From positions 1-49,957 of IMG/VR virus record IMGVR_UViG_3300031569_000008: a stretch of DNA of 49,957 nucleotides; one strand, written 5' to 3'. The stretch's first letter is position 1. Every line of letters starts with the position of its first letter. The notes under the pieces are model-generated. The model searched no databases. It was not told where the DNA came from and worked only from the letters and a program-made list of their open reading frames with translations. Positions 1 to 49,957 of the stretch are shown piece by piece. Both the position numbers and the translations under genes were made by a program. Source of the DNA: a virus.

Positions 1-16
1 TATACATTTAAAAACG

Positions 17-30
17 GGTTGTTAACAACC
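17..30. repeat. Perfect 14-bp palindrome upstream of the structural arm
   Basis: The 14 bases GGTTGTTAACAACC equal their own reverse complement. They lie 70 bases before the first plus-strand gene, in the only gene-free leader of that arm, so they could be an operator for a dimeric repressor or activator. No regulator is identified. The function is inferred from position and symmetry only. Confidence 0.5.
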
Positions 31-45
31 GCTAGGTAGTTTACA

Positions 46-66
46 AATCACTATAAATAAGTGATT
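46..66. promoter_or_regulatory. Inverted repeat (7-bp arms) in the leader of the structural arm
   Basis: AATCACT and AGTGATT are exact inverted arms around a 7-base AT spacer. A TATATATA stretch follows at about 68-76 and the first ATG is at 101. A weak -35-like TTTACA lies at 40-45, but the spacing to the AT-rich -10 candidate is too long for a standard sigma-70 promoter. The repeat could be an operator or an mRNA hairpin. With no U-run after it, it is a poor terminator. Confidence 0.4.
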
Positions 67-100
67 AATATATATAGGATTAATAATTAAATATAATAAA

Positions 101-355
101 ATGGCAAAAAAAATTAAAAAACAAGAATTAGAAGAATTACAGGATGTAATTGGTAAGTTAAATCAAGTAAAATTAAGAATAGGAGACGTGGAAGTGCAAA
201 AGCACCAACTACTACATCAAGCAGCTATAATTGAATCTGAAGAACTTAAAAAAATTCAAGATGATTTAGAAAATACTTACGGAAAAGTTAGTATAAATGT
301 TACTGATGGTTCTATAGAGAAAATAAAAGAAGATGAGCCTAGTAAGAAAGATTAG
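101..355 (+). CDS. Hypothetical small coiled-coil protein
   Basis: This 84-residue, Lys/Glu-rich protein is almost entirely predicted helix, with heptad-like leucines and isoleucines over residues 8-60. It has no signal peptide, membrane segment or motif I recognise. It opens the plus-strand assembly arm after an A-rich leader ending AATAAA before the ATG, typical of this genome. The 3' end overlaps the next frame by 23 bases, which suggests coupled translation. Small helical proteins just upstream of terminase genes can be assembly or regulatory factors, but nothing here tells which. Expression is likely from length, start context and packing. Confidence 0.7.
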   Translation: MAKKIKKQELEELQDVIGKLNQVKLRIGDVEVQKHQLLHQAAIIESEELKKIQDDLENTYGKVSINVTDGSIEKIKEDEPSKKD

Positions 356-551
356 TATAGGTAAAGATTATAAAAATGACTCCATGCACTACTCTGTAGG
401 GCAAGAGGTTTACGGTGGTCACACTATAGATTGCATTGTTGAAAACAAAGATAAATACTCTGTATTTATAAAGAAGGGTGTAAATGTTTTACCTTGGAAA
501 GACTTTAACAAGAACATGGCCATATCAGTTGAGTATAACTTGGACTATTAA
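333..551 (+). CDS. Hypothetical small beta-rich protein
   Basis: The longest frame gives 72 residues. A second in-frame ATG at 384 would give 55 residues and remove the overlap with the preceding gene, and the first clearly folded stretch (HYSVGQEVYGG onward) begins there, so the true start is uncertain. The sequence looks like a small beta-barrel or SH3-like domain: alternating hydrophobics, a Gly-Gly turn, then 'KYSVFIKKGVNVLPWKDFN'. I do not recognise the family. The stop overlaps the next start by one base (TAATG), tying it to the downstream chaperonin-like gene. Confidence 0.65.
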   Translation: MSLVRKISIGKDYKNDSMHYSVGQEVYGGHTIDCIVENKDKYSVFIKKGVNVLPWKDFNKNMAISVEYNLDY

Positions 552-1147
552 TGAAAAGTGTAACCAATTTTATAATCAAACCAAAAGAAACCCGATACAA
601 CAATATTAAAAAAGTAGGTGATAAAGATCTTATATTAAACACTGAGATCTTTACTCACCAAAACGTTAGTAGAAATGCTATAGTTTTAGAGGTGCCTACA
701 GTAGGTTGTACAGAGGTCAGACAAGGTGACGAAGTTATAGTACATCACAATGTCTTTAGAAGATGGAAAGATATTAAGAATAGAGAGCAAAATTCAAAGT
801 CTTTCTATAAAGAAGACATGTATTTTGTTATGCCAGATCAAATATTCGCTTACAAAAGAAATGACGTCTGGAGAGCTGTTAAAGGCTTTAGCTTTATACA
901 ACCATTAGAAAATACAGATAAGTTCTCTATGGACAAGGAAACGCCTTTAAAAGGTGTTATAAAACATATAGATCCAGACTTGATGGATAAAGATATATAT
1001 TTAAACTCTCTGGTTGGATTTGCACCTAATTCAGAATATGAGTTTATAATAGACGGGCAGAGGTTATACCGAGTTCCCACTAATGCAATTACAATTAAAT
1101 ATGAATATCAAGGAAACGAAAAAGAGTATAATCCAAGCTGGGCATAA
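551..1147 (+). CDS. Phage GroES-like co-chaperonin candidate
   Basis: This 198-residue protein has a central section reading like a Cpn10 fold: an exposed loop (about residues 15-30), then 'AIVLEVP', 'GDEVIVHHNVFR' and 'DMYFVMPDQIFAYKR', which parallels the 'GD.V' and 'D.LA' strands of GroES. A roughly 90-residue C-terminal extension has no obvious match. Phage co-chaperonins such as T4 gp31 replace host GroES so that the host chaperonin can fold the capsid protein, and the position ahead of terminase and capsid genes fits. The identification is by motif pattern only and the mobile loop is not clear-cut. It might instead be an unrelated beta-barrel assembly factor. Confidence 0.45.
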   Translation: MKSVTNFIIKPKETRYNNIKKVGDKDLILNTEIFTHQNVSRNAIVLEVPTVGCTEVRQGDEVIVHHNVFRRWKDIKNREQNSKSFYKEDMYFVMPDQIFAYKRNDVWRAVKGFSFIQPLENTDKFSMDKETPLKGVIKHIDPDLMDKDIYLNSLVGFAPNSEYEFIIDGQRLYRVPTNAITIKYEYQGNEKEYNPSWA

Positions 1148-1376
1148 AGCAGTTGAGGAACTTATTAAAGTAGCTAAAGAAGCTATTGTAGATTCAGGAG
1201 ATGATATAACAGCTGATAGACTTAAGAATGCTGCTGCAACAAAAAAACTAGCTATATTCGATGCTTTTGAAATATTGAATAGAATACAGGACGAAGAAGA
1301 TATGTTAAACAATAAAACTAAAGAGGTTGTTGAAGAAACATCTTTTGGTGGATTTGCTGAAAGAAGATCTAAGTAA
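1083..1376 (+). CDS. Candidate small terminase subunit
   Basis: A 97-residue helical, charged protein lies directly upstream of the large terminase and ends on a one-base TAATG overlap with it. Residues 7-75 alternate Lys/Glu-rich helices ('AVEELIKVAKEAI', 'LKNAAATKKLAIFDAFEIL'), as expected for a small oligomeric DNA-recognition subunit. No helix-turn-helix can be assigned by eye. The start at 1083 overlaps the previous gene by 65 bases. An in-frame ATG at 1101 gives a slightly shorter product with 47 bases of overlap. The call rests mainly on position, size and helical character. Confidence 0.45.
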   Translation: MQLQLNMNIKETKKSIIQAGHKAVEELIKVAKEAIVDSGDDITADRLKNAAATKKLAIFDAFEILNRIQDEEDMLNNKTKEVVEETSFGGFAERRSK

Positions 1377-3589
1377 TGTATAAGCAAACTTTATTTAAGG
1401 TTATAGAACCTATAAAAATAAATACCATAAAAAGACTTAACAAGTCTAAAAAATGGAAATACGGTTACAACAAAGAACATGATGTTGTTGTTATAAGTAA
1501 AACTGGTGAAATAGGTGAGATATACGAAATACAAAATTTTAAAATAGCTTTACCTAAACCATTAAACATTCATAAGTTTAGTAAGGATAAATGGGAAGTA
1601 ACTGAGTATCCTAAAGAGCTTAAAAGAATAAAAACGATATTTGATTGGAAGAATTATCCAGATGATTTCAAGAAGAAATATATAGACTACATAGAAAATG
1701 AGTTCAAAAAAAGAGATGAAGGTTTTTGGTATATTAACAAAGGTATTCCTACTTACATTACTGGCACTCATTACATGTACCTGCAGTGGTCCAAGATTGA
1801 TGTTGGGCAGCCAGACTTTAGAGAAGCAAATAGATTATTCTACATATTCTGGGAAGCTTGCAAAGCAGATACAAGATGTTACGGAATGTGCTATCTTAAA
1901 AACAGACGTTCAGGATTTTCTTTCATGGCCTCTGGAGAAACAGTTAATCAAGCCACAATATCATCTGATGCTAGATTTGGCATCTTATCAAAGTCAGGAC
2001 CAGATGCTAAAAAAATGTTTACCGACAAAGTTGTACCAATATCCATAAACTACCCATTTTTTTTTAAACCAATACAAGACGGTATGGACCGTCCAAAAAC
2101 AGAACTAGCATATAGAGTGCCCGCTAGTAAACTAACTAGAAGAAGCATTGTCAGTTCTGATAAACCAGAAGAACTAGAAGGTCTTGATACTACTATAGAT
2201 TGGAAGAACACAGGTGATAACAGTTATGATGGTGAAAAATTAAAACTATTAGTACACGATGAATCAGGTAAATGGGAAAGACCTAATAATATATTAAACA
2301 ACTGGAGAGTTACAAAGACGACACTGAGACTAGGTTCTAGAGTTATAGGTAAATGTATGATGGGATCGACATCAAACGCCTTAGATAAAGGTGGTGATAA
2401 TTTTAAGAAACTATATAAAAATTCAGATGTTACAAAAAGAAACCGCAATGGACAGACTAGCTCAGGACTATATAGTTTGTTCATACCTATGGAATGGAAC
2501 TACGAAGGATTCATTGATTCTAATGGCCTACCTGTATTCGACACACCCGACCAAGAAAGTTTTGGACCGCATGGTGAATCAATAGATAGCGGTATATTAG
2601 AGCATTGGCAAAACGAAGTTGATGGTTTAAAAGAAGACGGAGATGCTTTAAACGAGTTTTACAGACAGTTTCCTAGAACAGAAGAGCACGCGTTTAGGGA
2701 CGAAACTAAAAACAGTATATTTAATTTAGCAAAAATATACGAACAAATAGATTATAACGAGGATCTTAATAATGATTCTCAAATTACAGTTGGTAGCTTT
2801 CAATGGGTTAACGGTATAAAAGATTCAACAGTAATGTTTTATCCAAATCCAGCTGGTAGATTTAAAGTTAGCTGGGTACCACCTGGAAATAGGCAAAACG
2901 CTAGTATAGTTAAAAATGGTATGAGATACCCAGGCAACGAACACATGGGTGCTTTTGGTTGTGATAGTTATGACATATCAGGAACTGTTGATGGTAAAGG
3001 TTCTAATGGAGCTTTACACGGGTTAACAAAATTTAGTATGGAAGATTGTCCACCAAACCAATTTTTTTTAGAATACGTAGCAAGACCACAAACCGCTGAG
3101 ATATTCTTTGAAGATGTTTTAATGGCTTTAGTTTTTTACGGCATGCCGTTATTAGCTGAAAACAATAAACCTCGTTTATTATACTATTTAAGAAGACGTG
3201 GATATAGAGGTTACTCAATGAATAGGCCTGATAGAATTTGGAACAAATTATCAGTTGCTGAAAAAGAAGTAGGTGGAATACCAAACTCAAGTGAAGATAT
3301 TAAGCAAGCACACGCTGCTGCTATTGAAATGTATATACAAGATCATGTTGGAATGAAGTCTGATAATACATATGGAACATGTTATTTTAACGAAACGTTG
3401 CAAGACTGGGCAAAGTTTGATATTAATAATCGTACAAAGTTTGATGCGGCTATTAGTTCAGGTTTAGCCGTTATGGCTTGTAACAGACATTTGTACAGAG
3501 CAAACCCAATTATGAAAAAAGAAAAATTAAACTTAAGCATAGCTAAATACGGACAGTCCGGTATGCGATCAAAACTAATAGAAAATTAA
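1376..3589 (+). CDS. Terminase large subunit (DNA-packaging ATPase/nuclease)
   Basis: This 737-residue protein is a two-domain packaging motor. The N-terminal ATPase domain has a deviant Walker A around residues 175-182 (KNRRSGFS) and a Walker B ending in Asp-Glu at 295-296 (LLVHDES). The C-terminal RNase H-like nuclease domain begins near 'GAFGCDSYD', with D530 as the first metal ligand. The enzyme docks on the portal, pumps DNA into the prohead with ATP and cuts the concatemer. It is long for the family, with an N-terminal extension of about 130 residues before the conserved 'TGTHYMYLQW'. It is followed two bases later by the portal gene. The deviant Walker A is seen in other marine phage terminases. 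Confidence 0.92.
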   Translation: MYKQTLFKVIEPIKINTIKRLNKSKKWKYGYNKEHDVVVISKTGEIGEIYEIQNFKIALPKPLNIHKFSKDKWEVTEYPKELKRIKTIFDWKNYPDDFKKKYIDYIENEFKKRDEGFWYINKGIPTYITGTHYMYLQWSKIDVGQPDFREANRLFYIFWEACKADTRCYGMCYLKNRRSGFSFMASGETVNQATISSDARFGILSKSGPDAKKMFTDKVVPISINYPFFFKPIQDGMDRPKTELAYRVPASKLTRRSIVSSDKPEELEGLDTTIDWKNTGDNSYDGEKLKLLVHDESGKWERPNNILNNWRVTKTTLRLGSRVIGKCMMGSTSNALDKGGDNFKKLYKNSDVTKRNRNGQTSSGLYSLFIPMEWNYEGFIDSNGLPVFDTPDQESFGPHGESIDSGILEHWQNEVDGLKEDGDALNEFYRQFPRTEEHAFRDETKNSIFNLAKIYEQIDYNEDLNNDSQITVGSFQWVNGIKDSTVMFYPNPAGRFKVSWVPPGNRQNASIVKNGMRYPGNEHMGAFGCDSYDISGTVDGKGSNGALHGLTKFSMEDCPPNQFFLEYVARPQTAEIFFEDVLMALVFYGMPLLAENNKPRLLYYLRRRGYRGYSMNRPDRIWNKLSVAEKEVGGIPNSSEDIKQAHAAAIEMYIQDHVGMKSDNTYGTCYFNETLQDWAKFDINNRTKFDAAISSGLAVMACNRHLYRANPIMKKEKLNLSIAKYGQSGMRSKLIEN

Positions 3590-3590
3590 T

Positions 3591-6014
3591 ATGGCTGAGT
3601 CAGTTGTAAAAGGTTATTTTCCGAGTCAAGTTGTACCTGACGCAGAGAAGTTAAGCGCTAAGTATGGATTACAAGTAGGTAAAGCCATTGAGTATGAGTG
3701 GTTTGATGGATCTACGTCTAATCAAAGATATAATCAGCATCAAGCTGAGTTTCATAAGCTAAGACTATACGCTAGAGGTGAACAACCTATTCAAAAGTAT
3801 AAAGATGAATTATCTGTAAACGGTGACTTAAGCTACTTAAACTTAGATTGGAAACCAGTACCTGTAATACCTAAGTTTGTGGATATAGTGGTTAATGGTA
3901 TATCAGAAAGATCATTTGACATAAAATGTTATTCTCAAGACCCTTATGGTGTTGACAAGAGAACAAAGTACATGGAGTCTATATTGAGAGACATGGAGAC
4001 TAAGGACTTAAATATGTTTGCTCAAGAAGCTTTTGGTATTTCATTGTTTGAATCACCCCCAGAAATGCTTCCAAACTCTAAAGAAGAGCTAGACCTTCAT
4101 ATGAAATTAAGCTACAAGCAAGGTATAGAGCTAGCAGAAGAACAAGCTATAAACGTTTTGCTTAAAGGCAACAGGTATGATCTTGTTAAAAAAAGAATAA
4201 ATTACGATTTAACTACGATAGGTATAGGTTGCGTTAAAAATACTTTTACAAAGTCAGAAGGCGTTAAGGTTGAGTACGTTGATCCAGCTAATATAGTTTA
4301 CTCTTATACAGAGGATCCAGACTTTCAAGATATATATTACGTAGGTGAAATAAAAACAATACCTATAAACGAACTTAAAAAAGAATTTCCTAATTTAACT
4401 GATGAGGATTTAAAATCTATACAAAGTCAAAGCATACATCAGAACAGTTACTCTAGTAATAGATACAACTCTTCTTACTACGACGATAAAAACCAGATTC
4501 AAGTTTTATATTTTAACTACAAAACCTACATGAACGAGGTTTACAAAGTTAAAGAAACTTCAACTGGTGCGGAAAAAATAATACTAAGAGACGATACATT
4601 CGATCCACCTATAAACGAAATGACAGGAAACTTTGGTAAAATATCAAGGTCATTAGAAGTTTTATATGAAGGTTGTTTAATTTTAGGAACAAATCATTTA
4701 CTTAAGTGGGAGTTAGCTAAAAACATGATGAGACCTAAGAGTGATTATAGTAAGGTTAAAATGAACTACGCTATTAATGCTCCTAGAATGTACAAAGGAA
4801 GGATTGATTCATTAGTAAAGCGCTGTACTGGTTTTGCTGACATGATACAGTTAACTCACTTAAAGCTACAGCAAGTTATGTCTAGAATGGTGCCAGATGG
4901 TGTTTATTTAGACGCTGACGGCTTAGCTGAGGTTGATTTAGGTAATGGAACTAATTATAATCCACAAGAAGCATTAAATATGTTCTTTCAGACGGGATCT
5001 ATAATAGGTAGGTCTTTTACTTCTGAGGGAGATATGAATCCGGGTAAAGTACCTATTCAAGAAATACAATCAGGATCTGGTGGTCAAAAAATACAAACTT
5101 TAATAACCAACTACAACTACTACATGCAAATGATAAGGGATGTGACTGGTTTAAATGAAGCTAGAGATGGTAGTAGTCCAGATGCACGAGCTCTAGTTGG
5201 TGTTCAAAAATTAGCCGCTGCTAATTCAAACACAGCTACTAGACACATATTAAATTCTGGTTTAGCGTTAACTCAAGAGTTAGCTGAAAACTTATCTCTT
5301 AGAATATCAGATATATTAGAGTTTTCTCCAACAAGAGAAGCTTTTATAAATAAAATAGGTAATCAAAACGTAGGTATATTAGAAGATATATCTAACTTAT
5401 ACTTGCATGACTTTGGAATATTTATAGAACTCACGCCTGATGACGAGGAAAAAGGTATGTTAGAAAATAACATACAAGCGGCTGTAGCTGGTGGTTTGAT
5501 AGATCTAGAAGATGCTATAGATCTTAGAGAGATTAAAAACATAAAGCTAGCAAATCAACTATTAAAGCAACGAAGAAAGAAAAAGCAAGACAGAGATCAA
5601 GAAATACAGCAAGAGAATATGCAAGCTCAGGCTCAGGCTAACGCTCAAGCTCAACAAGTTGCTGCTCAAGCTGAGGTTCAAAAATCCCAAGCTTTATTTC
5701 AGATACAATCTCAAATGGAGCAGATGAAAGGTCAAATGAAATCTCAACAAATGCAACAAGAAGCGTTATTGAAAAAAGAGTTAATGACCTTAGAATTTCA
5801 GTTTAATATGCAATTAAAAGAAGCTGAAGTTAAGACTAAGAAAAACGACGAAGCTTACAAAGAAGATCGTAAAGACGAAAGAACAAAAATACAAGCAACT
5901 CAACAAAGCGAGTTGATAGATCAAAGAAAAAACGATTCATCGCCAAAAGACTTTGAGTCTTCGGGTAATGACAACATGAATGGTTTTAACCTAGGTTCGT
6001 TTGGACCTATGTAA
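3591..6014 (+). CDS. Portal protein
   Basis: At 807 residues this is the head-vertex dodecamer through which DNA enters and leaves, and on which terminase and tail ring proteins dock. Support comes from position between terminase and scaffold/capsid, size, and architecture. There is a mixed N-terminal wing, a central helical stem and crown region (about residues 380-640), and a C-terminal tail (from about residue 655) very rich in Gln, Ala, Met and Lys that should form a long coiled coil or barrel, as in podovirus portals. No frameshift is seen. An AT-rich 29-base spacer separates it from the scaffold gene. Specific family assignment would need a profile search. Confidence 0.88.
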   Translation: MAESVVKGYFPSQVVPDAEKLSAKYGLQVGKAIEYEWFDGSTSNQRYNQHQAEFHKLRLYARGEQPIQKYKDELSVNGDLSYLNLDWKPVPVIPKFVDIVVNGISERSFDIKCYSQDPYGVDKRTKYMESILRDMETKDLNMFAQEAFGISLFESPPEMLPNSKEELDLHMKLSYKQGIELAEEQAINVLLKGNRYDLVKKRINYDLTTIGIGCVKNTFTKSEGVKVEYVDPANIVYSYTEDPDFQDIYYVGEIKTIPINELKKEFPNLTDEDLKSIQSQSIHQNSYSSNRYNSSYYDDKNQIQVLYFNYKTYMNEVYKVKETSTGAEKIILRDDTFDPPINEMTGNFGKISRSLEVLYEGCLILGTNHLLKWELAKNMMRPKSDYSKVKMNYAINAPRMYKGRIDSLVKRCTGFADMIQLTHLKLQQVMSRMVPDGVYLDADGLAEVDLGNGTNYNPQEALNMFFQTGSIIGRSFTSEGDMNPGKVPIQEIQSGSGGQKIQTLITNYNYYMQMIRDVTGLNEARDGSSPDARALVGVQKLAAANSNTATRHILNSGLALTQELAENLSLRISDILEFSPTREAFINKIGNQNVGILEDISNLYLHDFGIFIELTPDDEEKGMLENNIQAAVAGGLIDLEDAIDLREIKNIKLANQLLKQRRKKKQDRDQEIQQENMQAQAQANAQAQQVAAQAEVQKSQALFQIQSQMEQMKGQMKSQQMQQEALLKKELMTLEFQFNMQLKEAEVKTKKNDEAYKEDRKDERTKIQATQQSELIDQRKNDSSPKDFESSGNDNMNGFNLGSFGPM

Positions 6015-6043
6015 TTAATTTTATAATTTTATAATATTTTATT

Positions 6044-7192
6044 ATGGCTAAAGAAGAAAAAATAGTCGAAGAGGTAGTGGAAGAAATAACTCCGCAGGCC
6101 CAAGAGACTGAAAAAGGTGATCTAGTACCTGAAGTTACTGTCAAAGAAGATGGTACACATAAAATAGATTTTGACAAATTAGTAACTAAGCCAGAAAAAG
6201 GCAAAGTTGCTGAAGAAGTTAAAAAAGAAGTAAAGGTTGAAGAACCTGTAGCTGTTGTTGAAGAAGAAGTTTTGCCTGAAGAGCTAACTGTTCTTGAAGA
6301 GATAACAGAAGAAGAGGTTATAGAAAAAGCTGAAGAAATTGCTGAAGCAGTTGTTGAAGCTCAAGAAACTGGAAAACCTTTACCAGAAAACATTCAAAAA
6401 GTTGTAGACTTTATGGATGAGACTGGTGGAAGTTTAGAAGATTACGTCAAACTTAATCAAGACGTAGACGCTTTAAATGAAGAGCAATTACTAGTTGAGT
6501 ACTATCAAAACACAAGACCTCATTTAGATCCATCGGAAATAAACTTTTTAATAGAAGATAAATTTGCTATTGAAGAAGACATGGAAGATGAAAGAGATAT
6601 TAAAAGAAAAAAATTAGCTAGAAAAGAAGAGTTAGCATATGCTAAAAATCATCTTAATAGCTTAAAAGATAAATATTATGAAGAAATCAAAGCTGGCTCT
6701 AGGTTAGCGCCTGAGCAAAAAAAAGCTGTAGATTTTTTTAATAGATATAATAAAAATCAAGAGGTTGCTGAAAAGCAAACTCAAACTTTCAACAATAAAA
6801 CTAACCAAGTTTTTAATGACGAATTCAAAGGTTTTGAATATAAAGTCGGAGACAAAAGGTATAGGTTTAATGTTAAAAACCCGAATGAAGTTAAAGATGC
6901 ACAGGGCAACATCAATAATTTTGTTAAGAAGTTTCTTGACAAAAACAATGAGATGAGCGACGCCGCTGGTTATCACAAATCTTTATTCACCGCAATGAAT
7001 CCCGATGCAATTGCAAACCATTTCTACGAACAAGGAAAGTCTGATGCTATGAGACAGAGTATTTCTCAAACAAAAAACATTAGTATGGATCCTAGAAAAG
7101 CTCAAGGAGAAGCACCTAAATCAGGTACTACTTACAGAGCCGTTGATGCAGATGGTTCATCTTTTAAGTGGGGTTTCAAAAAAAATAAATAA
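6044..7192 (+). CDS. Scaffolding protein
   Basis: This 382-residue, strongly acidic protein lies directly before the major capsid gene. The first 115 residues are nearly all Glu, Val, Ala and Lys ('VVEEEVLPEELTVLEEITEE'), followed by charged helices to about residue 260. A more ordered, basic C-terminal part ends in 'FKWGFKKNK', a plausible capsid-binding helix-loop. Scaffolds of this type line the prohead during assembly and then leave. Evidence is composition, order and the basic tail. No protease motif is visible. A 25-base AT-rich leader separates it from the capsid gene. Confidence 0.82.
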   Translation: MAKEEKIVEEVVEEITPQAQETEKGDLVPEVTVKEDGTHKIDFDKLVTKPEKGKVAEEVKKEVKVEEPVAVVEEEVLPEELTVLEEITEEEVIEKAEEIAEAVVEAQETGKPLPENIQKVVDFMDETGGSLEDYVKLNQDVDALNEEQLLVEYYQNTRPHLDPSEINFLIEDKFAIEEDMEDERDIKRKKLARKEELAYAKNHLNSLKDKYYEEIKAGSRLAPEQKKAVDFFNRYNKNQEVAEKQTQTFNNKTNQVFNDEFKGFEYKVGDKRYRFNVKNPNEVKDAQGNINNFVKKFLDKNNEMSDAAGYHKSLFTAMNPDAIANHFYEQGKSDAMRQSISQTKNISMDPRKAQGEAPKSGTTYRAVDADGSSFKWGFKKNK

Positions 7193-7217
7193 TTAATAAA
7201 ACTAAAAATTAAAAATT

Positions 7218-8693
7218 ATGGCTTTAGCTGGAACTGGCGCTGAGTTATCACACGTGGTACCTCGCCCAAACAAACTTGCATTTGACAATAACTATTTGTC
7301 AATTGCTGATAATGATTTTAACTTTGCTAAGCAATTCTTACCAGAAGTTTACGAGAAAGAAGTAGAAAGATACGGTAACCGTACTATCTCTGGTTTCTTA
7401 AGAATGGTTGGTGCTGAAATGCCAATGGCTTCTGATCAAGTAGTTTGGTCTGAACAAGGTAGAATTCACGTAGCATCTAACAACGCTACAATTGCAAACA
7501 CAACTGCAACAACTGATACAATTACATTAGTAGCTGATCCCGTTGGAAACGGAGACGGATTAAGTGCTGCTCAACAATGGGCGTTATACTCTGTAGGTGA
7601 CACTTTAGTTGTTTCTCAAGGAAATTTAACTGTAAAAGCAAGAGTACAAAGCAAACCTGCTGGAACTGTTACTTTAGTAGTATCTGCTTACGATTTTGCT
7701 GGTATTGCACTAGGTGGTGCTAATGACGCTGGATTTACTGCTTCTGCAGCTGGCGGAGCAGATCTAAAACTATTTATCTTTGGTTCTGAATACGGAAAAG
7801 GAACAGACAACGCGTCTCAACAATCTGTAGATTCTCCATTCACTAAATTTGATAACAAACCTATTATATTAAAAGGTAAGTATGAAATTAGTGGATCTGA
7901 TACTGCACAAATTGGATGGGTTGAAGTTGCTACTGAAGCTGGTGCTTCTGGGTACCTTTGGTATTTAAAATCTGAAAGTGAAACTAGAATTAGATTTGAA
8001 GATAAATTAGAAATGGCAATGATTGAAGCTGAAAAAGCTGTTGCTGCATCTGGTTTAGCTGCTACTTTTTCTGGATCTGAAGGATTATTTGCTGCTATTG
8101 AATCAAGAGGATTAGTATATAACAATCAAGGATTCGCTAATACTTGTATTGGTGGTGGAATTGATGAGTTTGATGCTATTCTACAAGAGCTTGACAAGCA
8201 AGGAGCTATCGAAGAGAATATGATGTTCTTAGATAGATCTACTGCTTTAAGCATTGACAAAATGTTAGCTAATCAAAATTCTTACGGAGCAGGTGGTACA
8301 TCTTACGGTGTATTCGATAACTCTGAGGATATGGCTTTAAATTTAGGTTTCTCTGGATTTAGACGTGGATCTTACGATTTCTACAAGTCTGACTGGAAAT
8401 ATTTAAACGATGCTACTACTCGTGGATTAATAGCTGACGTAGAAGGTGTTATTGTACCAGCTGGTACTTCAACAGTATATGACCAATCAATGGGGAAAAA
8501 TATCTCAAGACCATTCTTACACATCCGTTACAGAGCTTCTGAAGCAGATGATAGAAAAATGAAATCTTGGATTACAGGATCTGTTGGTGGAAGTTATACT
8601 TCTGACTTAGATAGCATGACTGTAAACTTCTTATCAGAAAGATGTTTATGTGTACAAGCTGCTAACAACTTCGTATTATTGAAAAAATCATAA
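7218..8693 (+). CDS. Major capsid protein
   Basis: The 491-residue protein follows the scaffold and precedes a strong terminator, as expected for the most abundant late product. It is rich in Ala, Gly, Ser and Thr with few Cys. Residues about 20-80 ('LPEVYEKEVERYGNRTISGF') resemble the N-arm and E-loop start of a HK97-type fold. A Thr/Gly/Ala-rich section at about 85-195 looks like an inserted surface beta-domain. The remainder has the helix-rich core and beta strands expected of the P and A domains. Codon choice is more uniform than in neighbouring genes, consistent with high expression. The fold call is from context and texture, not a database match. Confidence 0.88.
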   Translation: MALAGTGAELSHVVPRPNKLAFDNNYLSIADNDFNFAKQFLPEVYEKEVERYGNRTISGFLRMVGAEMPMASDQVVWSEQGRIHVASNNATIANTTATTDTITLVADPVGNGDGLSAAQQWALYSVGDTLVVSQGNLTVKARVQSKPAGTVTLVVSAYDFAGIALGGANDAGFTASAAGGADLKLFIFGSEYGKGTDNASQQSVDSPFTKFDNKPIILKGKYEISGSDTAQIGWVEVATEAGASGYLWYLKSESETRIRFEDKLEMAMIEAEKAVAASGLAATFSGSEGLFAAIESRGLVYNNQGFANTCIGGGIDEFDAILQELDKQGAIEENMMFLDRSTALSIDKMLANQNSYGAGGTSYGVFDNSEDMALNLGFSGFRRGSYDFYKSDWKYLNDATTRGLIADVEGVIVPAGTSTVYDQSMGKNISRPFLHIRYRASEADDRKMKSWITGSVGGSYTSDLDSMTVNFLSERCLCVQAANNFVLLKKS

Positions 8694-8711
8694 TACAAAA
8701 CTAAGTAATTC

Positions 8712-8738
8712 TTACCCTCGTTATATCAACGGGGGTAA
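8712..8738 (+). terminator. Hairpin terminator after the capsid gene
   Basis: An 11-bp stem (TTACCCTCGTT with AACGGGGGTAA, one G-U pair) closes a 5-base loop 18 bases after the capsid stop and is followed by a T-rich run. It probably limits read-through so that capsid transcript exceeds downstream tail transcript, or protects the 3' end of that mRNA. Confidence 0.8.
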
Positions 8739-8776
8739 CTATTACTTTTATTTAAACTATTTAATTATATTATATC

Positions 8777-9547
8777 ATGGAAAAAACAAAAAGAAAAATT
8801 CCAACCAAAATAGACGGTTGGGAAATAAAAGATAGATTATATGAACTAAACGGTAGACACAAGCCTATTGTTTTTTCAATACCTTCTTTACATACATCAG
8901 AAAGACCTTTACTTTATTTTGACGAAGTAGAAGGTTATAATAGGGAACTTAAATACGCAACAAACCATTGGTCTCCATTTGTGGACGAACAAGATGGCAA
9001 TGCTACTTTAGGTAGAATTATAATGAGAAACGGTAAACTATTTGTTCCAAAATCGGATCAGAGTTTACAAAAATTGTTATCACTATATCACCCTATGAAA
9101 GATCGTACTTATAGCGAATACAACAAAATAGAAGAAGCAACAGATGATTTAGCTTACATGGAATACGAGATTAACGCTCTTATTGCTGCTAAGTCCTTAG
9201 ATGTAGACGCTGCTGAAGCTATACTGAGATCAGAAGTTGGTAGTAACGTAAACAACATGACAAGTAAAGAAATTAAAAGAGATGTTCTTTTAATGGCTAG
9301 GAGAAATCCAGGAATGTTCTTACAACTAGCAAATGATGAAAATGTAGAATTAAAAAACATTGGAGCAAAGTTTGTTGAAAACAACTTAATTAAACTTTCA
9401 GCCGATCAAAGAGTTTTTAGTTATCCTAATGGCAAGAAAATATGTGCTGTTCCTTACGATGAACACCCTATGAATGCTTTAGCTGCTTTCTTTAAAACTG
9501 ACGATGGAATGGAACTGTTTAAAAACTTATCCAAAAAATTAAAATAA
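8777..9547 (+). CDS. Conserved phage hypothetical protein between two terminators
   Basis: This 256-residue cytosolic-type protein has no signal peptide or membrane helix. Residues 1-110 are mixed alpha/beta with aromatic strands. Residues 115-200 are helical and charged ('IEEATDDLAYMEYEINALIAAKS', 'SKEIKRDVLLMARRNPG'). The C-terminal 50 residues carry 'FSYPNGKKICAVPYDEHP' and a helical tail. Hairpin terminators bound it on both sides, so it may be transcribed as its own unit with separate dosage from the capsid and tail genes. A structural or capsid-associated role is possible from position, but I do not recognise the family and infer no function. Confidence 0.75.
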   Translation: MEKTKRKIPTKIDGWEIKDRLYELNGRHKPIVFSIPSLHTSERPLLYFDEVEGYNRELKYATNHWSPFVDEQDGNATLGRIIMRNGKLFVPKSDQSLQKLLSLYHPMKDRTYSEYNKIEEATDDLAYMEYEINALIAAKSLDVDAAEAILRSEVGSNVNNMTSKEIKRDVLLMARRNPGMFLQLANDENVELKNIGAKFVENNLIKLSADQRVFSYPNGKKICAVPYDEHPMNALAAFFKTDDGMELFKNLSKKLK

Positions 9548-9554
9548 AAACAAT

Positions 9555-9587
9555 GTAAAGTGACCGCCTTCGGGCGGTTACATTTAC
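9555..9587 (+). terminator. Strong hairpin terminator with UUCG-type loop
   Basis: GTGACCGCC and GGCGGTTAC form a 9-bp GC-rich stem (one wobble) around a TTCG tetraloop. The outer arms GTAAA and TTTAC extend it past a single bulged A. It sits eight bases after the 8777-9547 gene. The following T-run is short, so it may be a processing or stability element as much as a terminator. Confidence 0.8.
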
Positions 9588-9602
9588 TTAAATATATATT
9601 AT

Positions 9603-9764
9603 ATGGCCTTTAACATGAAACATAAAGGTTTCGGCGATACGGTTGAAGCCATCACAAAAGCGACTGGAATAAAAAAAGTTGTAGATAAAGTTAGCGAAAT
9701 CACGGGCATAGACTGCGGATGTGACGCTAGAAAACAAGCATTAAATAAAAAATTCCCTTATTAA
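9603..9764 (+). CDS. Small conserved phage protein with a C-x-C motif
   Basis: A 53-residue frame (too short for a usual length cut-off) fills the space between the hairpin at 9555-9587 and the next tail gene, and stops two bases before it. The N-terminal half is basic and helical. The C-terminal half reads 'GIDCGCDARKQALNKKFPY', a Cys-Gly-Cys turn followed by an amphipathic basic helix ending in Phe-Pro-Tyr. I recall similar short C-x-C/'LN..FPY' proteins beside tail or neck genes of other marine phages, which supports it being real. The role is unknown; the two cysteines could bind metal or form a disulfide. Confidence 0.75.
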   Translation: MAFNMKHKGFGDTVEAITKATGIKKVVDKVSEITGIDCGCDARKQALNKKFPY

Positions 9765-9766
9765 TT

Positions 9767-10468
9767 ATGGCTGTAAGTGTAGATACTGTTTATCAAACTG
9801 TTTTAAGTACATTAAACAAAGAGCAACGTGGTTACGTTACACCTCAAGAGTTTAATTTATTTGCAGAGCAAGCTCAATTAGATATATTCGAACAATATTT
9901 CTATGACATAAATCAATTCGGTAGACTGCACGGTAACAGTACAGAATACTCAGACATGCTAGATATACTTGAAGAAAAGCTAAGTATATTTGAATCAGCG
10001 CCTGTAGCTATGGTTATGGCTAACACAGGTGTAGGAACTCTACCTACGAATTACAGACTGGGTAATGTAATTCATACCACTAACGGAGTAGCTAGAATAG
10101 TAGAAAAGTTAAACAAAAAAGACATACAAGTTCTTCAAATGTCTCCACTAACAACTCCAAACTTAATTAGACCCGCTTACACTAGAACAAGCGAGACTAC
10201 AATACAGCTTTATCCTGCAACTATAATAGCAGACATAACCTGCGATATTATTGCTAGACCAGCGGCTCCAAACTGGGGTTACGTAATGGTTTACGGTGAG
10301 GCTCTGTATAATTCAGCTACTAGCACAAACTTCCAATTACATCAATCAGAAGAAATTGCTTTAGTAGAAAAAATATTAGAATTAGCTGGCTTGTCTACCA
10401 AGGAGGTTCAAATGTATCAAATTGCAAATCAAGAAGAAATGCAAACAATCCAACAAGAAAAACAATAA
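9767..10468 (+). CDS. Head-tail adaptor (ring protein 1-like)
   Basis: This 233-residue protein is the first of two neck-type proteins after the capsid block. Residues 1-70 are helical ('VYQTVLSTLNKEQRGYVTPQ', 'FAEQAQLDIFEQYFYD'), as in podovirus head-completion adaptors that sit under the portal. The middle is beta-rich and the C-terminal 45 residues form an acidic, Gln-rich helix that could insert between portal subunits. The gene order capsid, adaptor, second ring protein, nozzle matches short-tailed phages of Bacteroidota, including crAss-like phages. Assignment is by order and texture, and only three bases separate it from the next gene. Confidence 0.6.
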   Translation: MAVSVDTVYQTVLSTLNKEQRGYVTPQEFNLFAEQAQLDIFEQYFYDINQFGRLHGNSTEYSDMLDILEEKLSIFESAPVAMVMANTGVGTLPTNYRLGNVIHTTNGVARIVEKLNKKDIQVLQMSPLTTPNLIRPAYTRTSETTIQLYPATIIADITCDIIARPAAPNWGYVMVYGEALYNSATSTNFQLHQSEEIALVEKILELAGLSTKEVQMYQIANQEEMQTIQQEKQ

Positions 10469-10471
10469 GAT

Positions 10472-11638
10472 ATGCCATTATTTCAAGGAACACAACAAGG
10501 TTATTACGAGCAGAGTCAAAGCTTTATTGGAGCTGGTGCTGGAAACCTAACGGTTGGCCCAGTTACAGTGGCTTATTTTGCAACTAGACCTACTCAGCAA
10601 GTTGATATAATAATATTTATAAACAATGTAGAGGTAAGCAAGAATAGTTATTCTTACAATGGTACTAGCCCAGGTGACGTTACTGTTGATAATAGTTATA
10701 ACTTAGTGTTTAACAACACTAACATAAACGCTAACATACAAGCTGCAGATGGTTCACCTTTATTAGGTCTACCTATATTACTTAGAGAAGTATTAGCTAC
10801 AGAGCAGTTTGGAAACTACCAGTATGTTTCATTAGAAAACATAATAAACAATTTCATTATATCTTACGTAGGTGAAGACAAGATAATAAGTAAAATAAGA
10901 AGAGCAGATATTGCTTTCCATGCACAAAGAGGTTTAGCAGAGCTTAGTTATGATACTTTAAAATCTTTTAAATCACAAGAAATAGAGGTACCACCTTCGT
11001 TATCAATGAAGCTACCTCATGACTTTGTTAACTACGTTAAACTATCTTGGTTAGATAATGATGGTATAGAAAGAATACTAATGCCAACTAGAAAAACTAG
11101 TAATCCAGAAGCTTTGATACAAGATAGTAGCTACGGTTACACTTTTGATACCGACGGAACTTTATTAACCGCGGCTAACTCAGAGACATGGGATAAGTTT
11201 AGAGACGCTACAAATAGAAACACAACAAACTCAGACAGTTTAGATGAGTTTGAAAGATACAAAGGATCTCAAGGAGCTAGATATGGATTAGAGCCTGAGT
11301 TCGCTAACAGTAACGGTGTTTATTTTATAGACAATCTAAGAGGCAGAATATTTTTTGACTCTAGCTTATCTGGCAAAATAATTACTTTAAAATATATAAG
11401 TGATTCTCTTGGCACAGATGGTGAGATGGTTGTACATAAGTTTGCTGAAGAGGCAATGTACAAGCATATAGCTTACGCGATATTAGCAACAAGAGCAAAC
11501 ACACAAGAGTACTTAGTAATGAGATTCAAAAAAGAAAAGTTTGCGGCTACTCGTCAAGCTAAATTAAGATTATCAAATTTAAAATCAGAAGAGTTGACTC
11601 AAGTAATGAGAGGTAAGTCTAAGATTATAAAACACTAA
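10472..11638 (+). CDS. Second tail ring / neck protein with beta N-terminal domain
   Basis: This 388-residue protein has two parts. Residues 1-110 are a Gly- and aromatic-rich beta domain ('AYFATRPTQQVDIIIFINNV', 'YSYNG'), reminiscent of N-terminal attachment domains of podovirus tail fibres. Residues 120-388 are helical with a Leu/Lys-rich tail and look like a neck ring protein ('RRADIAFHAQRGLAELSYDT', 'DFVNYVKLSW'). It is probably a ring between adaptor and nozzle, with the beta domain offering a docking surface for an appendage. This is inferred from position (three bases on each side to neighbours) and composition. Confidence 0.6.
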   Translation: MPLFQGTQQGYYEQSQSFIGAGAGNLTVGPVTVAYFATRPTQQVDIIIFINNVEVSKNSYSYNGTSPGDVTVDNSYNLVFNNTNINANIQAADGSPLLGLPILLREVLATEQFGNYQYVSLENIINNFIISYVGEDKIISKIRRADIAFHAQRGLAELSYDTLKSFKSQEIEVPPSLSMKLPHDFVNYVKLSWLDNDGIERILMPTRKTSNPEALIQDSSYGYTFDTDGTLLTAANSETWDKFRDATNRNTTNSDSLDEFERYKGSQGARYGLEPEFANSNGVYFIDNLRGRIFFDSSLSGKIITLKYISDSLGTDGEMVVHKFAEEAMYKHIAYAILATRANTQEYLVMRFKKEKFAATRQAKLRLSNLKSEELTQVMRGKSKIIKH

Positions 11639-11641
11639 AAT

Positions 11642-14600
11642 ATGCCAGAATTTATTCATAACTTTACTCAGGGGAAGATGAATCATGATCTCGATGAGAG
11701 AATGATTCCAAACGGTCAATATAGAGACGCTTTGAACGTTACTGTATCTACTTCTGAATCTAGCAACGTTGGTGCTTTACAGAATTTAAAAGGTAACAAA
11801 GAAAAAAAAGGATCACCAGCGGCAGACGGTGATTGGACCTCTAATTATATAAACTCACTTACAAATCCAGTATGTATAGGCTCTATCAGACATGAGCCAA
11901 CAGAATGTATATACTGGTTTATAGCTAGTGATTTAAACAATAGAACTAGCGCTATATCAGCAATAGCTGAATTCAATCAAAAGACAGGTAAAGTTACCCC
12001 TGTTATTGTAGATACAAAAAACATTCTAAAGTTTGACAAACAAAAACTAATAACAGGTATAAATATAGTAGATGATTTATTGTTTTTTACTGATGACAAT
12101 AGTGAACCTAAAAAAATAAACATAAAAAAGTTTAAAAAAGGATCTTCCAATGGTGGTTCACCTAATTTTGTAACTCATACAAAAATACCTACATACAACC
12201 CTTCAACTAACTCATATTCTTATAACGCTGCTGGATTAAATTTTACAGAAGCAGATGTTACTGTTATAAAGAAATCGCCTCTATGTAAGCCTACTTTAAC
12301 AATGGCAACTAGCTCTAGATCAAGTAGTGGAGAAGAGGTTCCAGGAACAGGAGTAACTCCCTTATTCGCTGTTTACGATACTGTAGGTAATTTTCCTTCA
12401 AGCGGAGACGTATGGTATAATTTTACATATATAAGCGAAGCAGCTAGTGGAACCGGAGCAGCTGAGTATTCTGTTCTACCAACCTACCAAGAGTGGGTTG
12501 AAGACCAAGCAGAGGCATCGCCTGTTTATCCACCAGCGGCGTCTGCCTCACCAGGTAACGCTGTTAGTATGGAAAACGTTACAATAACTTTTAACACTAC
12601 GCCAAGTGGTTGGGAAGCAGGAGACATAATAACACTAAGCGGTAGTAACATTGATGATTATAACAATTTAGATGAATATCAACTTAGACTAAAGGTAATA
12701 GAAAACGGTATAAACGCAAATGACGTAACGTTTCAAATAATGTCTATACCATCTTCGATATTAAGATTTGGAGAAGACGACGAAGGTTTAATATCGTGGG
12801 AAGCTGTTTTAGAAGAAAAAGATCCTATGTTTGAGTTTGAGTTTCCTAGATTTGCTTACAGATGGAAATATCAAAACGGAGAGTATTCTTGTTTTTCTCC
12901 TTTCACTTCACCAGCCTTTGAGGGTGACGATTTTGAGTACTTGTCAAGCGATGGATACAACTTAGGTATGCAAAACCATTTAAGGTCTTTAATAATAAGT
13001 GGTTTTAATTGGGGTAGCGTAGAGGTTACAGAGGTTGATATTTTAATGAAAAAATCAAGATCTAACAACATATACGTAGTAGACACGTTAAAGAGAGGTG
13101 AAGCTGACGTTTTAAACGTAACGCCACCTAACACTTTTAAATTAAAAACAGAACTAATTGGCGCTGTGGTTGAGTCTAATCAATTGCTAAGGCCTTGGGA
13201 TAATGTACCTAGAAAAGCTAAAGCCCAAGAGGTTTCAGCTAATAGATTAATATTCGCTAACTATCTTCAAAACTTTAATGTACCTAAGACTAAATTAACT
13301 TTAAACGTTTCAAGTACTGAGCATGATGGTTACATTGACTCTGATGGAGATGGAGAAGTTTCAGATGAACAGAATTACAAAAGACCTTTGCCGTCAATAA
13401 AAACAATAAGAAAATATCAAGTTGGTATTGTTTTTCAAGACGCATATGGTAGACAAACGCCTGTTTTTAGTAATCCAGAAGCTACTATAATACTAGACAA
13501 AAGTAACGCTATGAAAACAAATAAATTTATTGTTTCCACAGCGGCTATACCTAATATGCCAACTTGGCCAACTCATTATAAGTTTTTTATAAAAGACACC
13601 TCTAATGAGTATTACAACTTAGCTTTAGATAGATATTATTTTGCGGAAGATGGAAACGTTTGGTTGAGCTTTCCTTCGTCAGAAGCTAGCAAAGTTCAAA
13701 TAGACAGTTATTTAATACTAAAAAAACAACATGACACTGACTTTGCTTCTGTTGGTCCTTCTAGATACAAAGTTTTAGACGTACAGTCTCAAGCTCCAGA
13801 GTATATATCTAGATCTAAAAAGATATTTGCATCGGCAACAGTTTTGGTTATAAGTGGGTTTCAAAGAGATTTTTCAGTAATAAGGTTTGAAGGGCCTTCT
13901 GCTACTAGTAACGAACAATTCCACTCTGGTTTTAACGGTGACACCTCTATGAGTATATCTATTTCTGGTAATACAACCAGTGTTATAGGTGTTAAAAGTG
14001 GAGGTCCAGATGGTGTAGGAAATAACTACACTGTTAATTTAGATGAATCATTAAACTCAAACTCTATTTGGATGGGTTTAACTGGTTTAGTTGCGGGCAC
14101 TTCTGTCAACGTAGATCTTTTTAAAGAAGAAGAAAACAGATTACCAGAATTTGAAGGTAGGGTTTTTGTTAAAATAAACAGAGATACTGACTTTGAGGTC
14201 AATGTAGTTAAAAGTTTTGAAGCTACTAAAAAAAGATATGGAGTAATAGCTAGCATGAATTTTTCTTCAAACAATTATGGTGGAGCTAGTGACATGTATC
14301 AAGATGGTGCTAAGAAAAGGTATTGTATAAAAGATAGCGGTAACCCTGATCACTTCGGAGAGTGTAGCACTTCTTGCCCTAGTAGATATAGACTAAAAGG
14401 TGACCTAGGGGGTAATGGTTCGGCTGCTGGTAATTATGCTCCAGGCGGACAAGGAATACCTTCAAACTCTATAGCGAATGGTGAGCCAAGATCTAGAATG
14501 AGAATGGTTTATAAGCAAGGTGTAAAAACAGATAGCGTTATGGCTGGAGTTATATTCGTTGGGGCTGGTAACTTTAACAGCGTATACAACGGAGGTGATG

Positions 14601-17314
14601 TAGAAATAGGAACAGAAACAAATGAGTTTATGAAGAACGCAGCTGTATCTGGGGCATTGTTTAGAGTAGTTCATAAAGATGGTAGAGTAACTGAACCATA
14701 TGAAATAAAATACCACTGGAGAAATGTTAACAGAAGAGGTTGCAGAAGACCAGTTCTTATCCCATTTAATAATGGATGCGAAAATAATCAAAGTTCTGAT
14801 TGGACTAACAAACGTACAGTATTAGCTTTAGAGCTGAAGGAGCCAATAAGTGAAGACTGGGTTGGCGACGGATCCGTTAGCGCCATGGGAAACATTTTAG
14901 GTTACCAAATTGTTGAAGAGATAATTGGAGACAATAACTCTATCTTAACTAGTACTAATCCTGCTGTTTTTGAAACAGAACCTAAAGAAGCTGTAGATAT
15001 AGATTTATATTACGAGGCAAGTTGTGCACTACCTATATCTGATATATCGAGCACTAACTCTAAAACAAACATATTAGATTATTATAATTGCTATAGTTTT
15101 GGCAATGGTGTTGAGTCTGACCGTATTAGAGACGACTTCAATGCTCCTACTATAGGTAAAGGCGTAAAAGTATCTACAATACTAGACGAACCTTATATGG
15201 AGGAAAGAAGATCTAGTGGCCTTATATTCTCTCAAATATACAACTCAACTTCTGGTATTAATAGATTAAACCAATTTATACAAGCAGAACCAATAACTAA
15301 AGATCTTAACCCGGAGTATGGTTCAATACAAAAACTACACTCTAGAAACACTAACTTAGTTACGTTGTGTGAAGATAAGTGTTTAAGTATATTAGCTAAC
15401 AAAGACGCTCTATTTAACGCTGACGGCAGTACTAATATAACGTCTAACAAAGCTGTGTTAGGCCAAGCTCAACCATTTGCTGGTGAGTTTGGAATTAGCA
15501 CTAACCCAGAGAGCTTTGCGAAATATGGATTTAGAAGTTATTTTACTGATAAAAACAGAGGTGCCGTAATTAGATTATCTCAAGACGGTATAACTAATAT
15601 AGCTTTGTATGGTATGTCAGACTTTTTTGCTGACAATCTACCTAATTGTACTAAGATAGTCGGTAGTTATAATGATGATAAAGAAAACTACAATGTAACA
15701 CTAGATGTTTTAACTGAAGAGTGGCAAGATAAGTTTTCTAAAACACCTAAAGACAGAACGAACTGTGAGGTTCCAAATGATGAATCAGACGATATAGAAA
15801 CTACTACAGTTTCCTTTAAAGAAACAGTTAATGGTTGGACTAGTAGAAAATCATACTATTCTAAGTCAGGATCTATTGTTTATCCATTAGAAAGCGGAGT
15901 TTCTTTAAACGATACTTATTACACTTTTAACAAAGGGCTAATATGGGAGCATGCTTCTAATAGTGTTTATAATAACTTCTATGGAACACAATATGATACA
16001 TCTGTAAACGTAGTAATAAACGATGTTACTGAGTCTATAAAAGGATTTAAAACATTAAACTACTCTGGTACAGATTCTAGAAAGTATACCTATGGGACAA
16101 CCTCTGGCTTGAGTGGCTTAAGTATAGCCCAAGTTGTTGACCAGCAAATAACTCCTAGCACTATAAACAGTGAAGCTTTTACACCGGGCTGGTATACTAA
16201 TTACATTAACACTGACATGGAAGAAGGTCAGATAAAAGAGTTTGTTAAAAAAGAAAACAAATACTTTAATAAAATAAAAGGTTTAAATACTTTTTATAAA
16301 GATAATTGCGACAACAATATAGATTCTAGCGCATTTCCAACTCAAGGTTTAGGTTTTGCAACTATAACTTCTAGCGCTCCTAGTGCTTTTAACTTGACAA
16401 TAAACCTAGACACTAGTTGTAGTGGAACAGGTGATGGTGGTAGTGCGTTGCCAGAACAGATTGCAAAGTTTTGGTATTACTGGAGTTGCACTAAACCAGG
16501 CAGCGGTCAAGAGGTAGACATAAGAAGCCTAAGCTCAGATCAATTAGTTAAATGTGGTATTGAGTTTTTTTACAACCAGTTTCCTAATGGATATACTAAT
16601 ATTGCTAAAAGCGCTTTTGATTTTAGATATTTCAACTCTGCCGGTATAAACGTTAACTCAACACTGTATAATGAAAATAATGAAATAATAAGTGATAACG
16701 GTAAGTTCTTGTACATAGCGCCAGCCGAAACCCCAAGCAACGATGCTTTAAACGCTAACGTAAGTGGTACAACTGTGCCTAACACCTATTTTATAATAAC
16801 CATTGTTGATGGTGTTATAACTGCTAAAACTCAATATAATACTTTAGCTGGTTGTGGTACACCCACTGTAGCTGTAGACTTTCCTTTGTTTGTAGGTTAC
16901 AGATATAGATCTAGTATTACAAGTCTTCTAACCGGTTCAGCTGCTCAACATACAACACCGTCTGGTAGAGCTGCTTTAGCAAAAACACAATTAAAAACTT
17001 TCTTAACAACTGGTATACTAGCTAATGTAGGAAGTGCGGATATTGTTAAACAATGGGACGTATACAAGTACTCTGGTAGTCAAGGCTTGGTTGTTGGATC
17101 GCAACTTCACAACGATATAGGTGCTCTTACAACGGATGGAATATTTGCACATAATATAACTTCTGCGCCAGTTGGTAATTATTGGTCTTATAATTCAATA
17201 CCAAGTAATTACTTAAAAACAGACGCTGGCTGGGCTTCTCTAGATAGCTCTTGGAAGTTTTATACATTTGAAAACGGAATTGTTACACATATAACTACTA
17301 TGAATACTCTATAA
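11642..17314 (+). CDS. Tail nozzle / tubular protein B-like structural protein
   Basis: The 1890-residue protein begins with 'HNFTQGKMNHDLDERMIPNG' and 'YRDALNVTVSTSESSNVGAL', an N-terminal signature shared by nozzle/hub proteins (T7 gp12-like, P22 gp10-like) that form the distal tail tube of podoviruses. The rest is beta-rich with repeated propeller-like strands, many Gly/Asn/Ser turns and scattered Cys (for example 'CSTSCPSRYRLKGD'). It is more than twice the length of T7 gp12, so extra beta domains, probably surface or receptor-contact modules, were added in the C-terminal half. The stop overlaps the next gene's start by one base, and the two products likely assemble together. Confidence 0.72.
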   Translation: MPEFIHNFTQGKMNHDLDERMIPNGQYRDALNVTVSTSESSNVGALQNLKGNKEKKGSPAADGDWTSNYINSLTNPVCIGSIRHEPTECIYWFIASDLNNRTSAISAIAEFNQKTGKVTPVIVDTKNILKFDKQKLITGINIVDDLLFFTDDNSEPKKINIKKFKKGSSNGGSPNFVTHTKIPTYNPSTNSYSYNAAGLNFTEADVTVIKKSPLCKPTLTMATSSRSSSGEEVPGTGVTPLFAVYDTVGNFPSSGDVWYNFTYISEAASGTGAAEYSVLPTYQEWVEDQAEASPVYPPAASASPGNAVSMENVTITFNTTPSGWEAGDIITLSGSNIDDYNNLDEYQLRLKVIENGINANDVTFQIMSIPSSILRFGEDDEGLISWEAVLEEKDPMFEFEFPRFAYRWKYQNGEYSCFSPFTSPAFEGDDFEYLSSDGYNLGMQNHLRSLIISGFNWGSVEVTEVDILMKKSRSNNIYVVDTLKRGEADVLNVTPPNTFKLKTELIGAVVESNQLLRPWDNVPRKAKAQEVSANRLIFANYLQNFNVPKTKLTLNVSSTEHDGYIDSDGDGEVSDEQNYKRPLPSIKTIRKYQVGIVFQDAYGRQTPVFSNPEATIILDKSNAMKTNKFIVSTAAIPNMPTWPTHYKFFIKDTSNEYYNLALDRYYFAEDGNVWLSFPSSEASKVQIDSYLILKKQHDTDFASVGPSRYKVLDVQSQAPEYISRSKKIFASATVLVISGFQRDFSVIRFEGPSATSNEQFHSGFNGDTSMSISISGNTTSVIGVKSGGPDGVGNNYTVNLDESLNSNSIWMGLTGLVAGTSVNVDLFKEEENRLPEFEGRVFVKINRDTDFEVNVVKSFEATKKRYGVIASMNFSSNNYGGASDMYQDGAKKRYCIKDSGNPDHFGECSTSCPSRYRLKGDLGGNGSAAGNYAPGGQGIPSNSIANGEPRSRMRMVYKQGVKTDSVMAGVIFVGAGNFNSVYNGGDVEIGTETNEFMKNAAVSGALFRVVHKDGRVTEPYEIKYHWRNVNRRGCRRPVLIPFNNGCENNQSSDWTNKRTVLALELKEPISEDWVGDGSVSAMGNILGYQIVEEIIGDNNSILTSTNPAVFETEPKEAVDIDLYYEASCALPISDISSTNSKTNILDYYNCYSFGNGVESDRIRDDFNAPTIGKGVKVSTILDEPYMEERRSSGLIFSQIYNSTSGINRLNQFIQAEPITKDLNPEYGSIQKLHSRNTNLVTLCEDKCLSILANKDALFNADGSTNITSNKAVLGQAQPFAGEFGISTNPESFAKYGFRSYFTDKNRGAVIRLSQDGITNIALYGMSDFFADNLPNCTKIVGSYNDDKENYNVTLDVLTEEWQDKFSKTPKDRTNCEVPNDESDDIETTTVSFKETVNGWTSRKSYYSKSGSIVYPLESGVSLNDTYYTFNKGLIWEHASNSVYNNFYGTQYDTSVNVVINDVTESIKGFKTLNYSGTDSRKYTYGTTSGLSGLSIAQVVDQQITPSTINSEAFTPGWYTNYINTDMEEGQIKEFVKKENKYFNKIKGLNTFYKDNCDNNIDSSAFPTQGLGFATITSSAPSAFNLTINLDTSCSGTGDGGSALPEQIAKFWYYWSCTKPGSGQEVDIRSLSSDQLVKCGIEFFYNQFPNGYTNIAKSAFDFRYFNSAGINVNSTLYNENNEIISDNGKFLYIAPAETPSNDALNANVSGTTVPNTYFIITIVDGVITAKTQYNTLAGCGTPTVAVDFPLFVGYRYRSSITSLLTGSAAQHTTPSGRAALAKTQLKTFLTTGILANVGSADIVKQWDVYKYSGSQGLVVGSQLHNDIGALTTDGIFAHNITSAPVGNYWSYNSIPSNYLKTDAGWASLDSSWKFYTFENGIVTHITTMNTL

Positions 17315-19323
17315 TGGCTACACAATCACACAACAATTACACGATAACAAACGTAACATATTCAGTTGCAGCTGGAGCAAATGTTCATACTCTACACCCT
17401 ACTGCGGTTTTAACTATAACACCTAACCCTGGGTACAGCGTTACGGCTGAAGATTTTACCTGGGGAAATCCTAATTTAGCAAATATAGCTACAGTTGTTT
17501 TTACTCAAAGTGGTTTAAATATCACCTGTACTGTTACTTTTGATAACCCTTTCAACATGCCAGGTGCTAATACCGTTAGAAGCTTATGTATAAATGGAGC
17601 AGCTATAAAAGCTAGAGTGTCTATAGAAGGTAATTATAAAGCTTTAGGAGTTTCAACAAACATGGCTATTGTTTCTAATAGTTCAGTTCCAGAATCTATA
17701 TCTTACAGCGCTACGGGTTTAACTGGTTCTGAGATATTTATAATAGAAAAAACATATACAGCTGCTAATGGGTATTATTTTGCTCAAGACTTTTTAATAG
17801 AATATGAGTTAAACGACGCGGAAGATAGGTATAACTGTGTTGAAACTAAAACCATAGACTCTAGTGGTAGATTAACTTCTATTAACTTAAAGTTTTATTA
17901 CACGTTTCCTTCTAACTCTGTGTCTCAAGAAATTATTAGAGTTACAGTACCTGCTACAAAGGCAATAAAAGTTGAACTTGTAAAAATTACTGGATACAAC
18001 CTAAACACAACTAACATTGGACCGGCTGGTAGCTTTAGATCAATAAGAATATTTGGAGCGCCAACAGCAACATTTACGCTAGCTTCTAACAACGGAGCTA
18101 TATTGAGTTTTGAAACATACAACGCTAGCGAAGTTCTTTTGACATACACTACGACACCAACGTTGACTATACCTTCAGTTGGGTATTTTGACATTGATAT
18201 AACTATACCAGCTTCAAGCTCCTCTGCTACCTACTGCCTAACCTTAGGTGGTGGAAACTTAACATCACCTTTTGCTCAAATAAACCCTGTATGTTTGTAT
18301 CAATACAATGACGTTAGTTTAACTTTTACGGCTAGCGGAACTGGTTTAGCCGTAACAAGCACTCCTACTTCACTTGTTAAAACATTCCCTGCTTTGTCTA
18401 CACCGGTGGTAAACGGAACCGCATATGATGTGAGCTACACTTGGACAGTTCAAGGTTCTAGTGGACAAGTTTTATCTTTAGACAACCCTGGCGCTCCTAT
18501 TTTTTCAAACTATCCAGATATACCTCAACAATTATCATCAGCTATAACTAATACTAATGTATTACCTTTTGATAGTGTTGTTGGGCTTGTTGTTGGCATG
18601 AGATCGGAGCCTATAGATAACTACATACAAGGATATAGAACAATAACAGCTATATCAGGAAACAATGTTACTATAAGTGGCGCAGCTGTATCGCTTATTA
18701 ACGATCAAATAGTTTTATTTAATAGTAGAAAAGGAACAGAGCTATACTTAGATGCTGAGGCAACTTTAGACACTAGTCTTACGGTTGCTACAGTTACATT
18801 AGATGGTTACGTTGACAAATACGGTGATACTAATCAAACCTTTAATTTAGACTTGCTAGGTTTATTATCTGTTGGTAGCGCTAACAATTGTGTGGAATAT
18901 GATGTAGTTGTTGGAGCAAGAGGTGGAAGCATTAAGTATTATGATTGTATAACAAAAACGTTAAGAACAATATACGTAAACAAAGGAGATAGTAATTTTT
19001 CCATATGTGCGTTAAACAGTCCAGCGCCAGATGTTGATTCATTAGGATCTTTGTCTGTGTCTGCTAATGGAGATACGTGTGACAGCACTGGTGTTGATCA
19101 AACATGTGCAACTTGGAGTATAGTATATAATCCTGCAAAACCTTTAGCTAAATTTATAGATGTTAAATATATAAACTGTGTAACTTTAATAGAAGAAACA
19201 GTAAGTATTGGATATGGAGCAACAGCAACAACGCAATGCGCTACTAGACAATCCCCAACCAGTACTGATCCAGGTGATGGTGGAGCAACAATAACATTAA
19301 CAAATCTAACTTGTACACCTTAA
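17314..19323 (+). CDS. Beta-rich tail appendage / adhesin-like protein
   Basis: This 669-residue protein is made of repeated Ser/Thr/Gly-rich beta domains of Ig or fibronectin-like texture, with no helix-rich part. The C-terminus carries two related Cys modules, residues about 524-572 and 598-647. Each starts with Cys and a YDVVVG- or WSIVYN-type strand, then has Tyr/Ile-Asx-Cys-Ile/Val-Thr, and ends 'iCA' or 'qCA' before Ser-Pro. The two modules look like a duplication and may be receptor-binding or disulfide-linked knobs. The gene is translationally coupled to the nozzle gene, which supports a tail-tip location. The function is inferred, and the family is not one I can name. Confidence 0.6.
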   Translation: MATQSHNNYTITNVTYSVAAGANVHTLHPTAVLTITPNPGYSVTAEDFTWGNPNLANIATVVFTQSGLNITCTVTFDNPFNMPGANTVRSLCINGAAIKARVSIEGNYKALGVSTNMAIVSNSSVPESISYSATGLTGSEIFIIEKTYTAANGYYFAQDFLIEYELNDAEDRYNCVETKTIDSSGRLTSINLKFYYTFPSNSVSQEIIRVTVPATKAIKVELVKITGYNLNTTNIGPAGSFRSIRIFGAPTATFTLASNNGAILSFETYNASEVLLTYTTTPTLTIPSVGYFDIDITIPASSSSATYCLTLGGGNLTSPFAQINPVCLYQYNDVSLTFTASGTGLAVTSTPTSLVKTFPALSTPVVNGTAYDVSYTWTVQGSSGQVLSLDNPGAPIFSNYPDIPQQLSSAITNTNVLPFDSVVGLVVGMRSEPIDNYIQGYRTITAISGNNVTISGAAVSLINDQIVLFNSRKGTELYLDAEATLDTSLTVATVTLDGYVDKYGDTNQTFNLDLLGLLSVGSANNCVEYDVVVGARGGSIKYYDCITKTLRTIYVNKGDSNFSICALNSPAPDVDSLGSLSVSANGDTCDSTGVDQTCATWSIVYNPAKPLAKFIDVKYINCVTLIEETVSIGYGATATTQCATRQSPTSTDPGDGGATITLTNLTCTP

Positions 19324-19333
19324 TAAATAAAAT

Positions 19334-19675
19334 ATGCCTACACAAGCAATAACACTAACCTTCCCAACAGCAGTCAACGTGTCTTTACAAATTGGAGATA
19401 CGTTGTATTATGCTGGAGCTAATGACACTATTGTTGAAATAGGTGTTATTACAAATATAACTATAAACGCAAATGGATCCGTGTCTGTTGTGGCTCAAAT
19501 AGATACTCAAACATCACCACCAACAAACACTAGTTATATATTCTTTACAAAAGAAGCTAGAGGTAATACTTCTAACTTGAAAGGATACTACGCTGAGGCT
19601 CAGTTTAGAAACGATAAAACAATAGAGGTTGAATTATTTTCAGTTGGATCAGAAATATTTGAAAGTAGTAAATAA
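19334..19675 (+). CDS. Small conserved virion-associated protein
   Basis: This 113-residue all-beta protein opens with 'AITLTFPTAVNVSLQIGDTL' and closes with 'KGYYAEAQFRNDKTIEVELF' followed by 'SVGSEIFESSK'. I recall similar short proteins ending in 'GYYAEV.....AELF.V.SE...SSK' next to tail or baseplate genes of many marine phages, so it is probably a minor structural or tail-completion protein. It has no signal peptide and no catalytic motif. It sits 10 bases after the appendage gene and 33 bases before the first ejection protein gene. The exact role is unknown. Confidence 0.6.
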   Translation: MPTQAITLTFPTAVNVSLQIGDTLYYAGANDTIVEIGVITNITINANGSVSVVAQIDTQTSPPTNTSYIFFTKEARGNTSNLKGYYAEAQFRNDKTIEVELFSVGSEIFESSK

Positions 19676-19708
19676 CCTGTAATTATAATAAGATAAACAA
19701 TAAATAAA

Positions 19709-20347
19709 ATGGCACAAGGATTATATAAAAAATCACCTCTAAAAGTATTAACTGGGGGTATGATGGCTCAAGCTGCTGGTGGCCTAATGGGTATTGCTGG
19801 TGGTATTATCGGTAGTGGTAAAAGAAAAAGCGAACAAAGAGCAGCTCAAGCAGAGATGCAAAGAAACAAAGCTAGGTTTACAAATCTAGATACATCTAAT
19901 ATAGCTAACAACCTAGACAACGCTTACGAAGACTTGACGGTTAACACTGGAGCCGCTGATTTTGCTAGAGAACAATCTCAACAAAACATGGCTAACACAA
20001 TGGGTAGCATGAGCTCTGCAGCTGGAGGATCTGGTATTGCGGCTATGGCTCAAGCTTTAGCTGGTGCTGGAAATCAACAAGCGCAACAAGCATCTGTTAG
20101 TATAGGCCAACAAGAACAATCTAATCAAATGAAAGCTGCAGGTGGAAGAATGAGTATTCAAAACGCTGAAATGGCTGGAGAAAAAGATTCTAGGCAACAA
20201 GAAAAAGATAAAACAGAAACATTATTAGGTATGTCGCAGCAAAGATTAGGCGCGGCTAACGCAGCTAGAGACGCGGCTACACAATCTATAATGGGAGGAG
20301 TTGGTTCTATAGTAGGAGCTGGTGGAGACATGATAGATAATAGATAA
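19709..20347 (+). CDS. Internal virion / ejection protein (T7 gp14-like candidate)
   Basis: The 212-residue protein has an N-terminal Gly/Ala/Met-rich hydrophobic stretch ('AAGGLMGIAGGIIGSG', about residues 22-37). A helical, Gln/Ala/Arg-rich, low-complexity body follows to the end ('QQEQSNQMKAAGGRMSIQNA'). This matches podovirus pore-forming ejection proteins, which insert into the outer membrane during DNA delivery. The gene lies directly before two larger candidate ejection proteins, the usual T7 order (gp14, gp15, gp16). Identification rests on composition and order rather than a conserved motif. Confidence 0.6.
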   Translation: MAQGLYKKSPLKVLTGGMMAQAAGGLMGIAGGIIGSGKRKSEQRAAQAEMQRNKARFTNLDTSNIANNLDNAYEDLTVNTGAADFAREQSQQNMANTMGSMSSAAGGSGIAAMAQALAGAGNQQAQQASVSIGQQEQSNQMKAAGGRMSIQNAEMAGEKDSRQQEKDKTETLLGMSQQRLGAANAARDAATQSIMGGVGSIVGAGGDMIDNR

Positions 20348-20356
20348 TATAAAAAA

Positions 20357-21520
20357 ATGGGAAACGATACATTAATAAAAGGAGCTAGTTTAGCTTACGG
20401 AGGCGGTCAAACAGGTGGGTTTGTCAATCCTCAAGCTGGTTACGTACAGGGTATGAACGCGCCCATGTCTGAAATAGGTAGAGCAGCAATGCAAGAAGCT
20501 GCTTACAAACGTAAGCAAGATGAAGTTGAGTTAAAGAATTATGTTAACAAAATGGAGGACATACAGTTAGCTAAGGTTGAAGAATCTATGAGACCTGAAG
20601 TAACTCAATTCTTGATTGATAATAAAAATAACTATGCTGAAGCTGCTAGAATGGCCTCTGATGCAGATCCTGACGACCCTATGTATTCGCAAGCCGTTGC
20701 TGAGATGAATAAAATAAACTCAACTTTTAAGAATCTAAGTGAAAACTTGGATTTATTTAAAAAGAAAAGAACAGAGTATTATGATGACGTAAAAAACAAT
20801 ACTATAAGTAAGGGTTCTAACACAGACGCTTTAAACTCTTTGTTTAAAAACAGCGAATACAGTATAACTATAGATGAATATGGAGCGTTGTCAGTTGAAA
20901 ACGATGGTGAGTATGTTCCTTTGTCAGACTTTGACGAAGACACGGAGTATAATTACTTTCTAGTAAACAACGAGGGCTATAACTCGCTAATGACTTTAAC
21001 AGATAAAGCAAACACTGGGGCCACAAAAATAGAAGGCGGACTAGAGGATAGCTATAAATATCAATTAAACGGTATGTTTAACACTATGGGTAGAGAAGAT
21101 CTAATGTCCATGATGTATGACACTGTTATAAATGATACTCCGCTAATTGACAATGAAGGTTTTGATCCTTTGTTATTAGAAGTAGAAAATGAACAACAAT
21201 TAAGAACATGGTTGTCTAATACCTATCTTGAAAGTTTAAAAACAGTAGCAGCAGACGCCGCAAGAAAAAAAGATATAAAATCACGACCTAAAGAAAGTGT
21301 AGGTCAAAGAAGAGCGCGTAAACAAAGAGGAGCGGCTATGGATAGATATAGAGAAATAGCAAATGCACCTATAGCAGGTAAAGTTGTTCAAGGTTCTGGT
21401 GGTAAGTCTATAGTTTGGGTGGGTGATCCACCAATGGCTACAGCTGTTAGAAATGGAGCTCTAGATCCAACCGTTGTTATATATGACGAAAAGGACGCAC
21501 AAGATTGGTTAATAAATTAA
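20357..21520 (+). CDS. Candidate internal virion protein (T7 gp15 position)
   Basis: This 387-residue acidic protein is largely helical in residues 30-150, with a beta-containing middle (about 165-260) and a basic Arg/Lys stretch near 300-330 ('RRARKQRGAAMDRYREIA'). It has no signal peptide or catalytic motif. It lies between the gp14-like gene and the giant 3020-residue protein, spaced 9 and 11 bases from them, in the position of the second ejection protein in T7-like phages. Sequence similarity to gp15 is not evident by eye, so the role is inferred from order. Confidence 0.5.
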   Translation: MGNDTLIKGASLAYGGGQTGGFVNPQAGYVQGMNAPMSEIGRAAMQEAAYKRKQDEVELKNYVNKMEDIQLAKVEESMRPEVTQFLIDNKNNYAEAARMASDADPDDPMYSQAVAEMNKINSTFKNLSENLDLFKKKRTEYYDDVKNNTISKGSNTDALNSLFKNSEYSITIDEYGALSVENDGEYVPLSDFDEDTEYNYFLVNNEGYNSLMTLTDKANTGATKIEGGLEDSYKYQLNGMFNTMGREDLMSMMYDTVINDTPLIDNEGFDPLLLEVENEQQLRTWLSNTYLESLKTVAADAARKKDIKSRPKESVGQRRARKQRGAAMDRYREIANAPIAGKVVQGSGGKSIVWVGDPPMATAVRNGALDPTVVIYDEKDAQDWLIN

Positions 21521-21531
21521 ATTAAAATAAT

Positions 21532-24500
21532 ATGCCAGATTATATAGTAGGTGACAAAAAATACACAGATGAAGAGGCTAACGCCGCTGCTTCTAGTATG
21601 GGTTTAGACCTTAGTTCATGGGAAAAAAGTTTCGGAGCTAGAGTAGTAGCGGGAAACCAATCAGATCCTGCAAATGCGGAGGCGAATGCGGGGTCGGAAA
21701 ACAATCAAGCCTCAGAGAACCAAGAAGAATCGGGTGGATTTGGAAATCCTTCTTCTTCGGACTTGTTATTGATAGAAGGTAAAGACTTCGAAGTTTACAA
21801 TAAAAACCAAAATGGTGATAACTTCACGGATAGCTTTCCAGGAAGTAGAACGGATGCTATTGATCCACCTGCTTACCAACTTGAACTTGAAGACGAATTC
21901 AAAAACAACCCAGGTGATCCTGTTTTTTTTGGAGATCCTTACGTAGCTTTTTTAAAGAACAAACTAGAAAACTTAGAAGACCCAAATGGATCATCTGGAG
22001 TATTTATGGTTACAAAAAAAAGCTATTTAGAAAATGAAATAAAACGTATTGGACATGAGTACGCAGTTCAGCAAAACGAAGACCTTATAGAGAATGACGA
22101 TAAATACGAGACTAATTCTTATAATGATGTAACAGCAAGGATTAAAGAAGTTGACGATAAAATAAACGAATTAGACAAGCGTTATTATGATCCTAATAGT
22201 GAAAACCCTATTGACGAAGAATTTTATAACTTGCGTAAGCAAGGTTACGACGATGAGAAAGCAGATATTGTAGAACTACTACCGCTGTACGCTAGAAAAG
22301 CATACGAAGAGTCTAACTTGATACTACAAAAGATTTCAACAACAAATACTGGCGAAGCTAATAGCGCTGGTTTTTCAATTACTTCTGAGTTAGACGGTAA
22401 AGAAGATATAGAGCTTACAAAAGAAGTAAAAAACGAAATTCTAAATCAAGTTCATGGTGAAGAAAATAGAAGAACAAAGCTACGACTAATAGGATCTGTC
22501 ACAGACGAAGCTGTTAGCGAGACTATGGGTGTTGAGCAAAAAGAGATGCTTATTAACAATGCTAAAATGTCTGTTTTATCTGAAGCAGGTAAAAGAGCTT
22601 CTTTTGATATGGAGCTATTGCAAAACAATTTATTCGCGTCGGTTGATTCTGTAGAAGAGGTGACACAAGCTCAAATTGACGAATACAACATAGAAGCAGA
22701 AGCTATACAGAATAAGTATTATAATTTAGCTGCTCAATATGATTTTGATTTATCTAAAAAAGCTTTCATGAGCGATAACTTTGAAATGACTACTGAGTTC
22801 AAAGAGTGGAGAGATAAAAAAATACAAGACGGAGAGTTTTTAGCTAGCTCAGGAGATTTTGTAGCAACAATAGGCCAAGGATTAAGAGATTTTGGTACTG
22901 AATATCTTTATGGTACTGCTTCAATGGCTAACAGGCTTATACTTTACGGCGTAACAAAGCTTGGAGTAGATACACAAGCTTCTTACGATAGATTAAACTA
23001 CGTAGACGACTTGGTCGACAGTAGCTTCTTAAAAAATAACGCTTTTGGAACTTCTGATATTGGAGGTTCTTTATGGGAAGATGGTGTAAACGTTAGGTCT
23101 TCTTTTAAAACATTAGGTAACATGTTACCGTTCACGTTGGCTTTAGCTGCGTCTGTTAAAAAAGGGGATGTTCGTAAACTTAAAGATGTTTACAAAATGT
23201 TTGGCAAAAAAAAAGATGGACTTCAGTGGGGTAACATTGGTGTTACAGTGCCAAAGCTAAAGGTTGGTGGAAAAGTGCTTTTAGAAGGTGGCAAGAAAAA
23301 CTTAGGTGGCATAGGCATGAACACTCTTAGAATGGGTCAAGTCGCTTACATGGGAACTATAAGAGACAACTATAACGAAGCTATAGACATGGGTCTTACC
23401 GAAGGTCAGGCTTTAGCATATAGTAATATGGCTTCTTTCGCTACATCTGTAGTTCAAGGTATAATGCCCGACGCTAACTTCTTTAACACTAAAGCTGGTA
23501 AAGGCTTATTAGAAGCGTTTAAAGGTAATTTATCTAAAGCAGCTAACGCAAAAGCTATAAAAGAAGTAAGTAAACAATTTGCTAACAATCTTATTGGAGA
23601 AATTGGTGAAGAAGAAATGGAACTACTTCTTACAGACATGGCTAAGCTTACTGTAGGCTTATCAAATGAAACTGGTTTTTTAGATCTTCAAACTCAGTTT
23701 GAAACAGTAATGGGTACTATTATATTATCTGGATCAACCTCTGTTGCTACTTCTACTGTAGGTGGCGGTTATGCTAATATACAAAAACAAGTATACACGG
23801 AAATGAGAGCCAACGTCAATGGCGTTATGGAGAGCTTAAAAGCAAATAAAGAATATTCAGAAAACATATACAATAGAGCTAAAGCTGCTGGTAAAACAGA
23901 GCTTATGAATAGAGCTAAGCAAGATATGGATGCTGCGGATAAAGCGCTTCAACATGGTAATGATATAAAAAATGCTATAACTTTAGGCGGTGAGTTTGTT
24001 ACCGACGCTGAAATAAACTTATACATAGAAAAACAAAAATTACTTGATGCTAAGAAAGGCATGGGTGATAGTTCTACTGCTACAATAGAGATGACAGGGG
24101 CAGACGGTGCTGAGTATACATTTACTGGGGACTTACAGGGTATTAACGAAAGAATCTCTCAAATTGACGGTGAGATTACCTCAGGTCAAGTGGCTCAAAA
24201 CAAAGATGAGATATCAAGAAAAACAACTGAAGCATCTGAGAAAACAGCTAAAAAGCTAGGTATTGACACGAATACTTATGAAGACGATGAAGACTTAACT
24301 GTAGAAAACGCTAAAACAGCTGATCAAAAAGTTAAAGATAGAATAGCTGAAATAAACGCTGCCTTGCCTACTAGAAATAAAGGTAAAAAAGAAGATGAAC
24401 AAGATAAAGAAGTTAGCGTAAAAAGAGTAGGTGACAATGGTTTTGTAGTTCAATACAAAGATGGTACGCAAGAGATAATAATAAACAAAACAAAATCAGA

Positions 24501-27500
24501 AAAAAACAGCGAAACTACAGTTGCTCAACACGAGATACTACATGCTGTTTTAAACGAGACTTTAATGAAAAATCCTAAAGCAGCTCAAGCTATGGCTGGA
24601 GTTCTAAAGGATCAAGTTGATAACATGATAGCTAGAGGTTACGACCCTAGTTCCTACTTATCTGCAAAGCTACAAGCTTACAAGAACAACTCAGCAGATG
24701 TTCAAGCAGAGGAATTACTTACTTTCTTTTCAGACGGTATGGCTCAAGGTTTTATAGGTTTTGAAGAAAACTTATTTACTAAACTAAAAGACACGTTAAG
24801 ACAAACCTTTCAAAACTTAGGTATAAAAGGCATAGAGTTTAACACCGGTCAAGATGTTTATAATTTCTTAAAAGATTATAATAAATCTATGGCTAGTGGC
24901 AAAGGCATTAGAGGGTCTATATTAAACGTAGCTAAAAAAGGTGCTAAAGGTAGTTTAGTTAATGGTCTAGGCGCTCAAACAGCTTTGGAAAGAAACGTTA
25001 ACCAAACTTTTAATACAAAAGCTAAAGGCTATGGTAGCGCTATTGTAAACTTTTACACGCCTTACATTAAACAAGCAATATTTGGAAGCAATAAAAGTCT
25101 TTATGGTAACAAAGCGTTAGTTGGTGAAGTTAGAGGTTTTCAAGCTAAAATACTTGACATAGTAAAAAACCATAACAAATATGATCCTATATCTCTTACA
25201 GATAAAATAGGTAGATTGTTTGGGCCAACTGGAACTAGTGAAAACACTAAGAGTTCTAAAGATTTATATAGCACTACTGAAATGATAATGGGTCTAGATG
25301 AATCTATGAGTGAAGATCAAAGAATTGATCACATGAGTGATATGTCTGAATCTCAAAAAACTAGACTAGGTCAACTCGTGGGTTACGAGTACACTAATGA
25401 AGTAAAAAGAAGACTAAGAAAGTTTAGTAAAATACCTGGCTTTAAAGCTGTTGAGGAAAGTATATTGGCTGACATAACATATGGAACGACTAAGACGGGT
25501 AAAAGCGGAAGAGAAGTAAAAGTTCAAGGTATTGTTGGTATTGTAGAAAGATACAGTGGATCTATAGAGCTTAACAGGTGGATAAATGGTCAACTAGATA
25601 ATAAGATACAAGGTATAGTTGAAAGCTATAACTTAGGTAAAGAAGTTGATGGATTTAGTGAAAAAAGTGGTAAATCACCTACTATTAAAAAAGGTAAGTA
25701 TACTAACATAATAAAAACAAACGCTGTACCTAGTTTTGCTGTAAAGAAACTAAAAGAAACTGTAATAAAAGTTGTTAGAGTTTTAAAAACCTCTGTATTT
25801 AAACAAACTTCTAAAAACGTTACAATAGCGCCTTGGGTTAGAGAGTTTAAAAAAGAAATAGGTAATCAAAATGATATAGTATTTAAAGAGTTAATGGGTG
25901 GTTTAAAAAACAACAAGTTTTCTAACTACTTATTAAAGAACAAAAAAACTATATTAGAAAATATGACTACCACTTGGTTGGGCACTGCAATACCTATAGC
26001 TGTTCAAAAGAAAGTAGATGGTAAGTGGACAACTGAGTGGCAAGGTAGAAAGATTGATTTTGAGTCTAGCGCTGAAACAGGTAGAACATCTGGTTTAGAG
26101 ATGGTTAAAAGAAACATTAATATATCAGACAAACAGTTTTTATCTTACTTTGGTGAGGTTGTTGGTCCAGATGGTAATCTTTCATTGAAATCTTTAACAA
26201 GAGGTAGAAAAGAATCTTTAGCTAAAGCTATGGCAGAAGAGACTGGTTTAGAAATGATAGCTAATGACAACGAGGTTTTTAGTGAGTTAAACAAAAACCA
26301 AGAAATAGTAAACGTTGCCTCAGCATCTATAGATATATTAGATATAGGTAGAGATATAGAAAGAGGTAATTCTAAGTCAAACAAATCAGCAGCAGTTGTT
26401 CAAGAGGCTTTATTAAACATGATGGATCAAGCTATAGTAAATGGTGGTAGTTCAGATGCTTATTTAATGTACAAGTCAGAGCAACCTAATGACATACAAG
26501 CTTATGCTGATGAAATTGGTTTAGGTACTTATTTTGATGAAGGTAAAACTGGATTTAAAAAACCTTTGATAGAGTGGAAAGACATGCCTGTGTTATTTGG
26601 CCCTGCAGTTGAAACTTATAAAAAATCTATAACTAACAAAAATCAAGAGGCTTCAATGGAGCAGTTAGCTAAGTTCTCAAGTGCTTTAATAGACATATTA
26701 CCTCCAGAGTTAGTGGACGCTGTAGGTGATGACATGTTTAGTATAACATATAGTTATTTAGATGGCGCTAAGAAGAAGGCTGATGGAAAACCAGGAAAGT
26801 ATTATGATCTAGCTAAAAAAAGAAAAGCAAAAGGAGATCAAGATTCTGATACACAACTATCTTTTAACCCTTCTGATATAAGAATATTCAACTCTGCTAG
26901 TGGTGTAATGAAGCAGATAACTACTATATTAAAGAAAAATAAAACAGCAGCAGAAAAACAAGCTGAGATTGAAGATAAATTTGGTGACATTATAGCTAAA
27001 GCTGAAGTAGCAAACATAGAAGCTTTAAAATATATAATGAACAAAGCTACTGAGCTTATAGCCAAGAACCCTTCATTAGCTCCTGGTTTTATGAGATGGT
27101 TAGAATCATCAACAAGTAATGTAAAAGCTCAAAGAGGTTTAACTAGATTACCGTTAATACAATATGTAGATGGTTCTATGGAGGCTGATGAAAATCATAT
27201 ATTTTACGCTCAAGCTAGAGAGTTTGCTATAGATAGATCTACTAAGATGTATGAAAAGCAAACAGCTAAGTTTAAGAGAGAAAATACTTTAGATGAGTTT
27301 ATAAACCAAAGATTAGAAAAACACCCACCAGAGAAACACTTAAAGTTTAAAGGAGAGCACGTAGACCCTGCTGCTAACGTTATGTTGGACTTAGCTAAAG
27401 TAGCTTTAAAAACAGCAGCTACAATACACAGAATGGGTTTAGCTAATAAACCTAAACAACTACACGCTATAAATACTTTTGCTGAGCTAGAAATGGATAA

Positions 27501-30500
27501 AATACTCTCTAGCTACAATCAAACGCTTGGCGCAGAGTTGTTTTCAGCTATTCAAGATGACGCATTAGGTACTACTTCTAAACTAGGTGACTTTAGAGGT
27601 CTAACGGTTGATCCAGATTCTTATAACACTTTCTTGACATCAGAAGGCCTACAGGCTATAGAGTATATAAAAAGGCAAAACCTATCTATAGATTTTATAA
27701 ATAAAATCATAAGCAAGACAAATGTAGAAAATTACATAAATAATCAAAATAGGGCTGATGCCTTAAACGCTGCGCTTGATCCAAACAAAGACACTAAGGG
27801 TATTTCTGTTTTTGATTTTGATGATACTTTGGCTCAGACCAAGTCTAACGTGCTATACACGCTGCTTGATGGCACTACTGGAAAAATAGACGCTACACAG
27901 TTCGCTGCTCAATCTACTGACTTAGAGTCAAAAGGCGCTAAGTTTGATTTTAGCGAATTTAGTCAAGTTATAGATGGTAAAAAAGGACCGTTGGCTGATC
28001 TTGCTTTAAAGCGTCAAGGCAAGTTTGGGACTGGTGATATATTTGTTCTAACTGCTAGACCTCAAGCTTCTGATGTGGCTATTCAAAAGTTTTTAAAAGA
28101 AATAGGTTTAGATATTAAAATAGAAAACATAACAGGTTTAGCTGACGGTAACGCTCAAGCAAAAGCTGACTGGATAATAGGTAAAGCAGCTGATGGTTAT
28201 AATGATTTCTATTTTGCTGATGATGCTATTAAAAACGTAAAAGCTGTTAAAGACGCTCTTAGCGTTTTAGACGTAAAAGGAGATGTTCAACTTGCTATTG
28301 TAAAATCAAACAAAAGCCGTAGTCAAGAGTTTAACGAAATGTTAGAAGCTAGGACAGGTATTAATGCTGTTAAAACTTTTTCTAAGTCTAAAGGCGAAAT
28401 GGTAGGTAGAAACAAAGGTAGATTTAGATATTTTTTACCGCCATCAGCAGAAGATTTTATGGGTATGATGTATGACTTTTTAGGTAAAGGAAAAAAAGGT
28501 GATGCGGATAAAAAGTGGATAGAAGACAATTTAATGAAACCTTATTCAAGAGGTGTTGCTAACATTGAAAGAGCTAAACAAGCTATTCAAACGTCTTACA
28601 ATGCTTTAAGGTCAGAGTTTAAAGATGTTAAAAAGAAATTAGGAAAACAAATACCAAACATAGGCTACACTTATGATCAAGCTGTTAGGGCTTATTTGTA
28701 TACTAAAGCTGGTCATAAAATACCTGGACTATCTAAAACAGATTTAAACGAACTGCTTAGTATAGTTAATGGAGATCAGAGACTTAAGTTGTTTGCTGAC
28801 AGTGTTGGATTAATATCAAACCAAAAACAAGGTTACACTTCACCCGGTGAATACTGGCTAACAGGTAGTATTGCTAGTGACTTAAACAACATAACTGAAA
28901 AAATAGGTAGAAAAGAGTTTATAAAAGAATTTATAGAAAACTCAAAAGAAATATTTAGCGAAGAAAATTTAAACAAAATAGAAGCAGCGTACGGTAAAAA
29001 CTTTAGAGAGTCTTTAGAAGACATACTTTATAGAATGGAAAACGGTACTAACAGGACATTTGGTAAAAATAAATTAGTAAACAAGTGGAGTAATTGGTTA
29101 AACAATTCTGTAGGAGCTATAATGTTTTTTAACATGAGATCTGCTTTACTACAAACTTTGTCTACTGTAAACTTTATAAACTGGACAGACAACAATCCTG
29201 CTAAAGCCGCGTTAGCGTTTGCAAACCAACCTCAATACTGGAAAGACTTTGCAACTATATTTAATTCTGATAAACTAAAACAAAGACGTAAAGGATTAAA
29301 AACAGATGTAAACGAAGCTGAACTGGCAAACGCAATGGCTGGTAGTAAAAACAAAGCACAAGCTGCGTTTCAGTACTTATTAAAAATAGGTTTTACTCCA
29401 ACTCAAATAGCAGATAGTTTTGCAATTGCTTCTGGTGGTGCAACAATGTACAGGAACAGAATAAAAACATACATGAAACAAGGCATGGATCAAAAACAAG
29501 CTGAAGACAAAGCTTGGGAAGATTTTTCTATGTTAGCTGAAGAAACACAGCAGTCATCTGATCCTTCTTTAATATCAGCACAACAAGCTGGTCCTTTAGG
29601 TAGATTTGTTTTGGCTTTCCAAAATACACCTATGCAGTACAATAGGCTTATAAAAAAGGCGGCTAGAGATTTAATAAACGGTAGAGGAGACTGGAAAACT
29701 AATGTTTCTAAAATAGCTTACTATGGAGCAATACAAAACTTTATATTCTCCGCTATGCAGAAAGCTTTATTTAGCATGTTGTTTGAAGATGAAGAAGAAC
29801 GATGTGAAGGTTTAGAAGGTAAGAAACTTGAGGCGTGTCAAAATAAAGAGTGGAAAGTAGATATTGGTAATAGTATGGCAGACAGTATTCTTAGAGGTAG
29901 TGGACTTTATGGTGCTGTAGGAGCAACGCTTAAAAATGCTATAAGACAATTTAGAAAACAAGAAAAGAAAGGATTTACAGCTGATCACACTTACACTATA
30001 CTAGAATTAGTTAACTTATCACCACCGTTAGGTTCTAAGCTTAGAAAAGTATATAACGCAATACAAACCTACAGGTTTGAAAAAGATGTTATAAAAGAAA
30101 GAGGTTTAGCGTTAGATAGCCCATCTTGGTCCGTAATAGGTAATCTAGTGAGTGGTGGTACAAACGTGCCTTTAGATAGACTAGTTAAAAAATTTAACAA
30201 CATAAAAGCAGCTCTTGATGAAAGAAACGCTATATGGAAAAGAGCTTTCTTTGCTTTTGGTTGGAACACTTGGGACTTAGGTGCAGAACCAAACGAAACA
30301 CATGAGCAGATCAAAACAGATGCTAAAGCTAAAAGAAAAGAGCAAGGTAAAATAAAAGCAAAAGAAACTAGAGATCTTAAAAAAATAGAAAAAGCTAGAG
30401 TACTAGCTGAGATGGATCCCTTGGAAAGAGCTAAGTTAGAAGCTGAAGAAAAAAAGAAAAGATCTGACGCTGCTAAAAAAGGCGCTGCAACTAGAAAAGA

Positions 30501-30594
30501 AAACAAGAGAATAAAAGACTCTATAACTAGGTCTACAATTTTACAAAGAAATAGAAAATTAATAGAAGAATATAACAAAAAGAAAAAACAATGA
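21532..30594 (+). CDS. Giant multidomain internal virion protein with zincin and HAD domains
   Basis: At 3020 residues this is the longest product, at the position of the T7 gp16 ejection protein. Domains by eye: an acidic disordered N-terminus (1-130); helical segments; a zinc metallopeptidase-like motif HEILH at 1000-1004; long helical stretches (1050-2060); a HAD phosphatase-like domain at about 2085-2255 with DFDDT (D2095, D2097), T2174, K2211 and D2230/D2231; and a helix-rich C-terminus with hydrophobic stretches ('NNSVGAIMFFNMRSALLQTL', 'YGAIQNFIFSAMQKALFSML'), resembling the large polyvalent proteins of phages. It may be injected with the DNA, opening the envelope and acting on host phosphorylated substrates. 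It ends in a Lys-rich tail and overlaps the next gene by four bases (ATGA). Confidence 0.75.
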   Translation: MPDYIVGDKKYTDEEANAAASSMGLDLSSWEKSFGARVVAGNQSDPANAEANAGSENNQASENQEESGGFGNPSSSDLLLIEGKDFEVYNKNQNGDNFTDSFPGSRTDAIDPPAYQLELEDEFKNNPGDPVFFGDPYVAFLKNKLENLEDPNGSSGVFMVTKKSYLENEIKRIGHEYAVQQNEDLIENDDKYETNSYNDVTARIKEVDDKINELDKRYYDPNSENPIDEEFYNLRKQGYDDEKADIVELLPLYARKAYEESNLILQKISTTNTGEANSAGFSITSELDGKEDIELTKEVKNEILNQVHGEENRRTKLRLIGSVTDEAVSETMGVEQKEMLINNAKMSVLSEAGKRASFDMELLQNNLFASVDSVEEVTQAQIDEYNIEAEAIQNKYYNLAAQYDFDLSKKAFMSDNFEMTTEFKEWRDKKIQDGEFLASSGDFVATIGQGLRDFGTEYLYGTASMANRLILYGVTKLGVDTQASYDRLNYVDDLVDSSFLKNNAFGTSDIGGSLWEDGVNVRSSFKTLGNMLPFTLALAASVKKGDVRKLKDVYKMFGKKKDGLQWGNIGVTVPKLKVGGKVLLEGGKKNLGGIGMNTLRMGQVAYMGTIRDNYNEAIDMGLTEGQALAYSNMASFATSVVQGIMPDANFFNTKAGKGLLEAFKGNLSKAANAKAIKEVSKQFANNLIGEIGEEEMELLLTDMAKLTVGLSNETGFLDLQTQFETVMGTIILSGSTSVATSTVGGGYANIQKQVYTEMRANVNGVMESLKANKEYSENIYNRAKAAGKTELMNRAKQDMDAADKALQHGNDIKNAITLGGEFVTDAEINLYIEKQKLLDAKKGMGDSSTATIEMTGADGAEYTFTGDLQGINERISQIDGEITSGQVAQNKDEISRKTTEASEKTAKKLGIDTNTYEDDEDLTVENAKTADQKVKDRIAEINAALPTRNKGKKEDEQDKEVSVKRVGDNGFVVQYKDGTQEIIINKTKSEKNSETTVAQHEILHAVLNETLMKNPKAAQAMAGVLKDQVDNMIARGYDPSSYLSAKLQAYKNNSADVQAEELLTFFSDGMAQGFIGFEENLFTKLKDTLRQTFQNLGIKGIEFNTGQDVYNFLKDYNKSMASGKGIRGSILNVAKKGAKGSLVNGLGAQTALERNVNQTFNTKAKGYGSAIVNFYTPYIKQAIFGSNKSLYGNKALVGEVRGFQAKILDIVKNHNKYDPISLTDKIGRLFGPTGTSENTKSSKDLYSTTEMIMGLDESMSEDQRIDHMSDMSESQKTRLGQLVGYEYTNEVKRRLRKFSKIPGFKAVEESILADITYGTTKTGKSGREVKVQGIVGIVERYSGSIELNRWINGQLDNKIQGIVESYNLGKEVDGFSEKSGKSPTIKKGKYTNIIKTNAVPSFAVKKLKETVIKVVRVLKTSVFKQTSKNVTIAPWVREFKKEIGNQNDIVFKELMGGLKNNKFSNYLLKNKKTILENMTTTWLGTAIPIAVQKKVDGKWTTEWQGRKIDFESSAETGRTSGLEMVKRNINISDKQFLSYFGEVVGPDGNLSLKSLTRGRKESLAKAMAEETGLEMIANDNEVFSELNKNQEIVNVASASIDILDIGRDIERGNSKSNKSAAVVQEALLNMMDQAIVNGGSSDAYLMYKSEQPNDIQAYADEIGLGTYFDEGKTGFKKPLIEWKDMPVLFGPAVETYKKSITNKNQEASMEQLAKFSSALIDILPPELVDAVGDDMFSITYSYLDGAKKKADGKPGKYYDLAKKRKAKGDQDSDTQLSFNPSDIRIFNSASGVMKQITTILKKNKTAAEKQAEIEDKFGDIIAKAEVANIEALKYIMNKATELIAKNPSLAPGFMRWLESSTSNVKAQRGLTRLPLIQYVDGSMEADENHIFYAQAREFAIDRSTKMYEKQTAKFKRENTLDEFINQRLEKHPPEKHLKFKGEHVDPAANVMLDLAKVALKTAATIHRMGLANKPKQLHAINTFAELEMDKILSSYNQTLGAELFSAIQDDALGTTSKLGDFRGLTVDPDSYNTFLTSEGLQAIEYIKRQNLSIDFINKIISKTNVENYINNQNRADALNAALDPNKDTKGISVFDFDDTLAQTKSNVLYTLLDGTTGKIDATQFAAQSTDLESKGAKFDFSEFSQVIDGKKGPLADLALKRQGKFGTGDIFVLTARPQASDVAIQKFLKEIGLDIKIENITGLADGNAQAKADWIIGKAADGYNDFYFADDAIKNVKAVKDALSVLDVKGDVQLAIVKSNKSRSQEFNEMLEARTGINAVKTFSKSKGEMVGRNKGRFRYFLPPSAEDFMGMMYDFLGKGKKGDADKKWIEDNLMKPYSRGVANIERAKQAIQTSYNALRSEFKDVKKKLGKQIPNIGYTYDQAVRAYLYTKAGHKIPGLSKTDLNELLSIVNGDQRLKLFADSVGLISNQKQGYTSPGEYWLTGSIASDLNNITEKIGRKEFIKEFIENSKEIFSEENLNKIEAAYGKNFRESLEDILYRMENGTNRTFGKNKLVNKWSNWLNNSVGAIMFFNMRSALLQTLSTVNFINWTDNNPAKAALAFANQPQYWKDFATIFNSDKLKQRRKGLKTDVNEAELANAMAGSKNKAQAAFQYLLKIGFTPTQIADSFAIASGGATMYRNRIKTYMKQGMDQKQAEDKAWEDFSMLAEETQQSSDPSLISAQQAGPLGRFVLAFQNTPMQYNRLIKKAARDLINGRGDWKTNVSKIAYYGAIQNFIFSAMQKALFSMLFEDEEERCEGLEGKKLEACQNKEWKVDIGNSMADSILRGSGLYGAVGATLKNAIRQFRKQEKKGFTADHTYTILELVNLSPPLGSKLRKVYNAIQTYRFEKDVIKERGLALDSPSWSVIGNLVSGGTNVPLDRLVKKFNNIKAALDERNAIWKRAFFAFGWNTWDLGAEPNETHEQIKTDAKAKRKEQGKIKAKETRDLKKIEKARVLAEMDPLERAKLEAEEKKKRSDAAKKGAATRKENKRIKDSITRSTILQRNRKLIEEYNKKKKQ

Positions 30595-31820
30595 AAAACC
30601 TTTTAATTACTTTATTCACTTTGTTAACAGTGGTTGTTAACTCTCAAACTCCAGAAGCTTTAGGTAAGACTAGTTTTTTCAAAGATCTTTATGAAGACTT
30701 TGTAAAATACGGAACTGTATATTGGGCTGGAGATGTTAATAATTCTATTGAAGCAAGAGAGCAAACGTTTTTTGTTAGAACAGGAGAAGGTGGTAGTTTA
30801 TACGATGTACCTATTGTAGTAGATAATACTCCGGATTATGCTTTTGATTATAGGCTTGGTTTTGGTATTAGAAAACTAGCTAGGTTTAGTTATGAAAGAA
30901 AACCTAAAAACTTTTATGATGGCACAGAAGAACAATTAGCATTTAGAGCACCTACATCTGCTTTGACAGGTTTAGAATATCAAGTTCATTTTGAGAAAGA
31001 AAGATGGAGAGGAGAATTATTTCAAAACCATAACATATTTTTTAAACACACAGGCAAATACCATATAGCTAAAATTGAATCAAGGGAAGTTGCTAAAATA
31101 AATTTAAAATATCAATCAGCAGAATTAAGAGCTAGATTACCTATAGGTGATAAGTTTAGTATATCAGCTGGAGCTATATATAGAACACATGATAGACCTT
31201 ATGGGTATAACCCAATAGAGATATGGTTAAATGAAACGCAAACTTTTGATGATGGTAATGGTAATACTTTTGATTTTCCTTTAAACACTTGGTATACCTT
31301 AGGTTTTGAATATGGTTACACAGATCACTACACAACATACACAGACGCTAATACTGGAGAGCAAACTACTGATTGGATATGGAAAAATGAAAACGGAGAG
31401 ATAGTAGCTTATACAGATCTTGAGTTTAGAGAAAATGTTTTTACACAGTTAATGAATAGATACAATGGAGAGCAATGGGATTTATTAGATGCTTTTGGAG
31501 AAATAGCACCTATTGTTGGAGCTGACTACTATCACAACAAAGGTAAGTTTTGGCTTCATGCTTATGCTAATTATATATTACCTAATCACAAATACATACA
31601 GGGTGACACTGAAGTTTCTTATTTAAATAGAAATAATTGGGGCCTTGGTGGTTTAAGGCAAGATGCAGAGCCAGAACAATGGGAAGACTATTCTGCTGGT
31701 TTAAGCATCGGTTGGAAACTAAACAAAAACCTAGGCATATTCGCTGAGGGAGAATATAGTAAAATGTGGGATAGTGAATTATTTCAAACTACATTTGGCG
31801 TAAACTTTACATTTAAATAA
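30591..31820 (+). CDS. Outer-membrane beta-barrel-like protein with signal peptide
   Basis: The 409-residue protein starts with a Sec signal peptide (charged 'MKN', hydrophobic 'LLITLFTLLTVVV', cleavage near NSQ at residues 17-19). The body has alternating polar/aromatic strands typical of transmembrane beta strands ('DYRLGFGIRKLARFSYERKP', 'NLGIFAEGEYSKMW') and ends 'TTFGVNFTFK', close to the aromatic-terminated beta signal read by BamA. It should be placed in the host outer membrane. It overlaps the giant ejection gene by four bases and precedes the lysis genes. Possible roles include receptor masking, superinfection exclusion or envelope destabilisation. A secreted virion component is the alternative. 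Confidence 0.7.
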   Translation: MKNLLITLFTLLTVVVNSQTPEALGKTSFFKDLYEDFVKYGTVYWAGDVNNSIEAREQTFFVRTGEGGSLYDVPIVVDNTPDYAFDYRLGFGIRKLARFSYERKPKNFYDGTEEQLAFRAPTSALTGLEYQVHFEKERWRGELFQNHNIFFKHTGKYHIAKIESREVAKINLKYQSAELRARLPIGDKFSISAGAIYRTHDRPYGYNPIEIWLNETQTFDDGNGNTFDFPLNTWYTLGFEYGYTDHYTTYTDANTGEQTTDWIWKNENGEIVAYTDLEFRENVFTQLMNRYNGEQWDLLDAFGEIAPIVGADYYHNKGKFWLHAYANYILPNHKYIQGDTEVSYLNRNNWGLGGLRQDAEPEQWEDYSAGLSIGWKLNKNLGIFAEGEYSKMWDSELFQTTFGVNFTFK

Positions 31821-31823
31821 GAT

Positions 31824-32111
31824 ATGAGTGCACCACAAATAGGAGAGGGAACAAAAGTTACATTAGACTTAAAAACTTTAGGAATCATAATTGGAGGCGT
31901 AATATCGCTGTCAAGTATGTACTTTGTTTTACAATCTGATATAGCTTTAGCTATGGAAATGCCAAAACCAGCAATTGAGAGAATTGAATATGATTTAAAA
32001 GATGAATTAATTCGACAAACAATAATGGATACACAAGAAGATGTAGAATCTATACTAGACAAGTTAGATAAGCTAGAAGAAAGAATTTACGAAATTAAAA
32101 AAACACAATAA
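31824..32111 (+). CDS. Membrane-anchored coiled-coil protein (holin or spanin-like candidate)
   Basis: This 95-residue protein has one hydrophobic segment at about residues 19-39 ('LGIIIGGVISLSSMYFVL'), then an acidic linker and a C-terminal coiled coil (about 55-92, 'ILDKLDKLEERIYEIKKTQ'). One membrane helix plus coiled coil is the pattern of inner-membrane spanins or some phage holins. Its neighbours are an outer-membrane protein, a secreted thioredoxin-fold protein and an M15 peptidase, so a lysis or envelope role is likely. Topology cannot be settled from sequence. The stop overlaps the next start by one base. Confidence 0.55.
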   Translation: MSAPQIGEGTKVTLDLKTLGIIIGGVISLSSMYFVLQSDIALAMEMPKPAIERIEYDLKDELIRQTIMDTQEDVESILDKLDKLEERIYEIKKTQ

Positions 32112-32518
32112 TGAAAAACTTTATTTTAATTTTATTTACTACAGTTTGCTTTAGTCAATCAGATGTTCCTTCGGAATACTGGTTAAATGACAAAAGCTTT
32201 GAAGACACAGTTATTGGTTCTGCTTTTGACGACAGCGAAAGTGAAACTATATTAGTAGAATTTTGGGCTGAGTTTAACGCTGAGAATTGTTTTGCTGATT
32301 GGAACAAGATTGAAAACGCTACTTATTACAGGGTAAACATAGCTGATTCGCCAAAGGCTAAGAAACAATACAGAGTACGCATGGCACCTACTCTTATATT
32401 ATTTAAAAACGGAGAAAAACAAGCCGTGTTTAAAGCTGGCCTAGACCTTCTTCTGCCAACAGATTTAAAAGAAGTACAAGAAACTATAAACGAGATTAAC
32501 AAAGCAAATAAATTTTAA
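32111..32518 (+). CDS. Secreted thioredoxin-fold protein lacking the CxxC pair
   Basis: The 135-residue protein begins with a signal peptide ending 'CFSQ' (residue 16). The rest is a thioredoxin fold: strand 'ETILVEFWAEF' (45-55), a helix at the usual active-site place, strand 'YYRVNIA', then M91-A92-P93-T94 with the conserved cis-proline and 'LILFKNG'. The active site has a single Cys (C60 in AENC) instead of WCxxC, so dithiol redox chemistry is unlikely. It may be a structural or binding module, or use one Cys for mixed disulfides. Export to the periplasm next to the lysis genes suggests an envelope role. It is coupled to the preceding gene by a one-base overlap. Confidence 0.7.
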   Translation: MKNFILILFTTVCFSQSDVPSEYWLNDKSFEDTVIGSAFDDSESETILVEFWAEFNAENCFADWNKIENATYYRVNIADSPKAKKQYRVRMAPTLILFKNGEKQAVFKAGLDLLLPTDLKEVQETINEINKANKF

Positions 32519-32522
32519 AATT

Positions 32523-32753
32523 ATGTGGAAATTAACAAAAGAGTATTGGAAAGACGTATGGGTTTTACTATGGAGTAAAACTAGTGTAGATGAAAAAGCT
32601 ATCGCTACAGTAAAAGAGATTAAGAAAAGATATAAACTTACAGCTCAAGAGTTGGCAGATGTTGCTAAAGCTATAAAAGAAGTTGGCAATCAACTAGGTG
32701 ATATTGATAACGCTATAAAAGGTAAAGCAAGAAAAGGTAGAAAAAAAGATTAA
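32523..32753 (+). CDS. Small basic helical protein
   Basis: This 76-residue protein starts with an aromatic amphipathic helix ('WKLTKEYWKDVWVLLW'). A helical middle ('LADVAKAIKEVGNQLGDI') follows, then a strongly basic tail of Lys, Arg and Gly. It could associate peripherally with membrane or DNA. It has no signal peptide and no recognised family. It lies between the thioredoxin-fold gene and the M15 peptidase, overlapping the latter by one base (TAATG), so its expression is tied to the lysis cluster. Confidence 0.65.
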   Translation: MWKLTKEYWKDVWVLLWSKTSVDEKAIATVKEIKKRYKLTAQELADVAKAIKEVGNQLGDIDNAIKGKARKGRKKD

Positions 32754-33214
32754 TGGAAAAAATAAGCAAACACGTAAGCAACAAGGAAGGTGTGTATAGC
32801 AAGACAGCGGAGAGACGTGGTATAGATAATACACCTACTGAAGAGCATTTAGCCACAATGAAAGTTACTGCTGAAAAATTGTTTGAACCTCTTAGAGAGC
32901 ACGTAGGAGCTCCTGTTAAGATAAATTCATTCTATCGTGGACCTAAACTTAACAAAGCTATAGGTGGCGCTAAAAGATCACAGCATATGAGTGGGCAAGC
33001 AATGGATATTGATGACACTTTTGGTCATATGTCTAACGCAGACATGTATCATTGGATAAAAGAAAATTTAAATTTTGATCAATTAATATGGGAATTTGGA
33101 ACAGATAAAAATCCAAACTGGCTACATGTTAGTTATGTAAACGACGAAGACAATAGAAACAGATGCTTAGAAGCATATAAATCAAACGGTAAAACAAAAT
33201 ACAAAGTAATATGA
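32753..33214 (+). CDS. M15-family peptidase, endolysin candidate
   Basis: This 153-residue protein is a single-domain zinc peptidase of the M15 (VanY / L-Ala-D-Glu peptidase) type. Zinc ligands are visible as H78 and D85 in 'QHMSGQAMD' and H125 in 'WLHVSY', with the upstream 'NSFYRGPKLN' loop as in phage M15_3 enzymes. It should cut the peptide part of peptidoglycan to release progeny. It has no signal peptide, so it needs a holin or other route to the wall; the membrane protein at 31824-32111 is a candidate partner. It overlaps the following gene by four bases. Confidence 0.88.
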   Translation: MEKISKHVSNKEGVYSKTAERRGIDNTPTEEHLATMKVTAEKLFEPLREHVGAPVKINSFYRGPKLNKAIGGAKRSQHMSGQAMDIDDTFGHMSNADMYHWIKENLNFDQLIWEFGTDKNPNWLHVSYVNDEDNRNRCLEAYKSNGKTKYKVI

Positions 33215-33519
33215 ATGAATTAATTCAAGGCGCAGGATCTTCTGCTAAAAGATTTGTAAATCTAGAAGACCCTATGCAAGAAAAATCTAAAGCAGGATCA
33301 GGTCTAGATAAAAAAGTTCAAGGTTCTAAGGATCAAAATAATCCTAATAATCCATTACAAATGAGAAAAGCATCACCATGTAAGCAAGGCGATTCTTGCT
33401 GGGAAGGGTATAAAGCCCAAGGAAAGAAAAAGTCTCCATCAGGTAAAAAAACATCTGGAGGAAGTATAAAAATGGTAAACAACTGTGTACCTATAACTAA
33501 AAAAGCAAGCGGTAAATAA
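33211..33519 (+). CDS. Small Lys/Gly/Ser-rich terminal gene of the structural arm
   Basis: This 102-residue protein is low-complexity and basic, with Pro/Asn and Lys/Gly/Ser stretches. It has a 'CKQGDSCWEGY' motif (two Cys, about residues 57-67) and 'IKMVNNCVPI' near the end. I recall similar C-terminal 'NCVPI' proteins in other marine phages, often near virion genes, but no function is known to me. It is the last gene before the bidirectional terminator and overlaps the peptidase gene by four bases. Confidence 0.6.
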   Translation: MNELIQGAGSSAKRFVNLEDPMQEKSKAGSGLDKKVQGSKDQNNPNNPLQMRKASPCKQGDSCWEGYKAQGKKKSPSGKKTSGGSIKMVNNCVPITKKASGK

Positions 33520-33524
33520 AAAAA

Positions 33525-33545
33525 GGGAGGTTAACTAGACCTCCC
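33525..33545. terminator. Bidirectional terminator between the convergent arms
   Basis: GGGAGGT and ACCTCCC form a perfect 7-bp stem around a 7-base loop. On the plus strand it is followed by AATTTT. On the minus strand the stem is followed by seven T (the A-run at 33518-33524), a strong intrinsic terminator. It separates the structural arm from the nrdA-ending arm and should stop read-through in both directions. Confidence 0.88.
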
Positions 33546-33550
33546 AATTT

Positions 33551-33574
33551 TAACTAACTAACTAACTAACTAAC
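33551..33574. repeat. (TAAC)6 tetranucleotide repeat with stops in all frames
   Basis: Six exact copies of TAAC run from 33551 to 33574. Because 4 is not a multiple of 3, the repeat puts TAA in all three plus-strand frames, and TAG (from GTTA repeats) in all three minus-strand frames. The nrdA stop codon at 33570-33572 lies inside it. It may act as a translation barrier between converging transcripts or be a slippage-prone microsatellite. Confidence 0.85.
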
Positions 33575-35288
33575 CATCACACGCAGCGCAGTCTTCATTC
33601 ATTGCCTGCTGTGCAATATCTCCACGTAAGACAGATTCTGTCCTCGTATAATATAAGGTTTTAACACCTTTTTTCCATGCATTAAAATGTACTTTGTTTA
33701 TCCACTTTGGCGTTGCCTCAGAAGGAAAAGCTAAGTTCAAACTAACAGACTGATCTACATATTGCTGTCTCAGTCCAGCCTGATTAACTAATTCTAGCTG
33801 ATTAATTTCCTTAAAAGTTTTAAATACCTCCTTTGCGGAGATGTCGTGGCCCACAGTAACATCATTAAGCTGATCAATGTCTTGGACAGAGCCACCGTCA
33901 GCCAAGATCTTATTCCATATTTCTTCATTGTTTATTTTATGTTTTCTTAATAATTTAACTAACGTAGGGTTTTTACGTATAAACGTTCCTTTAGCTGATT
34001 GCTCTGTAAATACATTAGCGGCCCAAGGTTCTATTCCCGCCGAGACATTGCCACTGAGCTTACTATTGCTAACAGTGGGAGCAACAGCACGAAGATGAGT
34101 ATTACGCATGCCAGTGCCAACACACCATAAAGGTTCACCATAAGTTTCCGCAAGTGCCATGCTAGCTCTTTCACTTTCAATTTTAATTTGACTAAATATT
34201 TTCCTAGTTTCAAACTGAGCAAGTAAACCTTCGAACGGGATACCTTTTTCTTGTAGGTACGTGTGCCAGCCCAAAACTCCCAAGCCAAGAGCTCTTCCTT
34301 TCGTAGCAGACCTAACCGCGTTTTCAAATCCTCGTAAGCCTTTAGCTCTTTGTATAAACTCTTCCATGACTCCGTCAAGGAACCATATACTGTCGTAAAT
34401 AAGGTTTGTACCTTTCCACTCTTCATATTTTGCTAGATTTAATGACGATAAACAACATACAAAACTATGGCTCTCATCTGTGTGTAATGTAATCTCTGAA
34501 CATATGTTTGTCATATGTACTTTTAATCCATTTTCTTTATAAGCTTTTGGATTGTTTTTGTTAACATTTCCTTTAAACATAATATACGGTTCTCCAGTTG
34601 CTTTTCGTTTTCTAAGTAATTTACTCCACTTAGTTCTAGCTTCTGCATCTCCTTGTTCAAGCTTGCGCATAAATTTATCGCCAACAACTGCGCACTGATG
34701 TAAGTTAAGTGACTGTCTGTTAACATCTCCCTTAGGTTCTCTAATTTCAAGCCAGTCTTCAAAATCTTCGTGCTCAATATTAATATTAACTGATGCAGCT
34801 CCTCGTCTAACAGATCCTTGATTTGTGGCAAGGATTGTTGAATCGTATATTTTACAAAAAGGTACGACTCCGTCTGATGTTCCATTTCCTGTAATTCTAG
34901 CGCCAGCGGGTCTTATTTGATTAATACCGATACCTACTCCACCGCCGTGCTTAGCGAGTAGCATCATCTCTAAATTCTTTTGTCCTATATCCTGTATTGA
35001 ATCAGCTACATCTATACCAAAACAGCTAATAGGCAACCCACGATCAGTACCTGTGTTAGATAGTACAGGGCTAGCAAGACACAGCCAACCGTTCCAGATA
35101 TACTCGAAGAATGTTTCTGCCATTTCTGGTTTGAATAATCTACGAGCAACTGTTTTAGCGACTCTTTGGTATGCTTCTTTAGGTGTTTCTCCGTCAAATA
35201 AATATCCCCCGGATATAGTCTTCTTGTATACGTCTGTATTACCCCACGAAGGGTAATCTTCTCCTTTAATCCATTCATTATTCCACAT
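33570..35288 (-). CDS. nrdA: Class I ribonucleotide reductase, large subunit
   Basis: This 572-residue NrdA reduces ribonucleotides to deoxyribonucleotides with the radical from NrdB. Visible residues: C89 (PISCF), the N261-x-C263-x-E265 catalytic motif (NICSE), a second redox Cys at 278/279, the radical-transfer Tyr pair in 'TLYYTRT' near residue 545, and the C-terminal redox pair C567-x-x-C570. The N-terminal ATP-cone is absent, so overall activity is probably not dATP-regulated in the usual way. Its length suits a compact phage enzyme. It is the last gene of the minus arm and is separated from nrdB by a small cassette. Confidence 0.95.
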   Translation of the reverse strand: MWNNEWIKGEDYPSWGNTDVYKKTISGGYLFDGETPKEAYQRVAKTVARRLFKPEMAETFFEYIWNGWLCLASPVLSNTGTDRGLPISCFGIDVADSIQDIGQKNLEMMLLAKHGGGVGIGINQIRPAGARITGNGTSDGVVPFCKIYDSTILATNQGSVRRGAASVNINIEHEDFEDWLEIREPKGDVNRQSLNLHQCAVVGDKFMRKLEQGDAEARTKWSKLLRKRKATGEPYIMFKGNVNKNNPKAYKENGLKVHMTNICSEITLHTDESHSFVCCLSSLNLAKYEEWKGTNLIYDSIWFLDGVMEEFIQRAKGLRGFENAVRSATKGRALGLGVLGWHTYLQEKGIPFEGLLAQFETRKIFSQIKIESERASMALAETYGEPLWCVGTGMRNTHLRAVAPTVSNSKLSGNVSAGIEPWAANVFTEQSAKGTFIRKNPTLVKLLRKHKINNEEIWNKILADGGSVQDIDQLNDVTVGHDISAKEVFKTFKEINQLELVNQAGLRQQYVDQSVSLNLAFPSEATPKWINKVHFNAWKKGVKTLYYTRTESVLRGDIAQQAMNEDCAACDG

Positions 35289-35290
35289 AT

Positions 35291-35782
35291 TTAATTTATT
35301 AATAAGGGTTCTTTTTTATACTCTCTATTGTTTTTTATTGTAAATTTATCACTCATGTGAAATAGGCCGTCTTTTTTCCATGTACCCGACCATTGATCTG
35401 CTTTAGGCCCCCACCTATCATGTGACTTGGCAAACTTCCAAACTCTAGATCCATTGCCTCTTATCTTCTCTAGCGACTTAACCCAGTACATATCAAAAGG
35501 TCCTAGTTTTCTAGCTTTGTTCATAAGTTCAGGTAATTGTTTATCTCTTTTACCTGTAATACATATATCTATATCTGTGGTCTTCCAACCTTCTAGTATT
35601 CCACCTACTAAGTACAATTTGTAATGTAACCAGTCTAATTTTAAAAGCTCTTTTAAAAACTTACTGTAAATAACATCGTTAGTTCCTTCCATGTAAGGAA
35701 TAAACATAAAACTACCATCTAGGTTTCTAATTACTCCATCTTTCTCTATGTTGTAATCATCTTCGTTAAAAACTTTTATCAT
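35291..35782 (-). CDS. Nucleotidyltransferase-fold protein
   Basis: From the ATG at 35782, which overlaps the preceding stop as ATGA, the product is 163 residues. A longer frame reaches back into the previous gene and is less likely. The motif G60-G61 then D70-I-D72 ('YLVGGILEGWKTTDIDICIT') is the polymerase-beta/MNT-type nucleotidyltransferase signature, with two Asp ligands for the nucleotide metal. The C-terminal half ('GSRVWKFAKS', 'WGPKADQWSG') is unlike antibiotic nucleotidyltransferases. It could modify RNA, protein or a small molecule; the substrate is unknown. It ends two bases before nrdA starts. Confidence 0.65.
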   Translation of the reverse strand: MIKVFNEDDYNIEKDGVIRNLDGSFMFIPYMEGTNDVIYSKFLKELLKLDWLHYKLYLVGGILEGWKTTDIDICITGKRDKQLPELMNKARKLGPFDMYWVKSLEKIRGNGSRVWKFAKSHDRWGPKADQWSGTWKKDGLFHMSDKFTIKNNREYKKEPLLIN

Positions 35783-36045
35783 ACTAAAAAATGTTTTATC
35801 CAAGCTATTAAACCGTTTATGTTTAAAGCTACTAAGTTCCATTGTTTTCTTGCTGAGGTTTGAACAACAACACATATGAACCCTACTATAAATAGCATAG
35901 GTTCAAGTGTCCATTGTCCGGCTATTAGGAATCCTGCTCCAAAATAACCTATTCTAGTAGAAAGTCTTTCACTCCAAGTCAAGCGTCTTTGCCTCACTAG
36001 ATTCTTTGCTAGCTTCAGCTTTAAGCTTTTCCAATGCTTTGTCAT
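35779..36045 (-). CDS. Small two-helix membrane protein
   Basis: The longest ATG frame gives 88 residues but overlaps the previous gene by 77 bases. An in-frame TTG at 35982 gives about 67 residues with a short overlap, and the protein from there ('TWSERLSTRIGYFGAGFLIA') looks like a complete membrane protein, so I favour that start. Hydrophobic segments are 'IGYFGAGFLIAGQ' and 'LEPMLFIVGFICVVV', with a third amphipathic segment near the end. It could be a holin-like or other small inner-membrane protein. Its place between nrdB and nrdA is unusual. The stop overlaps the nucleotidyltransferase start by four bases. Confidence 0.55.
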   Translation of the reverse strand: MTKHWKSLKLKLAKNLVRQRRLTWSERLSTRIGYFGAGFLIAGQWTLEPMLFIVGFICVVVQTSARKQWNLVALNINGLIAWIKHFLV

Positions 36046-36184
36046 ATTCTTTAAAATTTTGGATTGTTTTTAATGTGCCAACCGCTAGCTCTCTTAAATG
36101 ATTTTGCTCTTGAGCAATTTGATTTAATAGTTTAGCTACTTGCATTAGCCTTTGTTCCATTTGTATTAGTTTACTTTCTTTCAT
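35969..36184 (-). CDS. Small coiled-coil protein
   Basis: This 71-residue protein is almost entirely helical with heptad spacing ('MQVAKLLNQIAQEQNHLREL', then 'YDKALEKLKAEASK') and a polar acidic tail. It has no membrane segment or signal peptide. The 5' end overlaps the proline-rich lipoprotein gene by 14 bases and the 3' end reaches into the membrane protein frame, so the three are probably co-translated. It could bridge the lipoprotein and membrane protein. The role is unknown. Confidence 0.55.
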   Translation of the reverse strand: MKESKLIQMEQRLMQVAKLLNQIAQEQNHLRELAVGTLKTIQNFKEYDKALEKLKAEASKESSEAKTLDLE

Positions 36185-36587
36185 TTTTTTTATTGTTGCG
36201 AGGTTTTACAATAGGTTTAACACTTGGCACATAAGGCTTAACAACAATTGGTGGCTTTGGTGGATTAACCGGTTTAATGTTTGGTTTTACACCAGGTTTT
36301 GGCCTATTGTAGTTGTATCCTTGATTGTAGTTTGGAATAGGATATGAATTGTAGTTCCAGTTTTGCCAGTTTCCTCTGTATTGATATCTAAAAGGATCAC
36401 GGTCTATTAACTCTCTTATTCTTCTATCAAGCACTCTAAACTTAAAGTCCCTTACTGGTACAGCTAAAGTATCTCCCTTCTCTGTTATTGTTAATATACT
36501 TTTAATCCTATAATCTGTTGAAATATTATACGTGCTACCACAAGATGTAAACACTAGTGTTAACGCAGTAATTATTAATTTTTTCAT
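36171..36587 (-). CDS. Proline-rich lipoprotein (outer spanin-like candidate)
   Basis: The 138-residue protein begins 'MKKLIITALTLVFTSCGS', a lipoprotein signal with the lipobox Cys at residue 16, so it should be lipidated and carried to the outer membrane or held in the periplasm. A short beta domain follows ('GDTLAVPVRDFKF'). Residues 68-90 are Tyr/Asn-rich, and from about 95 on the protein is Pro/Lys/Val-rich ('PVNPPKPPIVVKPYVP'). Small proline-rich lipoproteins are typical of outer spanins, but an inner spanin partner is not certain. It heads the cassette inserted between nrdB and nrdA. Confidence 0.6.
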   Translation of the reverse strand: MKKLIITALTLVFTSCGSTYNISTDYRIKSILTITEKGDTLAVPVRDFKFRVLDRRIRELIDRDPFRYQYRGNWQNWNYNSYPIPNYNQGYNYNRPKPGVKPNIKPVNPPKPPIVVKPYVPSVKPIVKPRNNKKNERK

Positions 36588-36591
36588 ATTT

Positions 36592-36867
36592 TTATTTTAG
36601 TTGTTCTTTATCTTTAACAAAATCTCTCATACCGTTCCAATTAAGATCGTTGTATATGTCCTCTTCTGTTATGTGTATTTTACCAGACGTCTTCAAAGTC
36701 TTCGCCTTCACCAGCTTTCGAATAATCCGTTGGCCGAATTGCGAAAAAATCAGTATGAGTGACCCCGCCGGTAAGATGATAGAACCAATCAAGATTGCCT
36801 GCTGCGGTGGTGTCATAAGCAAAATACGATCCCAAGTCAACGTAACCCAATTCCACAAGTTTTTCAT
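36592..36867 (-). CDS. Possible membrane protein overlapping the 3' end of nrdB
   Basis: A 91-residue frame starts inside nrdB, in a different frame, and shares its last 188 bases. Residues 23-42 are hydrophobic ('QAILIGSIILPAGSLILIFS'), then a basic stretch and an acidic polar tail ('HITEEDIYNDLNWNGMRDF') lying in the non-overlapping part, ahead of the lipoprotein gene. The non-overlapping tail looks like real protein. The hydrophobic half may be only a by-product of nrdB codons. Either a short gene starts from an uncommon codon near the nrdB stop, or this is true overprinting. Low confidence. Confidence 0.35.
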   Translation of the reverse strand: MKNLWNWVTLTWDRILLMTPPQQAILIGSIILPAGSLILIFSQFGQRIIRKLVKAKTLKTSGKIHITEEDIYNDLNWNGMRDFVKDKEQLK

Positions 36868-37648
36868 TTGTTCTCTTTTTTATAAATTGTTTTAAGTCAT
36901 AAGATTTAATGCCTTCAATGTCACCCATTTCAAACATCTTATCTATATATTTTTCTTCAAGTTCAACCATTGTTTTGGCTGCTGTTATAACGTCTTCTCT
37001 ACATTCACTTAACAAGCTAGAGTCTTCTTCACACATGTGTCTGAATAACTGACAACCCATTTTACTATGTAGAGATTCATCTCTTACTGACCATTTCATT
37101 TGTTGCCCAATACCTTTGAGTAAATTACGAAGCTGAAAACTATACAGCACTGCAAAAGCACTATATAAGCTAACTCCTTCAGCGAAGGCTGAAAATACAG
37201 CCAAGCTTTTACCAATACCGACACTATTATTACCGTCGTAAGCAACCAAATTATCGAATCTGTCAGCCGTTGCCGGCTCATGAAGGAATGCCTCATAGTC
37301 TTCTAGTTTTAAAGTTTCATTTAAATAACTGTACGCTACAGCATGCACGGTTTCCTGTGACCCGAACATCATGGCCATTTGTTTTATTTCGTGTTTAGGA
37401 AACCACGATACAACGTTCTGGGTCCAATAGTCTGATACCGCGCATTCCGTTTGTGCGAATCCAAGAAGTATGTTCCCAACGAGGTGTTTTTCTTTTTCTG
37501 TAAGTTTTTCATTCCAATCTTTTATATCGCTCTGCATTGAGATTTCAGTGTGTAACCAAAACGCTTGAGCTTGTTTTAACCAACCTTCTGTATAGTACTC
37601 AGGATATTCAAATGGTTTGTACGCTATGCGCTCATCAAATAATCCCAT
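36680..37648 (-). CDS. nrdB: Class I ribonucleotide reductase, small subunit
   Basis: The 322-residue NrdB holds the metal-tyrosyl radical site. Ligands and radical residue are visible: E35, E68, H-containing 'E99-T-V-H102' with the radical Tyr at Y106 (four after the His, as in class Ia), E157, and E191/H194 in 'RDESLH'. The acidic C-terminus 'GEDFEDVW' should dock on NrdA. Together with NrdA it supplies dNTPs. The last 150 bases are richer in G+C (about 45% over 36721-36840, against 35-37% in other lines I counted). The start overlaps the upstream small gene's stop by one base. Confidence 0.95.
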   Translation of the reverse strand: MGLFDERIAYKPFEYPEYYTEGWLKQAQAFWLHTEISMQSDIKDWNEKLTEKEKHLVGNILLGFAQTECAVSDYWTQNVVSWFPKHEIKQMAMMFGSQETVHAVAYSYLNETLKLEDYEAFLHEPATADRFDNLVAYDGNNSVGIGKSLAVFSAFAEGVSLYSAFAVLYSFQLRNLLKGIGQQMKWSVRDESLHSKMGCQLFRHMCEEDSSLLSECREDVITAAKTMVELEEKYIDKMFEMGDIEGIKSYDLKQFIKKRTNEKLVELGYVDLGSYFAYDTTAAGNLDWFYHLTGGVTHTDFFAIRPTDYSKAGEGEDFEDVW

Positions 37649-37791
37649 TATTTAAAAATCTCTAAGGCTATGTCTACGAAAGGTATGTATAGCACATGAG
37701 TGACTTGAGTGTCTTCGTCGTAAGTTCTAGCTCCTATTAAAATACCTGGGTAAGTTCCTAGACTTAAACTCCAGTTTCTTTTTTCTTTCAT
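37648..37791 (-). CDS. Small conserved phage protein (47 residues)
   Basis: A 47-residue frame fills the interval between nrdB and the next small gene, with one-base overlap at its stop (TAATG) and ATGA overlap at its start. The sequence has a charged start, then 'NWSLSLGTYPGILIGARTY' and 'HVLYIPFVDIALEI', a beta-type, hydrophobic small protein. I recall similar short 'NWSLSLGFYPG...HVLY.PF.D' proteins in diverse phages, so it is very likely a real gene. The function is unknown; membrane association is possible. Confidence 0.75.
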   Translation of the reverse strand: MKEKRNWSLSLGTYPGILIGARTYDEDTQVTHVLYIPFVDIALEIFK

Positions 37792-37949
37792 ATTTTATAT
37801 TCTTTGCATTGTTTAATTAAATCATTATACCTTATTCTTCCAAACTGTTCCCATTTCCATTTCCACCATTTATCAAACTGCCTTTCTCCGTATTTTTGTC
37901 TAGCTATTCTTTTAGCTTGGCTAGGATCAATCTTACTGTCTCGTCGCAT
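37788..37949 (-). CDS. Small basic Trp-rich protein (53 residues)
   Basis: A 53-residue frame overlaps the end of the resolvase gene by 46 bases and the following gene by four (ATGA). It is strongly basic and helical, with a Trp-rich core ('DKWWKWKWEQFGR') and an N-terminal 'DPSQAKRIARQKYGERQF'. It may bind nucleic acid or a protein surface. No family is recognised. The overlaps on both sides and absence of other genes in this stretch support translation. Confidence 0.6.
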   Translation of the reverse strand: MRRDSKIDPSQAKRIARQKYGERQFDKWWKWKWEQFGRIRYNDLIKQCKEYKI

Positions 37950-38356
37950 TCTTTATGATTTTGAGGTTTATACAACGTAAGTGGTCCTAACCTTCTTTCG
38001 GTTATAAGCTTTTTAAATAGCTTCCATCTAAGTGGAAACGATTCGTTAGCTCTACCTTTAGTTTCGATTATAAAACCCTTACCTACAAAGTCTGGTGTAT
38101 ATTTTATATTAAGTATTTTTTTATTGCCTCTGTTTTTGTATTCTCCTTTACCGTTACCACATCTTTCGTATGATTCAAAAGGAAATTCAAAAGCTTCTGA
38201 CAATTCAAAAGTTTGACCTTCATATAAAGACGTTATTTTAGCTTTTCTCAAAGCCATATACATATAACGCTCAAGCCCAGAGGCGAAGTTGATACCATCA
38301 TATGATATCTTCTTCGACTGTACAGGACCTTTTTTTCTTTTAAATGTTTTTTTCAT
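37904..38356 (-). CDS. T7 endonuclease I-like Holliday junction resolvase
   Basis: From the ATG at 38356 the product is 150 residues; a longer frame begins inside the upstream gene. The PD-(D/E)XK site matches T7 gp3: E29 in 'SGLER', D89 in 'YTPDF', E98 and K100 in 'IIETKGR'. Spacings of 9 and 2 residues between the last three are close to those of E20/D55/E65/K67 in T7. The enzyme resolves four-way junctions and branched replication intermediates before packaging, and debranches host DNA. The start overlaps the MazG-like gene by 17 bases. Confidence 0.85.
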   Translation of the reverse strand: MKKTFKRKKGPVQSKKISYDGINFASGLERYMYMALRKAKITSLYEGQTFELSEAFEFPFESYERCGNGKGEYKNRGNKKILNIKYTPDFVGKGFIIETKGRANESFPLRWKLFKKLITERRLGPLTLYKPQNHKECDETVRLILAKLKE

Positions 38357-38603
38357 AAGCTTCTGCTCTATTAAACATAACCTCTTCAACCTCGTCGGTT
38401 AAACAGCGTCTTGCTGCTTCTATGTATAACAAAGCATCCATTAGTTCTTCTTGTACATCAACTAAGAAACGATCAAGATCTTTTTCTTCACCTTCAATCT
38501 CTTCCATCATAGTTGCTCCGTACTTTTTCTGACCTATTAAGCTACGTTCGTCCATCTTTCTTAAGACTTGTTGAACTATTTTATCTTCTGTTTTTATTTT
38601 CAT
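38340..38603 (-). CDS. MazG-like helical protein
   Basis: This 87-residue protein is all helical, with 'ERSLIGQKKYG', an acidic middle 'EEIEGEEKDLDRFLVDVQEE' and 'LMDALLYIEAAR'. The Lys-Tyr-Gly turn followed by paired acidic helices is the pattern of small MazG-like (all-alpha NTP-pyrophosphatase) phage proteins. The metal-binding acidic pairs are partly visible (E47/D54 region and E57/D60), so catalysis is possible but unproven. It may act on dNTPs next to the larger MazG fusion immediately upstream. Confidence 0.6.
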   Translation of the reverse strand: MKIKTEDKIVQQVLRKMDERSLIGQKKYGATMMEEIEGEEKDLDRFLVDVQEELMDALLYIEAARRCLTDEVEEVMFNRAEAYEKNI

Positions 38604-39379
38604 TATTTATCTTTTACAAATGTTCCATTAACCATTTTACCTGTTCTCTGACTTATCTCACCGTAAGCATTGTCAATACATTGTTCTATGTCCATACCTG
38701 TCTGATGAGCTAGATTAGTAAGCACTACAACCATATCGCCAATAGCATCCCATATTTCGTGGTCATCTTCTTTTAATAGAGCCTCAGCTAGTTCACCAGC
38801 CTCTTCCATAAGCTTAACGTATTGTGTATGAGTATTACCTTTGTCGTATATACCTCTAGTAGCCGCCCAGTCTCTTATAAGATCAAATCTCTCACAATCT
38901 AAATTATATTTGACACATTTATCAGGACTATCTTTAGGGTTAAAAAATGCTTCATAAAAAGCTTTGTTATAAATGTAAGATCTACCTTCATTAAACATAG
39001 ATGTTTTTACATTTGCCATTATCCAAGGTATATAGTCGTTTGATATCTCAAATTTACCATGAGTTGTTTCCCATGTCATACCTACGTTGTCCATTAGCCG
39101 GCCTTTTAATTTATTTACTGGGCAGTCAAATGTTGATGTTTGCTCTGTTGCATTTATTTTCATTTTATTAAATTTTAGATTTTTATATTTTTTTAAATCA
39201 ACCTTATAGCCATAAGACTTTTGAAGTTCTATTTCACGGTCTGATATATAATCTATATCGTCTGACTGTTCAAGAACCTCATACTCTCCCTCCTTATAAC
39301 CTTGTATAAGGGTAACTCTGTTATTAAGATTACGTGTTACTCCGATTTTTTTACCTGGTATGTGGTATAAATAGTACAT
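38603..39379 (-). CDS. GIY-YIG-like domain fused to MazG pyrophosphohydrolase
   Basis: The 258-residue protein has two recognisable ends. Residues 1-60 resemble a degenerate GIY-YIG nuclease ('YLYHIPGKKIGVTRNLNNR', with R21 and a Glu in 'SDREIEL' as candidate catalytic residues). Residues about 185-255 are a MazG domain with E192-E193-x-x-E196 and E208-x-x-D211 ('EEAGELAEALL', 'EIWDAIGD'), the metal-binding helix pair. MazG-type enzymes hydrolyse NTPs or dNTPs, or alter alarmone levels. A roughly 120-residue linker separates the ends. The nuclease half may be inactive. Confidence 0.75.
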   Translation of the reverse strand: MYYLYHIPGKKIGVTRNLNNRVTLIQGYKEGEYEVLEQSDDIDYISDREIELQKSYGYKVDLKKYKNLKFNKMKINATEQTSTFDCPVNKLKGRLMDNVGMTWETTHGKFEISNDYIPWIMANVKTSMFNEGRSYIYNKAFYEAFFNPKDSPDKCVKYNLDCERFDLIRDWAATRGIYDKGNTHTQYVKLMEEAGELAEALLKEDDHEIWDAIGDMVVVLTNLAHQTGMDIEQCIDNAYGEISQRTGKMVNGTFVKDK

Positions 39380-39382
39380 ATT

Positions 39383-40024
39383 TTAAAGTTTATCGTTATA
39401 CAAATGCATGTTGTGTGCGTGATGGTAATACCAACCGACGTCAATAGACAGTCTGTCTGCAATCATTTTTTGTAATGATGAAAATTGATACTGATCATTA
39501 CAGAAACCGTACCAGATGTCATTAGAACGCATATAGACAGACATACAAAGCTTATTGTTTAGAATTGTAAACTGAACCGCGTAAGTACAAGGAGTATCCT
39601 TAGCGTACTTATCAAATTCTTTAGCATCGTATATACTTATAGCTGCGTGTCTAGTATTTGGGTTATCTTTTAGTTTGCCTATCACGTAATCAATTTGATT
39701 ATTACGCTGCCATTGATATCCGTAGTTACTATTTACGTCTCCATTACTATCGGCCATCTTTTCCCATATTGGCGGTATCTTACCATATAGTTCTCCTAGC
39801 TTTTTTATGTTACGATCACCTGATAAATACCACTGCCATTCAGCTTCAGCATATTCATGACTCCATTTTCTATATTTGTTTTTAATATGATTGTCTAGCG
39901 GATCTTCAATTGTAAAGCCTACATTAAACAGAGCTTTAGTGTTATCAAAATCCACACCTTCAACTCTTAGTTCGTGCAATATACAATTAAACGCTTCGTT
40001 TGCTGTTATAAATTTACTTCTCAT
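39383..40024 (-). CDS. ThyA-family pyrimidine methylase/hydroxymethylase with Asp at the specificity site
   Basis: From the ATG at 40024 (longer frames overlap the upstream gene) the product is 213 residues. Conserved ThyA residues fall at the E. coli numbers: catalytic C146 ('DTPCTY'), R166, S167, D169 ('RSND'), H207 and Y209 ('HLYN'). Position 177, Asn in thymidylate synthases and the residue that recognises uracil, is Asp here ('GFCNDQYQ'). Asp at this site marks dCMP hydroxymethylases such as T4 gp42 and converts thymidylate synthase to dCMP use in mutants. The enzyme may therefore act on dCMP. It is short of about 50 residues compared with E. coli ThyA. Confidence 0.85.
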   Translation of the reverse strand: MRSKFITANEAFNCILHELRVEGVDFDNTKALFNVGFTIEDPLDNHIKNKYRKWSHEYAEAEWQWYLSGDRNIKKLGELYGKIPPIWEKMADSNGDVNSNYGYQWQRNNQIDYVIGKLKDNPNTRHAAISIYDAKEFDKYAKDTPCTYAVQFTILNNKLCMSVYMRSNDIWYGFCNDQYQFSSLQKMIADRLSIDVGWYYHHAHNMHLYNDKL

Positions 40025-40259
40025 ATTTCTTGTAATAGTATTTATAAAACTTCCAGATCTCTTGCCATATTTGGTCTTTAACATATACGTAGGGAGATCT
40101 ATTTTTTTTATTGTTTATTTCTATATCTATATACCACTCATAAGTACTTTTTGCCATTGGTGATATTTTAATATTGTTTGCTATACACCATTGCATCGCG
40201 TCAAAGTCCTTCTGTGTAGGCATATATTTACCCATGTTTATCTTACTTTTTGAAGCCAT
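40014..40259 (-). CDS. Small conserved phage protein
   Basis: This 81-residue protein has a basic start, a helix ('TQKDFDAMQWCIANNIKISP'), a beta strand pair with aromatic residues ('TYEWYIDIEI') and a Tyr/Lys-rich helical tail. There is no catalytic motif. It lies between the primase-helicase gene and the ThyA-family gene and overlaps the latter by 11 bases. The compact alpha/beta texture, clean start and overlap support a real gene. The function is unknown. Confidence 0.6.
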   Translation of the reverse strand: MASKSKINMGKYMPTQKDFDAMQWCIANNIKISPMAKSTYEWYIDIEINNKKNRSPYVYVKDQIWQEIWKFYKYYYKKYEK

Positions 40260-41984
40260 CTATTCCCAAGGCATTGCCTCGTTGTTTATAGCTATAGGCT
40301 CGTGAGGTATAAAACAACCTGACTTTGGTTCCCATTTAAAATGAGCTTCAGCGCCATTCTCACCAAGATTTTGGAACTTAACTTTTAAGACTTTAGCCTT
40401 AACTGTTTTAGCTTCATAATCTCTATGAACTAGTATACCGTGATAACTAGCATCATACCATTCACCACCACCTTTAATATTATACATAGTTGGTTCTTCC
40501 ATTTTACCATCTTTGTCTTTATACATTTTAGTTGGGTGAGCAACCACAAATACTAACACATCAAACTTTTTAGCAAAGACTTCAATCTTTGTTAGATACT
40601 CCATTGTATACCTGTTAACGTCTTCGGTCTTACAGTCTACGTCTCTAACCTTGTTAAAAGGATCTATGACTAGACATTTAATACCTTTACGTTTAACTAG
40701 CTCAGCACCTTTTCTAAGTACTGACTCAAGAGTATAACGCTCCATATCAATATGAAAATAGTTACTATTACAATGATCTGCTACTTGATTCCATTTGTCT
40801 CCGTGTATATCCTCAGCTCTTGGCATACCTTCCCAGGTTTTACGCATTAATTTATGAGCGTGAAGATAAGTTGGTTGATTTTCTGGCGAAGCAAACGCTG
40901 TTTTCCATCCGTAGTTACGATTATATCCGACAACCATTTGATCGACGAAATCGCTTTTACCGGAACTAGGAATACCAGTAACAGTAATGAATTGACCAGT
41001 GTATGTTGAAAAGATTTCATCAAAATTAGACAACCCAACTTGAAATCCTTTTTTAAAGCCATTGCGAACAAAGTCCGTGACTTCATCTTCAATATCCCTG
41101 AACGTTGTAACATTCTCAAGCGGTACTGGTCTTGCTCCTGAAATACGCTCTGATAATTTTTCTTTTCCATACTTTTGTAAATATTCATTAGCATCTTTAC
41201 AATCATCAAACGACGCTAGGTAACAAACTTCAGCTCCAAGCCTACGGACTAATTCTGATTGTAATGCTTGACCTGCTTCATCTGAATCAACAGCTAATAT
41301 TACTTTTTCTTTATCTTCAAAATAATCTATACAATTATCAAGATAATCAAGGTTGTTAGAATTTAATGTAGCTCCATTAGGAACTGATACAACATTTGGT
41401 ATACCAGCTTCGTGTAAAGCTAACACATCCATTTCACCTTCTGTTATGATACAATATTCATAACCTACTATACTGTTTATATTATAGAATACTTTTTCAG
41501 CACCCTTGTATAGTTTAAAGTTTTTTCTACCATCGCGATACTTAATGTTAATAAGCTGATCGCCCATAAAATAGTTAAACTTTATAACGTTCTCGGTTTT
41601 ACCGGTCTGAGGCATCCACTCAGGACCCTCACCAACCTCTAGGTCAGTAAGAGTCTGAGTTCCTATACCTCTTGTTTTAAACCATTCAATTACTTTATCG
41701 CTTAAGAATTCAGGATATTCAGTATCGCTTGGTGGACCAACTGGTCTTACGTATACTTTTTCACTGGCTCCTTTGCGTTGATATGTATGTAATTGAAATG
41801 ATGTGTTACAATTGTGACAAGTACCAAGACCACGTTCCCAATCATACGAAGCACATTTTGCTTTAGTATTCTTAGGTTTTCTATCAGAAGAGCACAGGGG
41901 ACAAATCCCCTGTTTCTTACCTTCTTCAAGCTTATGTTGATTGAATTCATCAATCAAAAATCCATTGATCTCTGTTGTCTGCAT
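40260..41984 (-). CDS. T7 gp4-like DNA primase-helicase
   Basis: The 574-residue protein has the full bifunctional layout: a zinc-binding domain (C28, C31, C56, C59), a TOPRIM primase core (E182 in 'TEGEMD', D233 and D235 in 'VDSDEAG') and a RecA-like hexameric helicase with Walker A G337-K343-S344 ('GIPSSGKS') and Walker B D441 ('CLVID'). It unwinds DNA and lays primers at the fork. The DNA polymerase partner is not in the window. Its length matches T7 gp4. It is 10 bases downstream of the SSB-like gene. Confidence 0.95.
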   Translation of the reverse strand: MQTTEINGFLIDEFNQHKLEEGKKQGICPLCSSDRKPKNTKAKCASYDWERGLGTCHNCNTSFQLHTYQRKGASEKVYVRPVGPPSDTEYPEFLSDKVIEWFKTRGIGTQTLTDLEVGEGPEWMPQTGKTENVIKFNYFMGDQLINIKYRDGRKNFKLYKGAEKVFYNINSIVGYEYCIITEGEMDVLALHEAGIPNVVSVPNGATLNSNNLDYLDNCIDYFEDKEKVILAVDSDEAGQALQSELVRRLGAEVCYLASFDDCKDANEYLQKYGKEKLSERISGARPVPLENVTTFRDIEDEVTDFVRNGFKKGFQVGLSNFDEIFSTYTGQFITVTGIPSSGKSDFVDQMVVGYNRNYGWKTAFASPENQPTYLHAHKLMRKTWEGMPRAEDIHGDKWNQVADHCNSNYFHIDMERYTLESVLRKGAELVKRKGIKCLVIDPFNKVRDVDCKTEDVNRYTMEYLTKIEVFAKKFDVLVFVVAHPTKMYKDKDGKMEEPTMYNIKGGGEWYDASYHGILVHRDYEAKTVKAKVLKVKFQNLGENGAEAHFKWEPKSGCFIPHEPIAINNEAMPWE

Positions 41985-41994
41985 TTAATTTAAT

Positions 41995-42306
41995 TTAAAA
42001 TGGTAAATCATAGTCTACCGGTTGTACAGCCGGCGCTGTTTGTTGAGGTTGATCTTCTCTTGGTGCTGTAGCAACGTTATCTCCGTTGGTCCAAACCACT
42101 TTTACATTTCCTAAGTAGGTCTTTGGTACTTTAGCTTCCCTTTCCTCCTTAGATTGTTCTACAACCACTGGACCTTGATTACCGAACTGATCGACTTCAT
42201 CATTTAAGGTTATTGTGATTGGTAAGTACTTACCTTTTTTACCTACATAGATCTTGTCTTTAGGTATTTCATTAAGGTTTATACTAGCTTTAATTATACT
42301 TGCCAT
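41995..42306 (-). CDS. Single-stranded DNA-binding protein candidate
   Basis: The 103-residue protein has a beta-rich core suited to an OB fold ('GKYLPITITLND', 'YLGNVKVVWTNG'), a Pro/Gln linker, and ends in 'DYDLPF', the acidic-hydrophobic tail that SSBs use to recruit partners. It lies between an ERF/exonuclease pair and the primase-helicase, the expected place for phage SSB. The OB fold is a texture call and no strong N-terminal motif is visible. The start overlaps the upstream small gene's stop by one base. Confidence 0.75.
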   Translation of the reverse strand: MASIIKASINLNEIPKDKIYVGKKGKYLPITITLNDEVDQFGNQGPVVVEQSKEEREAKVPKTYLGNVKVVWTNGDNVATAPREDQPQQTAPAVQPVDYDLPF

Positions 42307-42485
42307 TATACGTAATTATTTATTTGGTTAAACATTCTTTGCATTTGATCCTTAGTAGCGTTTGTGTTTCTTCTCATATTATCAACAGCTTTTACATGCG
42401 TTTGATTGTTATAAAAATTGTCTGTACTAGTTTCTAGTCCTGTTACACTACAGATTTTTGTTTGGTTTTTTCTGGTTTTTGCCAT
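42306..42485 (-). CDS. Small basic hypothetical protein (59 residues)
   Basis: A 59-residue frame sits exactly between the exonuclease and SSB-like genes, two bases after the first and sharing one base (TAATG) with the second. It is basic at the start, contains a single Cys in 'KICSVTGLE', then 'TDNFYNNQTHVKAVDNMRRN' and a helical 'KDQMQRMFNQINNY' tail. The pattern resembles small phage proteins with a truncated zinc-knuckle region, but only one Cys is present. Position within a tight recombination operon makes expression likely. The role is unknown. Confidence 0.65.
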   Translation of the reverse strand: MAKTRKNQTKICSVTGLETSTDNFYNNQTHVKAVDNMRRNTNATKDQMQRMFNQINNYV

Positions 42486-42487
42486 TG

Positions 42488-43219
42488 TTAAAGGGTTTTA
42501 GTTAAAAAATATTGTTTAGGATCAAAGTCCTCAGACTTATAAAATAATTCATAAGCCTGTACTGCTCTTTCTACTTTATCTTTGCCACGAGCATAAAACT
42601 CTGGAGAGCAATCAAAGATACCTATTTGATGAGTGTTTTTATCTATTGCAATAAATAACATATCGTACCCAAATAGTTTACTATAAATATAAGCTTGACT
42701 GTCGTAGTTGTACTTAGATGCTGAGTATTTAAACTTTGTGATGTCTGCTGTCGTCTTTAAATCGATAATCAGTTTTTCATCGTGGTTTACAATATCAGCT
42801 TTACCTTTCCACATTTGTCCTTCAAGCTCTGTAATCTCTGGCTGTTCGTATTCAACGTTGCCTGATCTTATTAAGTCTCTACATACTTCGTTGCTTAGCA
42901 TCTTTTCTGTCATTAACTCTATTTGATCGACTTCGTGTTTTAATAAACACATTTCACCGCCTGAGATCTCCTTGTAAGCTTTAGTGTTTCTAGTTGTTGC
43001 TTCTACAATCTTAAAATTCTTAAGCTTTTCAGGTTCAAGAATTGCTGTATGAAAGTATCCACCTACTAAAAAAGCTGGCCTGTTAGCCATCTTTTGTCCT
43101 AAAGCTAAAGGGTTTGTTAATAGCGTAGAAATGTCTGAATTACTTAGATACTTTTTACCAAAGTCTCCGTAGTAGTTAGTGTCATCTTCTAGCGCTTTTA
43201 ATACCTCTTGCTTTTTCAT
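42488..43219 (-). CDS. PD-(D/E)XK exonuclease for recombination
   Basis: The 243-residue protein matches the RecB/RecE-like exonuclease fold. H57 sits in 'GGYFHTAI', the catalytic D142 in 'KGKADIV', D153 and K155 in 'IIDLKTT', and Q175 in 'YDSQAYIY' as the motif after the catalytic lysine. Such phage enzymes (Cas4/DUF3799-like) resect double-strand ends to produce single strands for the annealing protein. Its neighbour upstream is an ERF-type annealing protein and downstream lies the SSB-like gene, forming a complete recombination pair. Confidence 0.85.
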   Translation of the reverse strand: MKKQEVLKALEDDTNYYGDFGKKYLSNSDISTLLTNPLALGQKMANRPAFLVGGYFHTAILEPEKLKNFKIVEATTRNTKAYKEISGGEMCLLKHEVDQIELMTEKMLSNEVCRDLIRSGNVEYEQPEITELEGQMWKGKADIVNHDEKLIIDLKTTADITKFKYSASKYNYDSQAYIYSKLFGYDMLFIAIDKNTHQIGIFDCSPEFYARGKDKVERAVQAYELFYKSEDFDPKQYFLTKTL

Positions 43220-43220
43220 A

Positions 43221-43781
43221 TTATAGTGTTGTTAATGCCGCTTCTATTTCTTGAGAGATAGCATACTTGGCTTTTATAGCCGCTACTTTACCACCTGCTG
43301 TTACGTATTTAACCGCTTTTTCATAAGCTGGATCTTTCGTTGAGGTTAAAGTTGGTTTTGTTGTTGTTGCTGGCGTGAATTTCTTCTTGCCATGATCATT
43401 TGTTGCATCGCTGTCAGCTGTATCGTCTATTAAAAACAAGTTACCTAATGCGTATTTTTTTGCATACGAAGACGCTGAGCCAAATTGTTGAGGTACATTC
43501 ATACCTTTTTGATTTAAGTCAACGCCAACTATAGCGGTAGCATGTATAGCATTCTTGCCGTCACTAACTGTTGCAGTAGATTCCATAATAGGCATTGTTG
43601 CAAATGTTAGATTAAGTTGTTCGTTAATTGTAACTGATACTCCTAACTCTAAGAGAAAGGGTTTTGTTGCTTCTAGGATGTCTTCGGCTGATCTGAAGTT
43701 GTACTTGCCGAAGGAATTAAATCTTGATTTTTTAGATTTAAACTTTGTCTGGATTGTAGCCAGTTTTTCATTTATGGTCAT
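43221..43781 (-). CDS. ERF-family single-strand annealing protein
   Basis: The 186-residue protein carries the ERF signature: an N-terminal helix ('KLATIQTKFKSKKSRFNSFG'), 'YNFRSAEDILEATKPFLLEL', and the conserved 'FGSASSYAKKYALGNLFLID' followed by Asp residues. The C-terminal part is a Thr/Lys-rich linker and a small helical tail. It should anneal complementary single strands in recombination-dependent replication or repair. It is two bases from the exonuclease gene. Its 5' side is an AT-rich gap after the sigma-like gene, where a promoter could lie, although none is convincing. Confidence 0.88.
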   Translation of the reverse strand: MTINEKLATIQTKFKSKKSRFNSFGKYNFRSAEDILEATKPFLLELGVSVTINEQLNLTFATMPIMESTATVSDGKNAIHATAIVGVDLNQKGMNVPQQFGSASSYAKKYALGNLFLIDDTADSDATNDHGKKKFTPATTTKPTLTSTKDPAYEKAVKYVTAGGKVAAIKAKYAISQEIEAALTTL

Positions 43782-43854
43782 AAGGTTTTATTTATTGGTC
43801 TATATATATAATCACACATAAACATTATTAATTAAATTTTATTTTTTACTTAAA

Positions 43855-44604
43855 CTACAGATAGTCAATCACTTGCGAGCGGTCTGTATTAGATATTAAA
43901 GTTTTTATTCCGTCTCTTTTTATTTGTGAAACTCTAACTATAGCTGTATTTACTTGCATGTTTAGTTTTTTGGCTATTTGTATAGCTGAGTGCTTGTCAC
44001 AGTCTAAACCATAGCTTAGTCTTACAACCTCACCTTGCTCAAAGGTTAAATGTTGTTTTATTAATCCCATCAAGTAAGCGTTCATTAAGCCTATATTATA
44101 CGAGGGTGAGTTGTCTTCTATGTTATATACAAAGTTGTCTTCGTTCATAGGTTTTTCATCTATGCTAGAAAATATAGAATTAAAAAACATAGCGACCATC
44201 TTGTCATCTTCTGGGTTGTTACGTATTTCATTTAACTTGTGCTCAGGTATTCTTATATCACCACGCTTCATGTCTATAGCTCTTCTTATCTGGCCTTTGA
44301 TTCTTTTAGATAGAAAAGATTTAATAGTTTTTTCTTTGTCGTCAGATTCTAGTATTGTTTCCCATATTATCTTATCAACAGCTAAGGTTAAACCTATAGA
44401 TCCTTCTTGCAGAAGATCATTAATACTTAGAACACCTGAAGCTTGTTGAGATGTTGCAAACTTACGTGATAAACTTTCTACAAGAGGTAAGAACTTAATT
44501 ATAAGCTCATCTCTTGTATAGTCTTCAAAAGCTTTGTCAATAGGCATAGACTTTTTTAAGTCCTCCTTATATCTTATATAGTTTTTTATATTATATTTTT
44601 TCAT
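43855..44604 (-). CDS. Sigma-70-family RNA polymerase sigma factor
   Basis: The 249-residue protein has region 2 ('LVESLSRKFA', 'INDLLQEGSIGLTLAV', 'FLSKRIKGQIRRAI'), a region 3-like 'DIRIPEHKLNEIR', and region 4 with a helix-turn-helix ('HSAIQIAKKLNMQVNTAIVR'). It should bind host RNA polymerase core and redirect it to phage promoters. No single-subunit RNA polymerase is in the window, so this is the likely transcription switch. The HTH gene upstream overlaps it by 14 bases. Its target promoters are not identifiable here. Confidence 0.88.
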   Translation of the reverse strand: MKKYNIKNYIRYKEDLKKSMPIDKAFEDYTRDELIIKFLPLVESLSRKFATSQQASGVLSINDLLQEGSIGLTLAVDKIIWETILESDDKEKTIKSFLSKRIKGQIRRAIDMKRGDIRIPEHKLNEIRNNPEDDKMVAMFFNSIFSSIDEKPMNEDNFVYNIEDNSPSYNIGLMNAYLMGLIKQHLTFEQGEVVRLSYGLDCDKHSAIQIAKKLNMQVNTAIVRVSQIKRDGIKTLISNTDRSQVIDYL

Positions 44605-45214
44605 CTTCCATATTTAGTGTTTGTTTTTCGTCTTTTAACTGTTGTGTTAGTTTACGTTGAATTGTTCTTGTAGAGCAATCAAGTAGACCGGCTATCCTTG
44701 ACCACGTTATATTCTTACCATCATGGTTTAAATCTAACATGCATTGATAAATAGCCTCTTCGTCTACCCTGCTTGATCTACCTACTAGTTTACCTACGAT
44801 ACTCATCTTCTCGCTAGGTGTTAACCCGCTATAGTCTTTAAATATTACTTTGCGTATCTTGTTTATTGGTGGTTCGCCACCAGTATTAAAGACATCGTCT
44901 ATCATTTCTTGTAGCTTTTTGTCACTGATAAAAAAGGTAACAAAACCATTCTGTTTGTCAGCTATAAACTCGTACACGTGAGATGGTAGTAAACCGTGCT
45001 CTTGATTTAAATAATATAAAACTAAAAAATGCCACTTCAAAGATCTATATGTTGTAATCTTTGCTTTGCTACGAAACAAGTGATAACATTCGTATGTACC
45101 ATTCTCATGGTAGCTGTACAAAGCGGTTTCTTCAGTTGGTTTGTCGTTTATAGGATCTTGTCGATACCTTACTCTACGATCATTTAACCATTTCATGTTT
45201 CTATTATGTGACAT
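44591..45214 (-). CDS. Helix-turn-helix DNA-binding protein
   Basis: This 207-residue protein has an N-terminal alpha/beta part ('YECYHLFRSKAKITTYRSLK', 'HFLVLYYLNQEHGLLPSHVY') and a C-terminal HTH: 'ITWSRIAGLLDCSTRTIQRK' (about residues 168-187), followed by a Lys/Gln helix. It is probably a transcription regulator or DNA-binding replication accessory. It overlaps the sigma-factor gene, suggesting coordinated expression. The family is not named from sequence alone. Confidence 0.7.
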   Translation of the reverse strand: MSHNRNMKWLNDRRVRYRQDPINDKPTEETALYSYHENGTYECYHLFRSKAKITTYRSLKWHFLVLYYLNQEHGLLPSHVYEFIADKQNGFVTFFISDKKLQEMIDDVFNTGGEPPINKIRKVIFKDYSGLTPSEKMSIVGKLVGRSSRVDEEAIYQCMLDLNHDGKNITWSRIAGLLDCSTRTIQRKLTQQLKDEKQTLNMEDEKI

Positions 45215-45339
45215 TAGGGTCTTACTTTAGTACTCTTAGGGGCTTTTGTCAGCCTTGGTTTAATAAAATTTTTAATTTTAGTTCTTATACCGAATAAATC
45301 GGTAAACATTAAATGCTGGTATTGTTTTCTTCTACTCAT
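45214..45339 (-). CDS. Small basic protein (41 residues)
   Basis: A 41-residue, very basic frame fills the gap before the HTH gene. Its stop shares one base with that gene's start (TAATG) and its start overlaps the 3D-domain gene by eight bases. The sequence starts 'MSRRKQYQHL' and ends with Lys/Pro/Thr residues. Tight overlaps on both sides support it. It may bind nucleic acid. No family is recognised. Confidence 0.5.
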   Translation of the reverse strand: MSRRKQYQHLMFTDLFGIRTKIKNFIKPRLTKAPKSTKVRP

Positions 45340-45667
45340 AAATTAGTTCTATTTTTACAGAGTCCCATCTTCCACCTCTTACGTCTGTGTCGACTAAGAA
45401 ATCTATTCTGTTTGTCCATCGTTTATTCATTCTATCTTGTACTGTCCATACTCCATCCATTTCTCCAGCGCCTTCTACTAATACTTGTGCGCCGAATATA
45501 AAACCTATGTTTTCTAAGTCTCTGCTAACAGCTATCCATCTATGATCACCAGGACAACACTCTTCAATATGTGCGCCTGATGCTGTTATAAATGGTGTAC
45601 TGTCTGTTTGACGTGGATCAGCATGGTATATAGTTGCTGTTACTAAAATGTATGTTAATATATTCAT
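45332..45667 (-). CDS. Secreted 3D-domain (double-psi barrel) protein
   Basis: The 111-residue protein starts with a short hydrophobic segment ('MNILTYILVTATIYHA') that can act as a weak signal peptide. The body resembles the 3D/MltA-type double-psi beta barrel: 'WIAVSRDLENIGFIFGAQV', 'GVWTVQDRMNKRW' and 'RIDFLVDT', with Asp at 78, 89 and 93 matching the conserved aspartates. Such domains bind or cleave glycan strands of the cell wall. It lies among DNA-metabolism genes, far from the M15 peptidase. Catalysis is not proven. Its start lies inside the preceding gene by 50 bases. Confidence 0.65.
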   Translation of the reverse strand: MNILTYILVTATIYHADPRQTDSTPFITASGAHIEECCPGDHRWIAVSRDLENIGFIFGAQVLVEGAGEMDGVWTVQDRMNKRWTNRIDFLVDTDVRGGRWDSVKIELIYE

Positions 45668-46136
45668 CTGGTCTAAATTTTAATTCTTCGTTTTTGTTAG
45701 CTACAGTGTGTTTCTCACGCTCGTAGTAATTCCAATAAGCTGTAACACTACAACCTGGTACCTTGTACTGCTCTGGCATACACTGTGGAGGTTCGTTAAA
45801 CTCACCACCTAGTGGCATACCTACAGGACAATCTTTTAACACGTCAAAGCATTTAGTTATACTTAAATGTGTTTTGTTATAACGTTTAGTATACTCATCA
45901 CCTAAAGCTAACATATGATGAAACAACCAATAGTACTGTCTACTGTTTTGTCTACACCATATAGTTGATGGGTGATTGTAATGAGCTTTTTTGTAAGGCA
46001 CGTTGTGTCCGTTATCATAATGATGATGCGCGGTACAAAGCATTTGGGCTGATTCTAAGATCATTTTAACCACATGCTTATTGTATTGTGCCTGCGCAGC
46101 CTTCACAGGGTCAGAGTCTAAATAAAATATGTTCAT
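45618..46136 (-). CDS. Conserved phage protein with 'FYLD..P..AA' N-terminus
   Basis: From the ATG at 46136, which overlaps the upstream stop by one base, the product is 172 residues; a longer frame crosses that gene. The start 'IFYLDSDPVKAAQAQYNKHV' and 'VKMILESAQMLCTAHH', then 'HPSTIWCRQNSRQYYWLFHH' and 'PPQCMPEQYK', form a pattern I recall from a widespread but poorly characterised phage family, sometimes linked to pyrimidine-dimer glycosylase-like folds. The His/Cys-rich positions could bind metal or form an active site. A DNA-metabolism role fits its neighbours, but I do not assign one. Confidence 0.7.
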   Translation of the reverse strand: MNIFYLDSDPVKAAQAQYNKHVVKMILESAQMLCTAHHHYDNGHNVPYKKAHYNHPSTIWCRQNSRQYYWLFHHMLALGDEYTKRYNKTHLSITKCFDVLKDCPVGMPLGGEFNEPPQCMPEQYKVPGCSVTAYWNYYEREKHTVANKNEELKFRPDEYINIHFSNSNYIPC

Positions 46137-46303
46137 TATTCGTAAAATTCTTTTATAGTGTTTTCGTGATATCCCATTGCTCTTACTATTTCTAACCACA
46201 TATCATGTAGCTCTTCTAAAGTTACATCTGAATGGTCTACTTCAGTGGATATTTTTTTATTATAATATTTTAAAGTAATTTTAGTTGGTTCTATTTTATT
46301 CAT
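46136..46303 (-). CDS. Small hypothetical protein (55 residues)
   Basis: A 55-residue frame lies between the 28-residue frame and the 45618-46136 gene, sharing one base with the latter (TAATG) and eight bases with the former. It begins with an alternating strand-like 'KITLKYYNKK' and continues as an acidic helix ('TLEELHDMWLEIVRAMG'). Clean overlaps on both sides and codon content like neighbouring genes support translation. The function is unknown. Confidence 0.6.
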   Translation of the reverse strand: MNKIEPTKITLKYYNKKISTEVDHSDVTLEELHDMWLEIVRAMGYHENTIKEFYE

Positions 46304-46382
46304 AGTGTTTGTCTAATAATATCATCGCTACTTCTTCGCTGATCATGTTTTCGTTGTATAGTTTCCATATTAGTTTACTCAT
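46296..46382 (-). CDS. Very small frame after the ligase gene (28 residues)
   Basis: A 28-residue frame overlaps the end of the ligase gene by eight bases and the next gene by eight. The sequence looks helical ('MSKLIWKLYNENMISEEV') with a basic end. Short products of this kind occur in tightly packed phage arms, but size makes it uncertain; it may serve only to couple translation between ligase and downstream genes. Confidence 0.4.
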   Translation of the reverse strand: MSKLIWKLYNENMISEEVAMILLDKHYE

Positions 46383-47220
46383 AGTTACGTAGGGTTTTAA
46401 ACATTGGGTGTCTATAACTACCTGCTGGTGTACGTTCGAAGTAAGTAAAGGTAGCACGCTTACCTATATAGTCGCCTATATTGTCTAGTATATTAGCTAA
46501 ATCCTTGTAGTTGTAGCCTTTGCCCGGTGGACAACCGAACTCTATACCTTCGTCATCTAGCATTATAAATTTGCCAAGCGTACCAGTCCTCTTGCCTTTA
46601 CCTGTCTCGTAACCTACAATAAAAGCTTCTGTGTCATGAAAGTCTTTGAACTTTTGCAAGTTATAAGAACGTTTGCACTGATAAGGCTTATCAAGACGTA
46701 AGATAGAACCTTCGTAACCTTCATCTAGGTTAGCTTGATGCTGTATATTAGCTTGATCTTGAGTTACACGTGTAGTGTATACATGTTTAACACAATAAGA
46801 ATACATATCGCTTGTATTAAGCTGATCCATTCTGTAGCTGTAGTTTTCGTTTAGTATAGTTTCTATGTAGTCATAGCAATGAAATTGTACTAATTTAGAT
46901 GCCTCATCTCTGTCAGATGGCGTTGGTTTAGTTTTTCTGACTAATGATATGATCTTGTTGAAATCGTCTCTTAGATCATGATTATACAACTCACCGTCAA
47001 GTATAATATCAGGGTTTTGTGTAAAAAAGTAGTGCAAAGAATTAGTAATGTGAGCTATGTTAAGCCACGGTTTACCTGTACGTGAAAAAGCTTGTACTTC
47101 GTTGTTATCGCCGAGTTTAATTACACACCTAACACCGTCAAGCTTAGGTTGCATGTATACATTCTCGGACCAGTCGACAGGTTTTTTGTCTACTTTGTAT
47201 GCGAGCATTGGTTTTATCAT
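46375..47220 (-). CDS. ATP-dependent DNA ligase
   Basis: The 281-residue protein is a compact ATP-dependent ligase: motif I K26-x-D28-G29 ('QPKLDGVR'), motif III 'ILDGELYNH' (E77), motif IV 'GYEGSILRL' (E170-G171), and motif V 'LQKFKD' (K190/K192). A short OB-like C-terminal part follows ('TGTLGKFIM' to the end). It seals nicks in replicated or recombined DNA. At this length it is a minimal phage or T7-like ligase without extra domains. A 30-base repeat lies across its start. Confidence 0.93.
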   Translation of the reverse strand: MIKPMLAYKVDKKPVDWSENVYMQPKLDGVRCVIKLGDNNEVQAFSRTGKPWLNIAHITNSLHYFFTQNPDIILDGELYNHDLRDDFNKIISLVRKTKPTPSDRDEASKLVQFHCYDYIETILNENYSYRMDQLNTSDMYSYCVKHVYTTRVTQDQANIQHQANLDEGYEGSILRLDKPYQCKRSYNLQKFKDFHDTEAFIVGYETGKGKRTGTLGKFIMLDDEGIEFGCPPGKGYNYKDLANILDNIGDYIGKRATFTYFERTPAGSYRHPMFKTLRNYE

Positions 47221-47247
47221 ATTATTTGAATTTATTTAGTTGTTTTT
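47218..47247. repeat. 30-bp direct repeat, copy 1 (at ligase start)
   Basis: The 30-base sequence here recurs exactly at 47304-47333. On the minus strand this copy covers the last codons and stop of the 24-residue frame region and ends in the ATG of the ligase gene, so it supplies the ligase leader (AATTCAAATAATATG). Confidence 0.8.
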
Positions 47248-47306
47248 TTATTATATTGTGTGTTATACCACCATTGTTTGTCTAATTTTGGAATTGGTGT
47301 TTTCAT
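47232..47306 (-). CDS. Possible 24-residue peptide between two repeats
   Basis: A 24-residue frame starts at the ATG in the downstream repeat copy and ends in the upstream copy. It is basic and Trp/Tyr-containing ('MKTPIPKLDKQWWYNTQYNK'). It may be a real micro-ORF or a by-product of repeat duplication that placed an ATG ahead of a spacer. Confidence 0.3.
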   Translation of the reverse strand: MKTPIPKLDKQWWYNTQYNKKTTK

Positions 47307-47333
47307 ATTATTTGAATTTATTTAGTTGTTTTT
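47304..47333. repeat. 30-bp direct repeat, copy 2 (at end of the 89-residue gene)
   Basis: This copy is identical to 47218-47247, 86 bases away. On the minus strand it encodes the last residues KQLNKFK and stop of the 89-residue gene, followed by an ATG. Duplication of a gene end plus leader is the simplest explanation. Confidence 0.8.
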
Positions 47334-47577
47334 CTACTTTAATTATTTTTTTCTTTAGTTCATCACACTTTGTGTAATTCTCTTGTTGTAAGTTAAAATC
47401 TAACTGAGTCATGTACGTAGCTAGGTCGGTTAACAGGCTTTGTTCCTCATCATCTTGAGTATAAACGTCTATATTTTTAATGAAATCATCGTCCCATTCT
47501 TTTTGTTTACCTTCTAGGCCTTGTATAACAAGTTCAGAAATTCTTTGTGCAAATTTTTCTATTTGTTCGTCAGTCAT
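47308..47577 (-). CDS. Hypothetical helical protein
   Basis: This 89-residue, acidic, fully helical protein has two helix pairs ('QIEKFAQRISELVIQGLE', 'NLQQENYTKCDELKKKII') and a short acidic linker. There is no signal or membrane segment. The last residues and stop lie in a 30-base direct repeat shared with the ligase leader. Position before ligase suggests a DNA-metabolism operon, but no role is assigned. Confidence 0.65.
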   Translation of the reverse strand: MTDEQIEKFAQRISELVIQGLEGKQKEWDDDFIKNIDVYTQDDEEQSLLTDLATYMTQLDFNLQQENYTKCDELKKKIIKVEKQLNKFK

Positions 47578-47593
47578 TTTATATTTATTATCG

Positions 47594-48055
47594 TTATTGA
47601 TTCGTATTTGATTTGTAAGCCCAGTCAGTATATATATACTTACCAGCGTACTTTTCTATTACTTTTTTTATAGGTAAAACAAATATGTTTTTACTATTAT
47701 ATTGACTAAAACAGCTAATCCATACATTAGATTTACCTGTCCATAGTATATATGTATAAGCATGATCTATATCACCTACATCAGCATATAAGTATTGACT
47801 AGGGTAATGAAAATCATAGGCTAAATGTGAAGCTATTCTAGATCCATCGCCAAAGTTGTTAAAACCTTTCTCTTCTTGCATATATTCAGCCCATTTAGCT
47901 AATTGTACACCTTGATATTCAGGATAACCGTCGTGATGTAAATACATATTTACATAGCTTTTGTCACTAAGTATACTTGGGTTGCAAGCAAAACCTAGCT
48001 CGTTGTCTTCGGCGGCAGATCTATCTACCACCATTGTTAAACTTCTTGTACTCAT
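47594..48055 (-). CDS. Conserved phage protein of the 'STRS...HHDGYPE' type
   Basis: The 153-residue protein begins 'STRSLTMVVD' and continues with 'YVNMYLHHDGYPEYQGVQLA' and 'FGDGSRIASHLAYDFHYPSQ', then beta strands ('HAYTYILWTGKS', 'VWISCFSQYN'). I recall this 'TRS....Y.H.DGYP' pattern from small phage and bacterial proteins of unknown function, in which the histidines could bind a metal. It lies just before the tRNA gene. The role is unknown. Confidence 0.7.
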   Translation of the reverse strand: MSTRSLTMVVDRSAAEDNELGFACNPSILSDKSYVNMYLHHDGYPEYQGVQLAKWAEYMQEEKGFNNFGDGSRIASHLAYDFHYPSQYLYADVGDIDHAYTYILWTGKSNVWISCFSQYNSKNIFVLPIKKVIEKYAGKYIYTDWAYKSNTNQ

Positions 48056-48074
48056 AATTTATTATTTAATTTAG

Positions 48075-48146
48075 GTGCGCAGGGAGGGTTCGAACCTCCG
48101 ACCTTTGGGATATGAACCCAACGAGCTACCGCTGCTCTACCGCGCA
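48075..48146 (-). tRNA. tRNA with CAU anticodon (Met or Ile2)
   Basis: All four arms fold on the minus strand: a 7-bp acceptor (TGCGCGG with CTGCGCA, one wobble), D-stem GAGC/GCTC, anticodon stem TTGGG/CCCAA with loop TTCATAT (anticodon CAT), and T-stem GGAGG/CCTCC with TTCGAAC. CCA is not encoded, and the base at the discriminator place would be C, which is unusual. The first acceptor pair is T-A, so it is not a typical bacterial initiator. CAU could read Met, or AUA (Ile) if the host lysidine enzyme modifies it. Confidence 0.92.
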
Positions 48147-48159
48147 AATGTGTATAGCA

Positions 48160-48426
48160 TTAATCAAGTAATACCATGTAAGCTTTAGTGTTATTAGTTC
48201 TAAACCAAGTTAATGCTTTATTAAAATCTTTTATCATTTCATCATTAACTCTATTAGAGCCAATAGCAAACACGTGATTACAACCCATAATAAAGTCATA
48301 CAAAGATAGCTCTATATTGTTAAGATCGTAAGATTCGCCACTAAAAGGGTTAGTAACTTTTTCACCTTTATCATATACAGAGCCATTGAACCATTTAGGT
48401 ATTGTCTGTTTATTTTTCATCTTCAT
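48160..48426 (-). CDS. Conserved small phage protein
   Basis: The 88-residue protein starts basic, then has 'IPKWFNGSVYDKGEKVTNPF' and a helical 'IELSLYDFIMGCNHVFAIGS', followed by a helix ('EMIKDFNKALTWFRTNN') and short strand. I recall similar 'KWFNG..YDKG..V.NPF.GE' proteins across many marine T4-like and other phages. No function is known to me. It overlaps the coiled-coil gene upstream by 17 bases. Confidence 0.7.
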   Translation of the reverse strand: MKMKNKQTIPKWFNGSVYDKGEKVTNPFSGESYDLNNIELSLYDFIMGCNHVFAIGSNRVNDEMIKDFNKALTWFRTNNTKAYMVLLD

Positions 48427-48772
48427 CTGCAGGTATAATATTAAAACAATCTTCTATATAATCACACACAGTCTCGTTGATCTCGTCTACGTCAGTAAAC
48501 TCTATGTTAGATAGTTCTAATTGATTATCGTAATTGATTTCAAAGTCATAGCTGTAAGAGCTTGTTTCATCAAAGCTTATTTGTTGCAAAGCTTGGTGCA
48601 CAGCTTCTCTTATCTCATCGACTTGAGAAGGATATAGCTCGGGCTTGTTAACGTTTGCTAGCTTTTTGTTAGCTTCTTTTAAATCGTCTTTTAATACTTT
48701 AGCGTTTAATTCTACGGAGTTTAGTGTTGTTTCTAACTCGTTTACTTTTTTTTCTAGTTCTTCTTTGTTCAT
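48410..48772 (-). CDS. Coiled-coil acidic protein
   Basis: The 120-residue protein has an N-terminal coiled coil (residues 1-42, 'ELEKKVNELETTLNSVELNA'), a short helix ('VDEIREAVHQALQQI') and a very acidic beta-type C-terminal half ('YDFEINYDNQLELSNIEF') ending in 'PADEDEK'. The acidic part might mimic nucleic acid or bind a basic partner, a pattern seen in host-takeover proteins, but this is inference. It overlaps both neighbours slightly. Confidence 0.65.
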   Translation of the reverse strand: MNKEELEKKVNELETTLNSVELNAKVLKDDLKEANKKLANVNKPELYPSQVDEIREAVHQALQQISFDETSSYSYDFEINYDNQLELSNIEFTDVDEINETVCDYIEDCFNIIPADEDEK

Positions 48773-48984
48773 AATTCTTTATTTATTATATTATCTATTT
48801 TGTTTATTAAGTAGTCTTTGTCTGACATATTACCATAATACTCTTGTAAACGCCAAGATATATCGTGTAATTTATTTTCTAAAGCTGTAATATATATTTT
48901 ATCATCTTGCTTAAGAGGCATTTGTCCTGGTATAATATCGCCAGACTCTACTAGTTCGTTGTATTTTCTTATTGAATTGCTCAT
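48769..48984 (-). CDS. Small hypothetical protein
   Basis: The ATG at 48984, one base after the upstream stop (TAATATG), gives 71 residues; a second in-frame ATG at 48996 gives 75 but runs into the previous gene. The protein is helical ('SIRKYNELVESGDIIPGQMP', then 'ALENKLHDISWRLQEYYG') with an acidic, Ile-rich end. No motif or family is recognised. Its stop overlaps the coiled-coil gene's start by four bases. Confidence 0.6.
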   Translation of the reverse strand: MSNSIRKYNELVESGDIIPGQMPLKQDDKIYITALENKLHDISWRLQEYYGNMSDKDYLINKIDNIINKEL

Positions 48985-48985
48985 A

Positions 48986-49417
48986 TTAAAAATCATATAG
49001 TGTTAAGTTTCTCATTCCATAGTTTCTTTTGCAGAATTCTATAATGTATACTAGTCTAGCAAGCGGATCATGTATTAATTCTCTAGCATGACATATAGAT
49101 TTTATAGTTCTTAGCTTACCGTCTGTCATTACAGTCCATCTTTCTTCGCGTTTATACATTTTGTTTAGTTGATATATTCTATCACTTGAGTTACATCTTC
49201 TGACATAGCCTGTTTTGTAAGACGCTAGTTGATCACCATTAGGTAAAACAAATTGTCTTGTGCCATTTTGTTTTTGTCTATCAGTAGTCATTTCTTTGAT
49301 ATTGTACTCAACGTACATTCTTTTAGCAAATAAATCTACTAATTCTACTCTTCTTTGTCTCCAGTCGTTTTTTGGAGTTGTGTATTCGTTCATAATTGCT
49401 TCTTGTAAATTTGTCAT
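48986..49417 (-). CDS. Hypothetical basic protein
   Basis: This 143-residue protein is rich in Arg, Lys and Tyr and has mixed helices and strands ('DWRQRRVELVDLFAKRMYVE', 'TRQFVLPNGDQLASYKTGYV', 'IHDPLARLVYIIEFCKRNYG'). A DNA- or RNA-binding role is compatible with its charge, but no motif supports it. Only two bases separate its end from the next frame. Confidence 0.65.
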   Translation of the reverse strand: MTNLQEAIMNEYTTPKNDWRQRRVELVDLFAKRMYVEYNIKEMTTDRQKQNGTRQFVLPNGDQLASYKTGYVRRCNSSDRIYQLNKMYKREERWTVMTDGKLRTIKSICHARELIHDPLARLVYIIEFCKRNYGMRNLTLYDF

Positions 49418-49419
49418 AG

Positions 49420-49629
49420 TTATTTTTTGTTAAATGCGTCACCTAGAAAATCTAGATCACATGAATTCATAATATCAAACGCGTCACCATATTTTACTTC
49501 AGTAAAGTAGTACTCATCGCTGAGAGCTCTTATTAAAGCATCGTGTGAATGTTTTCTGTTTTTAAAGTTTTCGCTGATACTTGTTTTGTATTCAGGCTTT
49601 AGTTGTTCGTAAAGATTTAATTTTTGCAT
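49420..49629 (-). CDS. Small hypothetical protein
   Basis: The 69-residue protein begins 'MQKLNLYEQLKPEYKTSISE' and has a helical, polar body with a strand-like 'YYFTEVKYGDAFDI'. The start resembles other small 'LNLYEQLKPE' phage proteins I recall near the ends of replication arms. No function is known to me. It precedes the 143-residue gene by two bases and follows a 33-base gap. Confidence 0.6.
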   Translation of the reverse strand: MQKLNLYEQLKPEYKTSISENFKNRKHSHDALIRALSDEYYFTEVKYGDAFDIMNSCDLDFLGDAFNKK

Positions 49630-49662
49630 TTGTTTTATTATATTATCGGTTTTTATTCGTAT

Positions 49663-49812
49663 TTATTTTGTATACTCTACAATTTCTTTGCACGCTTCTA
49701 TAACGTCTTCAAAGTATTCATCGTCTAAGTAATCAGGATCTTCATTACCTGCAGCGTGTGAGTATTTAATAGTATCTATTAACTCATCTAATTGTTCATA
49801 AAGATTTTTCAT
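49663..49812 (-). CDS. Small acidic protein (49 residues)
   Basis: A 49-residue acidic, helical frame lies just after the tmRNA-like RNA and starts at an ATG preceded by an A/T-rich leader (AAAATAACT). Its sequence includes 'LYEQLDELIDTIKYSHA' and 'DDEYFEDVIEACKEIVEY'. It is a plausible first protein of this minus-strand segment as seen in the window. It has no known motif. Confidence 0.6.
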   Translation of the reverse strand: MKNLYEQLDELIDTIKYSHAAGNEDPDYLDDEYFEDVIEACKEIVEYTK

Positions 49813-49834
49813 AGTTATTTTATTTTAAGTTTAG

Positions 49835-49912
49835 TGGAGGTGGAGAGATTCGAACTCTCTTCCGCAATAGTTCCATATAGGCTTTCTATCACGTCAATAC
49901 CAAGTCACCCCC
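49835..49912 (-). ncRNA. tmRNA-like tRNA-mimic domain without an mRNA portion
   Basis: A 78-base minus-strand element folds like the tRNA-like domain of tmRNA. Its 5' end GGGGGTGACTTGG and the GACG after it closely resemble the tmRNA 5' consensus, and it pairs with CACCTCC at the 3' end (7 bp, one G-U). The T-arm is GAGAG/CTCTC around TTCGAAT. No D-stem forms, as in tmRNA. A P2-like helix GTGATAG/CTATTGC (two wobbles) is capped by a 15-base loop where tmRNA would carry the tag frame and pseudoknots. CCA is not encoded (CTA). It may be a minimal or degenerate tmRNA, or an odd tRNA. Confidence 0.6.
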
Positions 49913-49957
49913 GTGTGTGCAGTCATGCTCGCTTGATCCTGTTGGTTAAGGCTCGTC

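Follow-up and report, generated by a model that had tools for sequence, protein, structure and literature searches.

The window, meaning the whole stretch of DNA that we analyzed, is a 49,957-base virus record from IMG/VR. Close to its end, on the minus strand, lies an 81-nt RNA (49832-49912; full sequence GGGGGUGACUUGGUAUUGACGUGAUAGAAAGCCUAUAUGGAACUAUUGCGGAAGAGAGUUCGAAUCUCUCCACCUCCACUA) that matches the RF00023 tmRNA model in cmscan with 63.9 bits (E 1e-22), the gathering score of the model being 47 bits. The alignment covers model positions 1-374, with 11 nt in place of 304 consensus positions, and presents a gene that is contiguous in 5'-to-3' order, complete at both ends and devoid of pseudoknots PK1-PK4. 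A tag reading frame, a resume codon and a stop are likewise absent from the RNA, whose P2 loop has only 15 nt. The initial annotation had proposed a stand-alone tmRNA tRNA-like domain (TLD) lacking tag and pseudoknots at 49835-49912; the model score, the fold and the conservation of the RNA bear this out, and those coordinates run exactly from G1 to the discriminator A73. The elements of the locus are as follows:

49832-49912, minus strand: TLD-only tmRNA gene, 81 nt, RNA nucleotide 1 being 49912 (RF00023, fold, about 160 related viral RNAs)
49906-49912, minus strand: acceptor stem 5' strand GGGGGUG, including G3 of G3.U70 (RF00023 alignment; G3.U70 conservation)
49894-49905, minus strand: stem-less D-loop segment ACUUGGUAUUGA with conserved GG (RF00023 alignment; GG conservation)
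49886-49893, minus strand: P2 helix 5' strand CGUGAUAG, 8 bp (fold; covariation)
49871-49885, minus strand: apical segment AAAGCCUAUAUGGAA, 15 nt, an A-rich bulge and a short CC/GG hairpin replacing the tag region and pseudoknots
49863-49870, minus strand: P2 helix 3' strand CUAUUGCG (fold; covariation)
49843-49859, minus strand: T arm GAGAG UUCGAAU CUCUC (RF00023 alignment; C/G swap in close relatives; T-stem covariation)
49836-49842, minus strand: acceptor stem 3' strand CACCUCC, including U70 (RF00023 alignment; conservation)
49835, minus strand: discriminator A73 (A in 65/65 contigs found without constraint on the discriminator)
49835, minus strand: mature 3' end at A73; CCA is not encoded, and the CTA that follows at 49834-49832 would be replaced by CCA
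49913-49957, minus strand: 3' part of RNA module M4, TGTGCAGCGAATAAATAAC...TGACTGCACA (complete in contig L003, 2119-2179)

In RNAfold, the structure of lowest energy for this RNA (-26 kcal/mol, z -2.5 relative to shuffled sequences) is that of the tmRNA tRNA-like domain, with a 7-bp acceptor stem that contains the G3.U70 wobble, no D stem, a T arm, and a P2 helix of 8 bp capped by 15 nt. The parts picked out by the initial annotation, namely the tmRNA 5' signature, the missing D stem, the GCGGA and T arm, and a P2-like helix closed by 15 bases, are all present as described. The RNA thus combines the alanine-acceptor features of tmRNA (7-bp stem, G3.U70, A73) with its structural ones (no D stem, a T arm with a UUCGA loop, a P2 helix) and, as a complete TLD in a phage without tag frame or pseudoknots, corresponds to the DS6A-type definition.

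The RF00005 tRNA model reached 11.7 bits, confined to the T arm, against 63.9 bits for the tmRNA model. With no full tRNA fit, no cloverleaf D stem and no 7-nt anticodon loop, tRNA identity was rejected. A permuted gene was rejected as well, the gene being contiguous and RF04321 giving 29.6 bits in the relative L025, below the cut-off of 47. Neither the rest of the record nor relatives yielded a tmRNA body, and no second tmRNA part reached the cut-off in 26 records. ARAGORN made no call at 49832-49912. Besides the TLD, the analysis turned up a single RNA gene in the window, a tRNA-Met (CAT) on the same strand at 48074-48146.

Nearest copies and conservation

The terminase of the phage is 62.8% identical to that of an uncultured phage and 44% to those of elemo-group Flavobacterium phages, with Cellulophaga and Tenacibaculum phages next; terminase similarity points to a Bacteroidota phage of marine or aquatic origin. 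Four further IMG/VR contigs have the first 21 nt of the TLD RNA unchanged and carry the same RNA; the initial annotation had proposed looking for the short element in related phages. One of these, the 71.5-kb contig L003, represents almost the same phage in the region of the TLD and continues past the end of the window. The sequence 5' of the TLD varies among the four contigs and is shared by two of them, and a search with the downstream 69-aa protein returned four loci only. Close relatives show a C-G to G-C swap in the T stem and a U-G to U-A change in P2, indicating that the helices are maintained.

Across 33 diverse sequences, RNAalifold recovered the acceptor, P2 and T helices, with two-sided changes that kept pairing at 7/7 of the pairs predicted in P2, four in the T stem and one in the acceptor stem. 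It is this covariation that settles the P2 helix, since the single-sequence shuffle test is weak for any one RNA (21/70 individually strong; mean z of 2.3 over the 70). In most sequences, a short hairpin starts 4 nt into the apical loop, after an A-rich stretch; strong hairpins occur in 48% of real apical loops versus 11% of shuffled ones. There is no conserved anticodon in the TLD-only RNAs.

The positions of alanine identity are strictly kept. In scans that imposed neither U70 nor A73, G3.U70 and A73 were each present in 65/65 contigs. The GG of the D loop, the element that forms the tRNA elbow, was found in 78 of the 79 unique sequences among the matches listed from scanning that left it free. 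Relatives with other acceptor stems were found via a neighboring RNA module, and they test alanine identity most sharply. A search whose sole requirements were a fully paired stem starting with GG, then A, and the D-loop GG yielded 37 unique RNAs, of which all 37 had G3.U70 and 36 had A73. The acceptor stems in this clade are GGGGGTG/CACCTCC, GGGCGTG/CACGTCC, GGGAGTG/CACTTCC, GGGTGTG/CACATCC and GGGCATG/CATGTCC, and G3.U70 is also kept in the altered stems of Streptomyces phages BRock (GGGTTTG/CAAATCC) and LuckySocke (GGGTCTG/CAGATCC). Adjacent acceptor pairs therefore turn over, but position 3-70 remains G.U, which is what selection for charging by alanyl-tRNA synthetase (AlaRS) would produce. 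At the sequence level, this conservation argues for function.

Distribution in viral and prokaryote sequences

A first pattern, which described a TLD whose P2 loop is short, matched 25 viral contigs and gave no match in 84,980 prokaryote species genomes. A second, looser pattern did not constrain the discriminator or the 3' strand of the acceptor stem and matched 67 viral contigs, 64 with a complete acceptor stem and at least 4 T-stem pairs and 3 by chance. The same pattern gave 23 matches in the 84,980 species genomes; 22 of these lacked the stems and were chance, and one was real. The latter (L086, 150-231) is a TLD-only RNA in a metagenome-assembled genome labeled "archaeon" (ARS1334), on a contig whose genes look phage-like by inspection only; it is probably a viral contig binned into that genome. 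A third scan, with the D-loop constraint removed, gave at least 120 matches. Combined, the scans gave at least 166 contigs (one being L086) and at least 131 unique sequences. Five doubtful loci (L144, L155, L171, L172 and L193), of which L171 overlaps an apparent tRNA, were dropped from later counts, leaving 161. The layout of the window's RNA thus recurs in at least about 160 viral contigs, and in the collections searched the TLD-only kind is widespread and near-exclusive to viruses. Among the matches listed, the mean length is 81 nt (sd 3.6), and ARAGORN called a tmRNA at 4 of the 166 loci and none at the other 162. Membership in tRNA arrays was rejected, with a tRNA within 1 kb of only 22 of the 161 TLDs among the matches listed.

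TLD-only genes are also present, unannotated, in the isolated Streptomyces phages BRock, LuckySocke, Shaeky and pSt2308. Streptomyces phage Alone3 (L202) has a TLD-like copy with mispaired T stem and P2 that scores below the tmRNA cut-off, and the matching locus in LuckySocke is intact; ongoing loss of the TLD is a possible explanation.

Matches in Caulobacter, Ruegeria and Stenotrophomonas phage isolates proved to be full permuted tmRNAs and were rejected as TLD-only. These lie in Ruegeria phage RpAliso, Caulobacter Bertelyvirus phages and Stenotrophomonas phage Mendera (L203, L205-L207, L210), whose records carry no annotated tmRNA feature. Maribacter phage Panino (PP540027, 27590-27798; L006, 2987-3195), a Bacteroidota phage, has a permuted two-piece tmRNA (RF04321, 62.2 bits); its annotated tmRNA ends overlap two tRNA genes. 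In Tunturiibacter phage Tunturi_4 (PP885687; L208), a permuted tmRNA of 79 bits lies just downstream of a 348-bp gene annotated as a release factor with an RF-1 domain, and the two are a possible phage ribosome-rescue pair.

Variable-arm relatives and upstream RNA modules

The relatives with other acceptor stems make up a second TLD-only type, all with G3.U70, whose P2 arm consists of shuffled hypervariable cassettes (L214, L216-L218, L220, L221, L225, L227-L235, L237-L239 and L244). Between the acceptor stem and the T arm, these RNAs differ widely in both length and sequence, and this hypervariable segment holds hairpin cassettes that are also found in neighboring RNA modules. They remain recognizable to the tmRNA model, most of them at 33-45 bits, with E values as low as 1e-18 but short of the cut-off of 47, and one at 15.5 bits. 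The variable-arm RNAs, which lie outside the window, may be a new variant.

Upstream of the TLD is a noncoding array of structured modules, about 350 nt long in L003 and L025. It is complete in L003 (1828-2180) and L025 (12886-13236), is also found in L212-L244, and is partial in the window (49913-49957). The array combines conserved bases with hypervariable, shuffled hairpin inserts. Besides M4, it comprises M1 (CTAGACGAGTAGCTTAATTAG..ACATAAGTGAATTGCTAG), found in 40 viral contigs; M2 (GCTAGATGA..CTCAGAGGCCGACTCTAG); and M3 (AACTAGGT..GAGGGTTCGATTCCCTC..CTAGTTAC), which carries a tRNA T arm and bears a weak resemblance to tRNA and mascRNA (19.5 and 17.8 bits). None of the upstream modules matched an Rfam family at its cut-off.

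Proposed role and alternative explanations

Established tmRNA biology implies that such a TLD could take alanine and bind EF-Tu and SmpB, templating of a tag being impossible (PMC3985003). A DS6A-like TLD has been reported to inhibit tmRNA strongly, whether chargeable or not (PMC4131195), the host in that work being E. coli (PMC11915505). We searched the phage records for partners. SmpB was found in none of 76 (26 + 50), so host SmpB would be needed. An RF-1/ArfB partner was rejected, as a protein with an RF-1 domain occurs in only 1 of 50 TLD-only records. No tyrosine integrase (PF00589) was found in 16 relatives, and an integrase or att remnant was rejected on this ground and on the completeness of the gene at both ends. 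Because many records are fragments, the absences of SmpB, integrase and a second tmRNA part are provisional.

With moderate confidence, and judging from sequence, we propose that the RNA is a phage-encoded tag-less tmRNA that is charged with alanine via host enzymes and competes with host tmRNA through host SmpB and EF-Tu. We infer a course that runs from transcription through processing, charging, SmpB and EF-Tu binding and ribosome entry to a benefit for the phage. The transcript would be trimmed in the manner of a tRNA and receive CCA from host enzymes, and host AlaRS would charge it with alanine via G3.U70 and A73. Bound by host EF-Tu and host SmpB, the charged TLD would occupy SmpB, and ribosomes stalled by broken mRNA, in place of host tmRNA. 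As it has no tag frame, nascent chains would go untagged for proteolysis, and host trans-translation would be blunted during infection. Among the possibilities raised in the initial annotation, an RNA that may be aminoacylated and interfere with host ribosome rescue is the best supported.

The strict conservation of G3.U70 leads us to favor a charged state for the competing RNA, and the inhibition reported for the DS6A-like TLD leads us to favor competition with host tmRNA. Titration of SmpB alone needs no charging, so the strict G3.U70 points to a charged role, which may be rescue and not inhibition. It could also be that G3.U70 is kept for processing or stability instead. The much longer variable P2 segments of some relatives are not obviously needed by a pure decoy.

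Of the alternatives, a rescue function without a tag fares best, and we consider it unlikely. Here the alanyl-TLD, with SmpB and EF-Tu, would enter stalled ribosomes, add one alanine and aid recycling with a hydrolase such as ArfB, thereby sparing phage proteins from degradation instead of blocking host tmRNA. The strict conservation of alanine identity implies a charged, working molecule, some mitochondria keep tag-less tmRNAs along with SmpB (PMC11915505), and the RF-1-domain gene of Tunturi_4 adjoins a tmRNA, albeit a full, permuted one. However, the scarcity of RF-1-domain proteins (1/50 TLD-only records), the lack of a stop codon for ribosome release in a TLD alone and the inhibition reported for the DS6A-like TLD (PMC4131195) speak against it.

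More doubtful still is a decoy for host defenses that sense tmRNA or tRNA-like RNA, such as CoCoNuT systems, which have SmpB-like domains, or RNases with tRNA or tmRNA as their target. Binding of tmRNA is predicted for the SmpB-like OB folds of CoCoNuTs (PMC11090510), and the hypervariability and shuffling of the neighboring RNA modules in the clade are what an arms race would look like; yet no defense system was linked to these phages in this analysis, and what is conserved in the core serves charging and the elbow.

We give somewhat less credence again to an atypical tRNA whose anticodon loop is expanded, also raised in the initial annotation, or to a mascRNA-like processing signal that merely releases upstream RNA ends. 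The TLD does directly follow other structured RNA modules, from which RNase P would separate it. Against both, the tRNA model stops at 11.7 bits, there is neither a D stem nor a conserved anticodon, and contexts vary (a tRNA within 1 kb for only 22/161 among the matches listed); a pure processing signal, moreover, would not need G3.U70.

An attachment-site scar, the last of the initial annotation's suggestions, or a decaying tmRNA pseudogene is highly improbable: tmRNA genes are common integration sites (PMC11915505), but both halves of this one are complete, all helices show compensatory changes, length is conserved (mean 81 nt, sd 3.6, among the matches listed), the layout is the same in very diverged sequences and 16 relatives have no tyrosine integrase.

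More broadly, and more tentatively than the competition model, the TLD-only RNAs might be a widespread virus-specific family that is alanine-charged and hijacks or blocks trans-translation, and that in one marine clade serves as a chassis for exchangeable hypervariable P2 cassettes; we hold the odds of this to be slightly short of even. Nearly all bacteria rescue ribosomes with tmRNA, and trans-translation is an antibiotic target. If our reading is true, a large, conserved viral set of tag-less tmRNAs would make interference with trans-translation a common phage strategy, and these RNAs would be natural inhibitors of an antibiotic-target pathway. The unannotated genes in isolated Streptomyces phages make the question testable in laboratory strains.

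Comparison with known systems

Mao et al. reportedly described a TLD-only tmRNA from phage DS6A in 2009. This Mycobacterium phage RNA (tmID 11587; PMC4131195) is, compared by description, like ours a phage gene with little beyond the tRNA-like domain of tmRNA and no tag frame. In contrast to it, the present RNAs occur in marine Bacteroidota-type and many other phages, have a conserved apical hairpin and include variants with hypervariable P2 arms. With standard ssrA (RF00023) they share the G3.U70 acceptor stem, stem-less D loop, P2, GGA-T-arm and A73, but not the tag frame, resume codon or pseudoknots, and they measure 81 nt versus about 370. The CDS-less tmRNAs of mitochondria and two plastids also lack a tag, but they are organellar, the mitochondrial ones usually permuted and the plastid ones about 65 bp (PMC11915505). 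In the TLD-SmpB crystal structure PDB 2CZJ, tmRNA 5' and 3' parts are joined by a short P2 loop; it is nearly the same construct, although a laboratory one from T. thermophilus with a UUCG cap (PMC3985003).

Phages Wildcat, Bxz1, G and Melnitz encode full-length or two-piece relatives of ssrA that keep the tag part, and the surveys of such genes relied on ARAGORN (PMC4131195, PMC9004378). Only nine of the 97,179 sequences in the tmRNA database are "standard, no CDS" (PMC11915505). TLD-only RNAs have been overlooked because ARAGORN does not call them. We found no description of exchangeable hypervariable cassettes on a TLD P2 arm. The tag-less kind is already known from phage DS6A, mitochondria and two plastids; what is new here is its abundance, its presence in new phage clades, the conserved apical hairpin and the hypervariable P2 arms of the relatives.
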